Below are positions 1 to 64,000 of a stretch of 64,000 nt of DNA, piece after piece. Position numbers and translations under genes: made by a program. The stretch's first letter is position 1; each line of letters starts with the position of its first letter. This stretch comes from Serratia symbiotica. GTDB lineage: Bacteria; Pseudomonadota; Gammaproteobacteria; Enterobacterales; Enterobacteriaceae. Under the pieces are notes generated by a model. It was given only the letters and a program-made list of their open reading frames with translations. It had not been told where the DNA came from and searched no databases. The DNA lies in the NCBI GenBank assembly GCA_900016775.1, contig LN890288.1:186001-250000 (forward strand), given 5' to 3'.

Positions 1-738
1 GGTGTTTTATATATGACATATGTACACGTATTTGATGAGTACGTCCAGTATCTAATTGTATATATAAATGAGTGTGATTTGGAAAATTTTCTATAATATT
101 ATAATGAGTAATAGCTAATTTTCCTTTTGGGTGTACCATCATAGATGTACGTTTTATTGGATGACGAGAAATAGGTTGATTTATAGTACCTTTAGAAGAT
201 ATTTTTCCTATAACTATTGCTTCGTAATTTCGAATAATATTACGAGATTTCATTGCTGTTATTAATTTATTATATGTTAATACAGTTTTTGCGATTATCA
301 TTAAGCCTGTAGTATTTTTATCTAAACGATGTATAATACCTGCTCTAGGAAGTTTACTATTTTTTGGATAATGATATAATAATGCATTTAATATTGTACC
401 ATTTAAATTACCAGCACCAGGATGAACTACTTGATTACATGGTTTATTAATTACTATAATGTAATTGTCTTCATAAATAATATTTAAAAAAATATTTTGA
501 GGTTCTAAAGGAGAAATTATTTCTATATTTTTTAAAATAGAAATAATTTCTCCTCCTGAAACTTTTTTTTTAGGTTCATTAATTATTTTTTCATTAATTT
601 TTACGTTATTATCTAAAATCCATTGTTTAATTTTAGATCTAGAATATTGATTAAATAATATAGATATAATTTTATCTAATCTTTCTTTAATTTTTAATTT
701 AGGTACAGTTGTTATAAATTTTATTTTTTTTATCATAT
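1..738 (-). CDS. rluD: 23S rRNA pseudouridine synthase D (partial, 3' end outside window)
   Basis: RluD makes pseudouridines in helix 69 of 23S rRNA. The frame opens with ATG at 738 and runs unbroken off the left edge, giving 246 codons. I see an N-terminal S4-like RNA-binding segment (about residues 15-50), the catalytic motif HRLDKNTTGL with its Asp, and the later motif GRTHQIRVHM. These match E. coli RluD more closely than RluA or RluC. It lies 138 bp downstream of rplS on the same strand, so it may be read from the ffh-rplS cluster. Only the C-terminus is missing, and only because the window ends. The family and the D subtype are both well supported. Confidence 0.93.
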
Positions 739-876
739 TTTAAATTATTATTGAAATTATTTTAAAAAATAATATTTAATATATTATATTAAAAATATAT
801 TTATATTAAAATATTTAATATTTATATTTTATTATAAATAATATTAAATTTTTAATTATTTTTAATAAAAAAATTA

Positions 877-1224
877 TTATTTAAGTCGTTCTTTTATACG
901 AGCTGATTTACCAATACGTTTACGTAAATAGTAAAGTTTAGCTTTTCTAACAGCACCATAACGTTTAACAATAATATTATTGATTACTGTAGAATAAGTT
1001 TGAAACACACGTTCAACACCCTCTCCATTTGATATTTTACGAATAGTAAATGCAGAATTTAAGTTACGATTACGTATAGAAATAACTGTACCTTCGAATG
1101 ATTGAAGACGTTTTTTATTACTTTCAACAACCCATACTTTAACTTCAACAGTATCACCTGTATTAAATATAGGTATATTTTTTTTTATTTGTTCTTGCTC
1201 AAATTGTTTAATAATGTTATTCAT
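877..1224 (-). CDS. rplS: 50S ribosomal protein L19
   Basis: L19 lies at the 30S-50S interface. The 115-residue product matches E. coli L19 in length and end to end by eye, including the segment [13 protein letters not shown] and the basic C-terminus with [17 protein letters not shown]. It is the last gene of the rpsP-rimM-trmD-rplS order, 48 bp after trmD, as in enteric bacteria. The start ATG follows a purine-rich stretch. Nothing is truncated. Confidence 0.97.
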
Positions 1225-1272
1225 AACATATCTCTTATTTTAAATTAAATAAATTTTATTTTATTTTATTTT

Positions 1273-2025
1273 TTATGTTTTATTTTTTATTTTATATTCT
1301 GTTTGAAATTCAGTTAATAAAAGTAATTGTTCATTTGTTAAAATTATTTTTTTAAAAAATTCAGGTTTTTTGATCCAAGTATTTCCTAATGATTGTTTTA
1401 AACGCCATTGACGTATTTTTTTATGATTCCCAGACATAAGAACTGAAGGAACTTTCATTCCATCTACTATTTTTGGACGTGTATAATGTGGATAATCTAA
1501 TAATCCATTACTAAAAGAATCTTCTTTTGAAGAATTTTTATTTTTTAATACACCTGGTATTAAACGAGCAATAGTATCAAGAAAAATCATAGCTGGAAGT
1601 TCACCACAACTAAGTATATAATTACCAATTGACCATTCTTCATTAATTTCACTTTGTATTACTCGTTCATCTATTCCTTCATATTGACCACATACTAAAA
1701 TCATTTTATTAATATTTATTAATTTATAAATATTATTTTGATTTAATATATTTCCTTGGGGGGATAAATAAATTACTTTTACATTTATACCTAATTTATT
1801 TTTAGCTGCATAAATAGCTTCTTTTAATGGTTTAGCCATTATTAACATCCCCGGACCACCTCCATAAGGACGATCATCTACAGTATGATGTTTATCGTAA
1901 GTAAAATCACGAGGATTCCAATATTGTATATGTAAAAGGGAATTTTTTATTGCACGACTAATTATTCCATATTTAGTAATAGTACGAAACATTTTAGGAA
2001 ATAAACTTATTATACCAATAAACAT
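1273..2025 (-). CDS. trmD: tRNA (guanine-37-N1)-methyltransferase
   Basis: TrmD uses S-adenosylmethionine to methylate G37 next to the anticodon, which prevents +1 frameshifting. The 250-residue protein has the N-terminal SPOUT domain. The segment [13 protein letters not shown] is seen at about residues 50-62, and the trefoil-knot SAM-binding segments YLSPQG and [11 protein letters not shown] follow. E. coli has SGGELPAM where this protein has SCGELPAM, a small change in the knot. It sits between rimM (47 bp upstream) and rplS (48 bp downstream) on the minus strand, the ancestral operon order. The length is normal. Confidence 0.96.
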
Positions 2026-2072
2026 AATTAATTCTTTATATTATTATAATTTTATATTTTATATTTTCGGGA

Positions 2073-2621
2073 TTAAAAATTAGGATTCCAGTCTATTTCA
2101 ATTATTTTAGTATGAATATTAATTTTTTTAATAACTGTATTATATAAAAATGGAATTAATCGTTCATTCATATAAAATTTATTTTTTAAGGGAGATTTTA
2201 TAACCATAACATCATTTGAACCAGTTGTTATTATATGAATTACTATTCCAAATATATAACCTTGAATATTAATTACTTTGCAATTTATTAAATCTTTATA
2301 ATAATAATTATTTTCTTTTAGTAAAGGTAATTTTTTAGAGTCTATCGTAATATTACAATTAGTTAATAATTTTGCGGAATTTTGATTATCAATACCTTGA
2401 ATTTTAATAATAAAATTATTTTTATAACATTTCCAAGCATCTAATTTAATAGAACACCAATATCCTGATTTTTTAATAAACCAAGGTTTGTAATAAAAAA
2501 TTTTTTTACTATTTTCAGTAAATGAAAATATTTTAATCCAACCATAAATTCCATAAGTAGTTCCTAATTTACCAATTGTAAGAATTTCTTTTGGAATGAT
2601 TAATTTATTTTTTTTATTCAT
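2073..2621 (-). CDS. rimM: 16S rRNA processing / 30S maturation factor RimM
   Basis: RimM binds S19 and helps mature the 30S head. The 182-residue product has the N-terminal RimM barrel (about residues 12-95, with [16 protein letters not shown]) and a C-terminal PRC-like barrel containing GSNDVMVI. Its ATG overlaps the TGA of rpsP by 4 bases (ATGA), which indicates translational coupling. The sequence is rich in Lys, Asn and Ile, as expected for an A+T-rich genome. The length matches the family, and the operon context fixes the identity. Confidence 0.94.
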
Positions 2622-2881
2622 TTTATATTAGTGATTTTATTTTTTTTAGCAATTTTTATTAAAGAAGAAACACGATTAGAAACATTTGCTCCTATATTAA
2701 TCCAGTATGTAATACGATCTAAATTTAAATGAAGACTTTTAGCTTTACCAGTTGCAATAGGATTAAAAAAACCAACACGTTCTATAAAATAACCATCTCG
2801 TGCATTTCTATTATCTGTAACTATAACTTTATAAAATGGTTTCTTTTTTGCACCACCACGTGCTAAACGAATAATTACCAT
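2618..2881 (-). CDS. rpsP: 30S ribosomal protein S16
   Basis: S16 is an early-assembly 30S protein. The 87-residue product begins [20 protein letters not shown] and has the [17 protein letters not shown] segment typical of S16; E. coli S16 is 82 residues. A possible ribosome binding site (GAGGAT in sense) precedes the ATG. It heads the rpsP-rimM-trmD-rplS order, with ffh 180 bp upstream, and overlaps rimM by 4 bp. Confidence 0.96.
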
Positions 2882-3061
2882 AACATCCTCTTTGTTTTTA
2901 GAAAATCCAATAATTTTATTATATAAATAATGTTTTATTTATTTTTTTTGTATAAAAATAATTTTAAATATAAATTTTATAAAAAATAGATATTAATAAT
3001 AGTTTATTAAGTTTTAAAATGATTAATTAATATATATTTAATTAGTTAAATATATAAATGA

Positions 3062-4426
3062 TTATTGATAATTAGAAGAATTGGGTTGAATAATATTTTG
3101 TATATTATTAATTATTTTGGATATACCACCTTTTTTTATTTTTTTTATTATACGTTGCATTTCATAAAACTGTTTTAATAAACGATTGACATCTTGTACT
3201 TTTAAACCTGAACCCATGGCAATACGTCGTTTACGTGAACCTTTTATAATTTCTGGCTTGATACGTTCTTTTAATGTCATTGAATTAATTATTGCTTCCA
3301 TATGTATTAAAATTTTATCATTTATTGGTAATTTTATTTTATTTTGTATTAAATTTGCAGTAGGTAATTTTTTTAAAACATTAGATATACCACCCATATT
3401 ACGCATTTGTTTGAGTTGATCTAAAAAATCATTTAAATTAAAATCATTTCCTTTTTTTAATTTATTAGTTAATTTTTTTGCTAATGTATGATCAACTTTT
3501 TTTTCTATATCATCAATTAATGATAATATATCTCCCATTCCTAAAATACGAGATGCAATACGTTCTGGATAAAATTTTTCTAATGTATCAATTTTTTCTC
3601 CTACCCCAATAAATTTAATTGGTTTTCCAGTAATATAACTAATAGAAAGTGCCGCTCCTCCGCGTGTATCACTATCAACTTTAGTTAAAATTATACCAGT
3701 TAATGGTAATATTTTATTAAATTCTCTTGCAGTATTAGCAGCATCCTGACCAGTCATAGCATCAACAATAAATAAGGTTTCTATAGGATTAATTATAGTA
3801 TGTATTTGTTTAATTTCATGCATCATAATTTTATTAATATGTAATCGACCTGCTGTATCAATAATTAATATATCATAAAATTTTAATTTAGAATATTGTA
3901 ATGCATTATTAATAATATCAATAGGTGTTTCTGTAATTTTAGAAGGAAAAAAATCAATTCCAGCATTCTTTGCTAAAATTTCTAATTGTTTAATTGCTGC
4001 GGGACGATAAATATCTATAGATACTACTAAAACTTTTTTATTATTTTTTTCTTTTAATAATTTTCCTAATTTAGCTATACTAGTTGTTTTACCTACACCT
4101 TGTAAACCAACAACAAGTATTATTGCTGGTAGTTGAGTAGATAAATTTAATTCAATATGAGTTGTACCCATTGATGTAATTAATTCATTTTTTACTATTT
4201 TAATAAATTCTTGACCTGGAGTAAGACTTTTATTTATTTTATGGCCAATAGAATTTATTTTAATGTGATTTATGAATTTATGTACCACAGGTAATGCAAC
4301 ATCTGCTTCTAATAAAGCCATACGTACTTCGCGTAAAGTTTTTTTAATATTTTCTTCAGTTAATCTTCCACGATTGCTAATATTTCGTAGTGTACATGAT
4401 AATCTATTAGTTAAATTTTCAAACAT
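3062..4426 (-). CDS. ffh: Signal recognition particle GTPase Ffh
   Basis: Ffh binds 4.5S RNA and signal sequences and delivers ribosomes to FtsY and SecYEG. The 454-residue protein (E. coli 453) has the N domain (about 1-90), the G domain with GLQGVGKTT (about 107-115), DTAGR and TKVD, and a C-terminal M domain with GSRKRRIA and DVNRLLKQF for 4.5S RNA binding. The M domain has unusually few methionines: positions that are Met in E. coli are mostly Ile, Leu or Asn here (see findings). It lies upstream of rpsP as in E. coli. Confidence 0.96.
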   Translation of the reverse strand: MFENLTNRLSCTLRNISNRGRLTEENIKKTLREVRMALLEADVALPVVHKFINHIKINSIGHKINKSLTPGQEFIKIVKNELITSMGTTHIELNLSTQLPAIILVVGLQGVGKTTSIAKLGKLLKEKNNKKVLVVSIDIYRPAAIKQLEILAKNAGIDFFPSKITETPIDIINNALQYSKLKFYDILIIDTAGRLHINKIMMHEIKQIHTIINPIETLFIVDAMTGQDAANTAREFNKILPLTGIILTKVDSDTRGGAALSISYITGKPIKFIGVGEKIDTLEKFYPERIASRILGMGDILSLIDDIEKKVDHTLAKKLTNKLKKGNDFNLNDFLDQLKQMRNMGGISNVLKKLPTANLIQNKIKLPINDKILIHMEAIINSMTLKERIKPEIIKGSRKRRIAMGSGLKVQDVNRLLKQFYEMQRIIKKIKKGGISKIINNIQNIIQPNSSNYQ

Positions 4427-4679
4427 TATTTTATGCTCAATGTATAATTTTGAAAAATATATTTGTAATATATTTTATTATTTTTTAAAAAAATATAATT
4501 TAAATTTTAAAATAAAAATTTGATTAATATGAATTATATAATTTTATTAAAATTTAATTTAAAATTAAGATATTATTTTTTAAGATTATATTAATAATTT
4601 TGTTTATTATTTTAAATATAATATTTTATTAATTATTTAATTTATATATTAAATGATTTAATTTTTAATTTTGATATAA

Positions 4680-5696
4680 TTATTGAATTAAATTTAATGC
4701 ATGTTTTATTACTGTAATATTTGCTCCGGGTTTATAACTATTTTCAGTTAAATAACGACGCCATTTTTTTGCACCTTTCATTCCTTTAAACATTCCAAGA
4801 AGATGTCTAGTAATATGATTTAAATGAGTACCATGATAAAGTTCATATTCTATATATGGATAAAGTGACTCAATAATTTCAATATGATTTTTTTGAATAT
4901 AGGAAACATTATATAATTCATGATCAATTTTTGTTAAAATATTAGGATTATTATAAGCTTCACGTCCCATCATTACACCATCCACATATTTTAAATGATA
5001 TTTAATTTCATTGATAGATTTAATTCCACCATTAATAACAATTGTTAAATTTGGAAAATCTTTTTTTATTTTATATACTCGTTGATAGTTTAATAATGGT
5101 AATTTACGATTTTCTTTTGGATTTAATCCAGAAAGTATAGCTTTACGTGCATGAATAACAAATATAGTACATTTACTATTAGTAGAAATAGTTGATATAA
5201 AATTATATAAAAATTCATAATTATCATTTTCATCAATACCAATACGTGTTTTTATAGTTACTGGAATTGATACTGTATTACATATATTTTGGATATTATT
5301 AACTACTAATAAAGCATGCTTCATTAAACAAGCACCAAACAAACCATGTTGTACTCGTTGTGATGGACAACCTATATTTAAATTAATTTCATCATAACCG
5401 TGAATTTCTGCTAATTTAGCACATTTGATTAAATCAACAGAATTACTTCCAGCAATTTGTAATACAATTGGATGTTCTGTTTCATGATATCTTAAGGAAT
5501 TATGTTCATTATATAGAATTTCTGAAGTAGTCATCATTTCAGTATAAAGTAATGTTTTTTTTGTTAATAAACGATGAAAATAACGACAATGACGATCAGT
5601 CCAATGTAACATTGGAGCAACAGAAAAACGATGTCGATGATATATATTATTTATATAATATTTTGTATTTTTGTTTATAACAGTATGATAATTCAT
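4680..5696 (-). CDS. dusA: tRNA-dihydrouridine synthase A
   Basis: DusA reduces uridines 20/20a in the tRNA D-loop using FMN and NADPH. The 338-residue protein has a TIM-barrel with RFSVAPML at residues 23-30, NIGCPS, the catalytic Cys in FGACLMK, HARKA, NGGIKS and GREAYNNP, all as in E. coli DusA. Residue 31 is His where E. coli has Asp (PMLDWTD), while the following WTDRHCRYF is unchanged. The C-terminal helical domain is complete (HITRHLLGMFKG). It is transcribed divergently from glnS. Confidence 0.93.
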   Translation of the reverse strand: MNYHTVINKNTKYYINNIYHRHRFSVAPMLHWTDRHCRYFHRLLTKKTLLYTEMMTTSEILYNEHNSLRYHETEHPIVLQIAGSNSVDLIKCAKLAEIHGYDEINLNIGCPSQRVQHGLFGACLMKHALLVVNNIQNICNTVSIPVTIKTRIGIDENDNYEFLYNFISTISTNSKCTIFVIHARKAILSGLNPKENRKLPLLNYQRVYKIKKDFPNLTIVINGGIKSINEIKYHLKYVDGVMMGREAYNNPNILTKIDHELYNVSYIQKNHIEIIESLYPYIEYELYHGTHLNHITRHLLGMFKGMKGAKKWRRYLTENSYKPGANITVIKHALNLIQ

Positions 5697-6089
5697 TAAA
5701 TTTATTTAAATAATATAAGTTTATTTTAATAAAAAATATATTTTAATTTTGTATAAATTTTATTTATTATGATTTTATATTTTATTTAATAATTATTAAA
5801 ATTATATTTTTAATATTATAAATTATAATACTTTATATATAAAGTATTTTTAAAATATAAATATATTTTATACATTGTATTTTATATTACTATATTATAA
5901 TATTATTATAATGATATTATATATAGTAATATAATATAATATTTTTATATTTTATTATTTTAATATTATATAAATAATAATAAAAAGTAAATAAAATATT
6001 TTACATTTAAAATAAAATAATTTTATATTAATTTAATTAATTAATATATTTTATTAATTATATATTAAAATTTATATAGGAATAAAGTA
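5697..6089. other. Divergent intergenic region dusA/glnS
   Basis: This 393-bp region is almost pure A/T and must contain the start signals for dusA (minus) and glnS (plus). The one structure I can point to is a 13-bp inverted repeat, 5883-5895 against 5921-5933, around a 25-base loop; its arms contain TATTACTATA. A ribosome binding site, TAGGAAT, lies just before the glnS ATG. No coding remnant is recognisable. Confidence 0.5.
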
Positions 6090-7760
6090 ATGAATAAAAT
6101 TTCAAAAAATATAAATAATTTTATTCGTAAAATTATTGATAAAGATTTAATAACTAAAAAATGTATTTCAGTACATACTCGTTTTCCTCCAGAACCAAAT
6201 GGTTATTTACATATTGGTCATGCTAAATCTATTTATTTAAATTTTAGTATTGCTAAAGATTATCAAGGTAAATGTAATTTGCGTTTTGATGATACGAATC
6301 CAGAAAAAGAAAATATAAAATTTGTAGAATCTATTAAAAAAGATATAAAATGGTTGGGTTTTAAATGGAGTGGTAAGATTCATTATGCTTCTGATTATTT
6401 TGATCAAATTTATCAGTATGCAATTGAACTTATTAAAAAAGGTTTAGCATATGTTGATGAATTATCTTCAGATAATATTCGTTTATATCGTGGTAATTTA
6501 AAAATACCAGGAAAAAATAGTCCATATCGTTTTCGTAGTGTGGAAGAAAATTTATTTCTTTTTAAAAAAATGCGTAATGGAGATTTTTCTGAAGGTTCTG
6601 CTTGTCTTCGTGCTAAAATTGATATGTCGTCACCTTGTATTATTATGCGTGATCCTATATTATATCGTATTAAATTTATGATACATCATCAAACTGGAAA
6701 TAAATGGTGTATTTATCCAATGTATGATTTTACTCATTGTATTTCTGATGCATTAGAAGGTATTACTCATTCATTATGTACATTAGAATTTCAAGATAAT
6801 CGTCGTTTATATGATTGGATATTAAATAATATTACTATATGTTCTCATCCACGTCAATATGAATTTTCACGATTGAATCTTGAATATACTGTTACATCAA
6901 AACGTAAATTAAATCAATTAGTAACAAAAAAAATTGTAAAAGGATGGAATGATCCTCGTATGCCAACTTTATCTGGATTGCGACGACGTGGATATACTCC
7001 TTATTCTATCCGTTTGTTTTGTCAACGTATTGGTATAACTAAACAAGATCATAATATTGAAATATCAGTATTAGAATCTTGTATTCGTGATGATTTAAAT
7101 GAAAATGCATTTCGTGTAATGGCTGTATTAGATCCTGTAAAAATTATTATTGAAAACATGGTTCAATATGATGTAATGCTTAATATTCCTAATCATCCAT
7201 ATAAACCTGATATGGGTAGTCGTCAAGTACTATTTAGTAATGAGATTTATATAGATCGTGCTGATTTTCGTGAACAATCTAATAAATATTATAAACGTTT
7301 AGTTTTAGGTGGAGAAGTTAGACTTCGTCATGCGTATGTAATTAAGGCAAAAAGAATTAAAAAAGATTTATTTGGAAAAATTACTGTAATTTTTTGTAGT
7401 TATGATATTAATACTTTAAATAAAAAATTAGATAATTCTAGAAAAGTTAAAGGTGTAATTCATTGGGTTTCAGTTAAAGATGCATTATCAGCAGAAATTC
7501 GTTTATATAATCATTTATTTAATATTTCAAATCCATCATTAGAAAAAAATTTTTTTGAAAATATTAATTTAAAATCATTAGTAATTAAATATGGTTTTGT
7601 AGAGTCTAGTTTAAAAAAAGCAATTCCCAATATAGCTTATCAATTTGAACGTGAAGGTTATTTTTGTATTGATAGTTATGATTCTTCATTAAATAATTTA
7701 GTATTTAATCGTACAGTTACTTTACGTGATATAAAGAAAAAAAATTTTTATAAAAAATAA
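6090..7760 (+). CDS. glnS: Glutaminyl-tRNA synthetase
   Basis: GlnRS charges tRNA-Gln, a class Ic synthetase. The 556-residue product (E. coli 554) has [15 protein letters not shown] with the HIGH motif at 41-44, the FDDTNPEKE segment, the KMSKS-equivalent TSKRKL near residue 270, and the C-terminal anticodon-binding barrels. The start ATG follows a good ribosome binding site. It is a single gene between divergent dusA and convergent kefB. No key residue looks changed. Confidence 0.97.
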
Positions 7761-7966
7761 TATATTTTTAAATAAAATTTAATATATTTTATGAATTTAT
7801 ATTATATAAAAGGAAATTTTTATGTAAAATATTTTATATAGTGAATTTAATAATTTAATTTATTAAAATTAATATAAAATTATTATAAATATAAATTATT
7901 TTAAATATTATATTATATAATAATTTTTTAAAATATTATATTATTTTTAATATTATTAAATATATT

Positions 7967-9778
7967 TTATTTATTAATTTTATCCCATCCATCAAATTTT
8001 CGGCTTTCTTTTTGCATTTCACGATGAAATAATTCCTCTAATTCACGTCGTGCTTCTTTTACACGCGAAGTTTCTGTTATATCATTTTTATGTAATGGCA
8101 TTAATTCCCATAACATACGCATATCTAAACGACGAAAATGTTGTTGTGCACGATAAGCTTGTTGTGGATGCATTCCTAATCCTATTAATGTTTTTCCACC
8201 TAATTCTAATGCACTTAAAAAGGTTTCTCGACTAAATTCTGTTACTCCTGTTTGTAATAATTCATGTGCTTCAACACGTCCACGTACTCTTGCTAAAATA
8301 TTTAAATTTGGAAAATGATTTTGACATAAATCTACAATATCTAAAGTATCTCTAGGTTCATTACAAGTAATTACTATAGATTTAGCTTTTTTAGCTCCTG
8401 CTGCACGTAATAATTCTAATTGAGTAGCATCACCATAATATACTTTATAACCATAGTTTCGTAGTATACCTACAGCAGTAACATCACGTTCTAAAACAGT
8501 AATACGCATTTTATTAGCCATTAATAAACGACCAATAATTTGACCAAAACGTCCAAAACCTACTATAATTACTTGTGGTTCATCATTTTTAACATATGGT
8601 TTTTCGATATTTTTATTTTTAGTATTATAATGATAAACTAAAATACGATCAATTAATTTCATTAATAATGGTGTAGTAATCATTGATAATGTAACTATTA
8701 CTAATAGTAATGATAATTGAATAGGACAAAATATTTTTTGCATTTTTGCTACTGAAAATAATACAAATGCAAATTCTCCTCCTTGACTTAATAATCCAGA
8801 AAATTGAAGACGTATTGAGCAATGTAAATTTAAAGTATATGAAATTATATATAGTATTGTTGATTTTATAGTTATTAATAATAATACACCAATTAAAACT
8901 TCAATTATATAACTATGCAGTATTCCTATATTTAATGACATACCTACTGAAATAAAAAATAAACCGAGAAGTAGTCCTTTAAATGGTTCAATAGATATTT
9001 CTAATTCATGACGATATTCACTATCTGCTAATAATACTCCTGCAATAAATGTTCCAAGAGCCATTGAAAGACCAAGTATTTTCATAAATAATGCTGAACC
9101 AAGTACTACTAATAATGAAGCAGCAGTAAAAATTTCACGTACACCAGAAGTAGTAATATAACGGAAAAGTGGTCTTAAAAGTAAACGTCCTCCTAATAAC
9201 ATACCACCAAATGCTATAATTTTTATTATTGTTTTTATCCAGTTATTATTATCTTCAGTAATACCTGATAGAATTGGAATAATTGCTAATGCTGGTATTA
9301 CTGTCATATCTTGAAAAAGTAAAATGGAAAAAGCTAATTGACCACCTTCATTACAATTCATTCCTTTTTCACGCATTAATTGTAACACCATGGCAGTAGA
9401 AGACATTGCTAATCCAATACCTCCAATTATAGCAGATTGCCAAGTAAAATTTATTAGATATAATATAATACCAATTATTCCTGATGTAATTAATATTTGT
9501 CCTGAACCTGCACCAAATATTAATTTTCGTAATTTCCATAATTTATTAGGATTTAATTCTAATCCTATAATAAACATTAAAAATACTATACCAAGTTCAG
9601 AAAAATGTAATATTTCATCAATATCATGTATAATACCTAATCCCCATGGTCCAATAATAATACCAGTAATTAAATAACCTAAAACTGATCCCATACCTAA
9701 TTTGCATGCAATTGGTACTGTGACTACTGCAGCAAATAATAATAATAAAATAGATATTAATAATATTGATACTTCCAT
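7967..9778 (-). CDS. kefB: Glutathione-regulated potassium-efflux system protein KefB
   Basis: KefB is an inner-membrane K+/H+ antiporter held shut by glutathione and opened by glutathione adducts of electrophiles. The 603-residue protein (E. coli KefB 601) has about a dozen hydrophobic segments in residues 1-380, including the exchanger motif [12 protein letters not shown], then a cytoplasmic RCK/KTN domain starting near 404 with [14 protein letters not shown] and YGDATQ. The C-terminus ([12 protein letters not shown]...DGWD) is closer to KefB than KefC. It follows kefG by only 2 bp, so the two form an operon. Retention in so small a genome is unusual, and gshB is also present in the window. 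Confidence 0.95.
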
Positions 9779-9780
9779 TA

Positions 9781-10335
9781 TTAAAATCCTTTATTTGATA
9801 AAGGATTACATAACCAATTATTATAAAAAATAGCATGATTTTTTAATATTTCTGGTTTTTGTTGTCGTGCTAAATATATTATAATTGGTTTTAACCAATT
9901 CATATGACACATAGCTGCAGTAAGTTCAAATGGACGTAATATATCTTCTATAGAATAATAATTATTATTTGTAATATAATAAGTTTTTTTTGCTTCACCG
10001 GTAGTTAATACAGAGCGCCAATATTTACCTGATAAAGTATGACCATTTATACCATTTGAAAAATCACGTGATAATACACGATCTAACCATTCTTTTAATA
10101 ACGCAGGACAACTATAAGTATAAAGAGGATGTTGAAAAACAATAATTTTATGTTTACGTAATAATTGTTGTTCATAGTCAATATCTATAAAAAAATCAGG
10201 ATAATTCGCATATAAATCATGTACTGTAACGTGTTTTAATTTTAATGCTGATTTTAGTAATACTCGATTAGCTACTGAATCATGAGCTTCTGGATGAGCA
10301 TATAATATTAGAAGTTTAGGTGTTGATAACATCAT
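9781..10335 (-). CDS. kefG: KefB ancillary quinone-reductase-like protein KefG
   Basis: KefG is the flavodoxin-fold partner that KefB needs for full activity. The 184-residue protein has the same length as E. coli KefG and the same landmarks: [56 protein letters not shown] and [13 protein letters not shown]. It begins with two Met codons behind a strong ribosome binding site (AAGGGGGA in sense), so translation may start at 10335 or 10332. It stops 2 bp before kefB. Confidence 0.94.
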
Positions 10336-11659
10336 TCCCCCTTAACTTATTGTTAAATTAATAATTTTTTTTTATAAATAAATAATTTAATTTTGATTAT
10401 ACTATATAAGTTTCAAATATATTTTATATATTTTGTTATTTTATTTGTTTAATATTTAATAAAAATTAATTTTAAATGATATTATTTTGTATTTAAAACA
10501 AATTAAATAATTAAAAATATTATTTAATTAAAATAAATTTATTAAATTATAATATAAAATTATTATTAATTTAAATAAGATAAAATTGAATTAATTATTT
10601 TTAAAATAAAAAGATAGGATAATTTGTGTAAGTACATATTAAAAATTATTATATTTTTAAAATAGATTATTGTAAATTTTATATATTTATAAAATAAATT
10701 TTTAGATTATTTTAATTAATTATAAATATATATTTTTATTAAATATACTATAATTTTTTTAAAATAATTTAATATTTTAATATATATTTATATTTATTAT
10801 TTTATTAAAATTATTTTATTATATTTTAAATATTTAATAATTTAAAATAATTTATATATTTAAATTATAAAATATATTATTTTAATAATTATTATTTTAT
10901 AATATAATATTATATATTTAATTTTATATATTAATTAAATCATACTTTTATAAATACATAATAAATAGATATATATATTTAATATATATATAAATTTATT
11001 AATTTAAATATTTAAAATTAAATTATGTTTTAATTAAATTTAGTATAATATATTTATTAATAAATAAAATATTTATAAAATTATTTTAATAATATTATTA
11101 TTAACTTTAATTTATTTAATATAAAATTATTTATATTATTATAACATTTAAATATATAATATATAATGTATATAGTTTTTTTTTAAAAATAAATTATTTT
11201 TATTTAAAATAATTTAAAAATATTTTATATTAATATAAAATTAAATATATTTACTTTTAAATTAATATAATTTTTATTTTTAAATTTTATTTATTTTTTA
11301 ATATTAAATATTATTAAATTTATTATTTATTATTATCATTTTAAAATAAAATAATAATAATAAATTTTAAATACATTATTAATATATAATAATTAATATA
11401 TAAAATTTATGTATTTTTTATATATGATATAAATAATATATATATAAAAATTATTATTTTTTAGAATTTATATAAGTATTATTATATTCTTTACATAATA
11501 TAAAATTATTTATTAATATAATATAAATATTTAATATAATTTTAATATTTTTAAAATTATTTTATTTAATAAGTATATTATTCATAGTATTAAATTATTT
11601 TTATATATTTTATTAAAAAATATTTTCATTAAAGAATTAATAAAAAATAGGATAAAATA
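10336..11659. other. Long gene-free A/T desert between kefG and tusD
   Basis: This is 1324 bp with no credible reading frame on either strand and almost no G or C. It separates divergent kefG and tusD. In E. coli, as I recall it, yheO, fkpA, slyX and slyD lie in this neighbourhood, so the stretch may be their eroded remains, but I could not align any part to those proteins. A short island near 10610-10640 has slightly higher G+C and no recognisable motif. Confidence 0.45.
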
Positions 11660-12052
11660 TTGATATTAAATTATTGTTTATTTGTAACTGGTCCACCTTA
11701 TGGTACACAAAATTCTAGTACTGCTTATCAATTTGCTAATGCGTTATTATTGAGAAATCATATATTGTCTAGTATATTTTTTTATCACGAAGGTGTATTA
11801 AATGCTAATACATTAACTTCACCAGCTAGTGATGAATTTAATTTAGTGAAATCTTGGGAAGAATTATCACAAAAATATAATATTATACTTAATGTTTGTA
11901 TTTCAGCTGCCTTACGTCGTGGTATAATTAATTTGAAACAATTACAAAAACAAAATTTTTTATTAACTAATTTTAAAAATAGTTTTAATTTTGTAGGATT
12001 AAGCGCATTAGCAGAAGCATTAATTACTTGTGATCGTGTAATTCAATTTTAA
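11660..12052 (+). CDS. tusD: Sulfurtransferase subunit TusD (TTG start)
   Basis: TusD is the catalytic subunit of the TusBCD complex, which passes sulfur from TusA to TusE for 2-thiouridine in tRNA. The 130-residue protein (E. coli 128) has [10 protein letters not shown] near the start, [11 protein letters not shown], the sulfur-carrying Cys in [12 protein letters not shown], and the C-terminus [10 protein letters not shown]. No ATG is available upstream in frame. The codon at 11660 is TTG, preceded by TAGGAT, so I take TTG as the start. tusC follows after 10 bp. Confidence 0.93.
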
Positions 12053-12062
12053 AATAATATAT

Positions 12063-12422
12063 ATGAAAAACATTGCTTTTATTTTTCTTAATGGACCACA
12101 TGGAAATTCTAATGGTCGAGAAGGATTAGATGCTATACTTGCTACTTCGATACTTAGTAAAAATATTAAAGTATTTTTTATTGGTGATGGAGTTTTTCAA
12201 TTATTACCTAATCAAAAACCAGAAAAAATTTTAGCTCGTAATTATATTAATACTTTTGGTATATTATCTTTATATAATATTAATAAATATTACATATGTA
12301 AAAATTCATTACAAGATCGTGGATTAAATCAAGTAAATAATTGGATATTAGATGTTAAAGTATTAGAAATTAAAGAATTATATTCTAAATTAATTAGTTG
12401 TAATAAAATATTAACTTTTTAA
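12063..12422 (+). CDS. tusC: Sulfur relay subunit TusC
   Basis: TusC is a structural subunit of the TusBCD heterohexamer. The product is 119 residues, the same as in E. coli, with [23 protein letters not shown] and [17 protein letters not shown]. The upstream gap to tusD is 10 bp, but the gap to tusB is 327 bp, which is odd for subunits of one complex. Confidence 0.94.
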
Positions 12423-12749
12423 TTTTATTTAAATAAAATAATAATTATTATATGATATATTTGATTTAAAGAAAATAAATGAGTATTAAATAATATTTAT
12501 TTAATAATAAAATTATTATTTTTTATCAAAATATATTAAAATTTTAATTATATTAAATATGAAAATAAAAAAATTAATTTATTTTAAAATTAATTAATTA
12601 AAATAAAAAATAAATTTTATATATTTAAAAAAAATAAGTTATTTTTAAAATATTTTTAATTTATATTTTATAATGTTAATGAATTTTATTAATAATTAAT
12701 TTTTTTATTTTTAAATAATATAGATATCAATTTTATTATAGGAATTTTA
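12423..12749. other. Expanded spacer inside the tus operon
   Basis: These 327 bp separate tusC and tusB, which are nearly contiguous in E. coli as I recall it. The stretch is almost pure A/T, has no reading frame of note and no strong hairpin. It ends with a ribosome binding site (ATAGGAAT) for tusB. I see no remnant of another gene. Confidence 0.5.
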
Positions 12750-13037
12750 ATGTTATGTACTTTAAGTCGTTCTCCTACTAAATTTGAATTATTTGCATTA
12801 TTACGTTTTGTAACGAAAGATGATGTTATTTTGTTATTACAAGATGGAGTATTATCTGGATTAATTAATAATATTCATTATAAATTATTATTAAATACTT
12901 CTATATCTATATATGCATTAGAAGAAGATATAAAAGCAAGGGGATTAATGAATTTCGTTTCACACAAAATTATTATTATTAAGTATAGTAATTTCGTAGA
13001 ATTGACTGAAAAACATTATAATCAAATAGCATGGTAA
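12750..13037 (+). CDS. tusB: Sulfur relay subunit TusB
   Basis: TusB is the small subunit of TusBCD. The 95-residue product equals E. coli TusB in length and shares LSRSP near the start, LLLLQDGV, YALEEDIKARGL and the C-terminal W. It is the last tus gene before rpsL (129 bp), the same neighbour as in E. coli. Confidence 0.93.
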   Translation: MLCTLSRSPTKFELFALLRFVTKDDVILLLQDGVLSGLINNIHYKLLLNTSISIYALEEDIKARGLMNFVSHKIIIIKYSNFVELTEKHYNQIAW

Positions 13038-13166
13038 TTAAAATATATATATTATATTTAATTATATTCATTAAAATATATATTTTATATAATTTTTATT
13101 ATATTTATAAATTAATAAATAAAATATTTTATAAAATACATAAAAATAAAATTAGGAGTATTTTAA

Positions 13167-13541
13167 ATGGCAACAATTAATCAATTAGTACGTAAACCAC
13201 GTTCTATGAAGGTTATTAAAAGTAAAGTGCCAGCATTAGAGTCTTGTCCTCAAAAACGTGGTGTATGTATTCGTGTATATACTACTACACCTAAAAAACC
13301 AAATTCTGCATTAAGAAAAGTATGTCGTGTACGTTTAACTAATGGTTTTGAGGTAACTGCTTATATTGGTGGTGAAGGTCATAATTTACAAGAACATTCT
13401 GTAATTTTAATTCGGGGTGGTCGTGTAAAAGATTTGCCTGGAGTAAGATATCATACAATTCGTGGTGCACTTGATTGTTCAGGTGTTAAAGAGCGTAAAC
13501 AAGCACGTTCTAAATATGGTGTTAAAAAATCAAAAGTTTAA
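13167..13541 (+). CDS. rpsL: 30S ribosomal protein S12
   Basis: S12 sits at the decoding centre and supports codon reading accuracy. The 124-residue protein is nearly identical to E. coli S12: [17 protein letters not shown] and [13 protein letters not shown] are unchanged, so the lysines where streptomycin-resistance substitutions arise are the usual wild-type residues. A clear ribosome binding site (TAGGAG) precedes the ATG. It opens the str operon, with rpsG 90 bp downstream. Confidence 0.98.
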
Positions 13542-13631
13542 TCGTTCTTCGTTAATAAAGATCAATATTTTATTTTAATATTTTAAAAATTTATAAATTT
13601 TTAAATAAGTATAAAAGTAACGGAGTATTTT

Positions 13632-14102
13632 ATGCCACGTCGTCGTATAATTAATCAACGTAAAATTTTACCTGATCCTAAATTTGGATCTGAAATTTTA
13701 GCTAAATTTATAAATATTTTAATGGTAAATGGTAAAAAATCTATTGCTGAATATATTGTATATTCTGCTTTAGAAAATTTATCTAAACGTTCTAAAAAAA
13801 ATCATTTAGAAGTGTTTGATATTGCTCTTGATAATGTACGTCCAACAGTAGAGGTTAAATCTCGTCGTGTTGGTGGTTCTACTTATCAGGTACCAGTAGA
13901 AGTACGTCCAGTTCGTCGTAATGCTCTTGCAATGCGTTGGATTATTGATGCTGCACGTAAACGTGTTGATAAATCTATGTTTTTAAGATTAGCAAATGAA
14001 TTATTTGATGCATCAGAAAATAAAGGTTCTTCTGTTAAAAAACGTGAAGAAGTTCATCGTATGGCTGAAGCTAATAAAGCATTTGCTCATTATCGTTGGT
14101 GA
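13632..14102 (+). CDS. rpsG: 30S ribosomal protein S7
   Basis: S7 nucleates assembly of the 30S head and contacts the E site. The 156-residue protein begins MPRRR and has [23 protein letters not shown] and [18 protein letters not shown]. It is preceded by an ACGGAG ribosome binding site and followed 94 bp later by fusA. In E. coli S7 represses str-operon translation through the rpsL-rpsG spacer; the spacer here is 90 bp and A/T-rich, and I cannot see whether that structure survives. Confidence 0.98.
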
Positions 14103-14196
14103 TTTTTTATATAATAATTGTATTAATTAATTAGATAATTAAAATTATTTTTGAAATTTTAATTTATTAAAATACTTTAAGTAATAGAGGAATAAA

Positions 14197-16305
14197 ATGA
14201 CCCGTACAACACCTATTGAGCAATATCGAAATATCGGTATTAGTGCTCATATTGATGCCGGTAAAACTACCACTACTGAACGTATTTTATTTTATACTGG
14301 TGTAAATCATAAAATTGGTGAAGTTCATGATGGTGCTGCAACAATGGATTGGATGGCACAAGAACAAGAACGTGGTATTACTATTACTTCTGCTGCAACT
14401 ACTGCTTTTTGGTCTGGTATGGCTAAACAATTTAAATCTCATCGTATAAATATTATTGATACACCAGGACATGTTGATTTTACTATTGAAGTAGAACGTT
14501 CAATGCGTATTCTTGATGGTGCAGTAATGATTTATTGTGCTGTTGGTGGTGTTCAGCCACAATCTGAAACTGTATGGCGTCAAGCTAATAAATATAAAGT
14601 TCCCCGAATAGCATTTGTTAATAAAATGGATCGTATGGGTGCTAATTTTTTAAATGTTGTAAAACAAATTAAATCTAGATTAGGTGCTCATCCAGTACCG
14701 TTACAATTAGCTATTGGTTCAGAAGAAAAATTTATTGGTATTATTGACTTAATTAAAATGAAAGCTATTTATTGGAATGATTTTGATCAAGGTATAACTT
14801 TTAAATATGAAGATATTCCAGTAAATATGACAGAATTAGCTAATGAATGGCGAAAAAATCTTATTGAATCTGCAGTGGAATCTTCAGAAGAATTAATGGA
14901 TATTTATTTAGATGGTAAACAATTAACTGAAGAAGAAATAAAAAAAGCTCTTCGTCAACGTGTTTTAAATAATGAAATTATTCCAGTAACTTGTGGATCT
15001 GCTTTTAAAAATAAAGGTGTTCAAGCGATGTTAGATGCAGTTATTGAATATTTACCATCACCAATAGATATTTCTGCGATTAATGGAATATTAAATGATA
15101 AAAAAAATACTAAAGCAATACGTTATTCTAGAGATCAAGAACCATTTTCTGCTTTAGCATTTAAAATAGCTACTGATCCATTTGTTGGTAATTTAACATT
15201 TTTTCGTGTGTATTCTGGTGTAGTTAAATCTGGTGATACAATATTTAATTCAGTAAAATATGAACGTGAACGTTTAGGTCGTATTGTACAAATGCATGCT
15301 AATAAACGTGAAGAAATTAAAGAAGTTCGTGCAGGTGATATCGCTGCTGCTATTGGTTTAAAAGATGTTACTACTGGTGATACGTTATGTGATCCATATA
15401 ATATTATTATTTTAGAAAAAATGGAATTTCCTGAACCTGTAATATCTGTAGCAGTAGAACCAAAAACTAAAGCTGATCAAGAAAGAATGAGTATAGCATT
15501 AAATCGTTTAGCAAAAGAAGATCCATCTTTTCGTGTATGGACTGACAAAGAATCTTATCAAACTATTATTGCAGGTATGGGTGAATTACATTTAGATATT
15601 TTAGTTGATCGTATGCGTCGTGAATTTAATGTCGAAGCAAATGTTGGTAAACCTCATGTTGCTTATCGTGAAACAATTTGTGAAATAATTAAAGATGTTG
15701 AAGGTAAACATATTAAACAATCTGGTGGTCGTGGTCAATATGGTCATGTTGTGATTGATATGATGCCATTAGAATCTGATGATGTTAATTATGAATTTAT
15801 AAATGATATAGTAGGTGGTACTATTCCTAAAGAATTTATTTCAGCTATTGATAAAGGTATACAGGAACAACTTAAATCTGGACCATTAGCTGGTTATCCT
15901 GTTGTAAATATTAAAGTACGTTTACATTATGGATCATATCATGATGTAGATTCTTCTGAATTAGCTTTTAAATTAGCTGCTTCTATTGCATTTAAAGATG
16001 CTTTTAAAAAAAGCAAACCTATTCTTCTTGAACCTATAATGAAAGTTAATGTTGAAACGCCTGAAGATTATATGGGTGATGTAATTGGTGATTTAAATCG
16101 TCGTCGTGGTATTATTGAAGGTATGGATAATATTATTACTGGTAAAATTATCCGTGCTCATGTTCCATTGTCTGAAATGTTTGGTTATTCTACAGATTTA
16201 CGTTCTAAAACTCAAGGTAGAGCTTCATATTCAATGGAATTTATGAAATATGTAGAAGCACCAAATAATATAGCTATATCTATTATTGAATCTCGTAGTA
16301 AATAA
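14197..16305 (+). CDS. fusA: Elongation factor G
   Basis: EF-G is the GTPase that drives translocation. The 702-residue protein (E. coli 704) has [22 protein letters not shown] and NKMD in the G domain, followed by domains II-V with GRGQYGHV and GYPVVNIKV. An AGAGGAA ribosome binding site lies before the ATG. It ends the str operon: the expected tufA is absent, and a 36-bp palindrome follows within 20 bp. No residue in the GTPase motifs is changed. Confidence 0.98.
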
Positions 16306-16323
16306 TGTTTTTTATTTTGTAAA

Positions 16324-16359
16324 TTTATTTTACCCTCATTTAAATGAGGGTAAAATAAA
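16324..16359 (+). terminator. Perfect palindrome after fusA, probable transcript end
   Basis: An 18-bp perfect inverted repeat centred between 16341 and 16342 has a core of TACCCTCATTT/AAATGAGGGTA. It stands out from the A/T background because of its G/C pairs. It begins about 18 bp after the fusA stop. The right arm runs into A-rich rather than T-rich sequence on the plus strand, so it may act as a 3'-end stabiliser as much as a classic terminator. Confidence 0.65.
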
Positions 16360-16409
16360 ATATTTTAATATTTAAATATTTTATTTAATAAAATTTATTT
16401 TTTATAAAA

Positions 16410-16482
16410 TGGCCCCTGCTGGGTTTGAACCAGCGACCAAGCGATTATGAGTCGCCTGCTCTAACCACTGAGCTAAGGGGCC
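16410..16482 (-). tRNA. ileX: tRNA-Ile with CAU anticodon (lysidine-modified type)
   Basis: The minus strand folds into a full cloverleaf. The acceptor arm is GGCCCCT paired with AGGGGCC, with a discriminator A; the D arm contains AGCTCAGTGG, the anticodon loop is CTCATAA with CAU, and the T loop is GTTCAAA. The sequence is almost identical to E. coli ileX, whose CAU anticodon is converted by TilS to read AUA. The neighbourhood (downstream of rpoD) agrees. CCA is not encoded: the discriminator is followed by TTTT. A tRNA-Met identity is unlikely because of the ileX match. Confidence 0.93.
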
Positions 16483-16483
16483 A

Positions 16484-16798
16484 AACTATTATAATTTATA
16501 ATAATATATTATATAAAGTTTATTAATGTTTATATTATATTAATTTTATATAAAATTTTATTTTTTATCAATATATTTTTTTAAAAATATTTAAAATTAT
16601 TTAATTTTTAATATATAAAATTTTTATATAATATTTTATTTTTTTAAATATTTTAAATAAATAATTTCTAAAAAAAATAAAATTGTTTATATATTATGTA
16701 ATAAATTATATGTTTATAGTATAAAAATTCTATATTAATAATATATATTAAATATTTTTATTTAATATATATAATATAGTTTTAATTTATGAAATGAT
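16484..16798. other. Gene-free spacer between tRNA-Ile and rpoD
   Basis: These 315 bp are A/T-rich, with no reading frame, clear hairpin or recognisable promoter. The spacer lies downstream of rpoD and upstream of the tRNA on the same strand, so the promoter for the tRNA should be here, but no convincing -35 element can be picked out of the A/T background. Confidence 0.4.
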
Positions 16799-18625
16799 TT
16801 AATCATCCAGAAAATTACGTAAAATTTCAGAACGACTTGGATGACGTAATTTTCGTAATGCTTTTGCTTCAATTTGACGGATGCGTTCTCTTGTTACATC
16901 AAATTGTTTACCTACTTCTTCTAACGTATGATCAGTATTCATATCAATGCCAAATCGCATACGTAAAACTTTTGCTTCACGTGCAGTTAAACCAGAAAGT
17001 ACATCTTGTGTAGCACAACGTAAACTTTCTGAAGTAGCAGAATCTAATGGAAGCTCAAGATTAGTATCTTCAATAAAATCACCTAAATGTGAATTTTCAT
17101 CATCACCTATTGGTGTTTCCATAGAAATAGGTTCTTTTGCAATTTTTAAAACTTTACGAATTTTATCTTCTGGCATTAACATTCGTTCAGCTAATTCTTC
17201 TGGCATAGGTTCTCTACCTATTTCTTGTAACATTTGACGTGAAATACGATGTAGTTTATTAATTGTTTCAATCATATGTACTGGAATTCGAATAGTTCGT
17301 GCTTGATCAGCAATAGAACGAGTAATAGCTTGACGTATCCACCAAGTAGCATAAGTTGAAAATTTATAACCACGTCGATATTCAAATTTATCTACTGCTT
17401 TCATTAAACCAATATTACCTTCTTGAATTAAATCTAAAAATTGTAAACCTCGATTAGTATATTTTTTAGCAATAGAAATTACTAAACGTAAATTTGCTTC
17501 AACCATTTCTTTTTTAGCACGACGAGCTTTTTCTTCACCAATTGACATACGACGATTTATATCTTTTACTTGTGTAATACTAAGATTTGTTTCTTGTTCA
17601 ATTTGATATAATTTTTTTAAGCTTTTTTTTATATCTTCTTCAACATTTTTTAGTTTTTCAGACCAAGGTTTTTCTGTTTTAATTATTTTTTCAAATGAAG
17701 AACTATTAATTTCATGAGTTGAAAAGAATTTAATAAAATTTTTTTTTGGCATTTTACATTTTTCAATACATAATTTCATAATAATTCGTTCTTGAATACG
17801 AATACGATCCATTACAGTACGCATATTATTAACTAAAAAATTAAATTGTTTAGGAACTAATCTAAATTGTTTAAATACTTCAGATAATTTTATAATTTCT
17901 TTTTTTATGTTTATATAATTATTTTTATTATTTTTAATAATAAGATTAATTTTTTTATGCTGATTTTTTAAAGCTAAAAATTTTTGTTTTGCTAATTCTG
18001 GATCAATAGTATTATCATCTTCAGTATTTTCATCTTCTCCTTCATTAATTTGTTCTTCTGTAGATAATTCAGATCCAATATGCGTAGCAGTAGGAATAAT
18101 ATTTTCTTCTGCATTCGGATCAATAAATCCAATAATTAGATCTGATAGTCGAGTTTTACCAGATTCAACATAAGTATATTGTTCTAATAAATAATTAATA
18201 GCTTCTGGATATTCAGAAACAGAACATTGTACTTGATTAATTCCATCTTCAATACGTTTAGCAATATCAATTTCACCTTCACGTGTTAATAATTCTACAG
18301 TACCCATTTCTCGCATATACATACGTATTGGATCAGTAGTTCGACCAATTTCAGATTCAACATTAGATAATACTTGAGCAACAGCTTCTACAGCATCTTC
18401 ATCGGTATCATTAGTATTTTCAGCTAACATTAAATCATCAGCATCTGGTGCTTCTTCCATAACTGGAATACCCATATCATTAATCATTTGTATGATATCT
18501 GCTATCTGATCAGAATCAATAATATCTTCAGGTAAATGATCATTAACTTCAGCATAAGTTAAATAACCTTGTTCTTTACCATGAGTTACAAGTAGTTTTA
18601 GCTGTGATTGTGGATTTTGATCCAT
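16799..18625 (-). CDS. rpoD: RNA polymerase sigma-70 factor
   Basis: RpoD is the primary sigma factor. The 608-residue protein (E. coli 613) has region 1.1 ([20 protein letters not shown]), an acidic stretch, region 1.2 ([19 protein letters not shown]), a divergent Lys/Asn-rich non-conserved region (about 200-350), region 2 with [20 protein letters not shown], region 3, and the 4.2 helix-turn-helix ending [20 protein letters not shown]. The promoter-recognition residues look intact. It follows dnaG by 150 bp, as in the E. coli macromolecular-synthesis operon. Confidence 0.98.
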
Positions 18626-18775
18626 AAGACAATTCCAAACTTCAGAGTATTATAGGGTTAGTATAAATTAATTAAATTGCTAATAATATAGAATTTATAT
18701 TCTATTATTTAAATTATTAAAATTTTATATAATAAAAATTATGTTTTATATATTAGTATTTTAAATTATTAAAAT

Positions 18776-20524
18776 TTAATATTTTTTTGCTAAAATTTGA
18801 TTTAGTGAATGTACTTTTTCACGTTCTTTTTTATTTAATCCATATATTCTATCTCGTGCTATTAATTTTTCTAGTTCTTGTTCAAGTATTAAATTATATA
18901 ATTTAGTTAATGTATCTAAAAAAGTTTGTTTGATTTTATCTTCAGTAATCATATGGTTCCATGTTGCTAAAATTTCAAGTTGTTGAATTAACTTGTTATT
19001 ACGATAAAATTCTAATAATTGTCCAGTAGTTAATTTTGGTTGAGATAAACAAGTTTCTATTAAATTAACAAATAACATTAATCCTATTTTTTTATTTTTT
19101 TTTAAATTGTCTAATGAGGGTATTAATTTAGCAAGTTTTGGATTTTGTATTAATAATCCTATTAATGTACGCATAATGGTTCGTTTAAATTTAGGTTTTT
19201 GATAGGGAGTAATATTTTTGATACGTTTGCTTAATAATTTTTCTAATTGATATTCATCTAGTAAACCTAATTTTTGACCTAATTTTTGTCGTAAATATAA
19301 TCGTAAAGTTATACTATGTACTTTATTTATAAGTGGAATTGCTAATGCACTTAATTTAGTTCGTCCATCAGGATGACTTAAATCTACTTGTAGAATTAAA
19401 GTTTCAAATAAAAAAATAGAAAGTGGTTTTGCTAATTTTATTCTTTTTTCAAAAATATCTTTTTTTTCTTTTCGTATTAATGTATCTGGATCTTCACCAT
19501 CTGGTAAAAACATAAAACATAATTGTTTTCCATCATTTAAATAAGGCAGTGCAGTTATTAATGTACGCCAAGCTGCTTGGCGACCAGCTTTATCACCATC
19601 ATAACAATAAATAATATTATCAGAATTACGAAACAATAATTGAATGTGTTCATTTGTTGTCGTAGTTCCAAGTAAAGCAACTGCATAATGAATACCGTAT
19701 TGTGTTAATGTTATTACATCTATATAACCTTCTACAACTAATATTTTTTTAAGTATATTATTATGTTTTTGTGCTTCATATAATCCATATAATTGTCTAC
19801 CTTTGTGAAATATTTCAGTTTCTGGTGAATTTAAATATTTTGGTTTTTTATTATTAATTACACGTCCACCAAATGCAATTACTCGACCATGTTTATCATG
19901 TATAGGTAAAATTATACGTTCACGAAAACGGTCATATGAATATCCTTGATCATTAGTTGTTATAATACCCACATCTTTTAAAATATTTTGATTTATATTA
20001 TTATAGTTAAATTTTTTTAATAAGATATTCCATCCTATTGGAGAAAATCCAATAGAAAAATAGCGAATAATTTTATCATTTAATCCGCGATTTTTTAAAT
20101 ATTGATATGCTAATTTTCCAATAGGTTGATATAATAAATTTTGATAAAATTTAGTAAGTTTATTCATTAATTGATATAGATCATATCTATAATGACGTTT
20201 AATTTTTAATGAATTGTTATTTATTTCATAAGGTACTTCTAATCCATGTATAGTTGCTAATTCTTCAATAGCTTCAATGAAATTTAATTTATCATAATTT
20301 ATTAAAAAATCTATAGCATTACCATGCGCTCCACAACCAAAACAATAATAAAATTGTTTTTCAAAGTTTACAGTAAAAGAAGGTGTTTTTTCATAACGAA
20401 ATGGACAACATGCATAATAATTTTTACCTTTTTTTTTTAATTTTAAACGTATATCAATTAGATCAATAATATTAGTATGAGCTAGTAAATCATTAATAAA
20501 TAAACGTGGAATTCGTCCAGACAT
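18776..20524 (-). CDS. dnaG: DNA primase
   Basis: DnaG makes RNA primers for replication. The 582-residue protein (E. coli 581) has an N-terminal zinc-binding domain (about 35-70), a TOPRIM catalytic core with VVEGYIDV, CYDGDKAG and LPDGEDPD, and a C-terminal helicase-binding domain. In the zinc domain the Cys40, Cys61 and Cys64 equivalents remain (ACCPFRYEKTPS, YYCFGCG), but the His ligand at position 43 is Arg (see findings). The catalytic acidic residues look intact. It lies between rpsU and rpoD, downstream of a terminator-like hairpin. Confidence 0.97.
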   Translation of the reverse strand: MSGRIPRLFINDLLAHTNIIDLIDIRLKLKKKGKNYYACCPFRYEKTPSFTVNFEKQFYYCFGCGAHGNAIDFLINYDKLNFIEAIEELATIHGLEVPYEINNNSLKIKRHYRYDLYQLMNKLTKFYQNLLYQPIGKLAYQYLKNRGLNDKIIRYFSIGFSPIGWNILLKKFNYNNINQNILKDVGIITTNDQGYSYDRFRERIILPIHDKHGRVIAFGGRVINNKKPKYLNSPETEIFHKGRQLYGLYEAQKHNNILKKILVVEGYIDVITLTQYGIHYAVALLGTTTTNEHIQLLFRNSDNIIYCYDGDKAGRQAAWRTLITALPYLNDGKQLCFMFLPDGEDPDTLIRKEKKDIFEKRIKLAKPLSIFLFETLILQVDLSHPDGRTKLSALAIPLINKVHSITLRLYLRQKLGQKLGLLDEYQLEKLLSKRIKNITPYQKPKFKRTIMRTLIGLLIQNPKLAKLIPSLDNLKKNKKIGLMLFVNLIETCLSQPKLTTGQLLEFYRNNKLIQQLEILATWNHMITEDKIKQTFLDTLTKLYNLILEQELEKLIARDRIYGLNKKEREKVHSLNQILAKKY

Positions 20525-20545
20525 AAATCCTACTTTACTAGCGTA

Positions 20546-20588
20546 TAAATAAAAATAAACCGTACTTTCTTAATAGAAAGAACGGTTT
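20546..20588 (-). terminator. Terminator/attenuator between rpsU and dnaG
   Basis: On the minus strand the spacer forms a hairpin with arms AAACCGT-CTTTCT and AGAAAG-ACGGTTT. There is one internal mismatch and an ATTA loop (20557-20588). ATTTTTAT follows, a T-rich tail. E. coli has a terminator at this exact site that makes rpsU mRNA more abundant than dnaG-rpoD mRNA. The position, the G/C pairs and the T-tail all fit a retained partial terminator. Confidence 0.8.
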
Positions 20589-20661
20589 TCATATATAACT
20601 ATTTAATTTTTGTAGTATTTAAAATTAAAATTAACATAATAAAAAATTAATTTTAAATAAA

Positions 20662-21345
<684 letters not shown>

Positions 21346-22359
21346 ATGCGAGTTTTAGGTATAGAAACATCTTGTGATGAAACTGGAATTGCAATATATG
21401 ATGAAAAATTTGGTTTATTATCTAATAAATTATATAGTCAAGGAAAATTACATGCTAATTATTTTGGTGTAGTACCAGAGTTAGCTGCACGAGATCATAT
21501 AATAAAAATTATACCATTAATTCAAGATTCTTTAAATGAAGCTAATTTATCTTTTTCTGATATTAATGCTATAGCTTATACAGCTGGACCTGGTTTAGTA
21601 GGTTCACTATTAGTAGGAGCTACTGTTGGTCATTCATTAGCTTTTTCCTTAGGAATACCAATTATTCCAGTACATCATATGGAAGGTCATCTTTTATCAC
21701 CTATGTTAGAAGGTGTAAAATTAATTTTTCCATTAGTTGCTCTTTTAGTATCAGGAGGACATACTCAATTAATTAGTGTTAAAGATATAGGTCATTATAA
21801 ATTATTAGGTGAATCAGTGGATGATGCTGTTGGTGAAGCATTTGATAAAATTGCTAAATTTCTTGGTTTAAGTTATCCTGGAGGAAAAGCATTATCAGAA
21901 TTAGCAAAAAATGGAAGAATAAATCGTTTTATATTTCCACGTCCAATGACTAATTGTCCTGGTTTAGATTTTAGTTTTTCAGGATTAAAAACTTATGTAG
22001 CTAATATTATTAAATCTAATAATGATAATAATCAAACTTATGCTGATATAGCTTATGCTTTTGAAGATGCAGTAGTAGATACATTAATAATAAAATGTAA
22101 ACGTGCATTAAAACATACTGGTTTCAAAAATTTATTAATAGCAGGTGGTGTAAGTGCTAATTGTATATTACGTTCTAAATTAAAAATTATGATGAAAAAA
22201 CGTAATGCTAAAATATTTTATCCTAGTAAAAAATTTTGTACTGATAATGGTGCAATGATTGCTTATGTTGGTATATTACGTTTAAAAAACAATCTTAATA
22301 AGAAATTAAAAATTTTAGTTAAACCACGTTGGCCATTGTCAGAATTATTTAATATATAA
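21346..22359 (+). CDS. tsaD: tRNA N6-threonylcarbamoyladenosine transferase subunit TsaD
   Basis: TsaD transfers threonylcarbamoyl to A37 of ANN-decoding tRNAs, acting with TsaB and TsaE. The 337-residue protein has the same length as E. coli TsaD, with [14 protein letters not shown] at the start, the metal-binding [28 protein letters not shown] and the C-terminal [11 protein letters not shown] with its metal-ligand Asp. In E. coli tsaD is also divergent from rpsU. plsY, folB and bacA, expected next to it, are missing; cca now follows convergently after 54 bp. Confidence 0.97.
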
Positions 22360-22413
22360 ATATTAAAATTTATTTTATGAAAATTATTAATAATGATATT
22401 AATATTATTAATT

Positions 22414-23613
22414 TTATTTTTTATTAAAATTATTTTTATTATTATTTTTCCATTTAATTAGTGCTTTTTGTCGTTGTAGTGTAAGTTCGTTACGAATATC
22501 TTGACCTTTTAATCCTAATGCTATTATTTTTTTAATTGATACAGAAAATGCTATTTGATAAGCTTTTCGTAAATATTTACTTTGTAAATATAAATTATCT
22601 TTAAATTTAGTAAGGATTTGGAAATTTATTTCACTACTTAAAATTATTTTTTCTAATCGTTCTGGTTTTCTCCAAACATCTAATTTATCAAATAATTGAA
22701 TTATAATATTAGGTTGTAGTTTATGTATATTGTAAATTAAGTGACTATATTTAGCTACAAGTATAGATAAATCACGAATAAGATTAGGTATTTTCCATTT
22801 TTTACAAAATGTTTCTATTAATTTAAGATAAATTAAATCAGGTTCATAATAATTTTTATTATATTTTTTAGGTAATAATCCTATTTTAATATCATAACAT
22901 AATGCAGAGAATCTTACTTCTATTAATGAGCTAAGTTTAGATGCAAGAGTAAGTGTCATCATAGTATGAATTCTATTGGAATTTATTTCTGGAAATAAAA
23001 TTTTTAATGCACCACATTCTTGTAATACTTTAAAATAAATTTGTGGGTGTTGACTTAGTAATGCTTTTTCTGTTTCTTTCCAACATCTTTCTGCAGTAAT
23101 AGTGGTAAGTTCACCACTTTGAGATATATAAGACATTAATTTCATAGTATCTTTTGAAATACGAAATCCAAGATATGAAAATTTTGCTGCAAAACGTGCT
23201 ACACGTAATACACGTAATGGATCTTCAATAAAAGCATGAGAAATATGTCTTAATATTCGTTTATTTAAATCAATAATACCTTTATAAGGATCAATTAATA
23301 CACCATTTGAAGAACGAGCAATAGCATTAATAGTTAAATCACGACGTAATAGATCTTCTTCAAGAGTAATATTAGGTGTAGTATAACAGATAAAATTAGT
23401 ATAACCAGATCCAGATTTACGTTCGGTACGTGCTAATGCATATTCTTCATGAGTATCTGGATGGAGAAATACTGGAAAATCTTTACCTACTTTTTGATAA
23501 CCAATTTTTAAAAGATTTTCTGGTTTTGCGCCTACTATTACCCAATCTCTATCAAATATTGGAATATTAAGTAGTTCATCACGAACAGCACCACCTACAA
23601 GATAAATCTTCAT
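22414..23613 (-). CDS. cca: CCA-adding tRNA nucleotidyltransferase with eroded HD domain
   Basis: Cca adds or repairs the 3' CCA of tRNAs. The 399-residue protein (E. coli 412) has the class II nucleotidyltransferase core: LVGGAVRDELL near the start, the catalytic FDRDWVIVG (about 20-28), LLRRDLTINAIA and EDPLRVLRVARFAAKF. The later HD phosphohydrolase domain has lost its metal site: E. coli CHDLGKG is CYDIKIG here (Tyr240), and a His-containing stretch just before it is deleted. Nucleotide addition should be intact and phosphatase activity lost. Neither tRNA in this window encodes CCA, so the enzyme should be essential. Confidence 0.94.
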   Translation of the reverse strand: MKIYLVGGAVRDELLNIPIFDRDWVIVGAKPENLLKIGYQKVGKDFPVFLHPDTHEEYALARTERKSGSGYTNFICYTTPNITLEEDLLRRDLTINAIARSSNGVLIDPYKGIIDLNKRILRHISHAFIEDPLRVLRVARFAAKFSYLGFRISKDTMKLMSYISQSGELTTITAERCWKETEKALLSQHPQIYFKVLQECGALKILFPEINSNRIHTMMTLTLASKLSSLIEVRFSALCYDIKIGLLPKKYNKNYYEPDLIYLKLIETFCKKWKIPNLIRDLSILVAKYSHLIYNIHKLQPNIIIQLFDKLDVWRKPERLEKIILSSEINFQILTKFKDNLYLQSKYLRKAYQIAFSVSIKKIIALGLKGQDIRNELTLQRQKALIKWKNNNKNNFNKK

Positions 23614-23693
23614 AATTAATTTTCTCTAAATTTAAATATTATATTTATTAAAATATATTAATTAATAATATATTTATATAAAAATTAAATTTA

Positions 23694-23736
23694 ATTATAC
23701 TTAAGATAATATATTTTATATTATTTTAAGTATAAT
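23694..23736 (-). terminator. Long hairpin upstream of cca
   Basis: A 20-bp inverted repeat with one G-T pair and a three-base loop lies about 80 bp before the cca start codon. Its arms contain ATTATACTTAA and TTAAGTATAAT. On the minus strand it is followed by T-rich sequence, so it may have ended transcription of a lost gene upstream of cca. It could instead lie in the cca leader. Confidence 0.45.
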
Positions 23737-23982
23737 ATAAAATTATATATTAGTAATATTTTTAATAAAAAATAATAATGAAATATTTTAATTATAATTT
23801 AATTATGTTATTTTAATTTAATATTTTTAAAAAAATAATAAATGATATTTTATTTTTTATAAAATAATAATATTAATAATTGTTTTAAATATACAATATT
23901 AAAATTAATATAATAAATTATTAGTAAATTTAATAATTTTTAGATTATGATATGGAATATAATAATTTTTTTCATTATATAA

Positions 23983-24186
23983 TTATTTTCTATATTTTAT
24001 ATAAGAAGAATATTGATATGTTATATTAATTTCATAAGTTCTAACAATTTTAATAATTTTTTTATTAGTTAATTTTTTAATAATATTAATAATTTGTGTA
24101 GTAATTTTTAGATCTAATTCTATAGTGAATTCATTAGATAGTAATATTTTGAGTTTTATTATGAAAATTTTTATAATTTCTATATG
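23983..24186 (-). pseudogene. Possible eroded gene fragment upstream of cca (unidentified)
   Basis: A 67-codon open stretch with no ATG start lies in a region with slightly more G and C than its surroundings. It includes LLSNEFTIELDLKITTQI and ends QYSSYIKYRK before TAA. It reads toward cca, and the hairpin at 23694-23736 would end its transcript. I could not match it to ygiM, ygiF or folB, which are near cca in E. coli. It may be a remnant or chance, and I give it no function. Confidence 0.25.
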
Positions 24187-24954
24187 TTATTATTATTTAT
24201 TAGATAATTATAGTGGAAAATAATGATAAAAATTGATTAAATTTAATTTTATTTTTAAAATTTTGTGTATATTTTATTGCATGAGATTTAGTAAGATTTA
24301 ATATATAATAAGGTGTTCTAATTAAATTTTATAAAATAATCATATGTGGATATAAGTAATATTATTAAAATATTATTTTGATATTTTATGTAATTTATAA
24401 ATATATTTTTCATTTTTTAGTTTGTTTTAAATATCAAATATATTATTCAAAATTTTTAATTTACTTGAATATGGTATATTTAATAAATTTAGAATTTATA
24501 ATAATATACTTTGTTAGAACTACTTAGTTTAAGTAATGCTAAAGTATTTTTTTTGAATAAATCATAATAATTTTAAATAATATTTTTTATTATTATAATA
24601 AAATTTATATTTTTAAATTTAATACTCATATAGTAAAATTTAATAAATATTAATTTTAAATTATATCTTTTAAAATATATGTTTTCAATAAGGATAAGGT
24701 ATTTAATTTTAAATTATTTAAAATTTAAATTTAATTATCTTATAAAAATATTTTAATTATAAAATATAATATTTATTATTAAAAAAATATTTAAAAAAAA
24801 ATATTATTTATTATTTATTAAATAATATTTTAATTAAAAATAATTATTAATAAATATTAAAATAAATTTAATATATATTTTAAATTTAAATTATATTTTT
24901 ATTTCTTTTTATTAATAATAAATTTTTATAAAAACATTTTTAGGAATTATTTGA
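24187..24954. other. Decayed spacer before yqjA
   Basis: This is the rest of a 1341-bp gap between cca and yqjA. The part from 24187 to about 24560 has scattered G/C and short broken frames on the minus strand, like an old pseudogene, but nothing aligns to a protein I know. From 24600 on it is almost pure A/T. The ribosome binding site TTAGGAAT lies just before yqjA. Confidence 0.35.
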
Positions 24955-25620
24955 ATGGATATCATTAAAGAACTGTTACATGCTTTATGGAAACAAGATT
25001 TTAATATGTTAGAACATTCATCACTAATATGGACTTTTTATGCTTTATTATTTATAATTTTATTTTTAGAAAATGGATTATTACCAGCTGCTTTTTTGCC
25101 TGGTGATAGTTTATTGATTTTTGTTGGTGTTTTAATTTCTAAAGGTACTATGAATTTTTTATTAACTATTTTTATTTTAACTATTGCTGCTAGTATGGGA
25201 TGTTGGGTGAGTTATATACAAGGTAAATGGTTAGGTAATACACGAATAGTTCAAAGTTGGTTATCACATTTACCTAATTATTATCATCAAAGAGCATATC
25301 AATTATTTTATCGTCATGGTCTTTCTGCGTTATTAATTGGTCGTTTTTTAGTATTTATACGTACATTATTACCTACTATTGCTGGTATATCTGGTTTAAA
25401 TAATATACGTTTTCAATTATTTAATTGGATAAGTGGATTATTATGGGTTGTTATTTTAATTTTATTAGGTTTTATATTAGGTAAAACATCAATATTTAAA
25501 AAATATGAAGATCAACTTATGTTATTTTTAATGTTATTACCATTAATATTATTAATAATAGGATTAATTAGTTCATTAATTATAATTTTTCGTAAAAAAA
25601 TTATTAAAAAATTAAAATAA
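24955..25620 (+). CDS. yqjA: DedA-family membrane protein YqjA
   Basis: YqjA is an inner-membrane DedA protein; in E. coli it and YghB support envelope function, pH tolerance and probably lipid-carrier recycling. The 221-residue protein has about five hydrophobic segments and the DedA signatures ENGLLPAAFLPGDSLL (about 40-55) and GRFLVFIRTLLPTIAGISG (about 125-145), so the acidic and arginine residues needed for function are present. GCWVSYIQGKWLGNTR and KYEDQLM make it YqjA rather than another DedA paralogue. Confidence 0.92.
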   Translation: MDIIKELLHALWKQDFNMLEHSSLIWTFYALLFIILFLENGLLPAAFLPGDSLLIFVGVLISKGTMNFLLTIFILTIAASMGCWVSYIQGKWLGNTRIVQSWLSHLPNYYHQRAYQLFYRHGLSALLIGRFLVFIRTLLPTIAGISGLNNIRFQLFNWISGLLWVVILILLGFILGKTSIFKKYEDQLMLFLMLLPLILLIIGLISSLIIIFRKKIIKKLK

Positions 25621-25784
25621 AATTATTATTTTAATTAATTATATTGTATTAATTTAATTAACATTAATATTATAAAAAATAAAAAAAATTAAATAATTTA
25701 AATTATAATATAAAATTATTAAATGAATATTTGCTATAATAAAAAAGATATAAATATAATTTATATTTTTTTAAAATATTTAAA

Positions 25785-27170
25785 TTATTTATGACGCCAA
25801 GTAGTTCCTTGAGAAGTATCTTCTAAAATAATATTCATTTTATTTAGTGTTTTACGTGTTATATCTGCTAATTTCCAGTTTTTCATTTTACGCGCTTTAT
25901 TACGTTCTATTATTAATTCTTCAATTTTTATTTTTTTATTATAATCAATTTGTATATATTTTTGTAAAAATTCTTCAGGATTTTGATATAATATACCAAG
26001 TATTTGTGCTAGTTTACGCATAATAGATGCCATATCATTTGCTTTCGTCATATTAATTTTTTTTTGACGATTTATTTCATGTGCTAATTCAAATAATATG
26101 GAAAAAGCTTTTGGAATATTAAAATCATCATTCATGGCATTATAAAAATGAATTTCAAATGTTTTTCCATAAGTTGGAAAATTATTAATAGTAGTATAAC
26201 GTATAGCAGTATATAATTTTTTAAGTGAAATTTGTGCATATTCTAAATTTTTTTTACAATAATTTAATTGTTTTCTATAATGACTAGACATTAAAAAAAA
26301 ACGTATTATTTCTGCATGATATTGATTAAGTATATTTCGTATAGTTAAAACATTATTTAATGATTTAGACATTTTTTCTTTATTTATCATAACCATACCA
26401 GTATGCATCCAATAATTAATATGATAATTATCATAGGCACATCTAGATTGAGTTATTTCATTTTCATGATGTGGAAAAATTAAATCTGAACCACCACCGT
26501 GAATATCAAGATGTGTACCTATCGTTTTATTATTCATAACAGAGCATTCAATATGCCATCCTGGTCGTCCCATACCCCAAGGTGAATTCCATTGAGGTTC
26601 ATTTTTTTTAGATATTTTCCATAATACAAAATCTAATGGATTTTTTTTTGTATTATTAATTTTAATACGTGCACCTTGATATAATTTTTTTAATTTTTGA
26701 TTTGATAATGATCCATATAGTGGATCACTTTCAATTGAAAACATTACATCTCCATTTTTAGTTATATAAGCATGATTACGATTTATTAAGTATTTTATTA
26801 TTATAATTATTTCATTAATATATTTAGTAGCTAATGGTTCAAAATTAGGACGTTCAATTAATAAAGCATCGAAATCAATATACATTTCTTTTAACATACG
26901 TTGTGTTAATTGATGATAAGTTTCATTATTTTTTTTTGAACGTTGAATAATTTTATCATCAATATTAGTAATGTTTCGAACGTAATTTACTGAGTATCCA
27001 ATATAACGTAAATAACGTATTATTATATCAAAAATTACAAAAGTACGTCCATGACCAATATGACATAAATCATAAAGAGTAATTCCACATACATATATAT
27101 TAACTTTTCCATTATTAATAGGTTTAAATTCTTCTTTTTTATGATTTATAGTATTAAAAATTTTTAACAT
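25785..27170 (-). CDS. cysS: Cysteinyl-tRNA synthetase
   Basis: CysRS charges tRNA-Cys. I start it at ATG 27170 ([15 protein letters not shown]), which aligns with E. coli residue 1 and has GGAA upstream. An in-frame ATG at 27194 would add eight residues with no ribosome binding site. The 461-residue product has the Cys of YVCGIT, the HIGH motif in [10 protein letters not shown], zinc ligands in IECSVMN and [13 protein letters not shown], and the C-terminal GTTWR. It is convergent with yqjA and divergent from tRNA-Ser. Confidence 0.96.
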
Positions 27171-27353
27171 TGAAATATTCCATGATATTATCATACTAAA
27201 ATAATAAAAATTATAATATATTTTAATATAAAATTTAAATTAATAATTTATTTTAATGTTTAATTATATGATATTTTATAATTTTAATATTTATTTTTAA
27301 TATATAATAAATTATATTTAAATATAAAAAATAGTATTAAATATAATTAAAAT

Positions 27354-27440
27354 GGTGAGGTGTCTGAGTGGTTAAAAGAACATACTTGGAAAGTATGTAT
27401 ATATTATAATGTATCGAGGGTTCAAATCCCTCCCTCACCA
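27354..27440 (+). tRNA. serX: tRNA-Ser (GGA anticodon)
   Basis: An 87-base class II tRNA. The acceptor stem is GGTGAGG with CCTCACC and discriminator A, the anticodon stem is CATAC/GTATG around TTGGAAA (anticodon GGA, serine UCC/UCU), and there is a long variable arm and GTTCAAA in the T loop. The pattern matches E. coli tRNA-Ser(GGA), serW/serX. The 3' CCA is not encoded. The symbol is by similarity only. Confidence 0.93.
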
Positions 27441-27575
27441 AAATTTATAATATTTATTTTTTATATTTTTAATATTATATAAATTTATTATAATTTTAAA
27501 AATATAATATAAATATATTAATTTTTTTTAAATATTTTTAATTTTTTTATTAATGATTTAAATATTACTATAAAT

Positions 27576-28874
27576 TTAGTGAATTTTTAAACGTGATTTA
27601 AATATTTTATTAATTCCTCTTGTTAATATAATTAAACCAGTTTTAATATATCCATATAATGATACTTGATGTATTTTATATAATAAAAGATAAATAAATC
27701 GTGCTAATTTACCTTTTACTTTCATGTTATTATGTATTAAATTACCCATTAAAGTACCTAAAGTATTAAAACTTGAAAGTGATATTAATGAACCATAATC
27801 TTTATATGTATAAGATTTTAATATTTTTTTATTCATTAATGCTTTAATGTTGTTAAAACAATGTGAAGCCATTTGATGTGCAGATTGAGCTCTTGGTGGT
27901 ATAAATCCACCTTCTTTTTTAGGGCATGCAGCACAATCTCCAATAGCAAAAATTTGAGGATCACGTGTAGTTTGTAATGTTTGTTTTACCAATAATTGAT
28001 TTAAAATAGTAGTTTCTAAACCACCAATATTTTTCATAAAATTAGGTACTTTTATACCCGCTGCCCAAACCATTAAATCAGCTGGAATAAATTTTCCTTC
28101 TTTTGTATATAATCCATTATTAGTAACATTGATAACTATAGTCTTAGTTAATATACAAACACCTAATTTATTTAGTTCTAAATAAACATCATTTGAAATA
28201 TTTATTGGTAATGATGGTAGTATGTAATTACCAGCTTCTATTAATGTTATATGTAATGCATTATTGTTTAAGATTTTAAATTTATAATTTTTTAATTGTT
28301 TTAATGAATTATATAATTCTGCAGATAATTCAACACCAGTAGCTCCTCCACCTACAATAACAATATTAATTGGTTTTATTTGATGATGAGATATAGAATA
28401 TTTTAAAAATAAATTAAACATTTTATTATTAAAACGTTGTGCTTCATATTGATTATCTAAAAACATACAATGATCTTTAACACCTGGTATATTAAAATCA
28501 TTTGATACACTACCTAGTGCTATAACTAAAATATCATAAGATAATTCTCGTGATGGTATTAATTCATTACCTTGTTTATCATAGATTTGTGCTAATTGTA
28601 AGGTCTTTTTTTTTCGATTAATATTAGTTAATGATCCTAATTGAAAATTAAAATGATGATTACTGGCATGATCAAAATAACTAAGTGTGTTAATAGTATC
28701 ATCTAATGATCCAGCAGCTACTTCATGTAATAATGGTTTCCATATATGGTTATAATTTTTATCAACTAAAGTAATAATTGCTTTTTTTTTACGACCAAGA
28801 TTATTTCCAGCATTTGTAGCTAATTCAAGACCAGCTGCACCTCCACCAATAATAACGATTTTTTTTTGTAACAT
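27576..28874 (-). CDS. ndh: Type II NADH dehydrogenase
   Basis: Ndh is a single-subunit, non-proton-pumping NADH:ubiquinone oxidoreductase on the inner membrane. The 432-residue protein (E. coli 434) has the FAD-binding [14 protein letters not shown] at the N-terminus, the NADH-binding [17 protein letters not shown] (about 165-180), a second FAD motif [11 protein letters not shown] and an amphipathic, basic C-terminus for membrane binding. It lies 144 bp downstream of ptsG on the same strand. A role in NAD+ regeneration is expected; whether complex I is also present cannot be judged here. Confidence 0.95.
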
Positions 28875-29018
28875 TTTATGTTATCTCCAAATATGTATAA
28901 AATTTTATTTTATAAAATAAATTTTATTAATATAATATTTTAAAAAATATATTTAATTATTTAATAATTTATAAAAAATTTTTATTATAATATAAGCATT
29001 TATATTTTTTAATTTATG

Positions 29019-30452
29019 TTAATGATCACGAATATATTCATCTATATCAGTTTTAAGATTATCAGATTGTGTACCAAATATAGCTTGTACTCCTGATCCT
29101 GAAATAATAACACCAGCTGCACCTAGTTTTTTTAGATTTAATTGATTAACTTTTTTAATATCAAACACACTCACACGTAAACGTGTAATACAAGCATCTA
29201 GATTTATAATATTTTCTTTACCTCCAAAAGCTTCAATTAAAGCAGCAGACATTTCAGATTTATTTTTCTTTTTTTGATTTTTAGAGTTATCTTCACGACC
29301 TGGAGTTTTTAAATTTAATTTAATAATTAAAGTATAAAATATAGTATAATATAATAATCCATATAGTATACCTACTAATGGAAATAACCATATTTTATTG
29401 CTATTACCACTGAGTAATATAAAATCAATTAATCCATGTGAAAAACTTGTACCATTACGTATATCTAATAAAATACAAATTGGAAATGCTAAACATGATA
29501 AAATTGAATGTATTATATATAATATTGGTGCGACAAACATAAATGAAAATTCAATAGGTTCAGTAATACCAGTTAGAAATGATGTTAATGCTGATGAAAT
29601 CATGATACTACCAATTTTAGTTTTATTCTTTGGTTTTGCTGCATGCCAAATGGCAATAGCAGCTGCAGGTAATCCATACATTTTAAATAAAAAACCACCA
29701 GATAGTTTTCCTGCAGTAGGGTCACCTGCCATATAACGGGGAATATCACCATGAAATATTTGACCTGTTGAATTCATAAATTCACCAATTTGCATTTGAA
29801 ATGGTACGTTCCAAATATGATGCAAACCAAATGGTAAAAGAATTCTTTCAATTATTCCATATAGACTAAAAGCTATTACTGGATCTTGATAAGCTGCCCA
29901 TTGAGAAAATACTTTAATTAAAGTACCAATTGGAGGCCAAATAAAAGATAATATTATACCTATAATAATAGCTGTCATACCAGATATAATAGGAACAAAT
30001 CGTTTTCCTGAAAAAAAACCTAAACATTCAGGTAGTTGAATTCGAAAAAAACGTTTAAACATATAAACAGTAATAATTCCAGAAATAATTCCACCTAATA
30101 TTCCAGTATCTGATAAATGTTGATTAATAATTTCTTCTTTTGTTAAATGTAAGATTAACGGTGTAACAACTTCTATAGTTTTTACCATAATACTATAAGT
30201 TACTACTACTGCTAATGCAGAAACTCCATCATTATTAGTAAATCCTAAAGCAATACCAATAGCAAAAATTAATGGTATATTTATAAATATAGATCCACCA
30301 GTTTCTGTCATTATATGAGAAATAACAGAAGGGATCCAAGAAAAATTAGCAGAACCAATACCTAATAAAATACCTGCAATTGGTAATACAGATACTGGAA
30401 GCATCAGTGATTTTCCTATTTTTTGTAAGTGTGAAAATACATTTTTAAACAT
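29019..30452 (-). CDS. ptsG: PTS glucose-specific EIICB component
   Basis: PtsG imports glucose and phosphorylates it, with phosphate delivered by EIIA-Glc, HPr and EI. The 477-residue protein is the same length as E. coli PtsG and opens the same way ([18 protein letters not shown]). The EIIC membrane domain (about 1-390) has [25 protein letters not shown] and [15 protein letters not shown]. After a Lys/Glu linker comes EIIB (about 400-477) with the phosphorylated Cys in [10 protein letters not shown]. It suggests use of host glucose; the other PTS genes are not in the window. Confidence 0.97.
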
Positions 30453-31296
30453 ATATTAATTTTACTCCTAAATGATAATATTTAATTATTTTTAATAATT
30501 ATATAATTTCATAATAAAATTTTATACATTATTTTAATATTAAATATTTTAAAATTAATTATATTAAATAATTTTTTATTAAATATCTTATATTAATAAT
30601 ATTAAATATATTATATAATTTATTTAATTAATTTTAAAAATAAATTAATAAATTTAATTGTTATATAATTAAATATTTTATAAAAATTAAAAGATAAAAT
30701 TTATATAATTTAAAATATTTTTAAAATTTATAAAATATAATAAAATTAAATTAATGATTATATAAAGAAAAGATAAATTATAAAAAGTAATATATTATTT
30801 AAATTAGATATTTATTTTATAATTTTAATTTTTATTTTAAAATTATTTATTATATTATTAATATTATAAATATATCAATTTTTTAAATTTTAAAAAAATA
30901 ATTATTTTTATTTATATGATAATATATTTTTATTAAAAATTTTTATATTGAATATATTTTTAAATATTTTTTATATTTTAAATGAAATTAATTTAATAAA
31001 TTATATTTTATTAAATTAATAAAATTATATAAATATTCTTAAATATTTTAATAAAATTTATATAATATTAAAATATTTTAAAAATATTTTTATTAAAAAA
31101 TAATAAATTTATTTTATATTTATTTAAATAAATATAAAAACATTTTAACATGATTATATATAATTTAATATTATATATTAATTAATATATAGATTATATA
31201 TAATTTAATATTTTGTTTAATAATAAAATAAATATAATTTATATTATATTTTTTAAAATAATTTTATTTAAATATTTTAAATTTCAAGGAAAAAAT
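30453..31296. other. Divergent A/T-rich region ptsG/gshB
   Basis: These 844 bp are almost pure A/T, between ptsG (minus) and gshB (plus). An in-frame extension of gshB back to 31213 exists but is low-complexity and unsupported. I see no G/C-bearing hairpin, operator for Mlc or CRP, or coding remnant. A ribosome binding site (CAAGGAAA) precedes gshB. Confidence 0.4.
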
Positions 31297-32247
31297 ATGA
31301 TTAAATTAGGTATTGTTATGGATCCTATTACTTCTATTAATTTTAAAAAAGATACCAGTTTAGCTTTATTACTAGGAGCGCAACGTAGAGGTTGGGAAGT
31401 ATATTATATGGAAATAAATGATCTTTATATAAAATCCGGTAATAGTTATGCTCATACACGTAAAATACATATACAAGATAATAAAGAAAATAAATATAGT
31501 TTTTTTTCTGAGCAAGATTTAAAATTAAAAGATTTAAATGTAATTTTAATACGAAAAAATCCTCCATTTAATATCGAATATCTTTATGCTACTTATATAT
31601 TGGAACATGCAGAAAATAATGGTACGTTAATTATTAATAAACCAAAAAGTTTACGTGATTGTAATGAAAAATTGTTTACGATTTGGTTTCCTGAATTAAT
31701 ACCAGATACATTAATAACTCAAAATTCTATAGATATTCGTAATTTTTATAAAAAACATAATGAAATTATTTTAAAACCATTACACGGAATGGGAGGTTTT
31801 TCTATTTTTCATATAAAAAAAGACGATATAAATTTATCAGTAATTATTGAAATTTTAACTAAATATGAAAAAAAATTTTGTATGGTGCAAAAATTTTTAC
31901 CAGAAATTAAGGAAGGAGATAAACGAATTTTTATAATTGATGGTGAACCATTTCCTTATTGTTTGGCTAGGATTCCTGCTAAAAATGAAAGTAGAGGTAA
32001 TTTAGCTGCAGGTGGTTATGGTGAAGTTCGTTTATTAAGTAATAATGATTGGAAAATTTCTAATATTGTAGCTCCAATATTAAAAAAAAGAGGATTGATA
32101 TTTGTTGGATTAGATGTGATAGGTAATTATTTAACTGAAATTAATGTTACTAGTCCAACATGTATACGTGAAATTGAAAAAGGTTGTAAAATATCAATTG
32201 TTAATATATTAATGGAAGCTATAGAAAAACGTTTAAAATTAAAATAA
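31297..32247 (+). CDS. gshB: Glutathione synthetase
   Basis: GshB joins gamma-glutamylcysteine and glycine with ATP. The start at 31297 (MIKLGIVMDP) follows CAAGGAAA and gives 316 residues, the E. coli length. The ATP-grasp landmarks are present: NKPKSLRDCNEKLFT, Lys160 in ILKPL, EGDKRIF, and the metal-ligand region LTEINVTSPTCIREIE. Two changes stand out: His163 in KPLHGMGG (Asp in E. coli) and Tyr241 in AAGGYGEVR (Arg in E. coli, in the mobile active-site loop). Its product gates KefB, also encoded here. yqgE, which follows gshB in E. coli, is gone, and ruvX comes next. Confidence 0.95.
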   Translation: MIKLGIVMDPITSINFKKDTSLALLLGAQRRGWEVYYMEINDLYIKSGNSYAHTRKIHIQDNKENKYSFFSEQDLKLKDLNVILIRKNPPFNIEYLYATYILEHAENNGTLIINKPKSLRDCNEKLFTIWFPELIPDTLITQNSIDIRNFYKKHNEIILKPLHGMGGFSIFHIKKDDINLSVIIEILTKYEKKFCMVQKFLPEIKEGDKRIFIIDGEPFPYCLARIPAKNESRGNLAAGGYGEVRLLSNNDWKISNIVAPILKKRGLIFVGLDVIGNYLTEINVTSPTCIREIEKGCKISIVNILMEAIEKRLKLK

Positions 32248-32375
32248 TTTATTATATCAATTATTTTAAATTATAAATTTTATTTAATATATTTTTATAT
32301 TATTTATTAATTATTATATTCAATATTTTTATATTATAAATATTTTGTATTATTTTATTTTGTTGGATAGAAAAA

Positions 32376-32792
32376 ATGATTTATCGTACGATAATTTCTT
32401 TTGATTTTGGTAGTAAAAATATTGGTATAGCTGTTGGACAAGAATTAACTTGTAGTGCTTATGCTTTAGGTTCTTTTAAAACACAATCCAATAATTTTTT
32501 TTGGAAAAAAATTGAAAAATTATTTCAAGAATGGAAACCTAATTTATTAATAGTTGGATTACCATTAAATATGGATGGTAGTGAACAGATGTTTACTAAA
32601 GAAGTATATAAATTTTCTAATAATTTAACAAAACGTTTTAATATTGAAGTTATTTTGCATGATGAACGTTTAACTACTATTGAAGCTCGTTCTTATTTAT
32701 TTAATAAAAACGGTTTTCGTTCTTTAAATAAAAATAATATTGATGCTACTTCAGCAGTAATTATTTTAGAAAGTTGGTTGAAATATCAATAA
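32376..32792 (+). CDS. ruvX: Putative pre-16S rRNA nuclease YqgF/RuvX
   Basis: YqgF has an RNase H-like fold and is thought to complete 16S rRNA 5'-end maturation. The 138-residue product equals E. coli YqgF in length and has ISFDFGSKNIGIAVG at the start, IVGLPLNMDGSEQ, and HDERLTTIEA, which contain the conserved acidic residues. It follows gshB by 128 bp. Confidence 0.93.
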   Translation: MIYRTIISFDFGSKNIGIAVGQELTCSAYALGSFKTQSNNFFWKKIEKLFQEWKPNLLIVGLPLNMDGSEQMFTKEVYKFSNNLTKRFNIEVILHDERLTTIEARSYLFNKNGFRSLNKNNIDATSAVIILESWLKYQ

Positions 32793-33328
32793 AATTGAAT
32801 ATTGATATTTATTTTTAATATTAATATTAAATATTTAATATATTTTTATTTAAAATATATTATATAATAACATTAATTATAAATAATATAAATGTATTTT
32901 TATTTTAAAATAATTATTTTATTTATAGTTAATATAATATTAAATTATAGTTAATATAATATTAAATAAAAATTTTATTAATTTTATATTATTTATTGAA
33001 TACATAAATTATTATTCATAAATATATTACATTATATTTATTTTATTTTTAAATAATTAAAATATAAATTTTAATTATTTAAATTTGTTTTATTAAAAGA
33101 TAAAATAAATTATATTTTTTAAAATTAATATATTATGAGCATTTTTTTAAAAAATATTTTTATATTAATAATAATATTTCTAATTAAATATAAATTATTT
33201 AATCATTAATATTAAAAAATTGTTTTATTAATTTATAAGTTTATAAATAAAATTTAATTATTTTTAATATTATAAATTTTAAAATATTTAATAAATTTTA
33301 TATTTTTATTATTAATATTTTAATATTT
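32793..33328. other. Convergent spacer ruvX/cysJ
   Basis: These 536 bp are A/T-rich, between the 3' ends of ruvX and cysJ. In E. coli cysI and cysH follow cysJ; I see no trace of either on the minus strand here. The stretch includes an exact 22-bp tandem duplication at 32923-32966. Confidence 0.5.
32923..32966. repeat. 22-bp perfect tandem duplication
   Basis: Positions 32923-32944 and 32945-32966 are identical 22-base units (TTATAGTTAATATAATATTA plus AA). They abut exactly. Each unit contains a G, so this is more than simple A/T slippage. It lies in the spacer between convergent ruvX and cysJ. Confidence 0.85.
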
Positions 33329-34906
33329 TTAATAAATATTTTGTTGATAACGACATTGTAAATAAAGTTTATTTAAAAATTTTTTTGCTTGTTTAATATT
33401 TATATTTCCATATTTAACTATTATTTCTAATAATATATTTTCTACATCTTTTTTCATATAATTAGCATCTCCACAAATATAAATATAAGCACCTTTTTTA
33501 ATCCAATTCCATATTTCTTTGCCTTTTTCACATAATTTATCTTGGACATAAATTTTATTTTTTTGATCACGAGACCAAGCAAGATCAATATTAGTTAGTA
33601 ACCCTATTTTAATATAATATTGCCATTCTGTTTTATATAAAAAATCTTCAGTAAAATGTTGATTTCCAAAAAATAACCAATTTTTACCTTTAGATTTATT
33701 AATATTTCGTTGTTGCATAAATGCACGAAATGGTGCTATTCCAGTACCTGGTCCAATCATTATAATTGGTGCATTTGGATTTTTTGGTAAACGAAAATTA
33801 TTATTTTTTTGAATAAATATTTTAATATTATCATTATGTTTTAAGCGATTTGCTAAAAAACTTGATGCACTACCTAAATAAGTTCGACCATTAATATTAT
33901 ATCGTACTACACTAACAGTAATATGTATTTCATTTTTTGTTTGCATTTGTGAAGAAGAAATAGAATATAGACGTGGTTTGATAGGATTTAAAAGATTAAT
34001 AAATTGCTGAGCATTTAAATTTATTGGTTTTTGACGTATCATGTCAATAATTGGTGTATTTTTTATATATTTTTGAATTAATTCTTTATTTTTTAATAAA
34101 TGTGTTAATTTTTTATTATTTGAAAGAATAATATAATTTTTAACTATAAATTCAGTATTTTGTGTTAATTCAAAATAATTTAATAATGCTTTTTTTAAAG
34201 TAAAACTATTATATTTAATAGATATTAATTCATCACCTTTTAATGAAAGTAATTGTAATAATTCATTTATTAATATTGGATCATTTTCTAACCATATACC
34301 TAATGCATCTCCTGGTTGATAGATTAAATTAGAATTACTAATATCTATTTCAATATGACGTATATCTTTATTTGAATAATATCCTGTAATTTTTTTATTT
34401 ATTATTAGTTTTGCAATAAATGGTTTTTTTTTATTATATAATTTATTATTATATTGATTAATATTTATATTAGGTAAAATATTTACTAATTTTTTTTTAA
34501 TTAATTTTTGTTTTTTAAATATTTTGAATATTTTTTTTATCCAATAATAAATATATATTATATTTTTTATATTTAAATTATTTTTCTTTAGAAAATTTAT
34601 AATTTTAAATTTTAAAAGAATTTTATTGAAATATTTATTTTTTAATTGATAAATTTTTTTATAAAATTGATTACTAAAATTAAATATTATTAAAGAAATA
34701 TTATTTATTTTTTTTTTCAATAATAAAAAAATATATAATATAATATTTTCTTTTTTTTGTTTATTTTTTTTATTAATTACTTTATTAAAATAATTTAAAA
34801 TATATTTAAATTGTATTTTAGAATATTTATTAATAGTTATTTGTAAATTTTTTAATAATTTTAAAATAAGTGAAAATGAAAAGTTTTTATATAATTTAAT
34901 CGTCAT
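33329..34906 (-). CDS. cysJ: CysJ-derived NADPH/FAD reductase with deleted FMN site
   Basis: In E. coli CysJ passes electrons from NADPH through FAD and FMN to the CysI sulfite reductase. This copy is 525 residues against 599. Residues 1-46 match the E. coli N-terminus. About 74 residues are then missing, including the FMN phosphate loop (SASQTGNA) and TSTQGEGEPP. Residues 54-135 still align loosely with the rest of the flavodoxin domain but are Lys/Ile/Asn-rich and lack GDTSYEFFC. From about 160 on the FAD/NADPH half is well kept: RLYSISSSQ, GSASSFLANR, IGPGTGIAPFRAFMQQR, YICGDANYM. cysI and cysH are not next to it. It probably acts as an FAD-only NADPH reductase, but this is inference. Confidence 0.85.
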   Translation of the reverse strand: MTIKLYKNFSFSLILKLLKNLQITINKYSKIQFKYILNYFNKVINKKNKQKKENIILYIFLLLKKKINNISLIIFNFSNQFYKKIYQLKNKYFNKILLKFKIINFLKKNNLNIKNIIYIYYWIKKIFKIFKKQKLIKKKLVNILPNININQYNNKLYNKKKPFIAKLIINKKITGYYSNKDIRHIEIDISNSNLIYQPGDALGIWLENDPILINELLQLLSLKGDELISIKYNSFTLKKALLNYFELTQNTEFIVKNYIILSNNKKLTHLLKNKELIQKYIKNTPIIDMIRQKPINLNAQQFINLLNPIKPRLYSISSSQMQTKNEIHITVSVVRYNINGRTYLGSASSFLANRLKHNDNIKIFIQKNNNFRLPKNPNAPIIMIGPGTGIAPFRAFMQQRNINKSKGKNWLFFGNQHFTEDFLYKTEWQYYIKIGLLTNIDLAWSRDQKNKIYVQDKLCEKGKEIWNWIKKGAYIYICGDANYMKKDVENILLEIIVKYGNINIKQAKKFLNKLYLQCRYQQNIY

Positions 34907-35276
34907 AATAATATTTATTTCCTATTATGCTTAAAATTTAGATACATATTTAATGTTATTTATGATTTTTAATTTATTTTTAAAAAAAATATTAAATTTA
35001 TTTTATTATCATTAATAAAATATATAATTATTATATAAATAATAAAAAATTTTAAAAATATTAATTGAACAAAATTTTATTTATATTATTTGTAAAAAGT
35101 AATATAAATTATTTATTTTAAAATATACTTAATAAAAATTTATTTTTTATAATTTTAATTGTTATAGTTATAATAATTATTATTAATAAAAAAATATAAT
35201 AAATATAAAATATATTTTTATGAAAATAATAATTTATTATTTAAATTATAAATATTTTATATTATTTTTAGTAAAT
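34907..35276. other. Spacer between gltP and cysJ
   Basis: These 370 bp are A/T-rich, upstream of cysJ and downstream of gltP, both on the minus strand. The cysJ ATG is preceded in sense by AGGAAATAAATATT, a usable ribosome binding site. No coding remnant, G/C-bearing hairpin or CysB-like operator can be recognised. Confidence 0.4.
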
Positions 35277-36590
35277 TTAATTTTGATAAATTGATTTATT
35301 TTTTTTGATAAATTTTTTTTCATATTCTATTGATTTCTGTTTATCAAATTTATTTTCCCATTTAGAAATTACTAATGCTGCTAATGCATTACCTATTACA
35401 TTTAAAGCAGTACGAGCCATATCAAGAATACGATCAATACCTGCAATAAATGTTAATCCTTCTAATGGAATACCAACACTACTTAAAGTGGTAAGTAATA
35501 CTATAAATGATACACCAGGTATACCTGCAATACCTTTTGAAGTAATCATTAATGTTAATATTAATATTATTTCATGATGTAGTGACAATTCAATTCCATA
35601 TAATTGTGCAATAAAAATTGCGGCAATACTTTGATGTAAAGTAGATCCATCAAGATTTAAAGAATATCCTGTAGGTATAACAAAATTAACTATTGATTTA
35701 GATCCGCCATAATTTTCCATTTTTTTTATTATACGTGATAAAACCATTTCTGAACTGGCTGTAGAATAAGCTAAAATTAATTCTTTTTTTAAAATACGAA
35801 TTAACATCCAAATACGTAATTTACATAAACGTGCAATTGTTCCTAATATTACTAAAGCAAAAAATATAATAGCAAAATATATTAAAATTACTAATTTACT
35901 TAAAGGTAATAATGAAGAAACACCAAAATTTGATACTGTTACTGAAATTAATCCAAAAACTCCAATTGGAGCATATAGCATAATAATATTAGTTATTTTA
36001 AACATACTTTCTGATATTGCTTTAAATATTATTAAAAATGGTTTTTTTGTTTTTTGAGGTAAAGTAGATAAACCTATACCAAATAGTACTGAAAAAAATA
36101 TAATTTGTAACATATCTCCTTTTACCATAGATAAAAAAATATTTGAAGGTATTAAAGAAAGAATAGTATGAACTAAACTATATGGAATATTTTGTATATT
36201 TTCAGAAATTTTTTTGTATTGTGATATATCTGTTTTTGTTAAAATTGACATATCAACACCATGACCAGGTTGAAAAATATTAGCTAATGTTAATCCTACT
36301 ATAATAGAAATAGTAGTAATTACTTCAAAATATATAATAGTTTTTAATCCAAGACGACCTAATTTTTTTGTATTATTGATTCCAGATATACCTATAATTA
36401 ATGTTGAAATTACGATAGGTACTACAATCATTTTAATTAAATGAATAAAAATATCACCTATAGGAGTAAGAACATTTTTTATAAACCATTCATATGATTC
36501 AAGTTGATTATGTAATATTATTCCTACAGTAATACCTAATATTAAGGCTATTAATATTTGCCATGAAAGACTAATTTTAACATGATGCAT
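35277..36590 (-). CDS. gltP: Glutamate/aspartate-proton symporter
   Basis: GltP imports glutamate and aspartate with protons across the inner membrane. The 437-residue protein has exactly the E. coli GltP length and aligns throughout: FIHLIKMIVVPIVISTLI, LAYSTASSEMVL (serine-rich hairpin), NLDGSTLHQSIAAIFIAQ, TSKGIAGIPGVSF and DRILDMARTALNVIGNALAA carry the transport-site residues. About eight hydrophobic segments plus two re-entrant loops are expected. Import of host glutamate could feed glutathione synthesis. It is divergent from rpmF across 801 bp. Confidence 0.96.
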   Translation of the reverse strand: MHHVKISLSWQILIALILGITVGIILHNQLESYEWFIKNVLTPIGDIFIHLIKMIVVPIVISTLIIGISGINNTKKLGRLGLKTIIYFEVITTISIIVGLTLANIFQPGHGVDMSILTKTDISQYKKISENIQNIPYSLVHTILSLIPSNIFLSMVKGDMLQIIFFSVLFGIGLSTLPQKTKKPFLIIFKAISESMFKITNIIMLYAPIGVFGLISVTVSNFGVSSLLPLSKLVILIYFAIIFFALVILGTIARLCKLRIWMLIRILKKELILAYSTASSEMVLSRIIKKMENYGGSKSIVNFVIPTGYSLNLDGSTLHQSIAAIFIAQLYGIELSLHHEIILILTLMITSKGIAGIPGVSFIVLLTTLSSVGIPLEGLTFIAGIDRILDMARTALNVIGNALAALVISKWENKFDKQKSIEYEKKFIKKNKSIYQN

Positions 36591-37391
36591 AATAGATAAT
36601 CCTTAAAGATTTTTATATTTAATTGTAAAATTATAAATAAAATACTTAATAATTTAAAAATTTTTAAATTTTAAATTAATATATTGATGTATTAATTTTA
36701 TTATTTTTTTAAAATATAAAATTGTTTTTTAAATAAATTTTTTATATTTTGAATTTTATTATTAATTTATAATATATTATATTATATTATATAATTTATT
36801 TTATACTAAATTACATAATATATTTTATTAATTATATTAATTTTAATAAAAATATATTTATTATATAATTTAAATATTTTATAAAAAAATAATAATTTTA
36901 AATATTTATATTAAATATATAAAAAATATATATTTATAAATAAATATTAAAATATTTTTTAATTAATTAAAATTATTATATATGATAAAAATATATTTTT
37001 TATAACAAAATATATATTTTTTAGATATGTTTATTTTATAAAATTTATATAATTGTTATAATAATAATTATTATTGTATATTTAAAATTTATTATATATT
37101 TATACTATAAAATTATAATTTATTTAATATTTTAAAATTTTATTTTAAAATATTTATATTAATATATAATATAATATATTGTATTTTATATTTTAATAAA
37201 TTTTAAAATATTAAGATTTAATAAATATTTTATTTTATTTTTTATTATAAATATAATTAATATTATAAAATTTAAAATAAATAAAATATTTAATATTTTT
37301 AATATATTTATTTTTAATATATTAAAATTAAACTAATTTTTTATATTGAATATTTTTAAAAAGTTTAATTAATGTAAAGGAGTAATATTTT
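36591..37391. other. Divergent A/T-rich region gltP/rpmF
   Basis: These 801 bp are nearly pure A/T. In E. coli yceD precedes rpmF; I cannot see a remnant of it. The rpmF ribosome binding site (AAAGGAGT) lies at about 37377-37384. No palindrome with G/C pairs is present. Confidence 0.4.
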
Positions 37392-37571
37392 ATGGCTGTA
37401 CAACAAAATAAACCAACTAGATCTAAACGTGGTATGCGTCGTTCACATGATTCACTATTTACAGTTACATTATCTATTGATTCCACTTCTGGTGAAATAC
37501 ATCGTCGTCATCATATTACTTCTGATGGTTTTTATCGTGGTCGTAAAGTTATTAATTTTATTAAAAAATAG
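37392..37571 (+). CDS. rpmF: 50S ribosomal protein L32
   Basis: L32 is a small 50S protein. The 59-codon frame begins [20 protein letters not shown], almost identical to E. coli L32, and contains [22 protein letters not shown] precedes the ATG. There is no Cys-type zinc ribbon, as in E. coli. In E. coli rpmF leads into plsX and fabH; here plsX is a pseudogene. Confidence 0.96.
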
Positions 37572-37745
37572 TATTTGATTTATTTAATATTAGTATTAAA
37601 TATTATTAGTAAAAATTTTTATTTTAATATTATAGTATTTATTGTATTAAAAATATTATTTTTGAATTTATATTTATATATATTATAAATTATATTTTTA
37701 AAGTTAATAATTTTTAATAATATAAAATTTTTATATTATTTATAA

Positions 37746-37776
37746 TTTCTTAATTAATATTATATTAATTAAGAAA
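37746..37776. repeat. 14-bp hairpin after rpmF
   Basis: A perfect inverted repeat (37746-37759 and 37763-37776) around a TTA loop has arms of TTTCTTAATTAATA type. It lies 175 bp after the rpmF stop. It could mark the rpmF transcript end, although there is no T-run after it. It falls where the 5' part of plsX used to be. Confidence 0.4.
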
Positions 37777-37831
37777 ATACTATATTAATTAATAAGTAAT
37801 AAAAATTTAAAATTATTTTAATAAAGATAAG

Positions 37832-38235
37832 ATGAGAAATATTAATAAGATTATTAAAATTATTTTTTTAAGAAAATTAAATGATGAATATTAATGATAT
37901 TAATATTTAATTAATTATATATTATAATTATAATATTAAATTTAAAAAGTAATATTAAATTTATTAATATCATATTATTATAATTTTTAATTATAAATTT
38001 TTTAATGTTAAAAAATATTAATTTTATTAAATTAAATATAATGTTATTAAATATTAACATAGAAGAAAAAAGTTTAAATTATATTTATATTATTTTATTA
38101 AAATTAAAATAAATTATTAATATATTATATTTGTAATTTTATAGGAAATATTTTTAATGATAAAATTAATTAAATAATTTATGATAAATTTATAATAAAT
38201 ATAATATTAAAACAATATAAAAAATAGAAAAATGT
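37832..38235 (+). pseudogene. plsX: plsX pseudogene (phosphate acyltransferase remnant)
   Basis: The remnant lies exactly between rpmF and fabH, where E. coli has plsX. The frame at 37921-38109 reads IIIILNLKSNIKFINIILL, stop, FLIINFLMLKNINFI, then LLNINIEEKSL. It aligns with E. coli PlsX LDLGANVDCDSTMLVQ FAIMG and LLNIGEEEVKGL. The stop TAA at 37981 falls on the Gln codon (CAA to TAA). About 27 bases later, in another frame (38138 on), GNIFNDKIN, stop, IIYDKFIINIILK aligns with [24 protein letters not shown]. An earlier fragment at 37832 resembles AKLLLKPLEG. The gene cannot make a working protein. Confidence 0.82.
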
Positions 38236-38414
38236 TTTTATTATTAATATTAATTAAAAATATTAATAATAAATATAATAGTGAAAATTATTAAATTATT
38301 TTTATATAAAAATATTTATTAGATAGATTATTTTAATTTTAATAAATATTGTAATGAATATTTATTAAAAATATATAATATTATTATTATAAATTATAGT
38401 TTTATAATTTTTTA

Positions 38415-38516
38415 TACATTACAGTTACAATAACATAAACTGTACAGGTTGTGCAGAAAAAATATAAAATTTCTGTATGTCTTAAAACTGTATTAATTAA
38501 GAGTGACTGATCGTAC
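38415..38516 (+). promoter_or_regulatory. Retained fabH leader/promoter island
   Basis: The last 100 bp before fabH have much more sequence complexity than the 800 bp before them. They contain a 7-bp inverted repeat, TACAGTT (38420-38426) and AACTGTA (38438-38444), and the octamer AAACTGTA twice (38437-38444 and 38485-38492). A possible -10 TATAAA lies at 38463. In E. coli a fabH promoter lies in the plsX 3' end. This island may have been kept for that reason while plsX decayed. The regulator, if any, is unknown. Confidence 0.45.
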
Positions 38517-39470
38517 ATGTATACAAAGATTCTTGGTATAGGAAGTTATTTACCTTTAAAGATACGTACTAATGCTGATTTAGAAAAAATGATAGATACT
38601 TCTGATGAATGGATTGTTATAAGAACTGGTATTCGTGAACGTCGAATTGCCTCTTTTAATGATACTGTAGTAACAATGGGTTTTCATGCATCTGAATCAG
38701 CATTAAAAATGGCAGGTGTTCAAAAAAAAGATATTGGATTAATTATTGTCGGAACAACTACTTCTAGTTATGCATTTCCTAGTACTGCTTGTTTAATACA
38801 AAAGATGCTTGGTATTAAAATATGTGCTGCATTTGATTTATCAGCAGCTTGTTCTGGATTTATTTATGCGCTTAGTATAGCTGATCAGTATATAAAAAAT
38901 AATATTGTAAAATATGCATTAGTGATTGGTGTAGATGTTTTATCAAAAACTTTAAATCCCAAGGATCGTAGTACACTTATTTTATTTGGTGATGGTGCAG
39001 GTGCAGTACTATTAGGGAGTAATAAGAAACCAGGTATTTTATCTACTCATCTTTATGCTAATGGAAATTATAGTCATTTACTTACTTTACCATTTAAAGA
39101 TCGTCAAAATAATAAAAAATCAGCTTTTATTACTATGAAAGGTAATGAAGTGTTTAAAATTGCAATTACTGAACTTTCAAAAATTGTTATAAATACGTTA
39201 CAAGTTAATAATATTAAATGTAGTTCATTAGATTGGTTAATACCACATCAAGCTAATTTACGTATTATTAATGCTATAGCAAAAAAAATTGGTATTAGTA
39301 TGAAAAAAGTAATTTTAACACTTGATCGTTATGGAAATATTAGTTCTGCTTCTATTCCAGTAGCATTAGATGAAGCAGTACGTGATGGACGTATTAATTC
39401 TGGTAATCTTATACTTTTAGAAGCTTTTGGAGGTGGTTTTACTTGGGGATCTGCGTTAGTTCGGTTTTAA
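38517..39470 (+). CDS. fabH: 3-oxoacyl-ACP synthase III (KAS III)
   Basis: FabH starts fatty-acid synthesis by condensing acetyl-CoA with malonyl-ACP. The 317-residue protein equals the E. coli length. The catalytic triad is visible: Cys in LSAACSGF (about 112), His in PHQANLRI (about 244) and Asn in YGNISSAS (about 274). The C-terminus [13 protein letters not shown] is unchanged. It begins the fabH-fabD-fabG-acpP-fabF order; fabD follows after 21 bp. Confidence 0.97.
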
Positions 39471-39491
39471 TCTTATGGAGATAAAAATAAA

Positions 39492-40427
39492 ATGACAAAA
39501 TTTGCTTTTATTTTCCCAGGACAAGGAGCGCAAAGTTTAGGTATGCTAACTGAATTAGCTAGTAAATTTTCAATTGTTGAAAAAATTTTTAGTGAAGCTT
39601 CAGATGTTCTAGGATATGATTTATGGAAATTAGTACAAAAAGGTCCAGTAGAAATATTAAATAAAACTTGGCATACACAACCAGCGTTATTAACGGCTTC
39701 AGTAGCAATTTTTCATATTTGGAAAAAAGAAAGCAAAAAAATACCAATGTTAATGGCTGGTCATAGTCTTGGTGAGTATTCAGCATTAGTTTGTTCTGGT
39801 GTATTAGATTTTCAATCTGCAATTTATTTAGTGGAATTACGTGGTAAATTAATGCAAGAAGCAGTACCAGAAGGTATTGGTACTATGTGTGCAATTATTG
39901 GTTTAGATAAAAAAACTATTATGCAAGCTTGTAATAAATCTGCTCATGGACAAATAGTATCTTTAGTGAATTTTAATTCACCTAATCAAATAGTTATAGC
40001 GGGTCATAAAGAAGCAGTAAAACGTGCTAGTATTATTTGTAAATCTTCTGGTGCTAAACATGTAATACCATTATTAGTAAGTGTTCCATCACATTGTAAA
40101 CTTATGATTCCAGCAGCTCGTAAATTATCTATAGCATTAAATAGTATTTCTTTTAAAACTCCGAATATTCCAGTAATAAATAATGTTGATGTACGAATTG
40201 AACACGATCCTAAAATGATTTGTAAAGCATTAGTGCGTCAACTTTACAATCCAGTACGTTGGAGTGAAAGTATAGAATATATTTTATCACATGGAATAAG
40301 ATTATTATTAGAAATATCCCCTAAAAAAGTATTAAGTAAATTAAATAAATATACTATTAATTCTCTTTCAATAAATACTATAAATAATTTTGATAGTCTT
40401 TTAGAAGCGATAAAAAAATGTAATTAA
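39492..40427 (+). CDS. fabD: Malonyl-CoA:ACP transacylase
   Basis: FabD loads malonyl groups onto ACP. The 311-residue protein (E. coli 309) has FIFPGQGAQSLGM, the nucleophile Ser in GHSLGEYSALVC (about 92) and the active-site His in SVPSHCKLM (about 200). A GGAG ribosome binding site precedes the ATG by about 12 bases. fabG follows after 181 bp, a wider gap than in E. coli. Confidence 0.96.
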   Translation: MTKFAFIFPGQGAQSLGMLTELASKFSIVEKIFSEASDVLGYDLWKLVQKGPVEILNKTWHTQPALLTASVAIFHIWKKESKKIPMLMAGHSLGEYSALVCSGVLDFQSAIYLVELRGKLMQEAVPEGIGTMCAIIGLDKKTIMQACNKSAHGQIVSLVNFNSPNQIVIAGHKEAVKRASIICKSSGAKHVIPLLVSVPSHCKLMIPAARKLSIALNSISFKTPNIPVINNVDVRIEHDPKMICKALVRQLYNPVRWSESIEYILSHGIRLLLEISPKKVLSKLNKYTINSLSINTINNFDSLLEAIKKCN

Positions 40428-40608
40428 ATTATTTTATTTAAATCATATAATATATAAATATATTTTATTTTTAAATTTAAGTTTTTTGATAAAAATAAAA
40501 TGATAAAGTATTGATAAATTTCGTAAAATTTTTATTTTATTATATAATTTATATTATATTTAAGGAATAAAAATAAAAATAATTTTGTTATAATAATAGA
40601 GGAATATA

Positions 40609-41346
40609 ATGAATTTTAATGGTAAAGTTGTTTTAGTTACTGGAGCAAGTCGAGGTATTGGTTTAGCTATTGCAAAAAAATTTTTATTAAATGGTGCAAA
40701 AGTTATTGGTACTGCTACTACTAAAAATGGTGTAAAAATCATTAATAATTATTTAAATAATAAAAATGGTAAAGGTTTTATTTTAAATGTAATAGACGTA
40801 GAATCTATTAATAGTATATTAACTACTATTTATGATACATTTGGTACAATTGACATTTTAATAAATAATGTTGGAATTAAAATGGATAATTTTTTAATAA
40901 AAATGAAGAATAGTGAATGGCAAAATATATTAAATATTAATTTAACTTCAGTATTTCATTTATCGAAATTTGTAATACGTTCTATGTTAAAAAAACGATT
41001 TGGTCGTATTATTAATATAGGTTCTGTTATTGGTAGTATGGGAAATATAGGGCAAACTAATTATTCAGCTACAAAAGCAGGATTAATTGGTTTTAGTAAA
41101 TCTTTATCACGTGAAGTTGCATCACGTGGTATTACTGTTAATGTTATATCACCTGGTTTTATTGAAACAGATATGACGCGAACTTTAACAGAAGAAAAAC
41201 GAAAACAAATTTTATTGTCAATACCAATAAATCGTTTTGGTTCTGTACAAGATATTGCTAGTGCTGTTACATTTCTAGCTTCTAATGAAGCTAGTTATAT
41301 TACTGGTGAAACTTTACACGTTAATGGTGGTATGTATATGATTTAA
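40609..41346 (+). CDS. fabG: 3-oxoacyl-ACP reductase
   Basis: FabG is the NADPH-dependent ketoreductase of fatty-acid elongation. The 245-residue short-chain dehydrogenase has the cofactor motif VTGASRGIGLAIA (about 10-22), NNVG, and the catalytic Ser-Tyr-Lys in INIGSVIGSMG and NYSATKAG. The C-terminus GETLHVNGGMYM is typical. AGAGGAA lies 6 bases before the ATG. All catalytic residues are present. Confidence 0.97.
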   Translation: MNFNGKVVLVTGASRGIGLAIAKKFLLNGAKVIGTATTKNGVKIINNYLNNKNGKGFILNVIDVESINSILTTIYDTFGTIDILINNVGIKMDNFLIKMKNSEWQNILNINLTSVFHLSKFVIRSMLKKRFGRIINIGSVIGSMGNIGQTNYSATKAGLIGFSKSLSREVASRGITVNVISPGFIETDMTRTLTEEKRKQILLSIPINRFGSVQDIASAVTFLASNEASYITGETLHVNGGMYMI

Positions 41347-41440
41347 AAAAAATAAAATATTTTTATATTATTTTTAATAAAAAATTTAAAAATAATATAA
41401 AATTTTAGTTTTATTAATTAATATTAAGTTGTATATTTCT

Positions 41441-41499
41441 TATATCTTATACACGATAAAATTATCGTCAAAGCAAGTTTCGATAGGAAATTTAATAGT
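41441..41499 (+). promoter_or_regulatory. Conserved acpP leader
   Basis: The stretch before acpP keeps a recognisable E. coli-like leader: TTATACACGATAAAA, then CAAAGCAAGTTTCGATAGG and AAATTTAATAGT before the ATG. From memory the E. coli leader has GCGAAAGCGAGTTTTGATAGG and AAATTTAAGAGT here. TATACA may be a -10 element, with TTAAGT 18 bases upstream as a weak -35. It gives acpP its own promoter inside the fab cluster. Confidence 0.6.
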
Positions 41500-41739
41500 A
41501 TGAGCACTATTGAAGAACGCGTTAAGAAAATCATTATTGAGCAATTAGGAGTTAAACAAGAAGAAGTATTAAATGATGCATCTTTTGTTGAAGATCTTGG
41601 TGCTGATTCTCTTGATACTGTTGAATTAGTAATGGCATTAGAAGAGGAATTTGATACTGAGATTCCAGATGAAGAGGCTGAGAAAATTACTACTGTTCAG
41701 GCAGCAATTGATTTTATTAACAATATTCATAATAAGTAA
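41500..41739 (+). CDS. acpP: Acyl carrier protein
   Basis: AcpP carries growing acyl chains on a 4'-phosphopantetheine arm. The 79-residue acidic protein has the attachment Ser in [18 protein letters not shown] and opens [20 protein letters not shown]. It is one of the least A/T-biased genes here. The upstream leader is conserved and a strong terminator follows, so it should be made as a separate abundant transcript. Confidence 0.98.
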
Positions 41740-41743
41740 AATA

Positions 41744-41779
41744 AAAATCCTAGGTAATTATTTAATTACCTAGGATTTT
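41744..41779 (+). terminator. Rho-independent terminator after acpP
   Basis: A 16-bp perfect stem, AAAATCCTAGGTAATT with AATTACCTAGGATTTT, surrounds an ATTT loop. It starts 5 bp after the acpP stop and ends in a T-rich run (TTTTATGTTATTTATTTT). It separates acpP from fabF, whose own ribosome binding site TTGGAGAG follows. Confidence 0.88.
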
Positions 41780-41820
41780 ATGTTATTTATTTTATTTTAT
41801 TTTAAATTTGGAGAGAAAAT

Positions 41821-43062
41821 ATGTTTAAACGTCGAGTAGTTGTGACTGGATTAGGCATATTATCTCCTATTGGTAATACAGTAGAAGCTACTTGGAATGC
41901 TTTACTTTCTGGTCAAAGTGGAATTAGTTTAATAAAACATTTTGATACTACTCCTTATTCAACAAAATTTGCTGGTTTAGTTAAGAATTTTAATTCAGAT
42001 AAATTTATTTCTCATAAAGATAAACGTAAAATGGACATTTTTATTCAATATGGGATTATTGCAGGTATACAAGCTATGCAAGATGCTGGATTAGAAACAC
42101 TAAAATTAAATTCAGAACGTATTGGAGTTTCTATTGGTTCTGGAATTGGTGGTTTAGGTTTAATAGAAAAAAATTATGATTTATTAATTAATAAAGGTCC
42201 ACGAAAAATTAGTCCATTTTTTGTACCGTCTACTATTATCAATATGATAGCAGGTTATCTTACTATAATTTATGGTATGTATGGACCCAGTATTTCTATT
42301 GCTACTGCTTGTACTTCTGGTATACATAATATTGGTCATGCTGCACGTATTATTTCTTATAATGATGCAGATATTATGTTAGCGGGGGGAGCAGAAAAAG
42401 CTAGCACTCCTTTAGGTATTGGAGGATTTAGTGCGGTACGTGCATTATCTACTAGAAATGATAATCCACAAGCGGCTAGTCGTCCATGGGATAAAGATAG
42501 AGATGGATTTGTGCTTGGTGATGGAGCAGGTATAATAGTATTAGAAGAATATGAACATGCTAAAAATCGTGGCGCATATATTTATTCTGAAGTACTTGGT
42601 TTTGGTATGAGTAGTGATGCTTATCATATTACTGCACCATCAAAAAATGGTATAGGTGCTGCATTAGCAATGAAAAATGCTCTTATTGATGCCAAATTAG
42701 ATGTATCAAAAATTGGTTATATTAATGCACATGGTACATCAACTTTAATTGGAGATAAAGCTGAAGTAGAAGCAGTTAAATCAGTTTTTGGAGTTAATGC
42801 AAAAAAAATAATGATTAGTTCTACTAAATCTATGACAGGACATTTATTAGGTGCATCTGGTGCAATAGAATCTATTTTTACTATCTTAGCATTACGTGAT
42901 CAAGTAGTACCTCCAACTATTAATTTAGATAATCCTGATAAAAATTGTGATTTAGATTTCGTTCCAAATGAAGCACGACAAGTTAATCATCTTAAGTATA
43001 CTCTTTGTAATTCTTTTGGTTTTGGTGGTACTAATGGTTCACTAATATTTTCTAGAGTATAA
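41821..43062 (+). CDS. fabF: 3-oxoacyl-ACP synthase II (KAS II)
   Basis: FabF elongates acyl chains by condensation with malonyl-ACP. The 413-residue protein is the same length as E. coli FabF. The catalytic Cys lies in TACTSGIHN (about 163), and the two His in [10 protein letters not shown] (about 303) and [11 protein letters not shown] (about 340). The C-terminus [14 protein letters not shown] is typical. pabC, which follows in E. coli, is missing; mltG starts 277 bp later. If no FabB exists elsewhere, FabF may be the only elongating synthase. Confidence 0.97.
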
Positions 43063-43339
43063 TTTTATATTCTATTTTTTTTTAAAAAATATTTATTTAT
43101 TTTAAAATAATATATTATTAAAATAATTATTTTTAATTTTTAATTTTTTATTTTAATATTAAAGATTATTTTATAATTATTTTTATTTTTTTTAAAATTT
43201 GAAATAATTTTATTAAAATAAAAATTTAATTTAATATATTATATAATATTTTATTTAACAAATTTTGTATTTATATTTATTAATTATTTTTTAAAAAATT
43301 AATAAAATAAAAACATTTAATTATAATTATGTTTGTTGA

Positions 43340-44347
43340 ATGAAAAAAATAAAATTAAATATTTTATTTATTATTATTGTTTTTATTTTTTTTGGTTATT
43401 ATAAATTTGAATGTATTTTAAATACACCGTTAAATATACAACAAGAAATAATATTTAAATTATCACCTGGTAAAGGTATTTTAGTATTACATAAATTATT
43501 AATACATAATAAATTAATATGTAATAATAAATGGTTATTATGGTTATTAATAGTTAAATCACATTTTATAGTTTTAAAAGCTGGTACTTATCGTTTAATA
43601 CCAGGTATGACAATAAATAAAATATTAAAATTATTAACTATTGGTAAAGAAGCTCAATTTATTATACGTTTTATAGAAGGTTCATGTTTATCTAATTGGA
43701 TAAAAATATTACAACATTCTAAATATTTAAAACATACTATATTAAATAAGAATCATTTAGAAATTATTTTTACTTCTAGTAAATATAAAAATAATAATTT
43801 AGAAGGACAATTCTACCCAGATACTTATCAATATTCTACAGAAATTAGTGATATAGATTTACTTAAAATTGCTTATGCACGTATGAATAAAATATTAGGA
43901 GATATATGGAATAAACGTGATATTAATTTGCCATATAAAAAACCATATGATTTATTAATTATGGCATCAATTATTGAAAAGGAAACAGCATTATCATCTG
44001 AACGAAGTAAAATTGCTTCAGTTTTTATTAATCGATTACGTATTGGTATGAGATTGCAAAGTGATCCTACAGTAATTTATGGTATGGGTAATACTTATAA
44101 TGGTTATATTACTCATCAAGATTTAGTTACTATTACTTCATATAATACTTATGTAATTACTGGTCTTCCACCTACCCCTATAGCTATGCCAGGTATGGCT
44201 TCATTAAAAGCAGCTGCGAATCCAGATAAAACATCTTATTTATATTTTGTTGCTGATGGTAAAGGTGGTCATACATTTACTTCTAATTTAATACATCATA
44301 ATAAAGCAGTTCATATCTATAGAGAGAATTTAAAAAGTGAAAAGTAA
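43340..44347 (+). CDS. mltG: Endolytic murein transglycosylase MltG
   Basis: MltG cuts growing peptidoglycan strands at the inner membrane. The 335-residue protein has an N-terminal membrane anchor (residues 5-22, [14 protein letters not shown]), a LysM-like region with [13 protein letters not shown], and the YceG domain with the catalytic Glu in [15 protein letters not shown], plus [18 protein letters not shown] and [14 protein letters not shown]. Its end overlaps the tmk start by 11 bp. The ribosome binding site is weak. Retention suggests that the cell still builds peptidoglycan. Confidence 0.95.
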
Positions 44348-44981
44348 ATTTATTGTTATTGAAGGATTAGAGGGATCAGGAAAAACTACTGCATGTGATA
44401 CTGTAGCTAATTTATTACGTGAATATTCCATTAATGATATTGTATTTACACGTGAACCTGGGGGTACACCTTTAGCAGAAGAATTACGTAATTTAATTAA
44501 ACATGGAATATTAGGAGATATACCAACAATTAATACAGAAGTTTTAATGTTGTATGCTGCTCGTGTACAGTTAGTAGAAACGGTAATTAAACCTGCTTTA
44601 ATACGTGGTGCTTATGTAGTAGGTGATCGTCATGATTTATCATCACAAGCTTATCAAGGAGGTGGACGAGGTATAAATTCAAAATTATTACTTTTATTAC
44701 ATAATTTTTTATTAGAAGGATTTTATCCAAATCTTACTTTATATTTAGATTTACCACCATTAATTGGTTTACAACGTGTAAAAAAACGTAATATATCAGA
44801 TCGTATTGAACAAGAAACATTATCATTTTTTATTCGAACTCGTGCTCAATATTTAGCATTGGCAGAAAAAGATAAATCAATTATTATTATTGATGCAACG
44901 CAATCACTTAAGAAAGTTACTATTTCTATTCGTTCTCATGTTAGTATTTGGTTAAAAAAACAGGTAAATATTTATGAATAA
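44337..44981 (+). CDS. tmk: Thymidylate kinase (GTG start)
   Basis: Tmk phosphorylates dTMP to dTDP. The 214-residue protein has the P-loop [10 protein letters not shown], the DRHD motif with [11 protein letters not shown], and TREPGGT, all as in E. coli. Translation starts at GTG 44337 inside the end of mltG, giving [10 protein letters not shown]; no ATG start fits. It overlaps holB by 8 bp. Overlaps on both sides indicate a coupled mltG-tmk-holB unit. Confidence 0.95.
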
Positions 44982-45954
44982 ATATCCTTGGTTAAGTGTT
45001 ATTTATCATAATTTAATTAAATATTATTCTACCGGTAAAGGACATCATGCATTGTTATTACATTCTTTTGAAGATAATGGAGAATTTATATTAATTTCTA
45101 AATTTCATTGTTGGTTACTTTGTCAACAACGTAAAAATGAATATAGTTGCAATAAATGTCATAGTTGTTCTTTATTATTATCAGGTAATCACCCAGATTA
45201 TTATTATTTAATACCAGAAAAAAATCAAAAAACTTTAAGTATTATAAAAATTCGTCAAATTATAGAAAAACTTTATTTTTGTTCACAACAAAATGGAAAT
45301 AAAGTTATTTGGATTCCAGAATCGGAATTACTAACAGAAGAAGCAGCTAATGCTCTTCTTAAAATTTTAGAAGAACCACCAGAAAAAACATATTTTTTTT
45401 TAAGTTGTCGTTATCCATTACGATTGTTAGCAACATTACGTAGTAGATGTTTATATTGGAGATTAAATAGTCCTGATGAAAAATTAAGTATAGAATGGTT
45501 AAGTAATCACGTATCAGGTAATTTAATTAATTATTATATAGCATTAGGTTTATATAATGGTTCACCAATTGCTGCTAAGAATTTTTTACAATCAAATCGT
45601 TGGAAACAACGTATTATTTTATGTTCTATATTAAGTAAAGCTATATTAAAAAAGGATATGTTATTATTATTACCAGTATTAAATGATGTAAATGTAATAG
45701 AATATATATATTGGTTATCTACGTTATTAATAGATACTATAAAATTTAAACAAAATTTGTTAAAATATATTTTAAATAAAGATCAAAAGTTATTATTATT
45801 ACAATTATCTAATTGTATATGTAATATATCTTTATTAAAAATAATAAAAAAATGGTTAATTTGTCGTTATCAATTATTAAATTTTACAGGAATAAATCGT
45901 GAATTATTATTAACTAAACAATTATTAGATTGGGAATATATGTTTAATATTTAA
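44974..45954 (+). CDS. holB: DNA polymerase III delta-prime subunit
   Basis: HolB is a clamp-loader subunit of the replicase. The 326-residue protein (E. coli 334) has a zinc module with four Cys ([16 protein letters not shown], about 50-65), the AAA+ fold with [11 protein letters not shown] and LRSRC, and the C-terminal collar with [14 protein letters not shown]. It is shortened by a few residues at the C-terminus. tmk overlaps its start, and the convergent trkH lies 69 bp beyond its end. Confidence 0.93.
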
Positions 45955-46023
45955 AATAGTTTTTAATTTTTAATATAAATAAATATATTTTAAAAAAATA
46001 AATATTATATAAATTAATTATTA

Positions 46024-47475
46024 TTATTTACGCCAAAATGTAGGTGTAAATAATACTAATAATGTAAATATTTCTAAACGTCCAAAAAGCATTATTATTA
46101 TTAATATCCATTTTGTTATTGATGGCATATAAATAAAATTATTAGATATTATACCTAATCCAGGTCCTAAATTATTTAATGATGTTATCATTGCAGAAAA
46201 AGCAGAAAGATTATCAATTCCAGTAGAAATAATTACAAATATTCCAAAAATAAATATTAAAGCATAAGCTGAAAAAAATCCCCATATTGCATCAAGAATA
46301 CGATTTGATAATGTAAAATTACTTAATTTAATAGTATAAATAGCTTTTGGGTGTATTAATCTTTTTAATTCACGAGAACCTTGTAAATATAATAATAGTA
46401 TTCGAATTACTTTTACACCTCCACTAGTAGAACCTGCACAACCCCCAATAAAAGAAGAACATAATAATAATATAGGTAAAAATGATGGCCATTTAGAAAA
46501 ATTATCAATAGTAAATCCTGCAGTAGTAGATATTGATATTGCATGAAAGAATGCTTTATTTAAAGTTTCTATATTTGTTTTATATACATTATATTCCCAT
46601 AACATTAATGTACATATTATTATTAATGTTAATTGTATGAATATAAATATACGAAATTCAAAATCTAACCAATAATTTTTAAAATTATATTTAGTTAATA
46701 ATCCGAAATGTAAATTATAATTACAACTAGAAATAATTAAAAAAATAGCAGTAATTACATTAATAATAGGACTTGAATAATAACCAATATTAGCATCATG
46801 AGTAGAAAAACCTCCAATAGAAATAATAGAAAAACTATGACTAATAGCATCAAAAATTGGCATTCCTACTATCCATAATGATATAGAACAAATAATAGTT
46901 AATAATATATAAATAAGCCATAAAGTTTTAGCAGTTTCTGCAATACGTGGATAAATTTTATTATCTTTTAATGGGCCAGGAATTTCTGCTCGATATAATT
47001 GCATACCACCAACACCAAGTATCGGTAATATAGCTACTGTTAAAACAATAATTCCCATTCCACCTATCCACTGTAGCATTTGTCGATAAAATAGAATAGC
47101 TTTTGGTAATGAATCTAACTCTATTAATATAGTAGCACCGGTAGTTGTTAAACCAGAAAAAGATTCAAAGAAAGAATCTGTTAATGATAAATTTGGTTTA
47201 TTTAAAAATAAAAAAGGTAATGAACCTATACTACCTAATATAATCCAAAGAAATACTACTATAAAAAAACCTTCACGTGGTTTTAATTCATATTTTTTTT
47301 GTCGATAAGGAAACCATAATATAAAACCAAAAATTATTGTTACAAAAAAAGTTTTACTAAATGCTTGACTTGCTCCATCTTGATATATTAATGATATTAA
47401 TATAGGAATAAACATCGTTCCAGAAAAGAGTATAACTAGTAAACCAATAATACGAATTGTAACACGAAAATACAT
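46024..47475 (-). CDS. trkH: Trk potassium uptake protein TrkH
   Basis: TrkH is the membrane channel subunit of the Trk K+ uptake system and works with the cytoplasmic TrkA. The 483-residue protein has the E. coli TrkH length and the four selectivity-filter repeats: LTTTGATILI, SIGGFSTHDANIGYY, SISTTAGFTID and LNNLGPGLG. Conserved loops QWIGGMGIIVLTVAILP and GGCAGSTSGGVKVIRI are also intact. With KefB in the same window, both K+ uptake and efflux are kept. TrkA is not seen here. It is divergent from sodA. Confidence 0.96.
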   Translation of the reverse strand: MYFRVTIRIIGLLVILFSGTMFIPILISLIYQDGASQAFSKTFFVTIIFGFILWFPYRQKKYELKPREGFFIVVFLWIILGSIGSLPFLFLNKPNLSLTDSFFESFSGLTTTGATILIELDSLPKAILFYRQMLQWIGGMGIIVLTVAILPILGVGGMQLYRAEIPGPLKDNKIYPRIAETAKTLWLIYILLTIICSISLWIVGMPIFDAISHSFSIISIGGFSTHDANIGYYSSPIINVITAIFLIISSCNYNLHFGLLTKYNFKNYWLDFEFRIFIFIQLTLIIICTLMLWEYNVYKTNIETLNKAFFHAISISTTAGFTIDNFSKWPSFLPILLLCSSFIGGCAGSTSGGVKVIRILLLYLQGSRELKRLIHPKAIYTIKLSNFTLSNRILDAIWGFFSAYALIFIFGIFVIISTGIDNLSAFSAMITSLNNLGPGLGIISNNFIYMPSITKWILIIIMLFGRLEIFTLLVLFTPTFWRK

Positions 47476-47953
47476 TTCAAAATAATCCTTAATGATTTAA
47501 TTATAGAGAATTATCATGAAATATATATATTTAATAAAATTAATAAAATAAAATTATTTATTTTTTGATAAATAATCTAATATTAATTAGATTATTTAAA
47601 GTATATTTGTTTATTTTTAAATTAAATTATAAAATTAATTTTAATGAAACTTTAATTAAACAATAATTATAATTAATATAAATATATATTTATAAATGTA
47701 AAAAATAAAATTTTAAAATTAATTATTAATTTATAATATTTATAATAAATACAAAATTGTAAAATTATTTTAATAAATTATTATTTTTTTATAAATATAT
47801 ATAACTATTATTATATAATAAATTATTTTTTTTATAATTTAAATATATTATTATATAATATTATTTATTAATTAAGTATTATTTATTTACTATAATGATT
47901 TTACTTAATATAATGTTTTATTATAATAAAATTTATGATAGGGGATATTTATT
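47476..47953. promoter_or_regulatory. Divergent trkH/sodA region with a 28-bp palindrome
   Basis: These 478 bp separate trkH (minus) and sodA (plus). At 47570-47597 a perfect 12-bp inverted repeat (AAATAATCTAAT / ATTAGATTATTT) surrounds ATTA. It lies about 95 bp before trkH and about 356 bp before sodA, so it could be an operator or hairpin in the trkH leader. sodA has a strong ribosome binding site (TAGGGGAT). Nothing clearly matches SoxS or Fur sites. Confidence 0.4.
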
Positions 47954-48577
47954 ATGTCGTATTTACTACCATCTTTACCATATACTTATGATGCATTTGA
48001 ACCATTTTTTGATAAAAAAACTATGAAAATTCATCATACTAAACATCATCAAACTTATATTGATAATGCTAATTCTATTTTAGAAATGTACCCAGAATTA
48101 AAGAAATATACTGCTGAAGAATTAATGAAACATTTAGATCAAATACCAAGTAATAAACGTTTATTTATGAAAAATAATATTGGAGGTCATATTAATCATA
48201 GTTTTTTTTGGAAAAATTTAAAAATGGGAACTCATTTATCAGGTAAATTAAAAGAAGCTATTGAACATGATTTTAATAATATTAAAACGTTTAAAGAAAT
48301 ATTTGAAAAAGTAGCAATAACTCATTTTGGATCAGGTTGGGTGTGGTTAGTATTACAAAATCATAAATTAGTTATAGTATCTACTATTAATCAAGATAAT
48401 CCACTAATGGGTAAAGTAGTATCTGGTACATTAGGTTTTCCTATTATTGCTTTAGATTTATGGGAACATGCTTATTATCTAAAATATCAAAATAAAAAAT
48501 CTGATTATATTAAAGCCTTTTGGAATATAGTTAATTGGGAAGAAGCTTCTTTAAATTTTTTAAAACAAAATAATTAA
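47954..48577 (+). CDS. sodA: Superoxide dismutase, Mn type
   Basis: SodA converts superoxide to hydrogen peroxide and oxygen in the cytoplasm. The 207-residue protein (E. coli SodA 206) has the metal ligands in [10 protein letters not shown] (His), [11 protein letters not shown] (His) and [12 protein letters not shown] (Asp and His). The start [17 protein letters not shown] and the NQDNPLMG loop are closer to Mn-SodA than Fe-SodB. A clear terminator follows. No catalase gene is seen in this window. Confidence 0.95.
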
Positions 48578-48588
48578 AAATTTATTTT

Positions 48589-48620
48589 TTAAAAATGCTC
48601 ATAATTATGAGCATTTTTAA
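48589..48620 (+). terminator. Rho-independent terminator after sodA
   Basis: A 14-bp stem whose core is AAAAATGCTCAT/ATGAGCATTTTT surrounds an AATT loop. It starts 12 bp after the sodA stop and ends in a T-run. It also faces the end of lapA further downstream, though 587 bp separate them. Confidence 0.85.
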
Positions 48621-49206
48621 TAAAATTCTTTTAAATAAACAAATGTATTTTATTGTATTTATTTATTTAAAATATTAATCATAAAAAATTTATTTTTAAT
48701 TAATCTTGATATTGTATTATTTAATTAATTATACTAAATATATTTTATGATTATTTATTATGTTGTATTTATATTAATTTTAATTATTTTATTAATAATT
48801 TTTATATTTAATTAATATTAGTTTTAATTATATCTTATTTTTAATATAATAAATAATGTAAATATAATTTATTTTATAAATTTATATTTATAATATTAAA
48901 ATGTAATTTAATTTATTTTTTATTATTATTTTTTATTATTATAAAATAAGATGTTAATTTAATATTAATATTTTATTTATTATATAAAATATATAAAATA
49001 ATTTAATTTATATATAAATTTATTATTTTAATTTTATTAAAATTTAATAAATTATAATTTGTTTTTAATATTTTTTTAAAATATATTAATTATATAAATA
49101 TATTCAACAAATTTATTGAATTATATAAAATATTTTTATATTAAAATATATAATTATATATTAAAATAATTTTTTAAAATAAATAATTATCATATTTTGT
49201 AATGAA
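48621..49206. other. Gene-free region between sodA and lapA
   Basis: These 586 bp of almost pure A/T lie between convergent sodA and lapA. lapB follows lapA in E. coli and would be read leftward through this stretch; I see no alignable trace of its TPR repeats or zinc ribbon. Confidence 0.4.
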
Positions 49207-49488
49207 TTAAATTGTTGATTTTGACAATAATTTAATTTGTAATTTTAATTTTTTAATTTTGTGTTTTGCTTTTCTTAATTCGATATAATTACGTATATAA
49301 TATAAACTAAAAATTATCCATCCAAAAATAAAACCAGATCCAAATAATATTCCTAATAAAATTGAAATATTATAATTTCCTTGAGAAATTAGATAATTAA
49401 AATTTATTATTTGATTATTATTAATAGTTAAAATAATAACAAGTATACAAATTACTAATGTAGAGAAAAAAAATATTAAATATTTCAC
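49207..49488 (-). CDS. lapA: Lipopolysaccharide assembly protein A
   Basis: LapA is a small inner-membrane protein that works with LapB in LPS assembly and LpxC control in E. coli. The 93-residue protein has two hydrophobic segments (about 3-22 and 43-63), the conserved NFNYLISQGNYNISILLGILF and a basic coiled C-terminus. It matches E. coli YciS/LapA. No lapB is next to it. Its role without LapB is unclear. Confidence 0.85.
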   Translation of the reverse strand: MKYLIFFFSTLVICILVIILTINNNQIINFNYLISQGNYNISILLGILFGSGFIFGWIIFSLYYIRNYIELRKAKHKIKKLKLQIKLLSKSTI

Positions 49489-50205
<717 letters not shown>

Positions 50206-50235
50206 TCAGATTACTGTACGATTAAGAGATTGAAA

Positions 50236-50865
50236 ATGATTGGTTTAATTGGAAAAAAAATAGGCATGACACGTATTTTTACTAAAAATGGTTGTTCAAT
50301 ACCAATAACTGTAATTGAAATTACAGTTAATCGTGTTACGCAAGTGAAAGATTTAAATACTGACGGTTATAATGCTATTCAAGTAACTACTGGTAATAAA
50401 AAAACTAATCATATTAAAAAACCAATAGCTGGGCATTTTGCTAAAAATAGTGTTATAGCTGGGCGAGGTTTATGGGAGTTTCGTTTTAAAGAAAATAAAA
50501 AATTTTTAGTAGGTCAAGAAATAAATATAGAAATTTTTATTAATATTAAAAAAGTTGATATTACAGGTACTTCTAAAGGTAAGGGTTTTGCTGGAACTGT
50601 AAAACGTTGGAATTTTCGTACTCAAGATGCTACTCATGGTAATTCACTATCTCATCGTGTTCCGGGATCTATTGGTCAGAATCAAACACCAGGAAAGGTA
50701 TTTAAAGGTAAAAAAATGGCTGGTCATTTAGGCGATGAACGTATAACAATTCAAAGTTTAAATGTAATACGTATTGATACTGAACGTAATCTTTTATTAG
50801 TTAAAGGTGCAGTACCGGGAGCAGTTGGTGGAGATTTAATTATTAAACCAGCTGTAAAGATGTAA
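50236..50865 (+). CDS. rplC: 50S ribosomal protein L3
   Basis: L3 is an early-assembly 50S protein near the peptidyl-transferase centre. I use ATG 50236, which gives [15 protein letters not shown] and 209 residues as in E. coli; a TTG two codons upstream is less likely. The central [18 protein letters not shown] with the Gln that PrmB methylates is present. rplD follows after 12 bp. Confidence 0.97.
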
Positions 50866-50877
50866 AAGGGGGTAGCA

Positions 50878-51483
50878 ATGGAATTAGTATTAAAAGATAC
50901 ACATTGCACATTAAGTGTTTTAGAAACTATTTTTAATTGTGATTTTAATGAAGCATTAGTACATCAAGTTGTTGTGGCTTATAAAGCTACTGCGCGACAA
51001 GGTACTCGTTCTCAAAAAACTCGTTCTGAAGTATCTGGTTCTGGTAAAAAACCATGGCGACAAAAGGGAACTGGTCGTGCTCGTTCAGGTTCTTTACAAA
51101 GTCCCATTTGGCGTTCTGGTGGTATAACTTTTGCTTCTAAACCGCAAAATTATCATCAAAAAGTAAATAAAAAAATGTATCGTGGAGCATTAAAAAGTAT
51201 TTTTTCTGAATTAGTGCGTCAAAATCGTTTAATTGTTGTTGAAAAATTTTCTATAGAAATACCTAAAACTAAAATTTTAGTAAAAAAATTAAAAGAAATG
51301 GCATTAAAAAACGTTTTAATTATTACTTCTAAAATAAATCAAAATCTTTTTTTGGCTTCTAGAAATTTATATAAAATTAAAGTACTTGATGTAATTAATA
51401 TTAATCCAGTTAGTTTAATTACTTTTGAAAAAGTAATTATAACTGTTAGTGCTATAAAGCAAGTTGAGGAGATGCTATCATGA
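50878..51483 (+). CDS. rplD: 50S ribosomal protein L4
   Basis: L4 lines the exit tunnel and in E. coli represses its own S10 operon by attenuation. The 201-residue protein has the tunnel loop with [20 protein letters not shown] and [19 protein letters not shown] precedes the ATG. It overlaps rplW by 4 bp. Because the S10 leader looks eroded, its regulatory role may be lost while the ribosomal role remains. Confidence 0.97.
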
Positions 51484-51782
51484 TTTGTGAAGAACGTGTA
51501 TTAAAAATTTTATATTCACCACATGTATCTGAAAAAGCATCCAATATAATGAAAAAAAATAATACTCTTGTTTTGAAAGTTACAAAAAATGCTACTAAAT
51601 TAGAAATAAAATTTGCAGTACAAAAGTTATTTGAAGTAAAAGTAAAAAATGTTAATACGTTAATAGTAAAAGGAAAACAAAAGCGTCATGGTAAAAGTAT
51701 TGGTTATCGCAACGATTGGAAAAAGTCTTATGTGACTTTAAAAAAAGGTCAGCATTTGGATTTGATTAGTAATACTGAGTAA
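51480..51782 (+). CDS. rplW: 50S ribosomal protein L23
   Basis: L23 sits at the tunnel exit and docks SRP and trigger factor. The 100-residue protein equals E. coli L23 in length, with [11 protein letters not shown] near the start and [17 protein letters not shown] near the end. Its ATG overlaps the rplD stop (ATGA), which suggests coupled translation. rplB follows after 18 bp. Confidence 0.96.
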
Positions 51783-51800
51783 GTTAGAGGATTTAGAGTA

Positions 51801-52625
51801 ATGACAATTGTTAAATGTAAACCTACATCTCCAGGTCGTCGTCATGTTGTAAAAGTTATTAATTATGACTTACATAAAGGTAAACCTTATTATCAATTAC
51901 TTGAAAAAAAGAAAAAAAGTGGGGGTCGTAATAATAATGGACGAATTACTACTCGTCATATTGGTGGTGGTCATAAACAACATTATCGTTTAATTGATTT
52001 TAAACGTAAAAAAGATGATATTCCTGGTATTGTTGAACGTTTTGAATACGATCCAAATCGTTCAGCTAACATTGCTTTAGTATTATATAAAGATGGTGAA
52101 CGTCGTTATATTTTATCGATAAAAGGTTTAAAAATTGGTAATCAAATTCAATGTGGTATTAATGCTGAAATTAAAGTAGGTAATACTTTACCAATACGTA
52201 ATATTCCTATAGGTTCAATAGTTCATAATGTAGAAATTAAACCAGGTAAAGGAGGTCAATTAGCACGTGCTGCTGGAGCATATATACAAATTATTTCTCG
52301 TGATAATTATTATGCTACTTTACGTTTACGATCTGGTGAAATACGTAAAGTTTTAATTGATTGTCGTGCTACTTTAGGTGAAGTAGATAATTCTGAACAT
52401 ATGCTTCGTATTTTAGGTAAAGCAGGTGCTTCACGTTGGCGTGGTATACGTCCTACTGTTCGTGGTACAGCAATGAATCCAGTTGATCATCCACATGGAG
52501 GAGGTGAAGGTCGTAATTTTGGTAAGCACCCAGTAACACCATGGGGTAAACAAACTAAAGGTAAAAAAACTCGTATGAATAAGCGTACTGATAAATATAT
52601 TATACGTCGTCGTCATGAAAAATAA
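51801..52625 (+). CDS. rplB: 50S ribosomal protein L2
   Basis: L2 is a core 50S protein needed for subunit joining. The 274-residue protein (E. coli 273) has the N-terminal [10 protein letters not shown], the [20 protein letters not shown] segment, and the C-terminal [19 protein letters not shown] with the conserved His. The basic tail is complete. rpsS follows after 19 bp. Confidence 0.98.
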
Positions 52626-52644
52626 TTAGAGGATAAATAAGTTT

Positions 52645-52923
52645 ATGCCACGTTCTCTTAAAAAAGGTCCTTTTATTGATTTACATTTATTAAAGAAAGT
52701 AGAGAAAGCAGTAGAAAGTGGTAATAAAAAACCTTTAAAGACTTGGTCCCGTCGTTCAACAATTTTTCCTAATATGATAGGTTTAACTATTTCAGTACAT
52801 AATGGTCGTCAACATATACCAGTTTTTGTATCTGATGATATGATTGGTCATAAATTAGGTGAATTTTCACCAACTCGTACTTATCGAGGTCATACAGCTG
52901 ATAAAAAAGTTAAAAAACGTTAA
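52645..52923 (+). CDS. rpsS: 30S ribosomal protein S19
   Basis: S19 is a 30S head protein near the A-site finger and a partner of RimM, whose gene is also in the window. The 92-residue product begins [20 protein letters not shown] and has [20 protein letters not shown], like E. coli. GAGGATA precedes the ATG. Confidence 0.97.
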
Positions 52924-53274
<351 letters not shown>

Positions 53275-53291
53275 GATAACGGAGACTAGTA

Positions 53292-53990
53292 ATGGGTCAA
53301 AAAGTACATCCTAATGGTATTCGTTTAGGTATTATTAAATCATGGAGTTCTACATGGTATGCAAATACTAAAGAATTTGCTGATAATTTAAATAGTGATT
53401 TTGAAGTTCGTAGATTTTTAGATAAAGAATTAGAAAAAGCTTCAGTTTCACGTATTGTTATTGAACGTCCTTCAAAAAGTATTCGTGTAACTATTTACAC
53501 TTCTCGTCCAGGAATTGTTATTGGTAAAAAAGGTGAAGAAGTTGAAAAATTACGTAAAGCTATAGCACGTATTTCTAATGTCCCTGCACAAATTAATATT
53601 ACTGAAGTGCGTAAACCAGAAATTGATGCTAAATTAGTTGCAGATAGTATTACTTCTCAGTTAGAACGTCGTGTTATGTTTCGACGTGCTATGAAACGTG
53701 CTGTTCAAAACGCTATGCGTTTGGGTGCAAAAGGCATTAAAGTAAAAATAAGTGGACGTTTAGGTGGTGCAGAAATTGCACGTACTGAATGGTATCGTGA
53801 AGGTCGTGTTCCTTTACATACGTTACGTGCTGATATTGATTATAATATATCAGAAGCACATACTACTTGTGGTATAATTGGTGTTAAAGTATGGATTTTT
53901 AAAGGTGAAATACTTGGTGGTATGAAAATTGTAGATCAATTAGATTTAATTGATCAACCTAAAAAACAGCAGCGAAAAAACCGTAAGTAA
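53292..53990 (+). CDS. rpsC: 30S ribosomal protein S3
   Basis: S3 forms part of the mRNA entry tunnel and its helicase activity. The 232-residue protein begins [18 protein letters not shown] and has a KH domain with [16 protein letters not shown] and a C-terminal domain with [27 protein letters not shown] precedes the ATG. rplP follows after 13 bp. Confidence 0.97.
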
Positions 53991-54003
53991 AGGAGAGTTG
54001 CTG

Positions 54004-54414
54004 ATGTTACAACCAAAATATACAAAATTTCGTAAAATGCATAAAGGTCGTAATCGTGGTTTAGCACGTGGTACAAATATTATTCATGGTATTTTTGGTT
54101 TAAAAGCTATTGGTCGAGGTCGTTTGAGTGCTCGTCAAATTGAAGCAGCACGACGAGCTATGACTAGAGCTGTTAAACGTCAAGGTAAAATTTGGATTCG
54201 TGTTTTTCCGGATAAACCAATTACTAAAAAACCATTAGAAGTACGTATGGGTAAAGGTAAAGGTAATGTTGAATATTGGGTTGCGCTAATTCAACCTGGA
54301 AAAATTTTATATGAAATAGATGGTGTAACAGAAGAACTTGCTCGTGAAGCATTTGAAGTAGCAGCAGATAAGATACCATTTAAAACTACATTTGTAACAA
54401 AAACGGTAATGTAA
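54004..54414 (+). CDS. rplP: 50S ribosomal protein L16
   Basis: L16 organises the A-site region of the 50S. I start it at ATG 54004 ([20 protein letters not shown]), which gives 136 residues as in E. coli and has AAGGAGAG upstream; a longer frame from 53950 would overlap rpsC without support. [20 protein letters not shown] is conserved. Its stop shares one base with the rpmC start. Confidence 0.97.
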
Positions 54415-54614
54415 TGAAAGTGAAAAACTTTTACGAAAAAAATTTAAAAGAGTTAAATATTGAATTGATTAATTTATTACGTGAAAAATTTAATTTACGT
54501 TTGCAAATATCTAGCGGTCAATTAAAACAGACTCATTTATTAAAACAAGTTCGTTGTAATATTGCACGTATAAAAACTTTATTGACTAAAAAAGCGAGTA
54601 ATATAAATGATTGA
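54414..54614 (+). CDS. rpmC: 50S ribosomal protein L29
   Basis: L29 is a helical protein near the tunnel exit. The 66-residue product (E. coli 63) has [19 protein letters not shown] and [20 protein letters not shown]. The ATG overlaps the rplP stop (TAATG), and its end overlaps rpsQ by 8 bp, so translation of the three is coupled. Confidence 0.95.
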
Positions 54615-54861
54615 TATTATCCGTACTTTACAAGGACGTGTTATTAGTAATAAAATGGAAAAATCAATAGTAGTTTCTATTGAACGTAAAGTAAAACATA
54701 TAATATATGGAAAGTTTGTTAAACGTACTACTAAGTTACATGTACATGATAAGAATAATGAATGTTGTATTGGTGATACAGTAGAAATTCGTGAATGTCG
54801 CCCATTATCTAAAACTAAATCTTGGGTATTAGTACGTATTATAAATAAAGCGATTATATAA
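54607..54861 (+). CDS. rpsQ: 30S ribosomal protein S17
   Basis: S17 is a primary 16S rRNA-binding protein. The 84-residue product is close to E. coli S17: [20 protein letters not shown] and [19 protein letters not shown]. It is the last gene of the S10 operon, followed by a terminator hairpin and the spc promoter, as in E. coli. Confidence 0.97.
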
Positions 54862-54883
54862 TAAAATAATCATTTATTAATTT

Positions 54884-54919
54884 AATTAACGGCTCAAAAT
54901 TAATGAGCCGTTAATTTTT
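54884..54919 (+). terminator. S10/spc operon boundary terminator
   Basis: A 13-bp perfect stem with AACGGCTCA and TGAGCCGTT, a seven-base loop and a TTTTT tail lies 22 bp after rpsQ. It lies at the boundary between the S10 and spc operons, a conserved position. The G/C pairs mark it out from the A/T background. Confidence 0.88.
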
Positions 54920-54920
54920 C

Positions 54921-54949
54921 TATCCTTACGTTATAAGCAGTGTTATAAT
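54921..54949 (+). promoter_or_regulatory. spc operon promoter
   Basis: TATCCTTACG, then AAGCAGTGTTATAAT, lies right after the S10 terminator. The -10 box TATAAT is at 54944-54949. From memory E. coli Pspc reads TATCCTTGAAGCGGTGTTATAAT, so the similarity includes the spacer. The -35 is weak, as in E. coli. It should drive rplN to secY. Confidence 0.75.
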
Positions 54950-55036
54950 AAAAAAATTTAATAAAAAATAATTTTTATTAATATAAATATTTCTTATATT
55001 TTAAAGTTAATTATTAAAATTAATGAGGTATAATAA

Positions 55037-55408
55037 GTGATTCAAGAACAAACTATATTAAATGTTGCTGATAATTCTGGTGCACGTCGTGTAATGTGTA
55101 TTAAAGTTTTAGGTGGATCACGTCGTCGTTATGCAGGTATTGGTGATATTATAAAAATTTCTATCAAAGAAGCTATTCCTCGTGGTAAAGTTAAAAAAGG
55201 TGAAGTATTAAAAGCAGTTGTAGTTCGTACTAAAAAAGGTATACGTCGTATGGACGGTTCTGTTATTCGTTTTGATAATAATGCATGTGTTATTTTAAAT
55301 AACAGTACTGAAGTTCCTATAGGTACACGTATTTTTGGACCAGTTACTCGTGAATTACGTAATGAAAAATTTATGAAAATTATTTCTTTAGCACCGGAAG
55401 TACTTTAA
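55037..55408 (+). CDS. rplN: 50S ribosomal protein L14 (GTG start)
   Basis: L14 is a 50S interface protein. The 123-residue product is almost identical to E. coli L14: [20 protein letters not shown] and [12 protein letters not shown]. The start codon is GTG at 55037 with GAGG upstream; no ATG fits. It opens the spc operon 88 bp after the -10 box. rplX follows after 11 bp. Confidence 0.97.
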
Positions 55409-55419
55409 GGAAAGATATT

Positions 55420-55734
55420 ATGGCATCAAAAATTCGTAATTCAGATAAAGTTATAGTAATTACTGGAAAAGATAAGGGTAAATGTGGTAAAGTAAAAAAG
55501 ATTTTATCTTGTAATAAAGTGATTATTGAGGGTATTAATATAGTTAAAAAACATCAAAAACCAATTCAAAATCAAAAAAAAATAGGTGGTATTATTTTAA
55601 AAGAAGCTGCAATTCATATATCTAATATTGCTCTTTTTAATATAAATACTGGTAAAGCTGACCGTGTAGGATTTAGATTTGAAAATAATAAAAAAGTTCG
55701 TTTTTTTAAATCTACTAATATAACTATTAAGTAA
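55420..55734 (+). CDS. rplX: 50S ribosomal protein L24
   Basis: L24 is an early 50S assembly protein. The 104-residue product has the KOW motif [20 protein letters not shown] and [12 protein letters not shown], like E. coli. AAGGAAAG precedes the ATG. rplE follows after 14 bp. The S8 control site of E. coli lies near the rplX-rplE junction; I cannot confirm it by eye. Confidence 0.95.
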
Positions 55735-55748
55735 TTTGGAATAATAAG

Positions 55749-56288
55749 ATGGTTAAACTTCATGATTACTACAAAGATGAAGTAGTTAAAAAATTGATGT
55801 TTCAGTTTAATTATAGTTCTTTTATGCAAGTGCCTCGAATTAATAAAATTACATTAAATATGGGTCTTGGTAAAACTATTACTGATAAAAAATTTTTGGA
55901 AAATGCAGTAACAGATTTAACAGCAATTTCTGGACAAAAACCATTAATTACTAAAGCTCGTAAATCTGTTGCAGGATTTAAAATTCGACAAGGTTATCCA
56001 ATTGGATGTAAAGTTACTTTACGTGGAAAACGTATGTGGGAATTTTTAGAGCGTCTTATTTTTATTGCTATTCCACGTATACGAGATTTTCGTGGTTTAT
56101 CTATAAAGTCATTTGATGGTTATGGTAATTATAGTATAGGTATACGTGAACAAATTATTTTTCCAGAAATAAATTATGATAAAATTAACCATTTATATGG
56201 TTTAGATATTACTATAACTACTACTGCAAAATCTAATAATGAAGGTTATGCACTGTTGGCTGCGATTAATTTTCCATTTAAAAAATAA
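55749..56288 (+). CDS. rplE: 50S ribosomal protein L5
   Basis: L5 binds 5S rRNA in the central protuberance. The 179-residue protein equals E. coli L5, with [36 protein letters not shown] and [18 protein letters not shown]. It is preceded by TTTGGAATAA and followed by rpsN after 14 bp. Confidence 0.97.
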
Positions 56289-56302
56289 TATAGGATTAAT
56301 TT

Positions 56303-56608
56303 ATGGCCAAACAATCAATGAAAGCACGCGAAGTTAAACGTACAAAATTAATTAATAAATTTTTTAAAAAACGAGCTAAATTAAAAGTAATTATTTCTGA
56401 TATTAATGTATCCAATGAGATTAAATGGAATGCAGTGCTTAAATTACAAACTTTTCCTCGTGATTCTAGTCCATCTCGTCAAAGAAATCGTTGTCGACAA
56501 ACTGGGCGACCACATGGTTATGTAGGGAAATTTGGTTTAAGTAGAATAAAATTACGTGAAGCTATGATGCGTGGTGAAGTACCAGGATTAAAAAAAGCTA
56601 GTTGGTAA
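56303..56608 (+). CDS. rpsN: 30S ribosomal protein S14
   Basis: S14 is a 30S head protein. The 101-residue product is the long, zinc-free (C-minus) form as in E. coli: [16 protein letters not shown] and [19 protein letters not shown]. The four Cys of the zinc form are absent. TAGGAT precedes the ATG. rpsH follows after 30 bp. Confidence 0.97.
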
Positions 56609-56638
56609 TTGCTAATTGAATTATGGGAGTAAAAATAG

Positions 56639-57031
56639 ATGAGTATGCAAGATCCAATTGCAGATATGTTAACTCGTATCCGAAATGGACAATCTGCTAG
56701 TAAAATTGCAGTTATTATGCCCTCTTCTAAATTAAAAGTAGCAATTTCTATTGTTTTAAAGAAAGAGGGATTTATTAAAAATTTTAAAATTGAAGGTAAT
56801 ATTAAACCTATTTTAAGTTTAGAATTAAAATATTTTCAAGGTAATCCAGTAATAGAAAATATTAAACGTATTAGTCGTCCTGGTTTACGTATTTATAAAA
56901 AAGCAAATAAAATACCTAAAATTATGGCTGGTTTAGGTATCGTAATTATTTCTACTTCTCAAGGTGTTATGACTGATCGTATAGCTCGTAAAATTGGTCT
57001 TGGTGGTGAAATTATGTGTTATGTAGCTTAA
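56639..57031 (+). CDS. rpsH: 30S ribosomal protein S8
   Basis: S8 binds the central domain of 16S rRNA and in E. coli also represses the spc operon. The 130-residue product equals E. coli: [18 protein letters not shown] at the start and [20 protein letters not shown] near the end. TGGGAGT precedes the ATG. rplF follows after 14 bp. Confidence 0.97.
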
Positions 57032-57045
57032 TTCTGGAGGAAAGG

Positions 57046-57579
57046 ATGTCTCGTATTGCAAAAGTGCCTATTTTAATTCCTGATAATGTAAAAGTGACAA
57101 TTTCTGGTCAATTTGTTTCTATTAAAGGAAAAAATGGTGAATTAACTCGTATTATTCATAATTCTGTAATTATAAAACATGAAATAAATAAATTATTTTT
57201 TTTTCCATGTAAAAAATTTTCTAACTCTTGGGCTCAAGCAGGTACTACACGTGCATTATTAAATTTAATGATTATTGGTGTTACTAAAGGTTTTACTAAA
57301 AATCTTCAATTATTCGGTGTAGGTTATCGTGCTATTGTAAAAGATAATATATTAAATTTATCTTTAGGTTATTCTCATATTATTAAATATCAGTTACCAA
57401 AAGGTATTATTGCTGAATGTCAAAATCAAACTGAAATTATTTTAAAAGGCGCAGATAAGCAAATGATTGGTCAAGTTGCTGCAAATTTACGAGCTTATCG
57501 ACGTCCTGAACCTTATAAAGGTAAAGGTATTCGTTACGCAACTGAAATTGTGCGTATTAAAGAAGCTAAAAAGAAGTAA
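57046..57579 (+). CDS. rplF: 50S ribosomal protein L6
   Basis: L6 lies near the GTPase centre of the 50S. I start it at ATG 57046 (MSRIAKVPI), behind GGAGGAAAGG, which gives 177 residues as in E. coli; an in-frame codon at 57016 overlaps rps[22 protein letters not shown] and [15 protein letters not shown] are conserved. Its N-terminal half is more diverged than most ribosomal proteins here. Confidence 0.96.
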
Positions 57580-57594
57580 GGTAATAATAATACT

Positions 57595-57948
57595 ATGGAT
57601 AAGAAATTTGCTCGTCTTCGTCGAGCGACTCGTGTACGTCGTAAATTTATCGAATTAGGTGCAATTCGTTTGGTGGTACATCGTACTCCACGTCATATAT
57701 ATGCACAAATAATTAATTCAAATAATTCTGAAACGTTAATATCTGCTTCTACTGTAGAAAAAGTTATTAGTAAAAAATTTAAATATTCTGGTAACAAAGA
57801 TGCAGCTATAATTATAGGTCAAGTAATAGCTGAGAGAGCGTTACATAAAGGAATTAAAAAAGTTTCTTTTGATCGTTCTGGTTTCAAATATCATGGTCGA
57901 ATCAAAGTATTAGCAGATTCTGCTCGTAAATTTGGCCTTCAGTTCTAA
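57595..57948 (+). CDS. rplR: 50S ribosomal protein L18
   Basis: L18 binds 5S rRNA with L5. The 117-residue protein equals E. coli L18 in length, with [32 protein letters not shown] and [20 protein letters not shown]. rpsE follows after 15 bp. Confidence 0.97.
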
Positions 57949-57963
57949 GGAAAATTTCAGATT

Positions 57964-58464
57964 ATGAATGTTGAAAAACACACTGGTGAACTACAGGAAA
58001 AATTAATTTCAGTAAATCGTGTATCTAAAACTGTAAAAGGTGGTCGTATTTTTAGTTTTACTGCATTAACTGTTGTTGGTGATGGTAATGGTCGTGTTGG
58101 TTTTGGTTATGGTAAAGCACGTGAGGTTCCAGCAGCAATTCAAAAAGCAATGGAAAAAGCTCGTCGTAATATTATTAATATTTCATTAAATGTTGGTAGT
58201 ACTTTACAACATTCTGTAACAGGTGCTCATACAGGTTCATATGTTTTTATGAAACCTGCTTATGCAGGTACTGGTATTATTGCAGGTGGTGCAATGCGTG
58301 CTGTTTTGGAAGTTGCTGGAATACATAATGTATTAGCTAAAACTTATGGTTCTACTAATCCAATTAATGTAGTTCGTGCAACTATTAATGCTTTAATTCA
58401 TATGAAATCTCCAGAGATTATTGCTGCTAAACGTAATAAATCTATTGAAGATATTTTAGGGTAA
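57964..58464 (+). CDS. rpsE: 30S ribosomal protein S5
   Basis: S5 helps decoding accuracy and mRNA helicase activity. The 166-residue protein (E. coli 167) has [39 protein letters not shown] and [27 protein letters not shown] precedes the ATG. rpmD follows after 8 bp. Confidence 0.97.
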
Positions 58465-58472
58465 AATACTCT

Positions 58473-58652
58473 ATGATTAAAATTATTAAAATAACACAAA
58501 TTCGTAGTTCTATTGGTTGTTTACCTAAACATAAAGCTACGATTATAGGTTTAGGTTTACGTCATATTGGTCATGTTGTAAAACATGAAGATACTTTTTC
58601 TATTCGTGGTATGATTAATTTAGTTTCTTATATGATTAAGATTGAGGAGTAA
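58473..58652 (+). CDS. rpmD: 50S ribosomal protein L30
   Basis: L30 is a small 50S protein. The 59-residue product ([15 protein letters not shown], then [19 protein letters not shown]) matches E. coli L30 in length and pattern. It lies in its usual place between rpsE (8 bp) and rplO (3 bp). Some bacteria have lost L30; here it is intact. Confidence 0.95.
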
Positions 58653-58655
58653 TAG

Positions 58656-59090
58656 ATGTATTTAAATACTCTTTCTCCAGCTAATGGAGCTAAGCATAAT
58701 AAAAAACGTATAGGTCGTGGTATTGGTTCTGGTTTAGGAAAAACTTGTGGACGTGGACATAAAGGTCAAAAATCTCGTTCTGGTAGTAAAATACGTCGAG
58801 GTTTTGAAGGTGGTCAAATGCCTTTATATAGGCGTATACCAAAATTCGGTTTTATTTCACGTAAATCAAAACTTAAAGCAGAAGTACGTTTATCTGAATT
58901 ATCTATAATAAAAAATAATATTATTGATTTAAATGTATTAAAATTTTCTAATATTATTAATACTAATATTAAATATGTAAAAATTATACTTTCTGGTAAA
59001 ATAACTAATTCAGTAATTATACGTGGTCTGCATGTTACTAAAGGTGCTCGTTCTGCTATTGAAGCTGTTAATGGTAAAATTGAGGAATAA
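58656..59090 (+). CDS. rplO: 50S ribosomal protein L15
   Basis: L15 is a late 50S assembly protein. The 144-residue protein (E. coli 144) has [20 protein letters not shown] and [18 protein letters not shown]. The C-terminal half is A/T-biased but complete. GAGGAG overlaps the rpmD stop. secY follows after 8 bp. Confidence 0.96.
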
Positions 59091-59098
59091 ATAATTTT

Positions 59099-60430
59099 AT
59101 GGTTAAACAACTTGGATTAGATTTTCAAAGTACAAAAGGTGGATTAAATGAATTAAAAAATAGACTTTTTTTTGTAATGAGTGCATTAATTGTTTTTCGT
59201 ATTGGTTCTTTTATTCCAATTCCTGGTATTAATTCTATTGTTCTAACTAAATTTCTTGAGCAACAAAAAGGCACTATTATTGAAATGTTTAATATGTTTT
59301 CTGGTGGTGCTCTTAGTCGTGCTTCTATTTTTGCATTAGGTATTATGCCGTATATTTCAGCATCAATTATTATTCAATTATTAACAGTAATTCATCCAGT
59401 ATTAGCGGAAATAAAAAAAGAAGGTAGTATAGGTCGTTGTAAAATTAATCAATATATTAGATATTGTACATTAATATTAGCTATATTTCAATCTATTGGA
59501 ATTGCTATTGGTCTACCTAATATGCCTGGTATGCAGGGATTAATAATAAATCCAGGTTTTTCATTTTATTTTACTGCGGTAGTTAGTTTAGTAACTGGAA
59601 CAATATTTTTAATGTGGTTAGGTGGTCAAATTACAGAACGTGGTATAGGTAATGGTATTTCAATTATTATTTTTGCAGGTATTGTAGCAGGACTTCCACC
59701 TGCAGTAGCTCATACTATTGAACAAGCTAGACAGGGTGATTTACATTTTTTATTATTAATATTAATTTTAATATTAATTTTTATAGTAACTTTTCTTGTT
59801 ATTTTTATAGAACGTGGTCAACGTCGTATTATTGTTAATTATGCAAAACGTCAACAAGGTCGTCGTATTTATGCTGCACAAAGTACACATTTACCATTAA
59901 AAGTAAATATGGCAGGTGTTATTCCAGCTATTTTTGCTTCTAGTATAATTTTATTTCCAGCTACTATTACATCTTGGTTTGGTGGAGGTACAAATTGGCA
60001 TTGGTTAACAATAATTTCTTTGTATTTACAACCAGGACAACCATTATATGTGTTACTTTATGCGACTTCAATTATTTTCTTTTGTTTTTTTTATACGGCA
60101 TTGGTTTTTAATCCTCGTGAAACAGCAGATAATTTAAAAAAATCTGGTGCTTTTCTTCCAGGAATTAGACCGGGAGAACAAACAGCAAAATATATAGATA
60201 AAGTTATGACACGTTTAACGTTTATTGGTGCAATGTATATTACTTTTATTTGTTTAATTCCAGAATTTATGCGTGATATTATGAGAGTACCATTTTATTT
60301 TGGAGGTACATCATTATTAATTGTAGTTGTTGTAATTATGGATTTTATGAGTCAAATACAAACTTTAATGATGTCTAGTCATTATGAGTCTGCTTTAAAA
60401 AAAGCAAATTTAAAAGGTTTTAATCGTTAA
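59099..60430 (+). CDS. secY: Protein translocase subunit SecY
   Basis: SecY is the channel of the Sec translocon. The 443-residue protein equals E. coli SecY in length and has ten hydrophobic segments, with [25 protein letters not shown] (plug region nearby), [18 protein letters not shown] and the cytoplasmic loop [20 protein letters not shown] that contacts SecA and the ribosome. It closes the protein-coding core of the spc operon, with rpmJ 35 bp later. Confidence 0.98.
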
Positions 60431-60465
60431 ATAGAATTATTTTAGAAATTATAGAGAATCATATA

Positions 60466-60582
60466 ATGAAAGTACGTACTTCTGTAAAAAAATTATGTCG
60501 TAATTGTAAGATTGTTAAACGTAAAGGTGTTGTTTATATCACATGTACTGAAGAACCAAAACATAAACAACGTCAAGGTTAA
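60466..60582 (+). CDS. rpmJ: 50S ribosomal protein L36
   Basis: L36 is the smallest 50S protein. The 38-residue product ([20 protein letters not shown] and then [17 protein letters not shown]) keeps the zinc ligands Cys11, Cys14, Cys27 and His33. It follows secY as in E. coli. A start signal for rpsM should lie in the next 132 bp, where TAGGAGT is the only clear element. Confidence 0.95.
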
Positions 60583-60714
60583 TTATATAATATTTTTAAA
60601 AAATGGTTAATTAAATTAATTAGTAAATTTTTTATTTTATTGTAATGTTATTTTAATTTTATAAAATATATTTTTAATAATGAAATTTACTATATAAAAT
60701 AGTAGGAGTGAATA

Positions 60715-61071
60715 GTGGCTCGTATAGCAGGCATTAATATTCCTGATAATAAACATACTGTAATTGCATTAACATCAATTTTTGGAATTGGAAAAACTCA
60801 TTCACATTCTATATGTTTTTCTATGGGTATTCCTAAGCATGTTAAGATTAATGAATTATCTGAAGAGCAAATTGAAAAATTACGTGAAGCAGTTCTTAAA
60901 TTTACTATAGAAGGTGAATTACGTCGTAAAGTGACTTTAAACATTAAGCGTTTAATGGATCTTGGTACATATCGTGGTTTACGTCATCGTCGTGGTTTAC
61001 CAGTTCGAGGACAACGAACAAAAACTAACGCTCGTACCCGAAAGGGTCCACGTAAACCGATTAAAAAATAA
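60715..61071 (+). CDS. rpsM: 30S ribosomal protein S13 (GTG start)
   Basis: S13 lies in the 30S head and contacts the P-site tRNA and L5. The 118-residue product equals E. coli: [29 protein letters not shown] and [18 protein letters not shown] tail. The start is GTG, as in E. coli, behind TAGGAGTG. It opens the alpha operon. In E. coli S4 represses it through a pseudoknot in this leader; the 132-bp A/T-rich leader does not obviously keep it. Confidence 0.97.
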
Positions 61072-61087
61072 TCGGGGTAATTGAATA

Positions 61088-61477
61088 ATGGCAAAAATAC
61101 CTATTCGTACACGTAAGCGTATAAAAAAGCAAATTTCTGATGGTGTTGCTCATATTCATGCTTCCTTTAATAATACTATTGTAACTATTACTGATCGTCA
61201 GGGTAATGCTTTAGCTTGGGCAACATCTGGTGGTTCTGGTTTTCGTGGTTCTCGTAAGTCTACTCCTTTTGCAGCACAGGTTGCTGCAGAGCGTTGTGCT
61301 GATGCAGTAAAAGAATATAATATAAAAAATTTGGAAGTTATGGTTACAGGACCTGGTCCTGGTCGTGAATCTACTATCCGTGCTCTTAATGCAGCTGGTT
61401 TTCATATTACTAATATTTCTGATGTGACTCCAATTCCTTATAATGGTTGTCGTTCTCCGAAGAAACGTCGTGTATAA
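61088..61477 (+). CDS. rpsK: 30S ribosomal protein S11
   Basis: S11 forms part of the 30S platform. The 129-residue product has [37 protein letters not shown] and [18 protein letters not shown], nearly identical to E. coli. A ribosome binding site (CGGGGTAA) overlaps the end of rpsM. rpsD follows after 33 bp. Confidence 0.98.
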
Positions 61478-61510
61478 TGCTACTATTTTTAGGATTACTG
61501 GGAAAAAAAA

Positions 61511-62131
61511 ATGGCAAGATATTTAGGTCCTAAGCTTAAGTTAAGTCGTCGTGAAGGAACAGATTTATTTCTAACATCTGGTGTGCGTACAATTGATTCA
61601 AAATGTAAAATTGATCAGTTACCTGGTCAACATGGTATTCGTAAATTACGTTTATCTGATTATGGTTTACAATTACGTGAAAAACAAAAAGTTAGACGTA
61701 TTTATGGTATTTTAGAACATCAATTTTATAATTATTATAAAAAGGCAGCACGTTTGAAAGGTAATACTGGTGCAAATTTATTACAATTATTAGAAGGTCG
61801 TTTAGATAATATTGTTTATCGTATGGGTTTTGGTGCTACACGTGCAGAAGCGCGTCAATTAGTTAATCATAAATCTATTATGGTAAATAAATATATTGTT
61901 AATATTTCTTCTTATCAAGTATTTCCAAATGATAGAATTAGTCTTTGTGATAAAGCTAAAAAACAATCTCGTATTAAAGCTGCTTTAGAATTATCTGAAC
62001 AACGAGAAAAATCAATTTGGTTAGAAGTTGATATACTTAAAATGGAAGGTATTTTCAAACGTATTCCAGAACGTAGTGATTTATCTTCCGATATTAATGA
62101 ACACCTGATTGTCGAGCTTTATTCTAAGTAA
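61511..62131 (+). CDS. rpsD: 30S ribosomal protein S4
   Basis: S4 nucleates 30S assembly and in E. coli represses the alpha operon. The 206-residue protein equals E. coli S4: [20 protein letters not shown], then [20 protein letters not shown] in the S4 domain and [11 protein letters not shown] at the end. No zinc Cys cluster is present. The last codons and the stop lie inside a hairpin conserved with E. coli. Confidence 0.98.
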
Positions 62132-62138
62132 AGCTCGA
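62112..62138 (+). promoter_or_regulatory. Hairpin over the rpsD stop codon
   Basis: A 10-bp perfect stem, TCGAGCTTTA with TAAAGCTCGA around TTCTAAG, includes the rpsD stop codon and is followed by GTTTT. E. coli, as I recall it, has CGAGCTTTACTCCAAGTAAAGCT at the same place. It may be a processing site or weak attenuator between rpsD and rpoA. Confidence 0.65.
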
Positions 62139-62159
62139 GTTTTAAAGAGAGGGTAAATA

Positions 62160-63149
62160 ATGAAGGGTTCTATAACAGAATTTCTTAAGCCACGTTTAGT
62201 AGATATTGAACAAATTAGTTTAACACATGCTAAAGTAACTTTAGAGCCTTTAGAGCGTGGTTTTGGTCATACTTTAGGTAATGCACTTCGTCGTATTCTT
62301 CTTTCATCTATGCCAGGTTGTGCAGTAACTGAAGTTGAAATTGATGGTGTATTACATGAATATAGTACAAAAGAGGGTGTACAAGAAGATATTTTAGAAA
62401 TTCTTTTAAATCTAAAAGGTTTAGCTGTAAGAGTTTTGGGAAAAGATGAAATAATACTTACTTTAAATAAACATGGTATTGGTCCTGTTACGGCTTCTAA
62501 TATCATTTATAATGGTGATGTTGAAATTATTAATCCTGAACATATTATTTGTCATTTAACTGATAAAAATGCTACGATTAATATGCGAATAAAAGTTCAG
62601 CGTGGTCGTGGTTATGTACCTGCTTCAAGTAGAATTCATTTTGAGGAAGATGAACATCCGATTGGTCATTTATTAGTTGATGCTTGTTTTAGTCCTGTAG
62701 AACGTATTTCTTATAATGTTGAAGCAGCTCGTGTAGAACAACGTACTGATTTAGATAAATTAATAATTGAAATAGAAACTAATGGTACTATTGATCCTGA
62801 AGAAGCAATACGTCGTGCAGCAACTATATTAGCTGAACAATTAGAAGCATTTATTGATTTACGTGATGTACATCAACCAGAAATTAAAGAAGAAAAACCA
62901 GAGTTTGATCCAATTCTTTTACGTCCTGTAGATGATTTAGAATTAACTGTTCGTTCTGCTAATTGTTTAAAAGCAGAAGCTATTCATTATATTGGTGATT
63001 TAGTACAACGTACTGAGGTAGAATTATTAAAAACACCAAATTTAGGTAAAAAATCTCTTACTGAAATTAAAGATATATTAGCATCAAAAAATTTATCTTT
63101 AGGTACACGTTTAGAAAATTGGCCTCCGAAAAGTATTATTGATGGATAA
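62160..63149 (+). CDS. rpoA: RNA polymerase alpha subunit
   Basis: Alpha nucleates RNA polymerase assembly and contacts UP elements and activators. The 329-residue protein equals E. coli. The N-terminal domain has [20 protein letters not shown], and the C-terminal domain (about 250-329) has [20 protein letters not shown] and [16 protein letters not shown]. The basic surface for UP elements looks kept. AGAGAGGGTAA precedes the ATG. rplQ follows after 41 bp. Confidence 0.98.
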
Positions 63150-63190
63150 TGAAAATATAAATAAAAATTTTTATTAAAAAGGATAAAATT

Positions 63191-63562
63191 ATGCGTCATC
63201 GCAAAAGTGGTCGTCAATTTAATCGTACTAGAAGTCATCGAAAAGCCATGTTTAGAAATATGGCTAGTTCTTTAGTTCGTTATGAAATTATTAAAACCAC
63301 TTTATTAAAAGCTAAAGAACTTCGACGTGTTATTGAACCATTAATTACTCTCTCTAAAATTAGTACGATTTCTAATCGTCGTTTAGTATTTTCTTGTATT
63401 CGAAATAATGAAATTGTATCAAAATTATTTAATAAACTTGGTCCACATTTTTTACATAGAAAAGGAGGTTATACTCGTATTTTAAAATGTGGTTTTCGTA
63501 TAGGTGATAATTCACCAATGGCATATATTGAATTAGTTGATCGATCTAATTTTAAACAATAA
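63191..63562 (+). CDS. rplQ: 50S ribosomal protein L17
   Basis: L17 is a 50S protein near the tunnel exit. The 123-residue product (E. coli 127) begins [20 protein letters not shown] and has [18 protein letters not shown] and [20 protein letters not shown]. It lacks only the short E. coli C-terminal tail. AAGGAT precedes the ATG. It ends the alpha operon and is followed by a terminator. Confidence 0.97.
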
Positions 63563-63581
63563 TAAAAATATAAATTTATTT

Positions 63582-63633
63582 ATTAACACGTAAATATTTA
63601 AAATTATTTAAGTTTTTGCGTGTTAATTTTATT
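63582..63633 (+). terminator. Terminator after rplQ
   Basis: A 9-bp perfect stem, ATTAACACG with CGTGTTAAT (63582-63590 and 63619-63627), can be extended inward by a G-T pair and three A-T pairs. TTTTATTAAT follows. It starts 19 bp after the rplQ stop. It separates the alpha operon from the convergent gene at the window edge. Confidence 0.7.
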
Positions 63634-63711
63634 AATATTATATAAAATTAAATATATTATATAATCAATATTAAATTAAATTATTAATATTTTTATATTT
63701 TTAAATGTAAT

Positions 63712-64000
63712 TTATTTTTTATTTGTTAAGTTAATTAATATATTTTTATTTATTTTTATTGGATATTTTAATTTTTCAAGAGTTAATTTGATTTCTGGTG
63801 TCATAAGATTTTTTAATATAATATATATTTTTAATATAAGATTATATATTGGATAATCAAATTTTTTGATATATTTTTCTTCTCGTAAAATTGTTATAAG
63901 ATTCATAAATACAGTTTTATTAAAAAGATGAGAAATATTAATATTATGAATTATAGATATTTTTTTTGCTAAAATACGATTTTCTTTTTCTAATATATTT
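63712..64000 (-). CDS. 3' end of an unidentified gene (5' end outside window)
   Basis: An open frame enters from the right edge and ends at TAA 63712, giving 95 codons. An internal ATG at 63906 is probably not the start, since the frame stays open to 64000 (ILEKENRILAKKISIIHN upstream). The visible part is Lys/Ile/Leu/Asn-rich and probably helical, ending LTLEKLKYPIKINKN and then ILINLTNKK. I compared it with HolA, Fmt, GlyS, ValS and others from memory without a convincing match. It is likely a real C-terminus, as it is convergent with rplQ and close to its terminator. Confidence 0.55.
   Translation of the reverse strand, partial: NILEKENRILAKKISIIHNINISHLFNKTVFMNLITILREEKYIKKFDYPIYNLILKIYIILKNLMTPEIKLTLEKLKYPIKINKNILINLTNKK

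Follow-up and report, generated by a model that had tools for sequence, protein, structure and literature searches.

A CysJ protein stripped of its FMN domain as the probable NADPH:flavodoxin reductase of Serratia symbiotica STs

The cysJ-derived gene of the aphid symbiont Serratia symbiotica STs, located in the window (the whole stretch of 64,000 nucleotides analysed in this work), encodes a protein with a decayed FMN half and an intact FAD/NADPH reductase half (Table 1). Judging from sequence comparisons this protein is probably, with a likelihood of about 0.7, a stand-alone, FAD-only NADPH:flavodoxin reductase that has replaced Fpr and feeds IspG, BioB, LipA and RlmN. The genome, described as 0.65 Mb with 20.9% G+C for strain STs-Pazieg (LN890288; PMC5013485), consists of a single contig of 650,317 bp with a G+C content of 0.16–0.30 in 4-kb steps.

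Table 1. Position of the cysJ-derived gene and its segments in the window, numbered from the first nucleotide
Feature	Position	Strand	Description	Basis
cysJ-derived gene	33329..34906	(-)	525 aa, ATG start; decayed FMN half and intact FAD/NADPH reductase half	ORF, domains, alignment
Residues 1–46	34769..34906	(-)	diverged N-terminal segment	alignment, shuffles
Residues 47–156	34439..34768	(-)	decayed flavodoxin-domain remnant, 74 residues lost	alignment, stops, hydropathy, branch lengths
Residues 157–525	33332..34438	(-)	FAD-binding/connecting and NADPH-binding half	Pfam, near-invariant positions, PDB 1ddg alignment

When the protein was searched against the databases its best matches identified it as a CysJ. 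Two Pfam domains were found above their cut-offs, FAD_binding_1 (aa 158–350, 100.6 bits) and NAD_binding_1 (aa 383–488, 59.1 bits), together with the motifs RLYS (aa 312), GPGTGIAPFR (aa 385), SRDQ (aa 445), CGDAN (aa 478) and a C-terminal Tyr (aa 525). Flavodoxin_1 gave no Pfam match even at E ≤ 10; for the same domain the full-length CysJ of S. symbiotica SCc (G142) scores 107 bits and that of genome G029 104 bits. With the CysJ family (TIGR01931, PRK10953) the STs protein shares its best matches and the FAD and NADPH halves, which in the alignment are colinear with those of the relatives down to the last residue, but it lacks the FMN-binding flavodoxin domain, falls below both curated NCBIfam cut-offs (611.7 against 838 and 559.8 against 668.15) and belongs to a genome without CysI. 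The Fpr model NF008178 (PRK10926) was not among the 11 families matched at E ≤ 10. Among the matches listed (5 of 10) a search of E. coli returned ordinary cysJ only, and one scan of genome contigs found no relative.

The comparison of residues used an alignment of the STs protein with nine database proteins and 26 CysJ encoded by other genomes, with the CysJ of genome G016 as reference, and near-invariant columns were defined on 33 comparison sequences. This alignment revealed that 74 of the 77 residues 47–123 of the reference have no counterpart in STs CysJ, which agrees with an earlier, sequence-only reading of the same DNA in which the protein was found to be 74 residues short. The first loop (SASQTGN) is absent, the second has lost STQG and has KNKQ in place of EGEP, and in the third region GLGDTSY is replaced by an unrecognisable NFSNQFY; we take these to be the FMN-binding loops of CysJ. 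The observation that the FMN loop and the block TSTQGEGEPP are gone thus holds, with STQG deleted and EGEP substituted, and the reported loss of GDTSYEFFC and the decay of the rest of the flavodoxin domain are borne out by the third region and by the near-invariant positions, of which the remnant keeps four out of 16 (11 changed and one a gap) and the deleted block none out of ten. Residues 1–46, which had been said to align, do so with a score above 1000 out of 1000 shuffles but are strongly diverged, sharing 30% of 43 aligned residues with G016 and keeping one of three near-invariant positions; they presumably correspond to the octamerisation segment of E. coli CysJ. The remnant is degenerate, not random: none of 1000 shuffles matched its alignment score against the flavodoxin domain, and it retains the hydropathy pattern of that domain (r 0.63, residues 47–130). 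With its FMN site apparently lost, STs CysJ does not show the two flavin sites in one chain that characterise a diflavin reductase.

No in-frame stop codon occurs in codons 47–150 of STs cysJ (0/104), compared to 6–16 in the other five frames, and two sets of 5000 Markov simulations gave means of 12.5 and 12.6 stops without a single stop-free case, which confirms that the frame is held open through TAA-prone codons. The G+C content by codon position is 0.32/0.24/0.05 for residues 151–525 and 0.09/0.04/0.05 for residues 47–150. The N-terminal 156 residues would be kept open because the downstream half needs translation from the upstream start. An internal start downstream of the remnant is not favoured, as the first in-frame ATG after codon 1 is that of Met289; codon 63 reads TTG.

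The FAD/NADPH half, described as intact in the sequence-only reading, keeps 81 of 85 near-invariant positions with RLYS and CGDAN present; in leave-one-out controls of 18 symbiont CysJ the FAD half ranged from 81/87 to 85/85 and the remnant region kept 15–16 of 16–17. One of the four changed positions is a near-invariant Asp (D602 of G016) that is Asn523 in STs CysJ, giving the C-terminal sequence RYQQNIY (residues 519–525, window 33332–33352) compared to RYQRDVY in the relatives. We take this site to be that of the catalytic Asp675 of cytochrome P450 reductase (CPR), and hydride transfer may therefore be slow. The four changes, including Asn523, count against the proposed role.

As the nearest non-identical homologue shows 52% identity, dN/dS was not possible and branch lengths were used instead, at the protein level, with the topology fixed from the FAD half, 34 taxa and residues 47–130 as remnant. 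The terminal branch of STs is ordinary in the FAD half (0.354, 11th of 34) and saturated in the remnant (5.294), resulting in a remnant/FAD ratio of 15.0 compared to at most 3.56 in the 33 other taxa. By this proxy for dN/dS constraint has relaxed in the FMN half alone, as had been expected, and selection on the FAD half therefore outlasted the loss of the FMN domain. Our reading is that drift has brought the remnant close to the mutational floor, that selection continued to act on the FAD half and on the open frame, and that the protein is likely to be made and its FAD half to matter. In the branch-length tree STs CysJ clusters with other AT-rich symbionts; this grouping is probably a composition artefact and the CysJ tree is therefore not to be read as a species tree.

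When searching the whole STs genome for partners of CysJ, NIR_SIR (PF01077) gave no match and therefore no CysI, and neither CysH nor CysD was found, the sole PAPS_reduct match being TilS. A tblastn search (E ≤ 1) of the window and six other STs loci with five CysI and four Fpr proteins returned a single match, in which 25 aa of a CysI aligned to positions 2529–2603 of the window (E 0.48). This search showed no trace of cysI in the spacers flanking cysJ (window 32793–33328 and 34907–35276), which are long and extremely A+T-rich. We considered sulfite reduction in trans, in which FldA would act as the FMN shuttle, and rejected it as no CysI was found in the genome.

In most other genomes a search with NAD_binding_1 (PF00175) detects Fpr, Fre or both; in the STs genome its single match is CysJ, and among reductases of the NAD_binding_1 type neither Fpr nor Fre is therefore evident. 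FldA (174 aa) is the sole Flavodoxin_1 match in the genome; it passes the cut-offs of NF006737 and TIGR01752 but not that of NF006735, and its nearest FldA is that of S. symbiotica SCc (68% identity). The likely flavodoxin clients IspG, BioB, LipA and RlmN are all present, each over at least one family cut-off (RlmN passes TIGR00048, not PRK11194), and NCBIfam labels IspG as flavodoxin-dependent. The genome has thus kept FldA and likely clients with no FNR-type (NAD_binding_1) reductase other than CysJ. The suggestion that the gene is kept for an FAD-only job, such as reducing flavodoxin or ferredoxin, and not for sulfite reduction, is supported by these searches, proposed at the time for cysI, cysH, fpr and fldA.

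To place these findings in a wider context, 392 genomes of the same family were sampled, 301 with a CysJ-type FAD domain and 91 without, and CysJ and CysI were surveyed in all genomes of ≤1.8 Mb with an FAD-domain match, 39 in addition to STs. A long CysJ frame (593–645 codons) and a CysI were found in 39 of the 39, leaving STs as the only one of the 40 with CysJ and no CysI. Shorter FAD-domain frames occur in some larger genomes, among the matches listed in G185 (462), G117 (501) and G398 (225), and also in G028 (381). A second or third NAD_binding_1 match was present in 33 of the 39 genomes; in the two where it was named, G021 and G173, it is Fpr, in G021 below the cut-off. Fpr is not evident in six of the 39, CysJ being the sole NAD_binding_1 match in G029 and G107 and being accompanied by Fre, according to the NCBIfam naming, in G142, G062, G198 and G346. 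S. symbiotica SCc (G142) and G029, where Fpr is not evident, both combine a full CysJ with CysI and FldA and plausibly resemble an intermediate in which the complete CysJ was already covering for the lost Fpr; CysJ may already do so in G029, G107 and G142. G107, with a full CysJ and CysI and no evident Fpr, gave no IspG match.

The reverse set of genes was found in G001, of the same genus and probably Ca. Ecksteinia (adelgidicola), where Fpr is present (396.4 against a cut-off of 390) and neither a CysJ-type FAD domain nor a CysI match was found. In a published tree Ecksteinia and STs fall in one clade (PMC8857208). NAD_binding_1 was also searched in 89 (9 + 80) of the 91 genomes without a CysJ-type FAD domain, and eight of these, all of 0.2–0.5 Mb (G126, G195, G221, G235, G295, G335, G369 and G394, of which G335 and G394 are fragmented into 50 and 100 contigs, respectively), had no match while one had only a 135-aa piece. 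The two single-match genomes of this group that were named with NCBIfam, G174 and G279, have Fre only. That CysJ and Fpr might exclude each other among genomes was rejected as proof, since some genomes without CysJ are also without Fpr. This absence of Fpr outside the CysJ-bearing genomes counts against the proposed role, and as Fpr is dispensable in some symbionts the argument for STs rests on the retained FldA and its clients.

In the proposed mechanism NADPH would reduce the FAD in residues 157–525, from which electrons would pass to a separate FldA as stand-in for the lost flavodoxin-like FMN domain, and CysJ together with FldA would supply IspG, BioB, LipA and RlmN in place of Fpr. We infer FldA as the acceptor, to which the lack of an Fpr or Fre match and the retention of FldA with its likely clients point, and since CysJ is the sole enzyme of its kind found for the step from NADPH to flavodoxin it has probably taken over the job of another gene. 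The losses would have occurred in the order Fpr, CysI and finally decay of the FMN domain. In E. coli, IspG is reported to depend on a chain of NADPH, flavodoxin reductase and flavodoxin (PMC12648460), and in human CPR the two flavin domains, FAD and FMN, are stated to cooperate at about 2% once separated (PMC3509625); against the necessity of such a reductase stands a report that NADPH reduces flavodoxin directly in vitro (PMC10470005).

Residues 156–525 of STs CysJ align with PDB 1ddg, the E. coli CysJ FAD/NADPH fragment of 374 residues, and the FAD/NADPH half can therefore fold alone; 1ddg is a laboratory fragment whereas its STs equivalent was left by evolution with a decayed tail in front. 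With Fpr (PRK10926) the protein has NAD_binding_1 in common as well as the proposed role, from NADPH to FldA via one FAD, but Fpr consists of ~250 aa and is another family, so that STs CysJ is Fpr-like in this role and not a member. Though descended from CysJ, the protein does not have the features defining CysJ and probably works like Fpr. Its shortening is already in print, as cysJ is named in a list of shortened, domain-stripped STs genes (PMC5013485), section 8 of that paper being silent on what cysJ lost or now does and referring to the INSDC annotation for details. The words fpr and flavodoxin are absent from its main text, and a full-text literature search, with sparse coverage of subscription papers, turned up nothing that describes CysJ standing in for Fpr; the role is a new reading not found in that literature.

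Other explanations for the shortened gene have to be weighed against this. The FAD half might have been retained to reduce free flavin or ferric iron, doing the job of Fre by delivering reduced FMN or FAD and not reducing FldA, which we find unlikely. The STs genome, with its single PF00175 match, is indeed without Fre too, and the E. coli sulfite reductase flavoprotein is said, by the title of a study by Eschenbrenner from 1995, to have flavin reductase activity; the retention of FldA together with IspG and three radical-SAM enzymes speaks against it, and the two roles are not exclusive. Quite improbable, too, is that cysJ is a gene in decay, its function gone and caught after partial loss: its partner CysI is missing, its N-terminal half has degenerated and Asn523 replaces a residue taken to be catalytic, but the 104 remnant codons hold no stops where ~12.5 are expected and the FAD half combines 81/85 near-invariant positions and an ordinary branch with a saturated remnant beside it. 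In addition, STs is reported to have hardly any pseudogenes (PMC5013485).

That STs CysJ would reduce ferredoxin or some other acceptor in place of flavodoxin is suggested by Fpr, which according to PMC6372839 moves electrons from NADPH to both flavodoxin and ferredoxin, but with the replaced domain itself being flavodoxin-like and FldA present this is very improbable. Relatives with a full FMN domain, which the sequence-only reading had regarded as a possible sign of an assembly error, do exist, all 39 other genomes of ≤1.8 Mb with CysJ having the 593–645-codon frame. That a normal cysJ was misassembled or wrongly sequenced is nevertheless hardly credible when the remnant beside the deletion has itself degenerated through substitutions, when an identical protein is carried by two database contigs (perhaps not independent) and when CysI is missing as well; published manual curation also lists cysJ as shortened in STs (PMC5013485).

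The preferred reading, a CysJ acting as flavodoxin reductase, leads to a broader proposal that we somewhat favour, namely a natural reversal of the diflavin fusion in which CysJ shed its flavodoxin domain and displaced Fpr, with the synthesis of biotin, lipoate and isoprenoids running via half a sulfite reductase. Diflavin reductases are considered to derive from the fusion of a ferredoxin reductase with a flavodoxin (PMC3509625), and STs CysJ would, if the reading is true, represent the undoing of the event thought to have created them. Loss of a domain would then have turned a pathway-specific enzyme into a general electron-supply enzyme, and biotin synthesis would rely on a protein whose annotation is sulfate reduction. 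In a metabolic model of the cedar-aphid consortium, S. symbiotica (strain SCc, not STs) is assumed to provide this vitamin to the host (PMC5702781). A lone cysJ in a reduced genome calls for caution before sulfite reduction is inferred from it. Regarding CysI in other small genomes, that of a 0.4-Mb genome has two NIR_SIR matches, the second of which (G124:C1:276140-276529) extends across one in-frame TAA.
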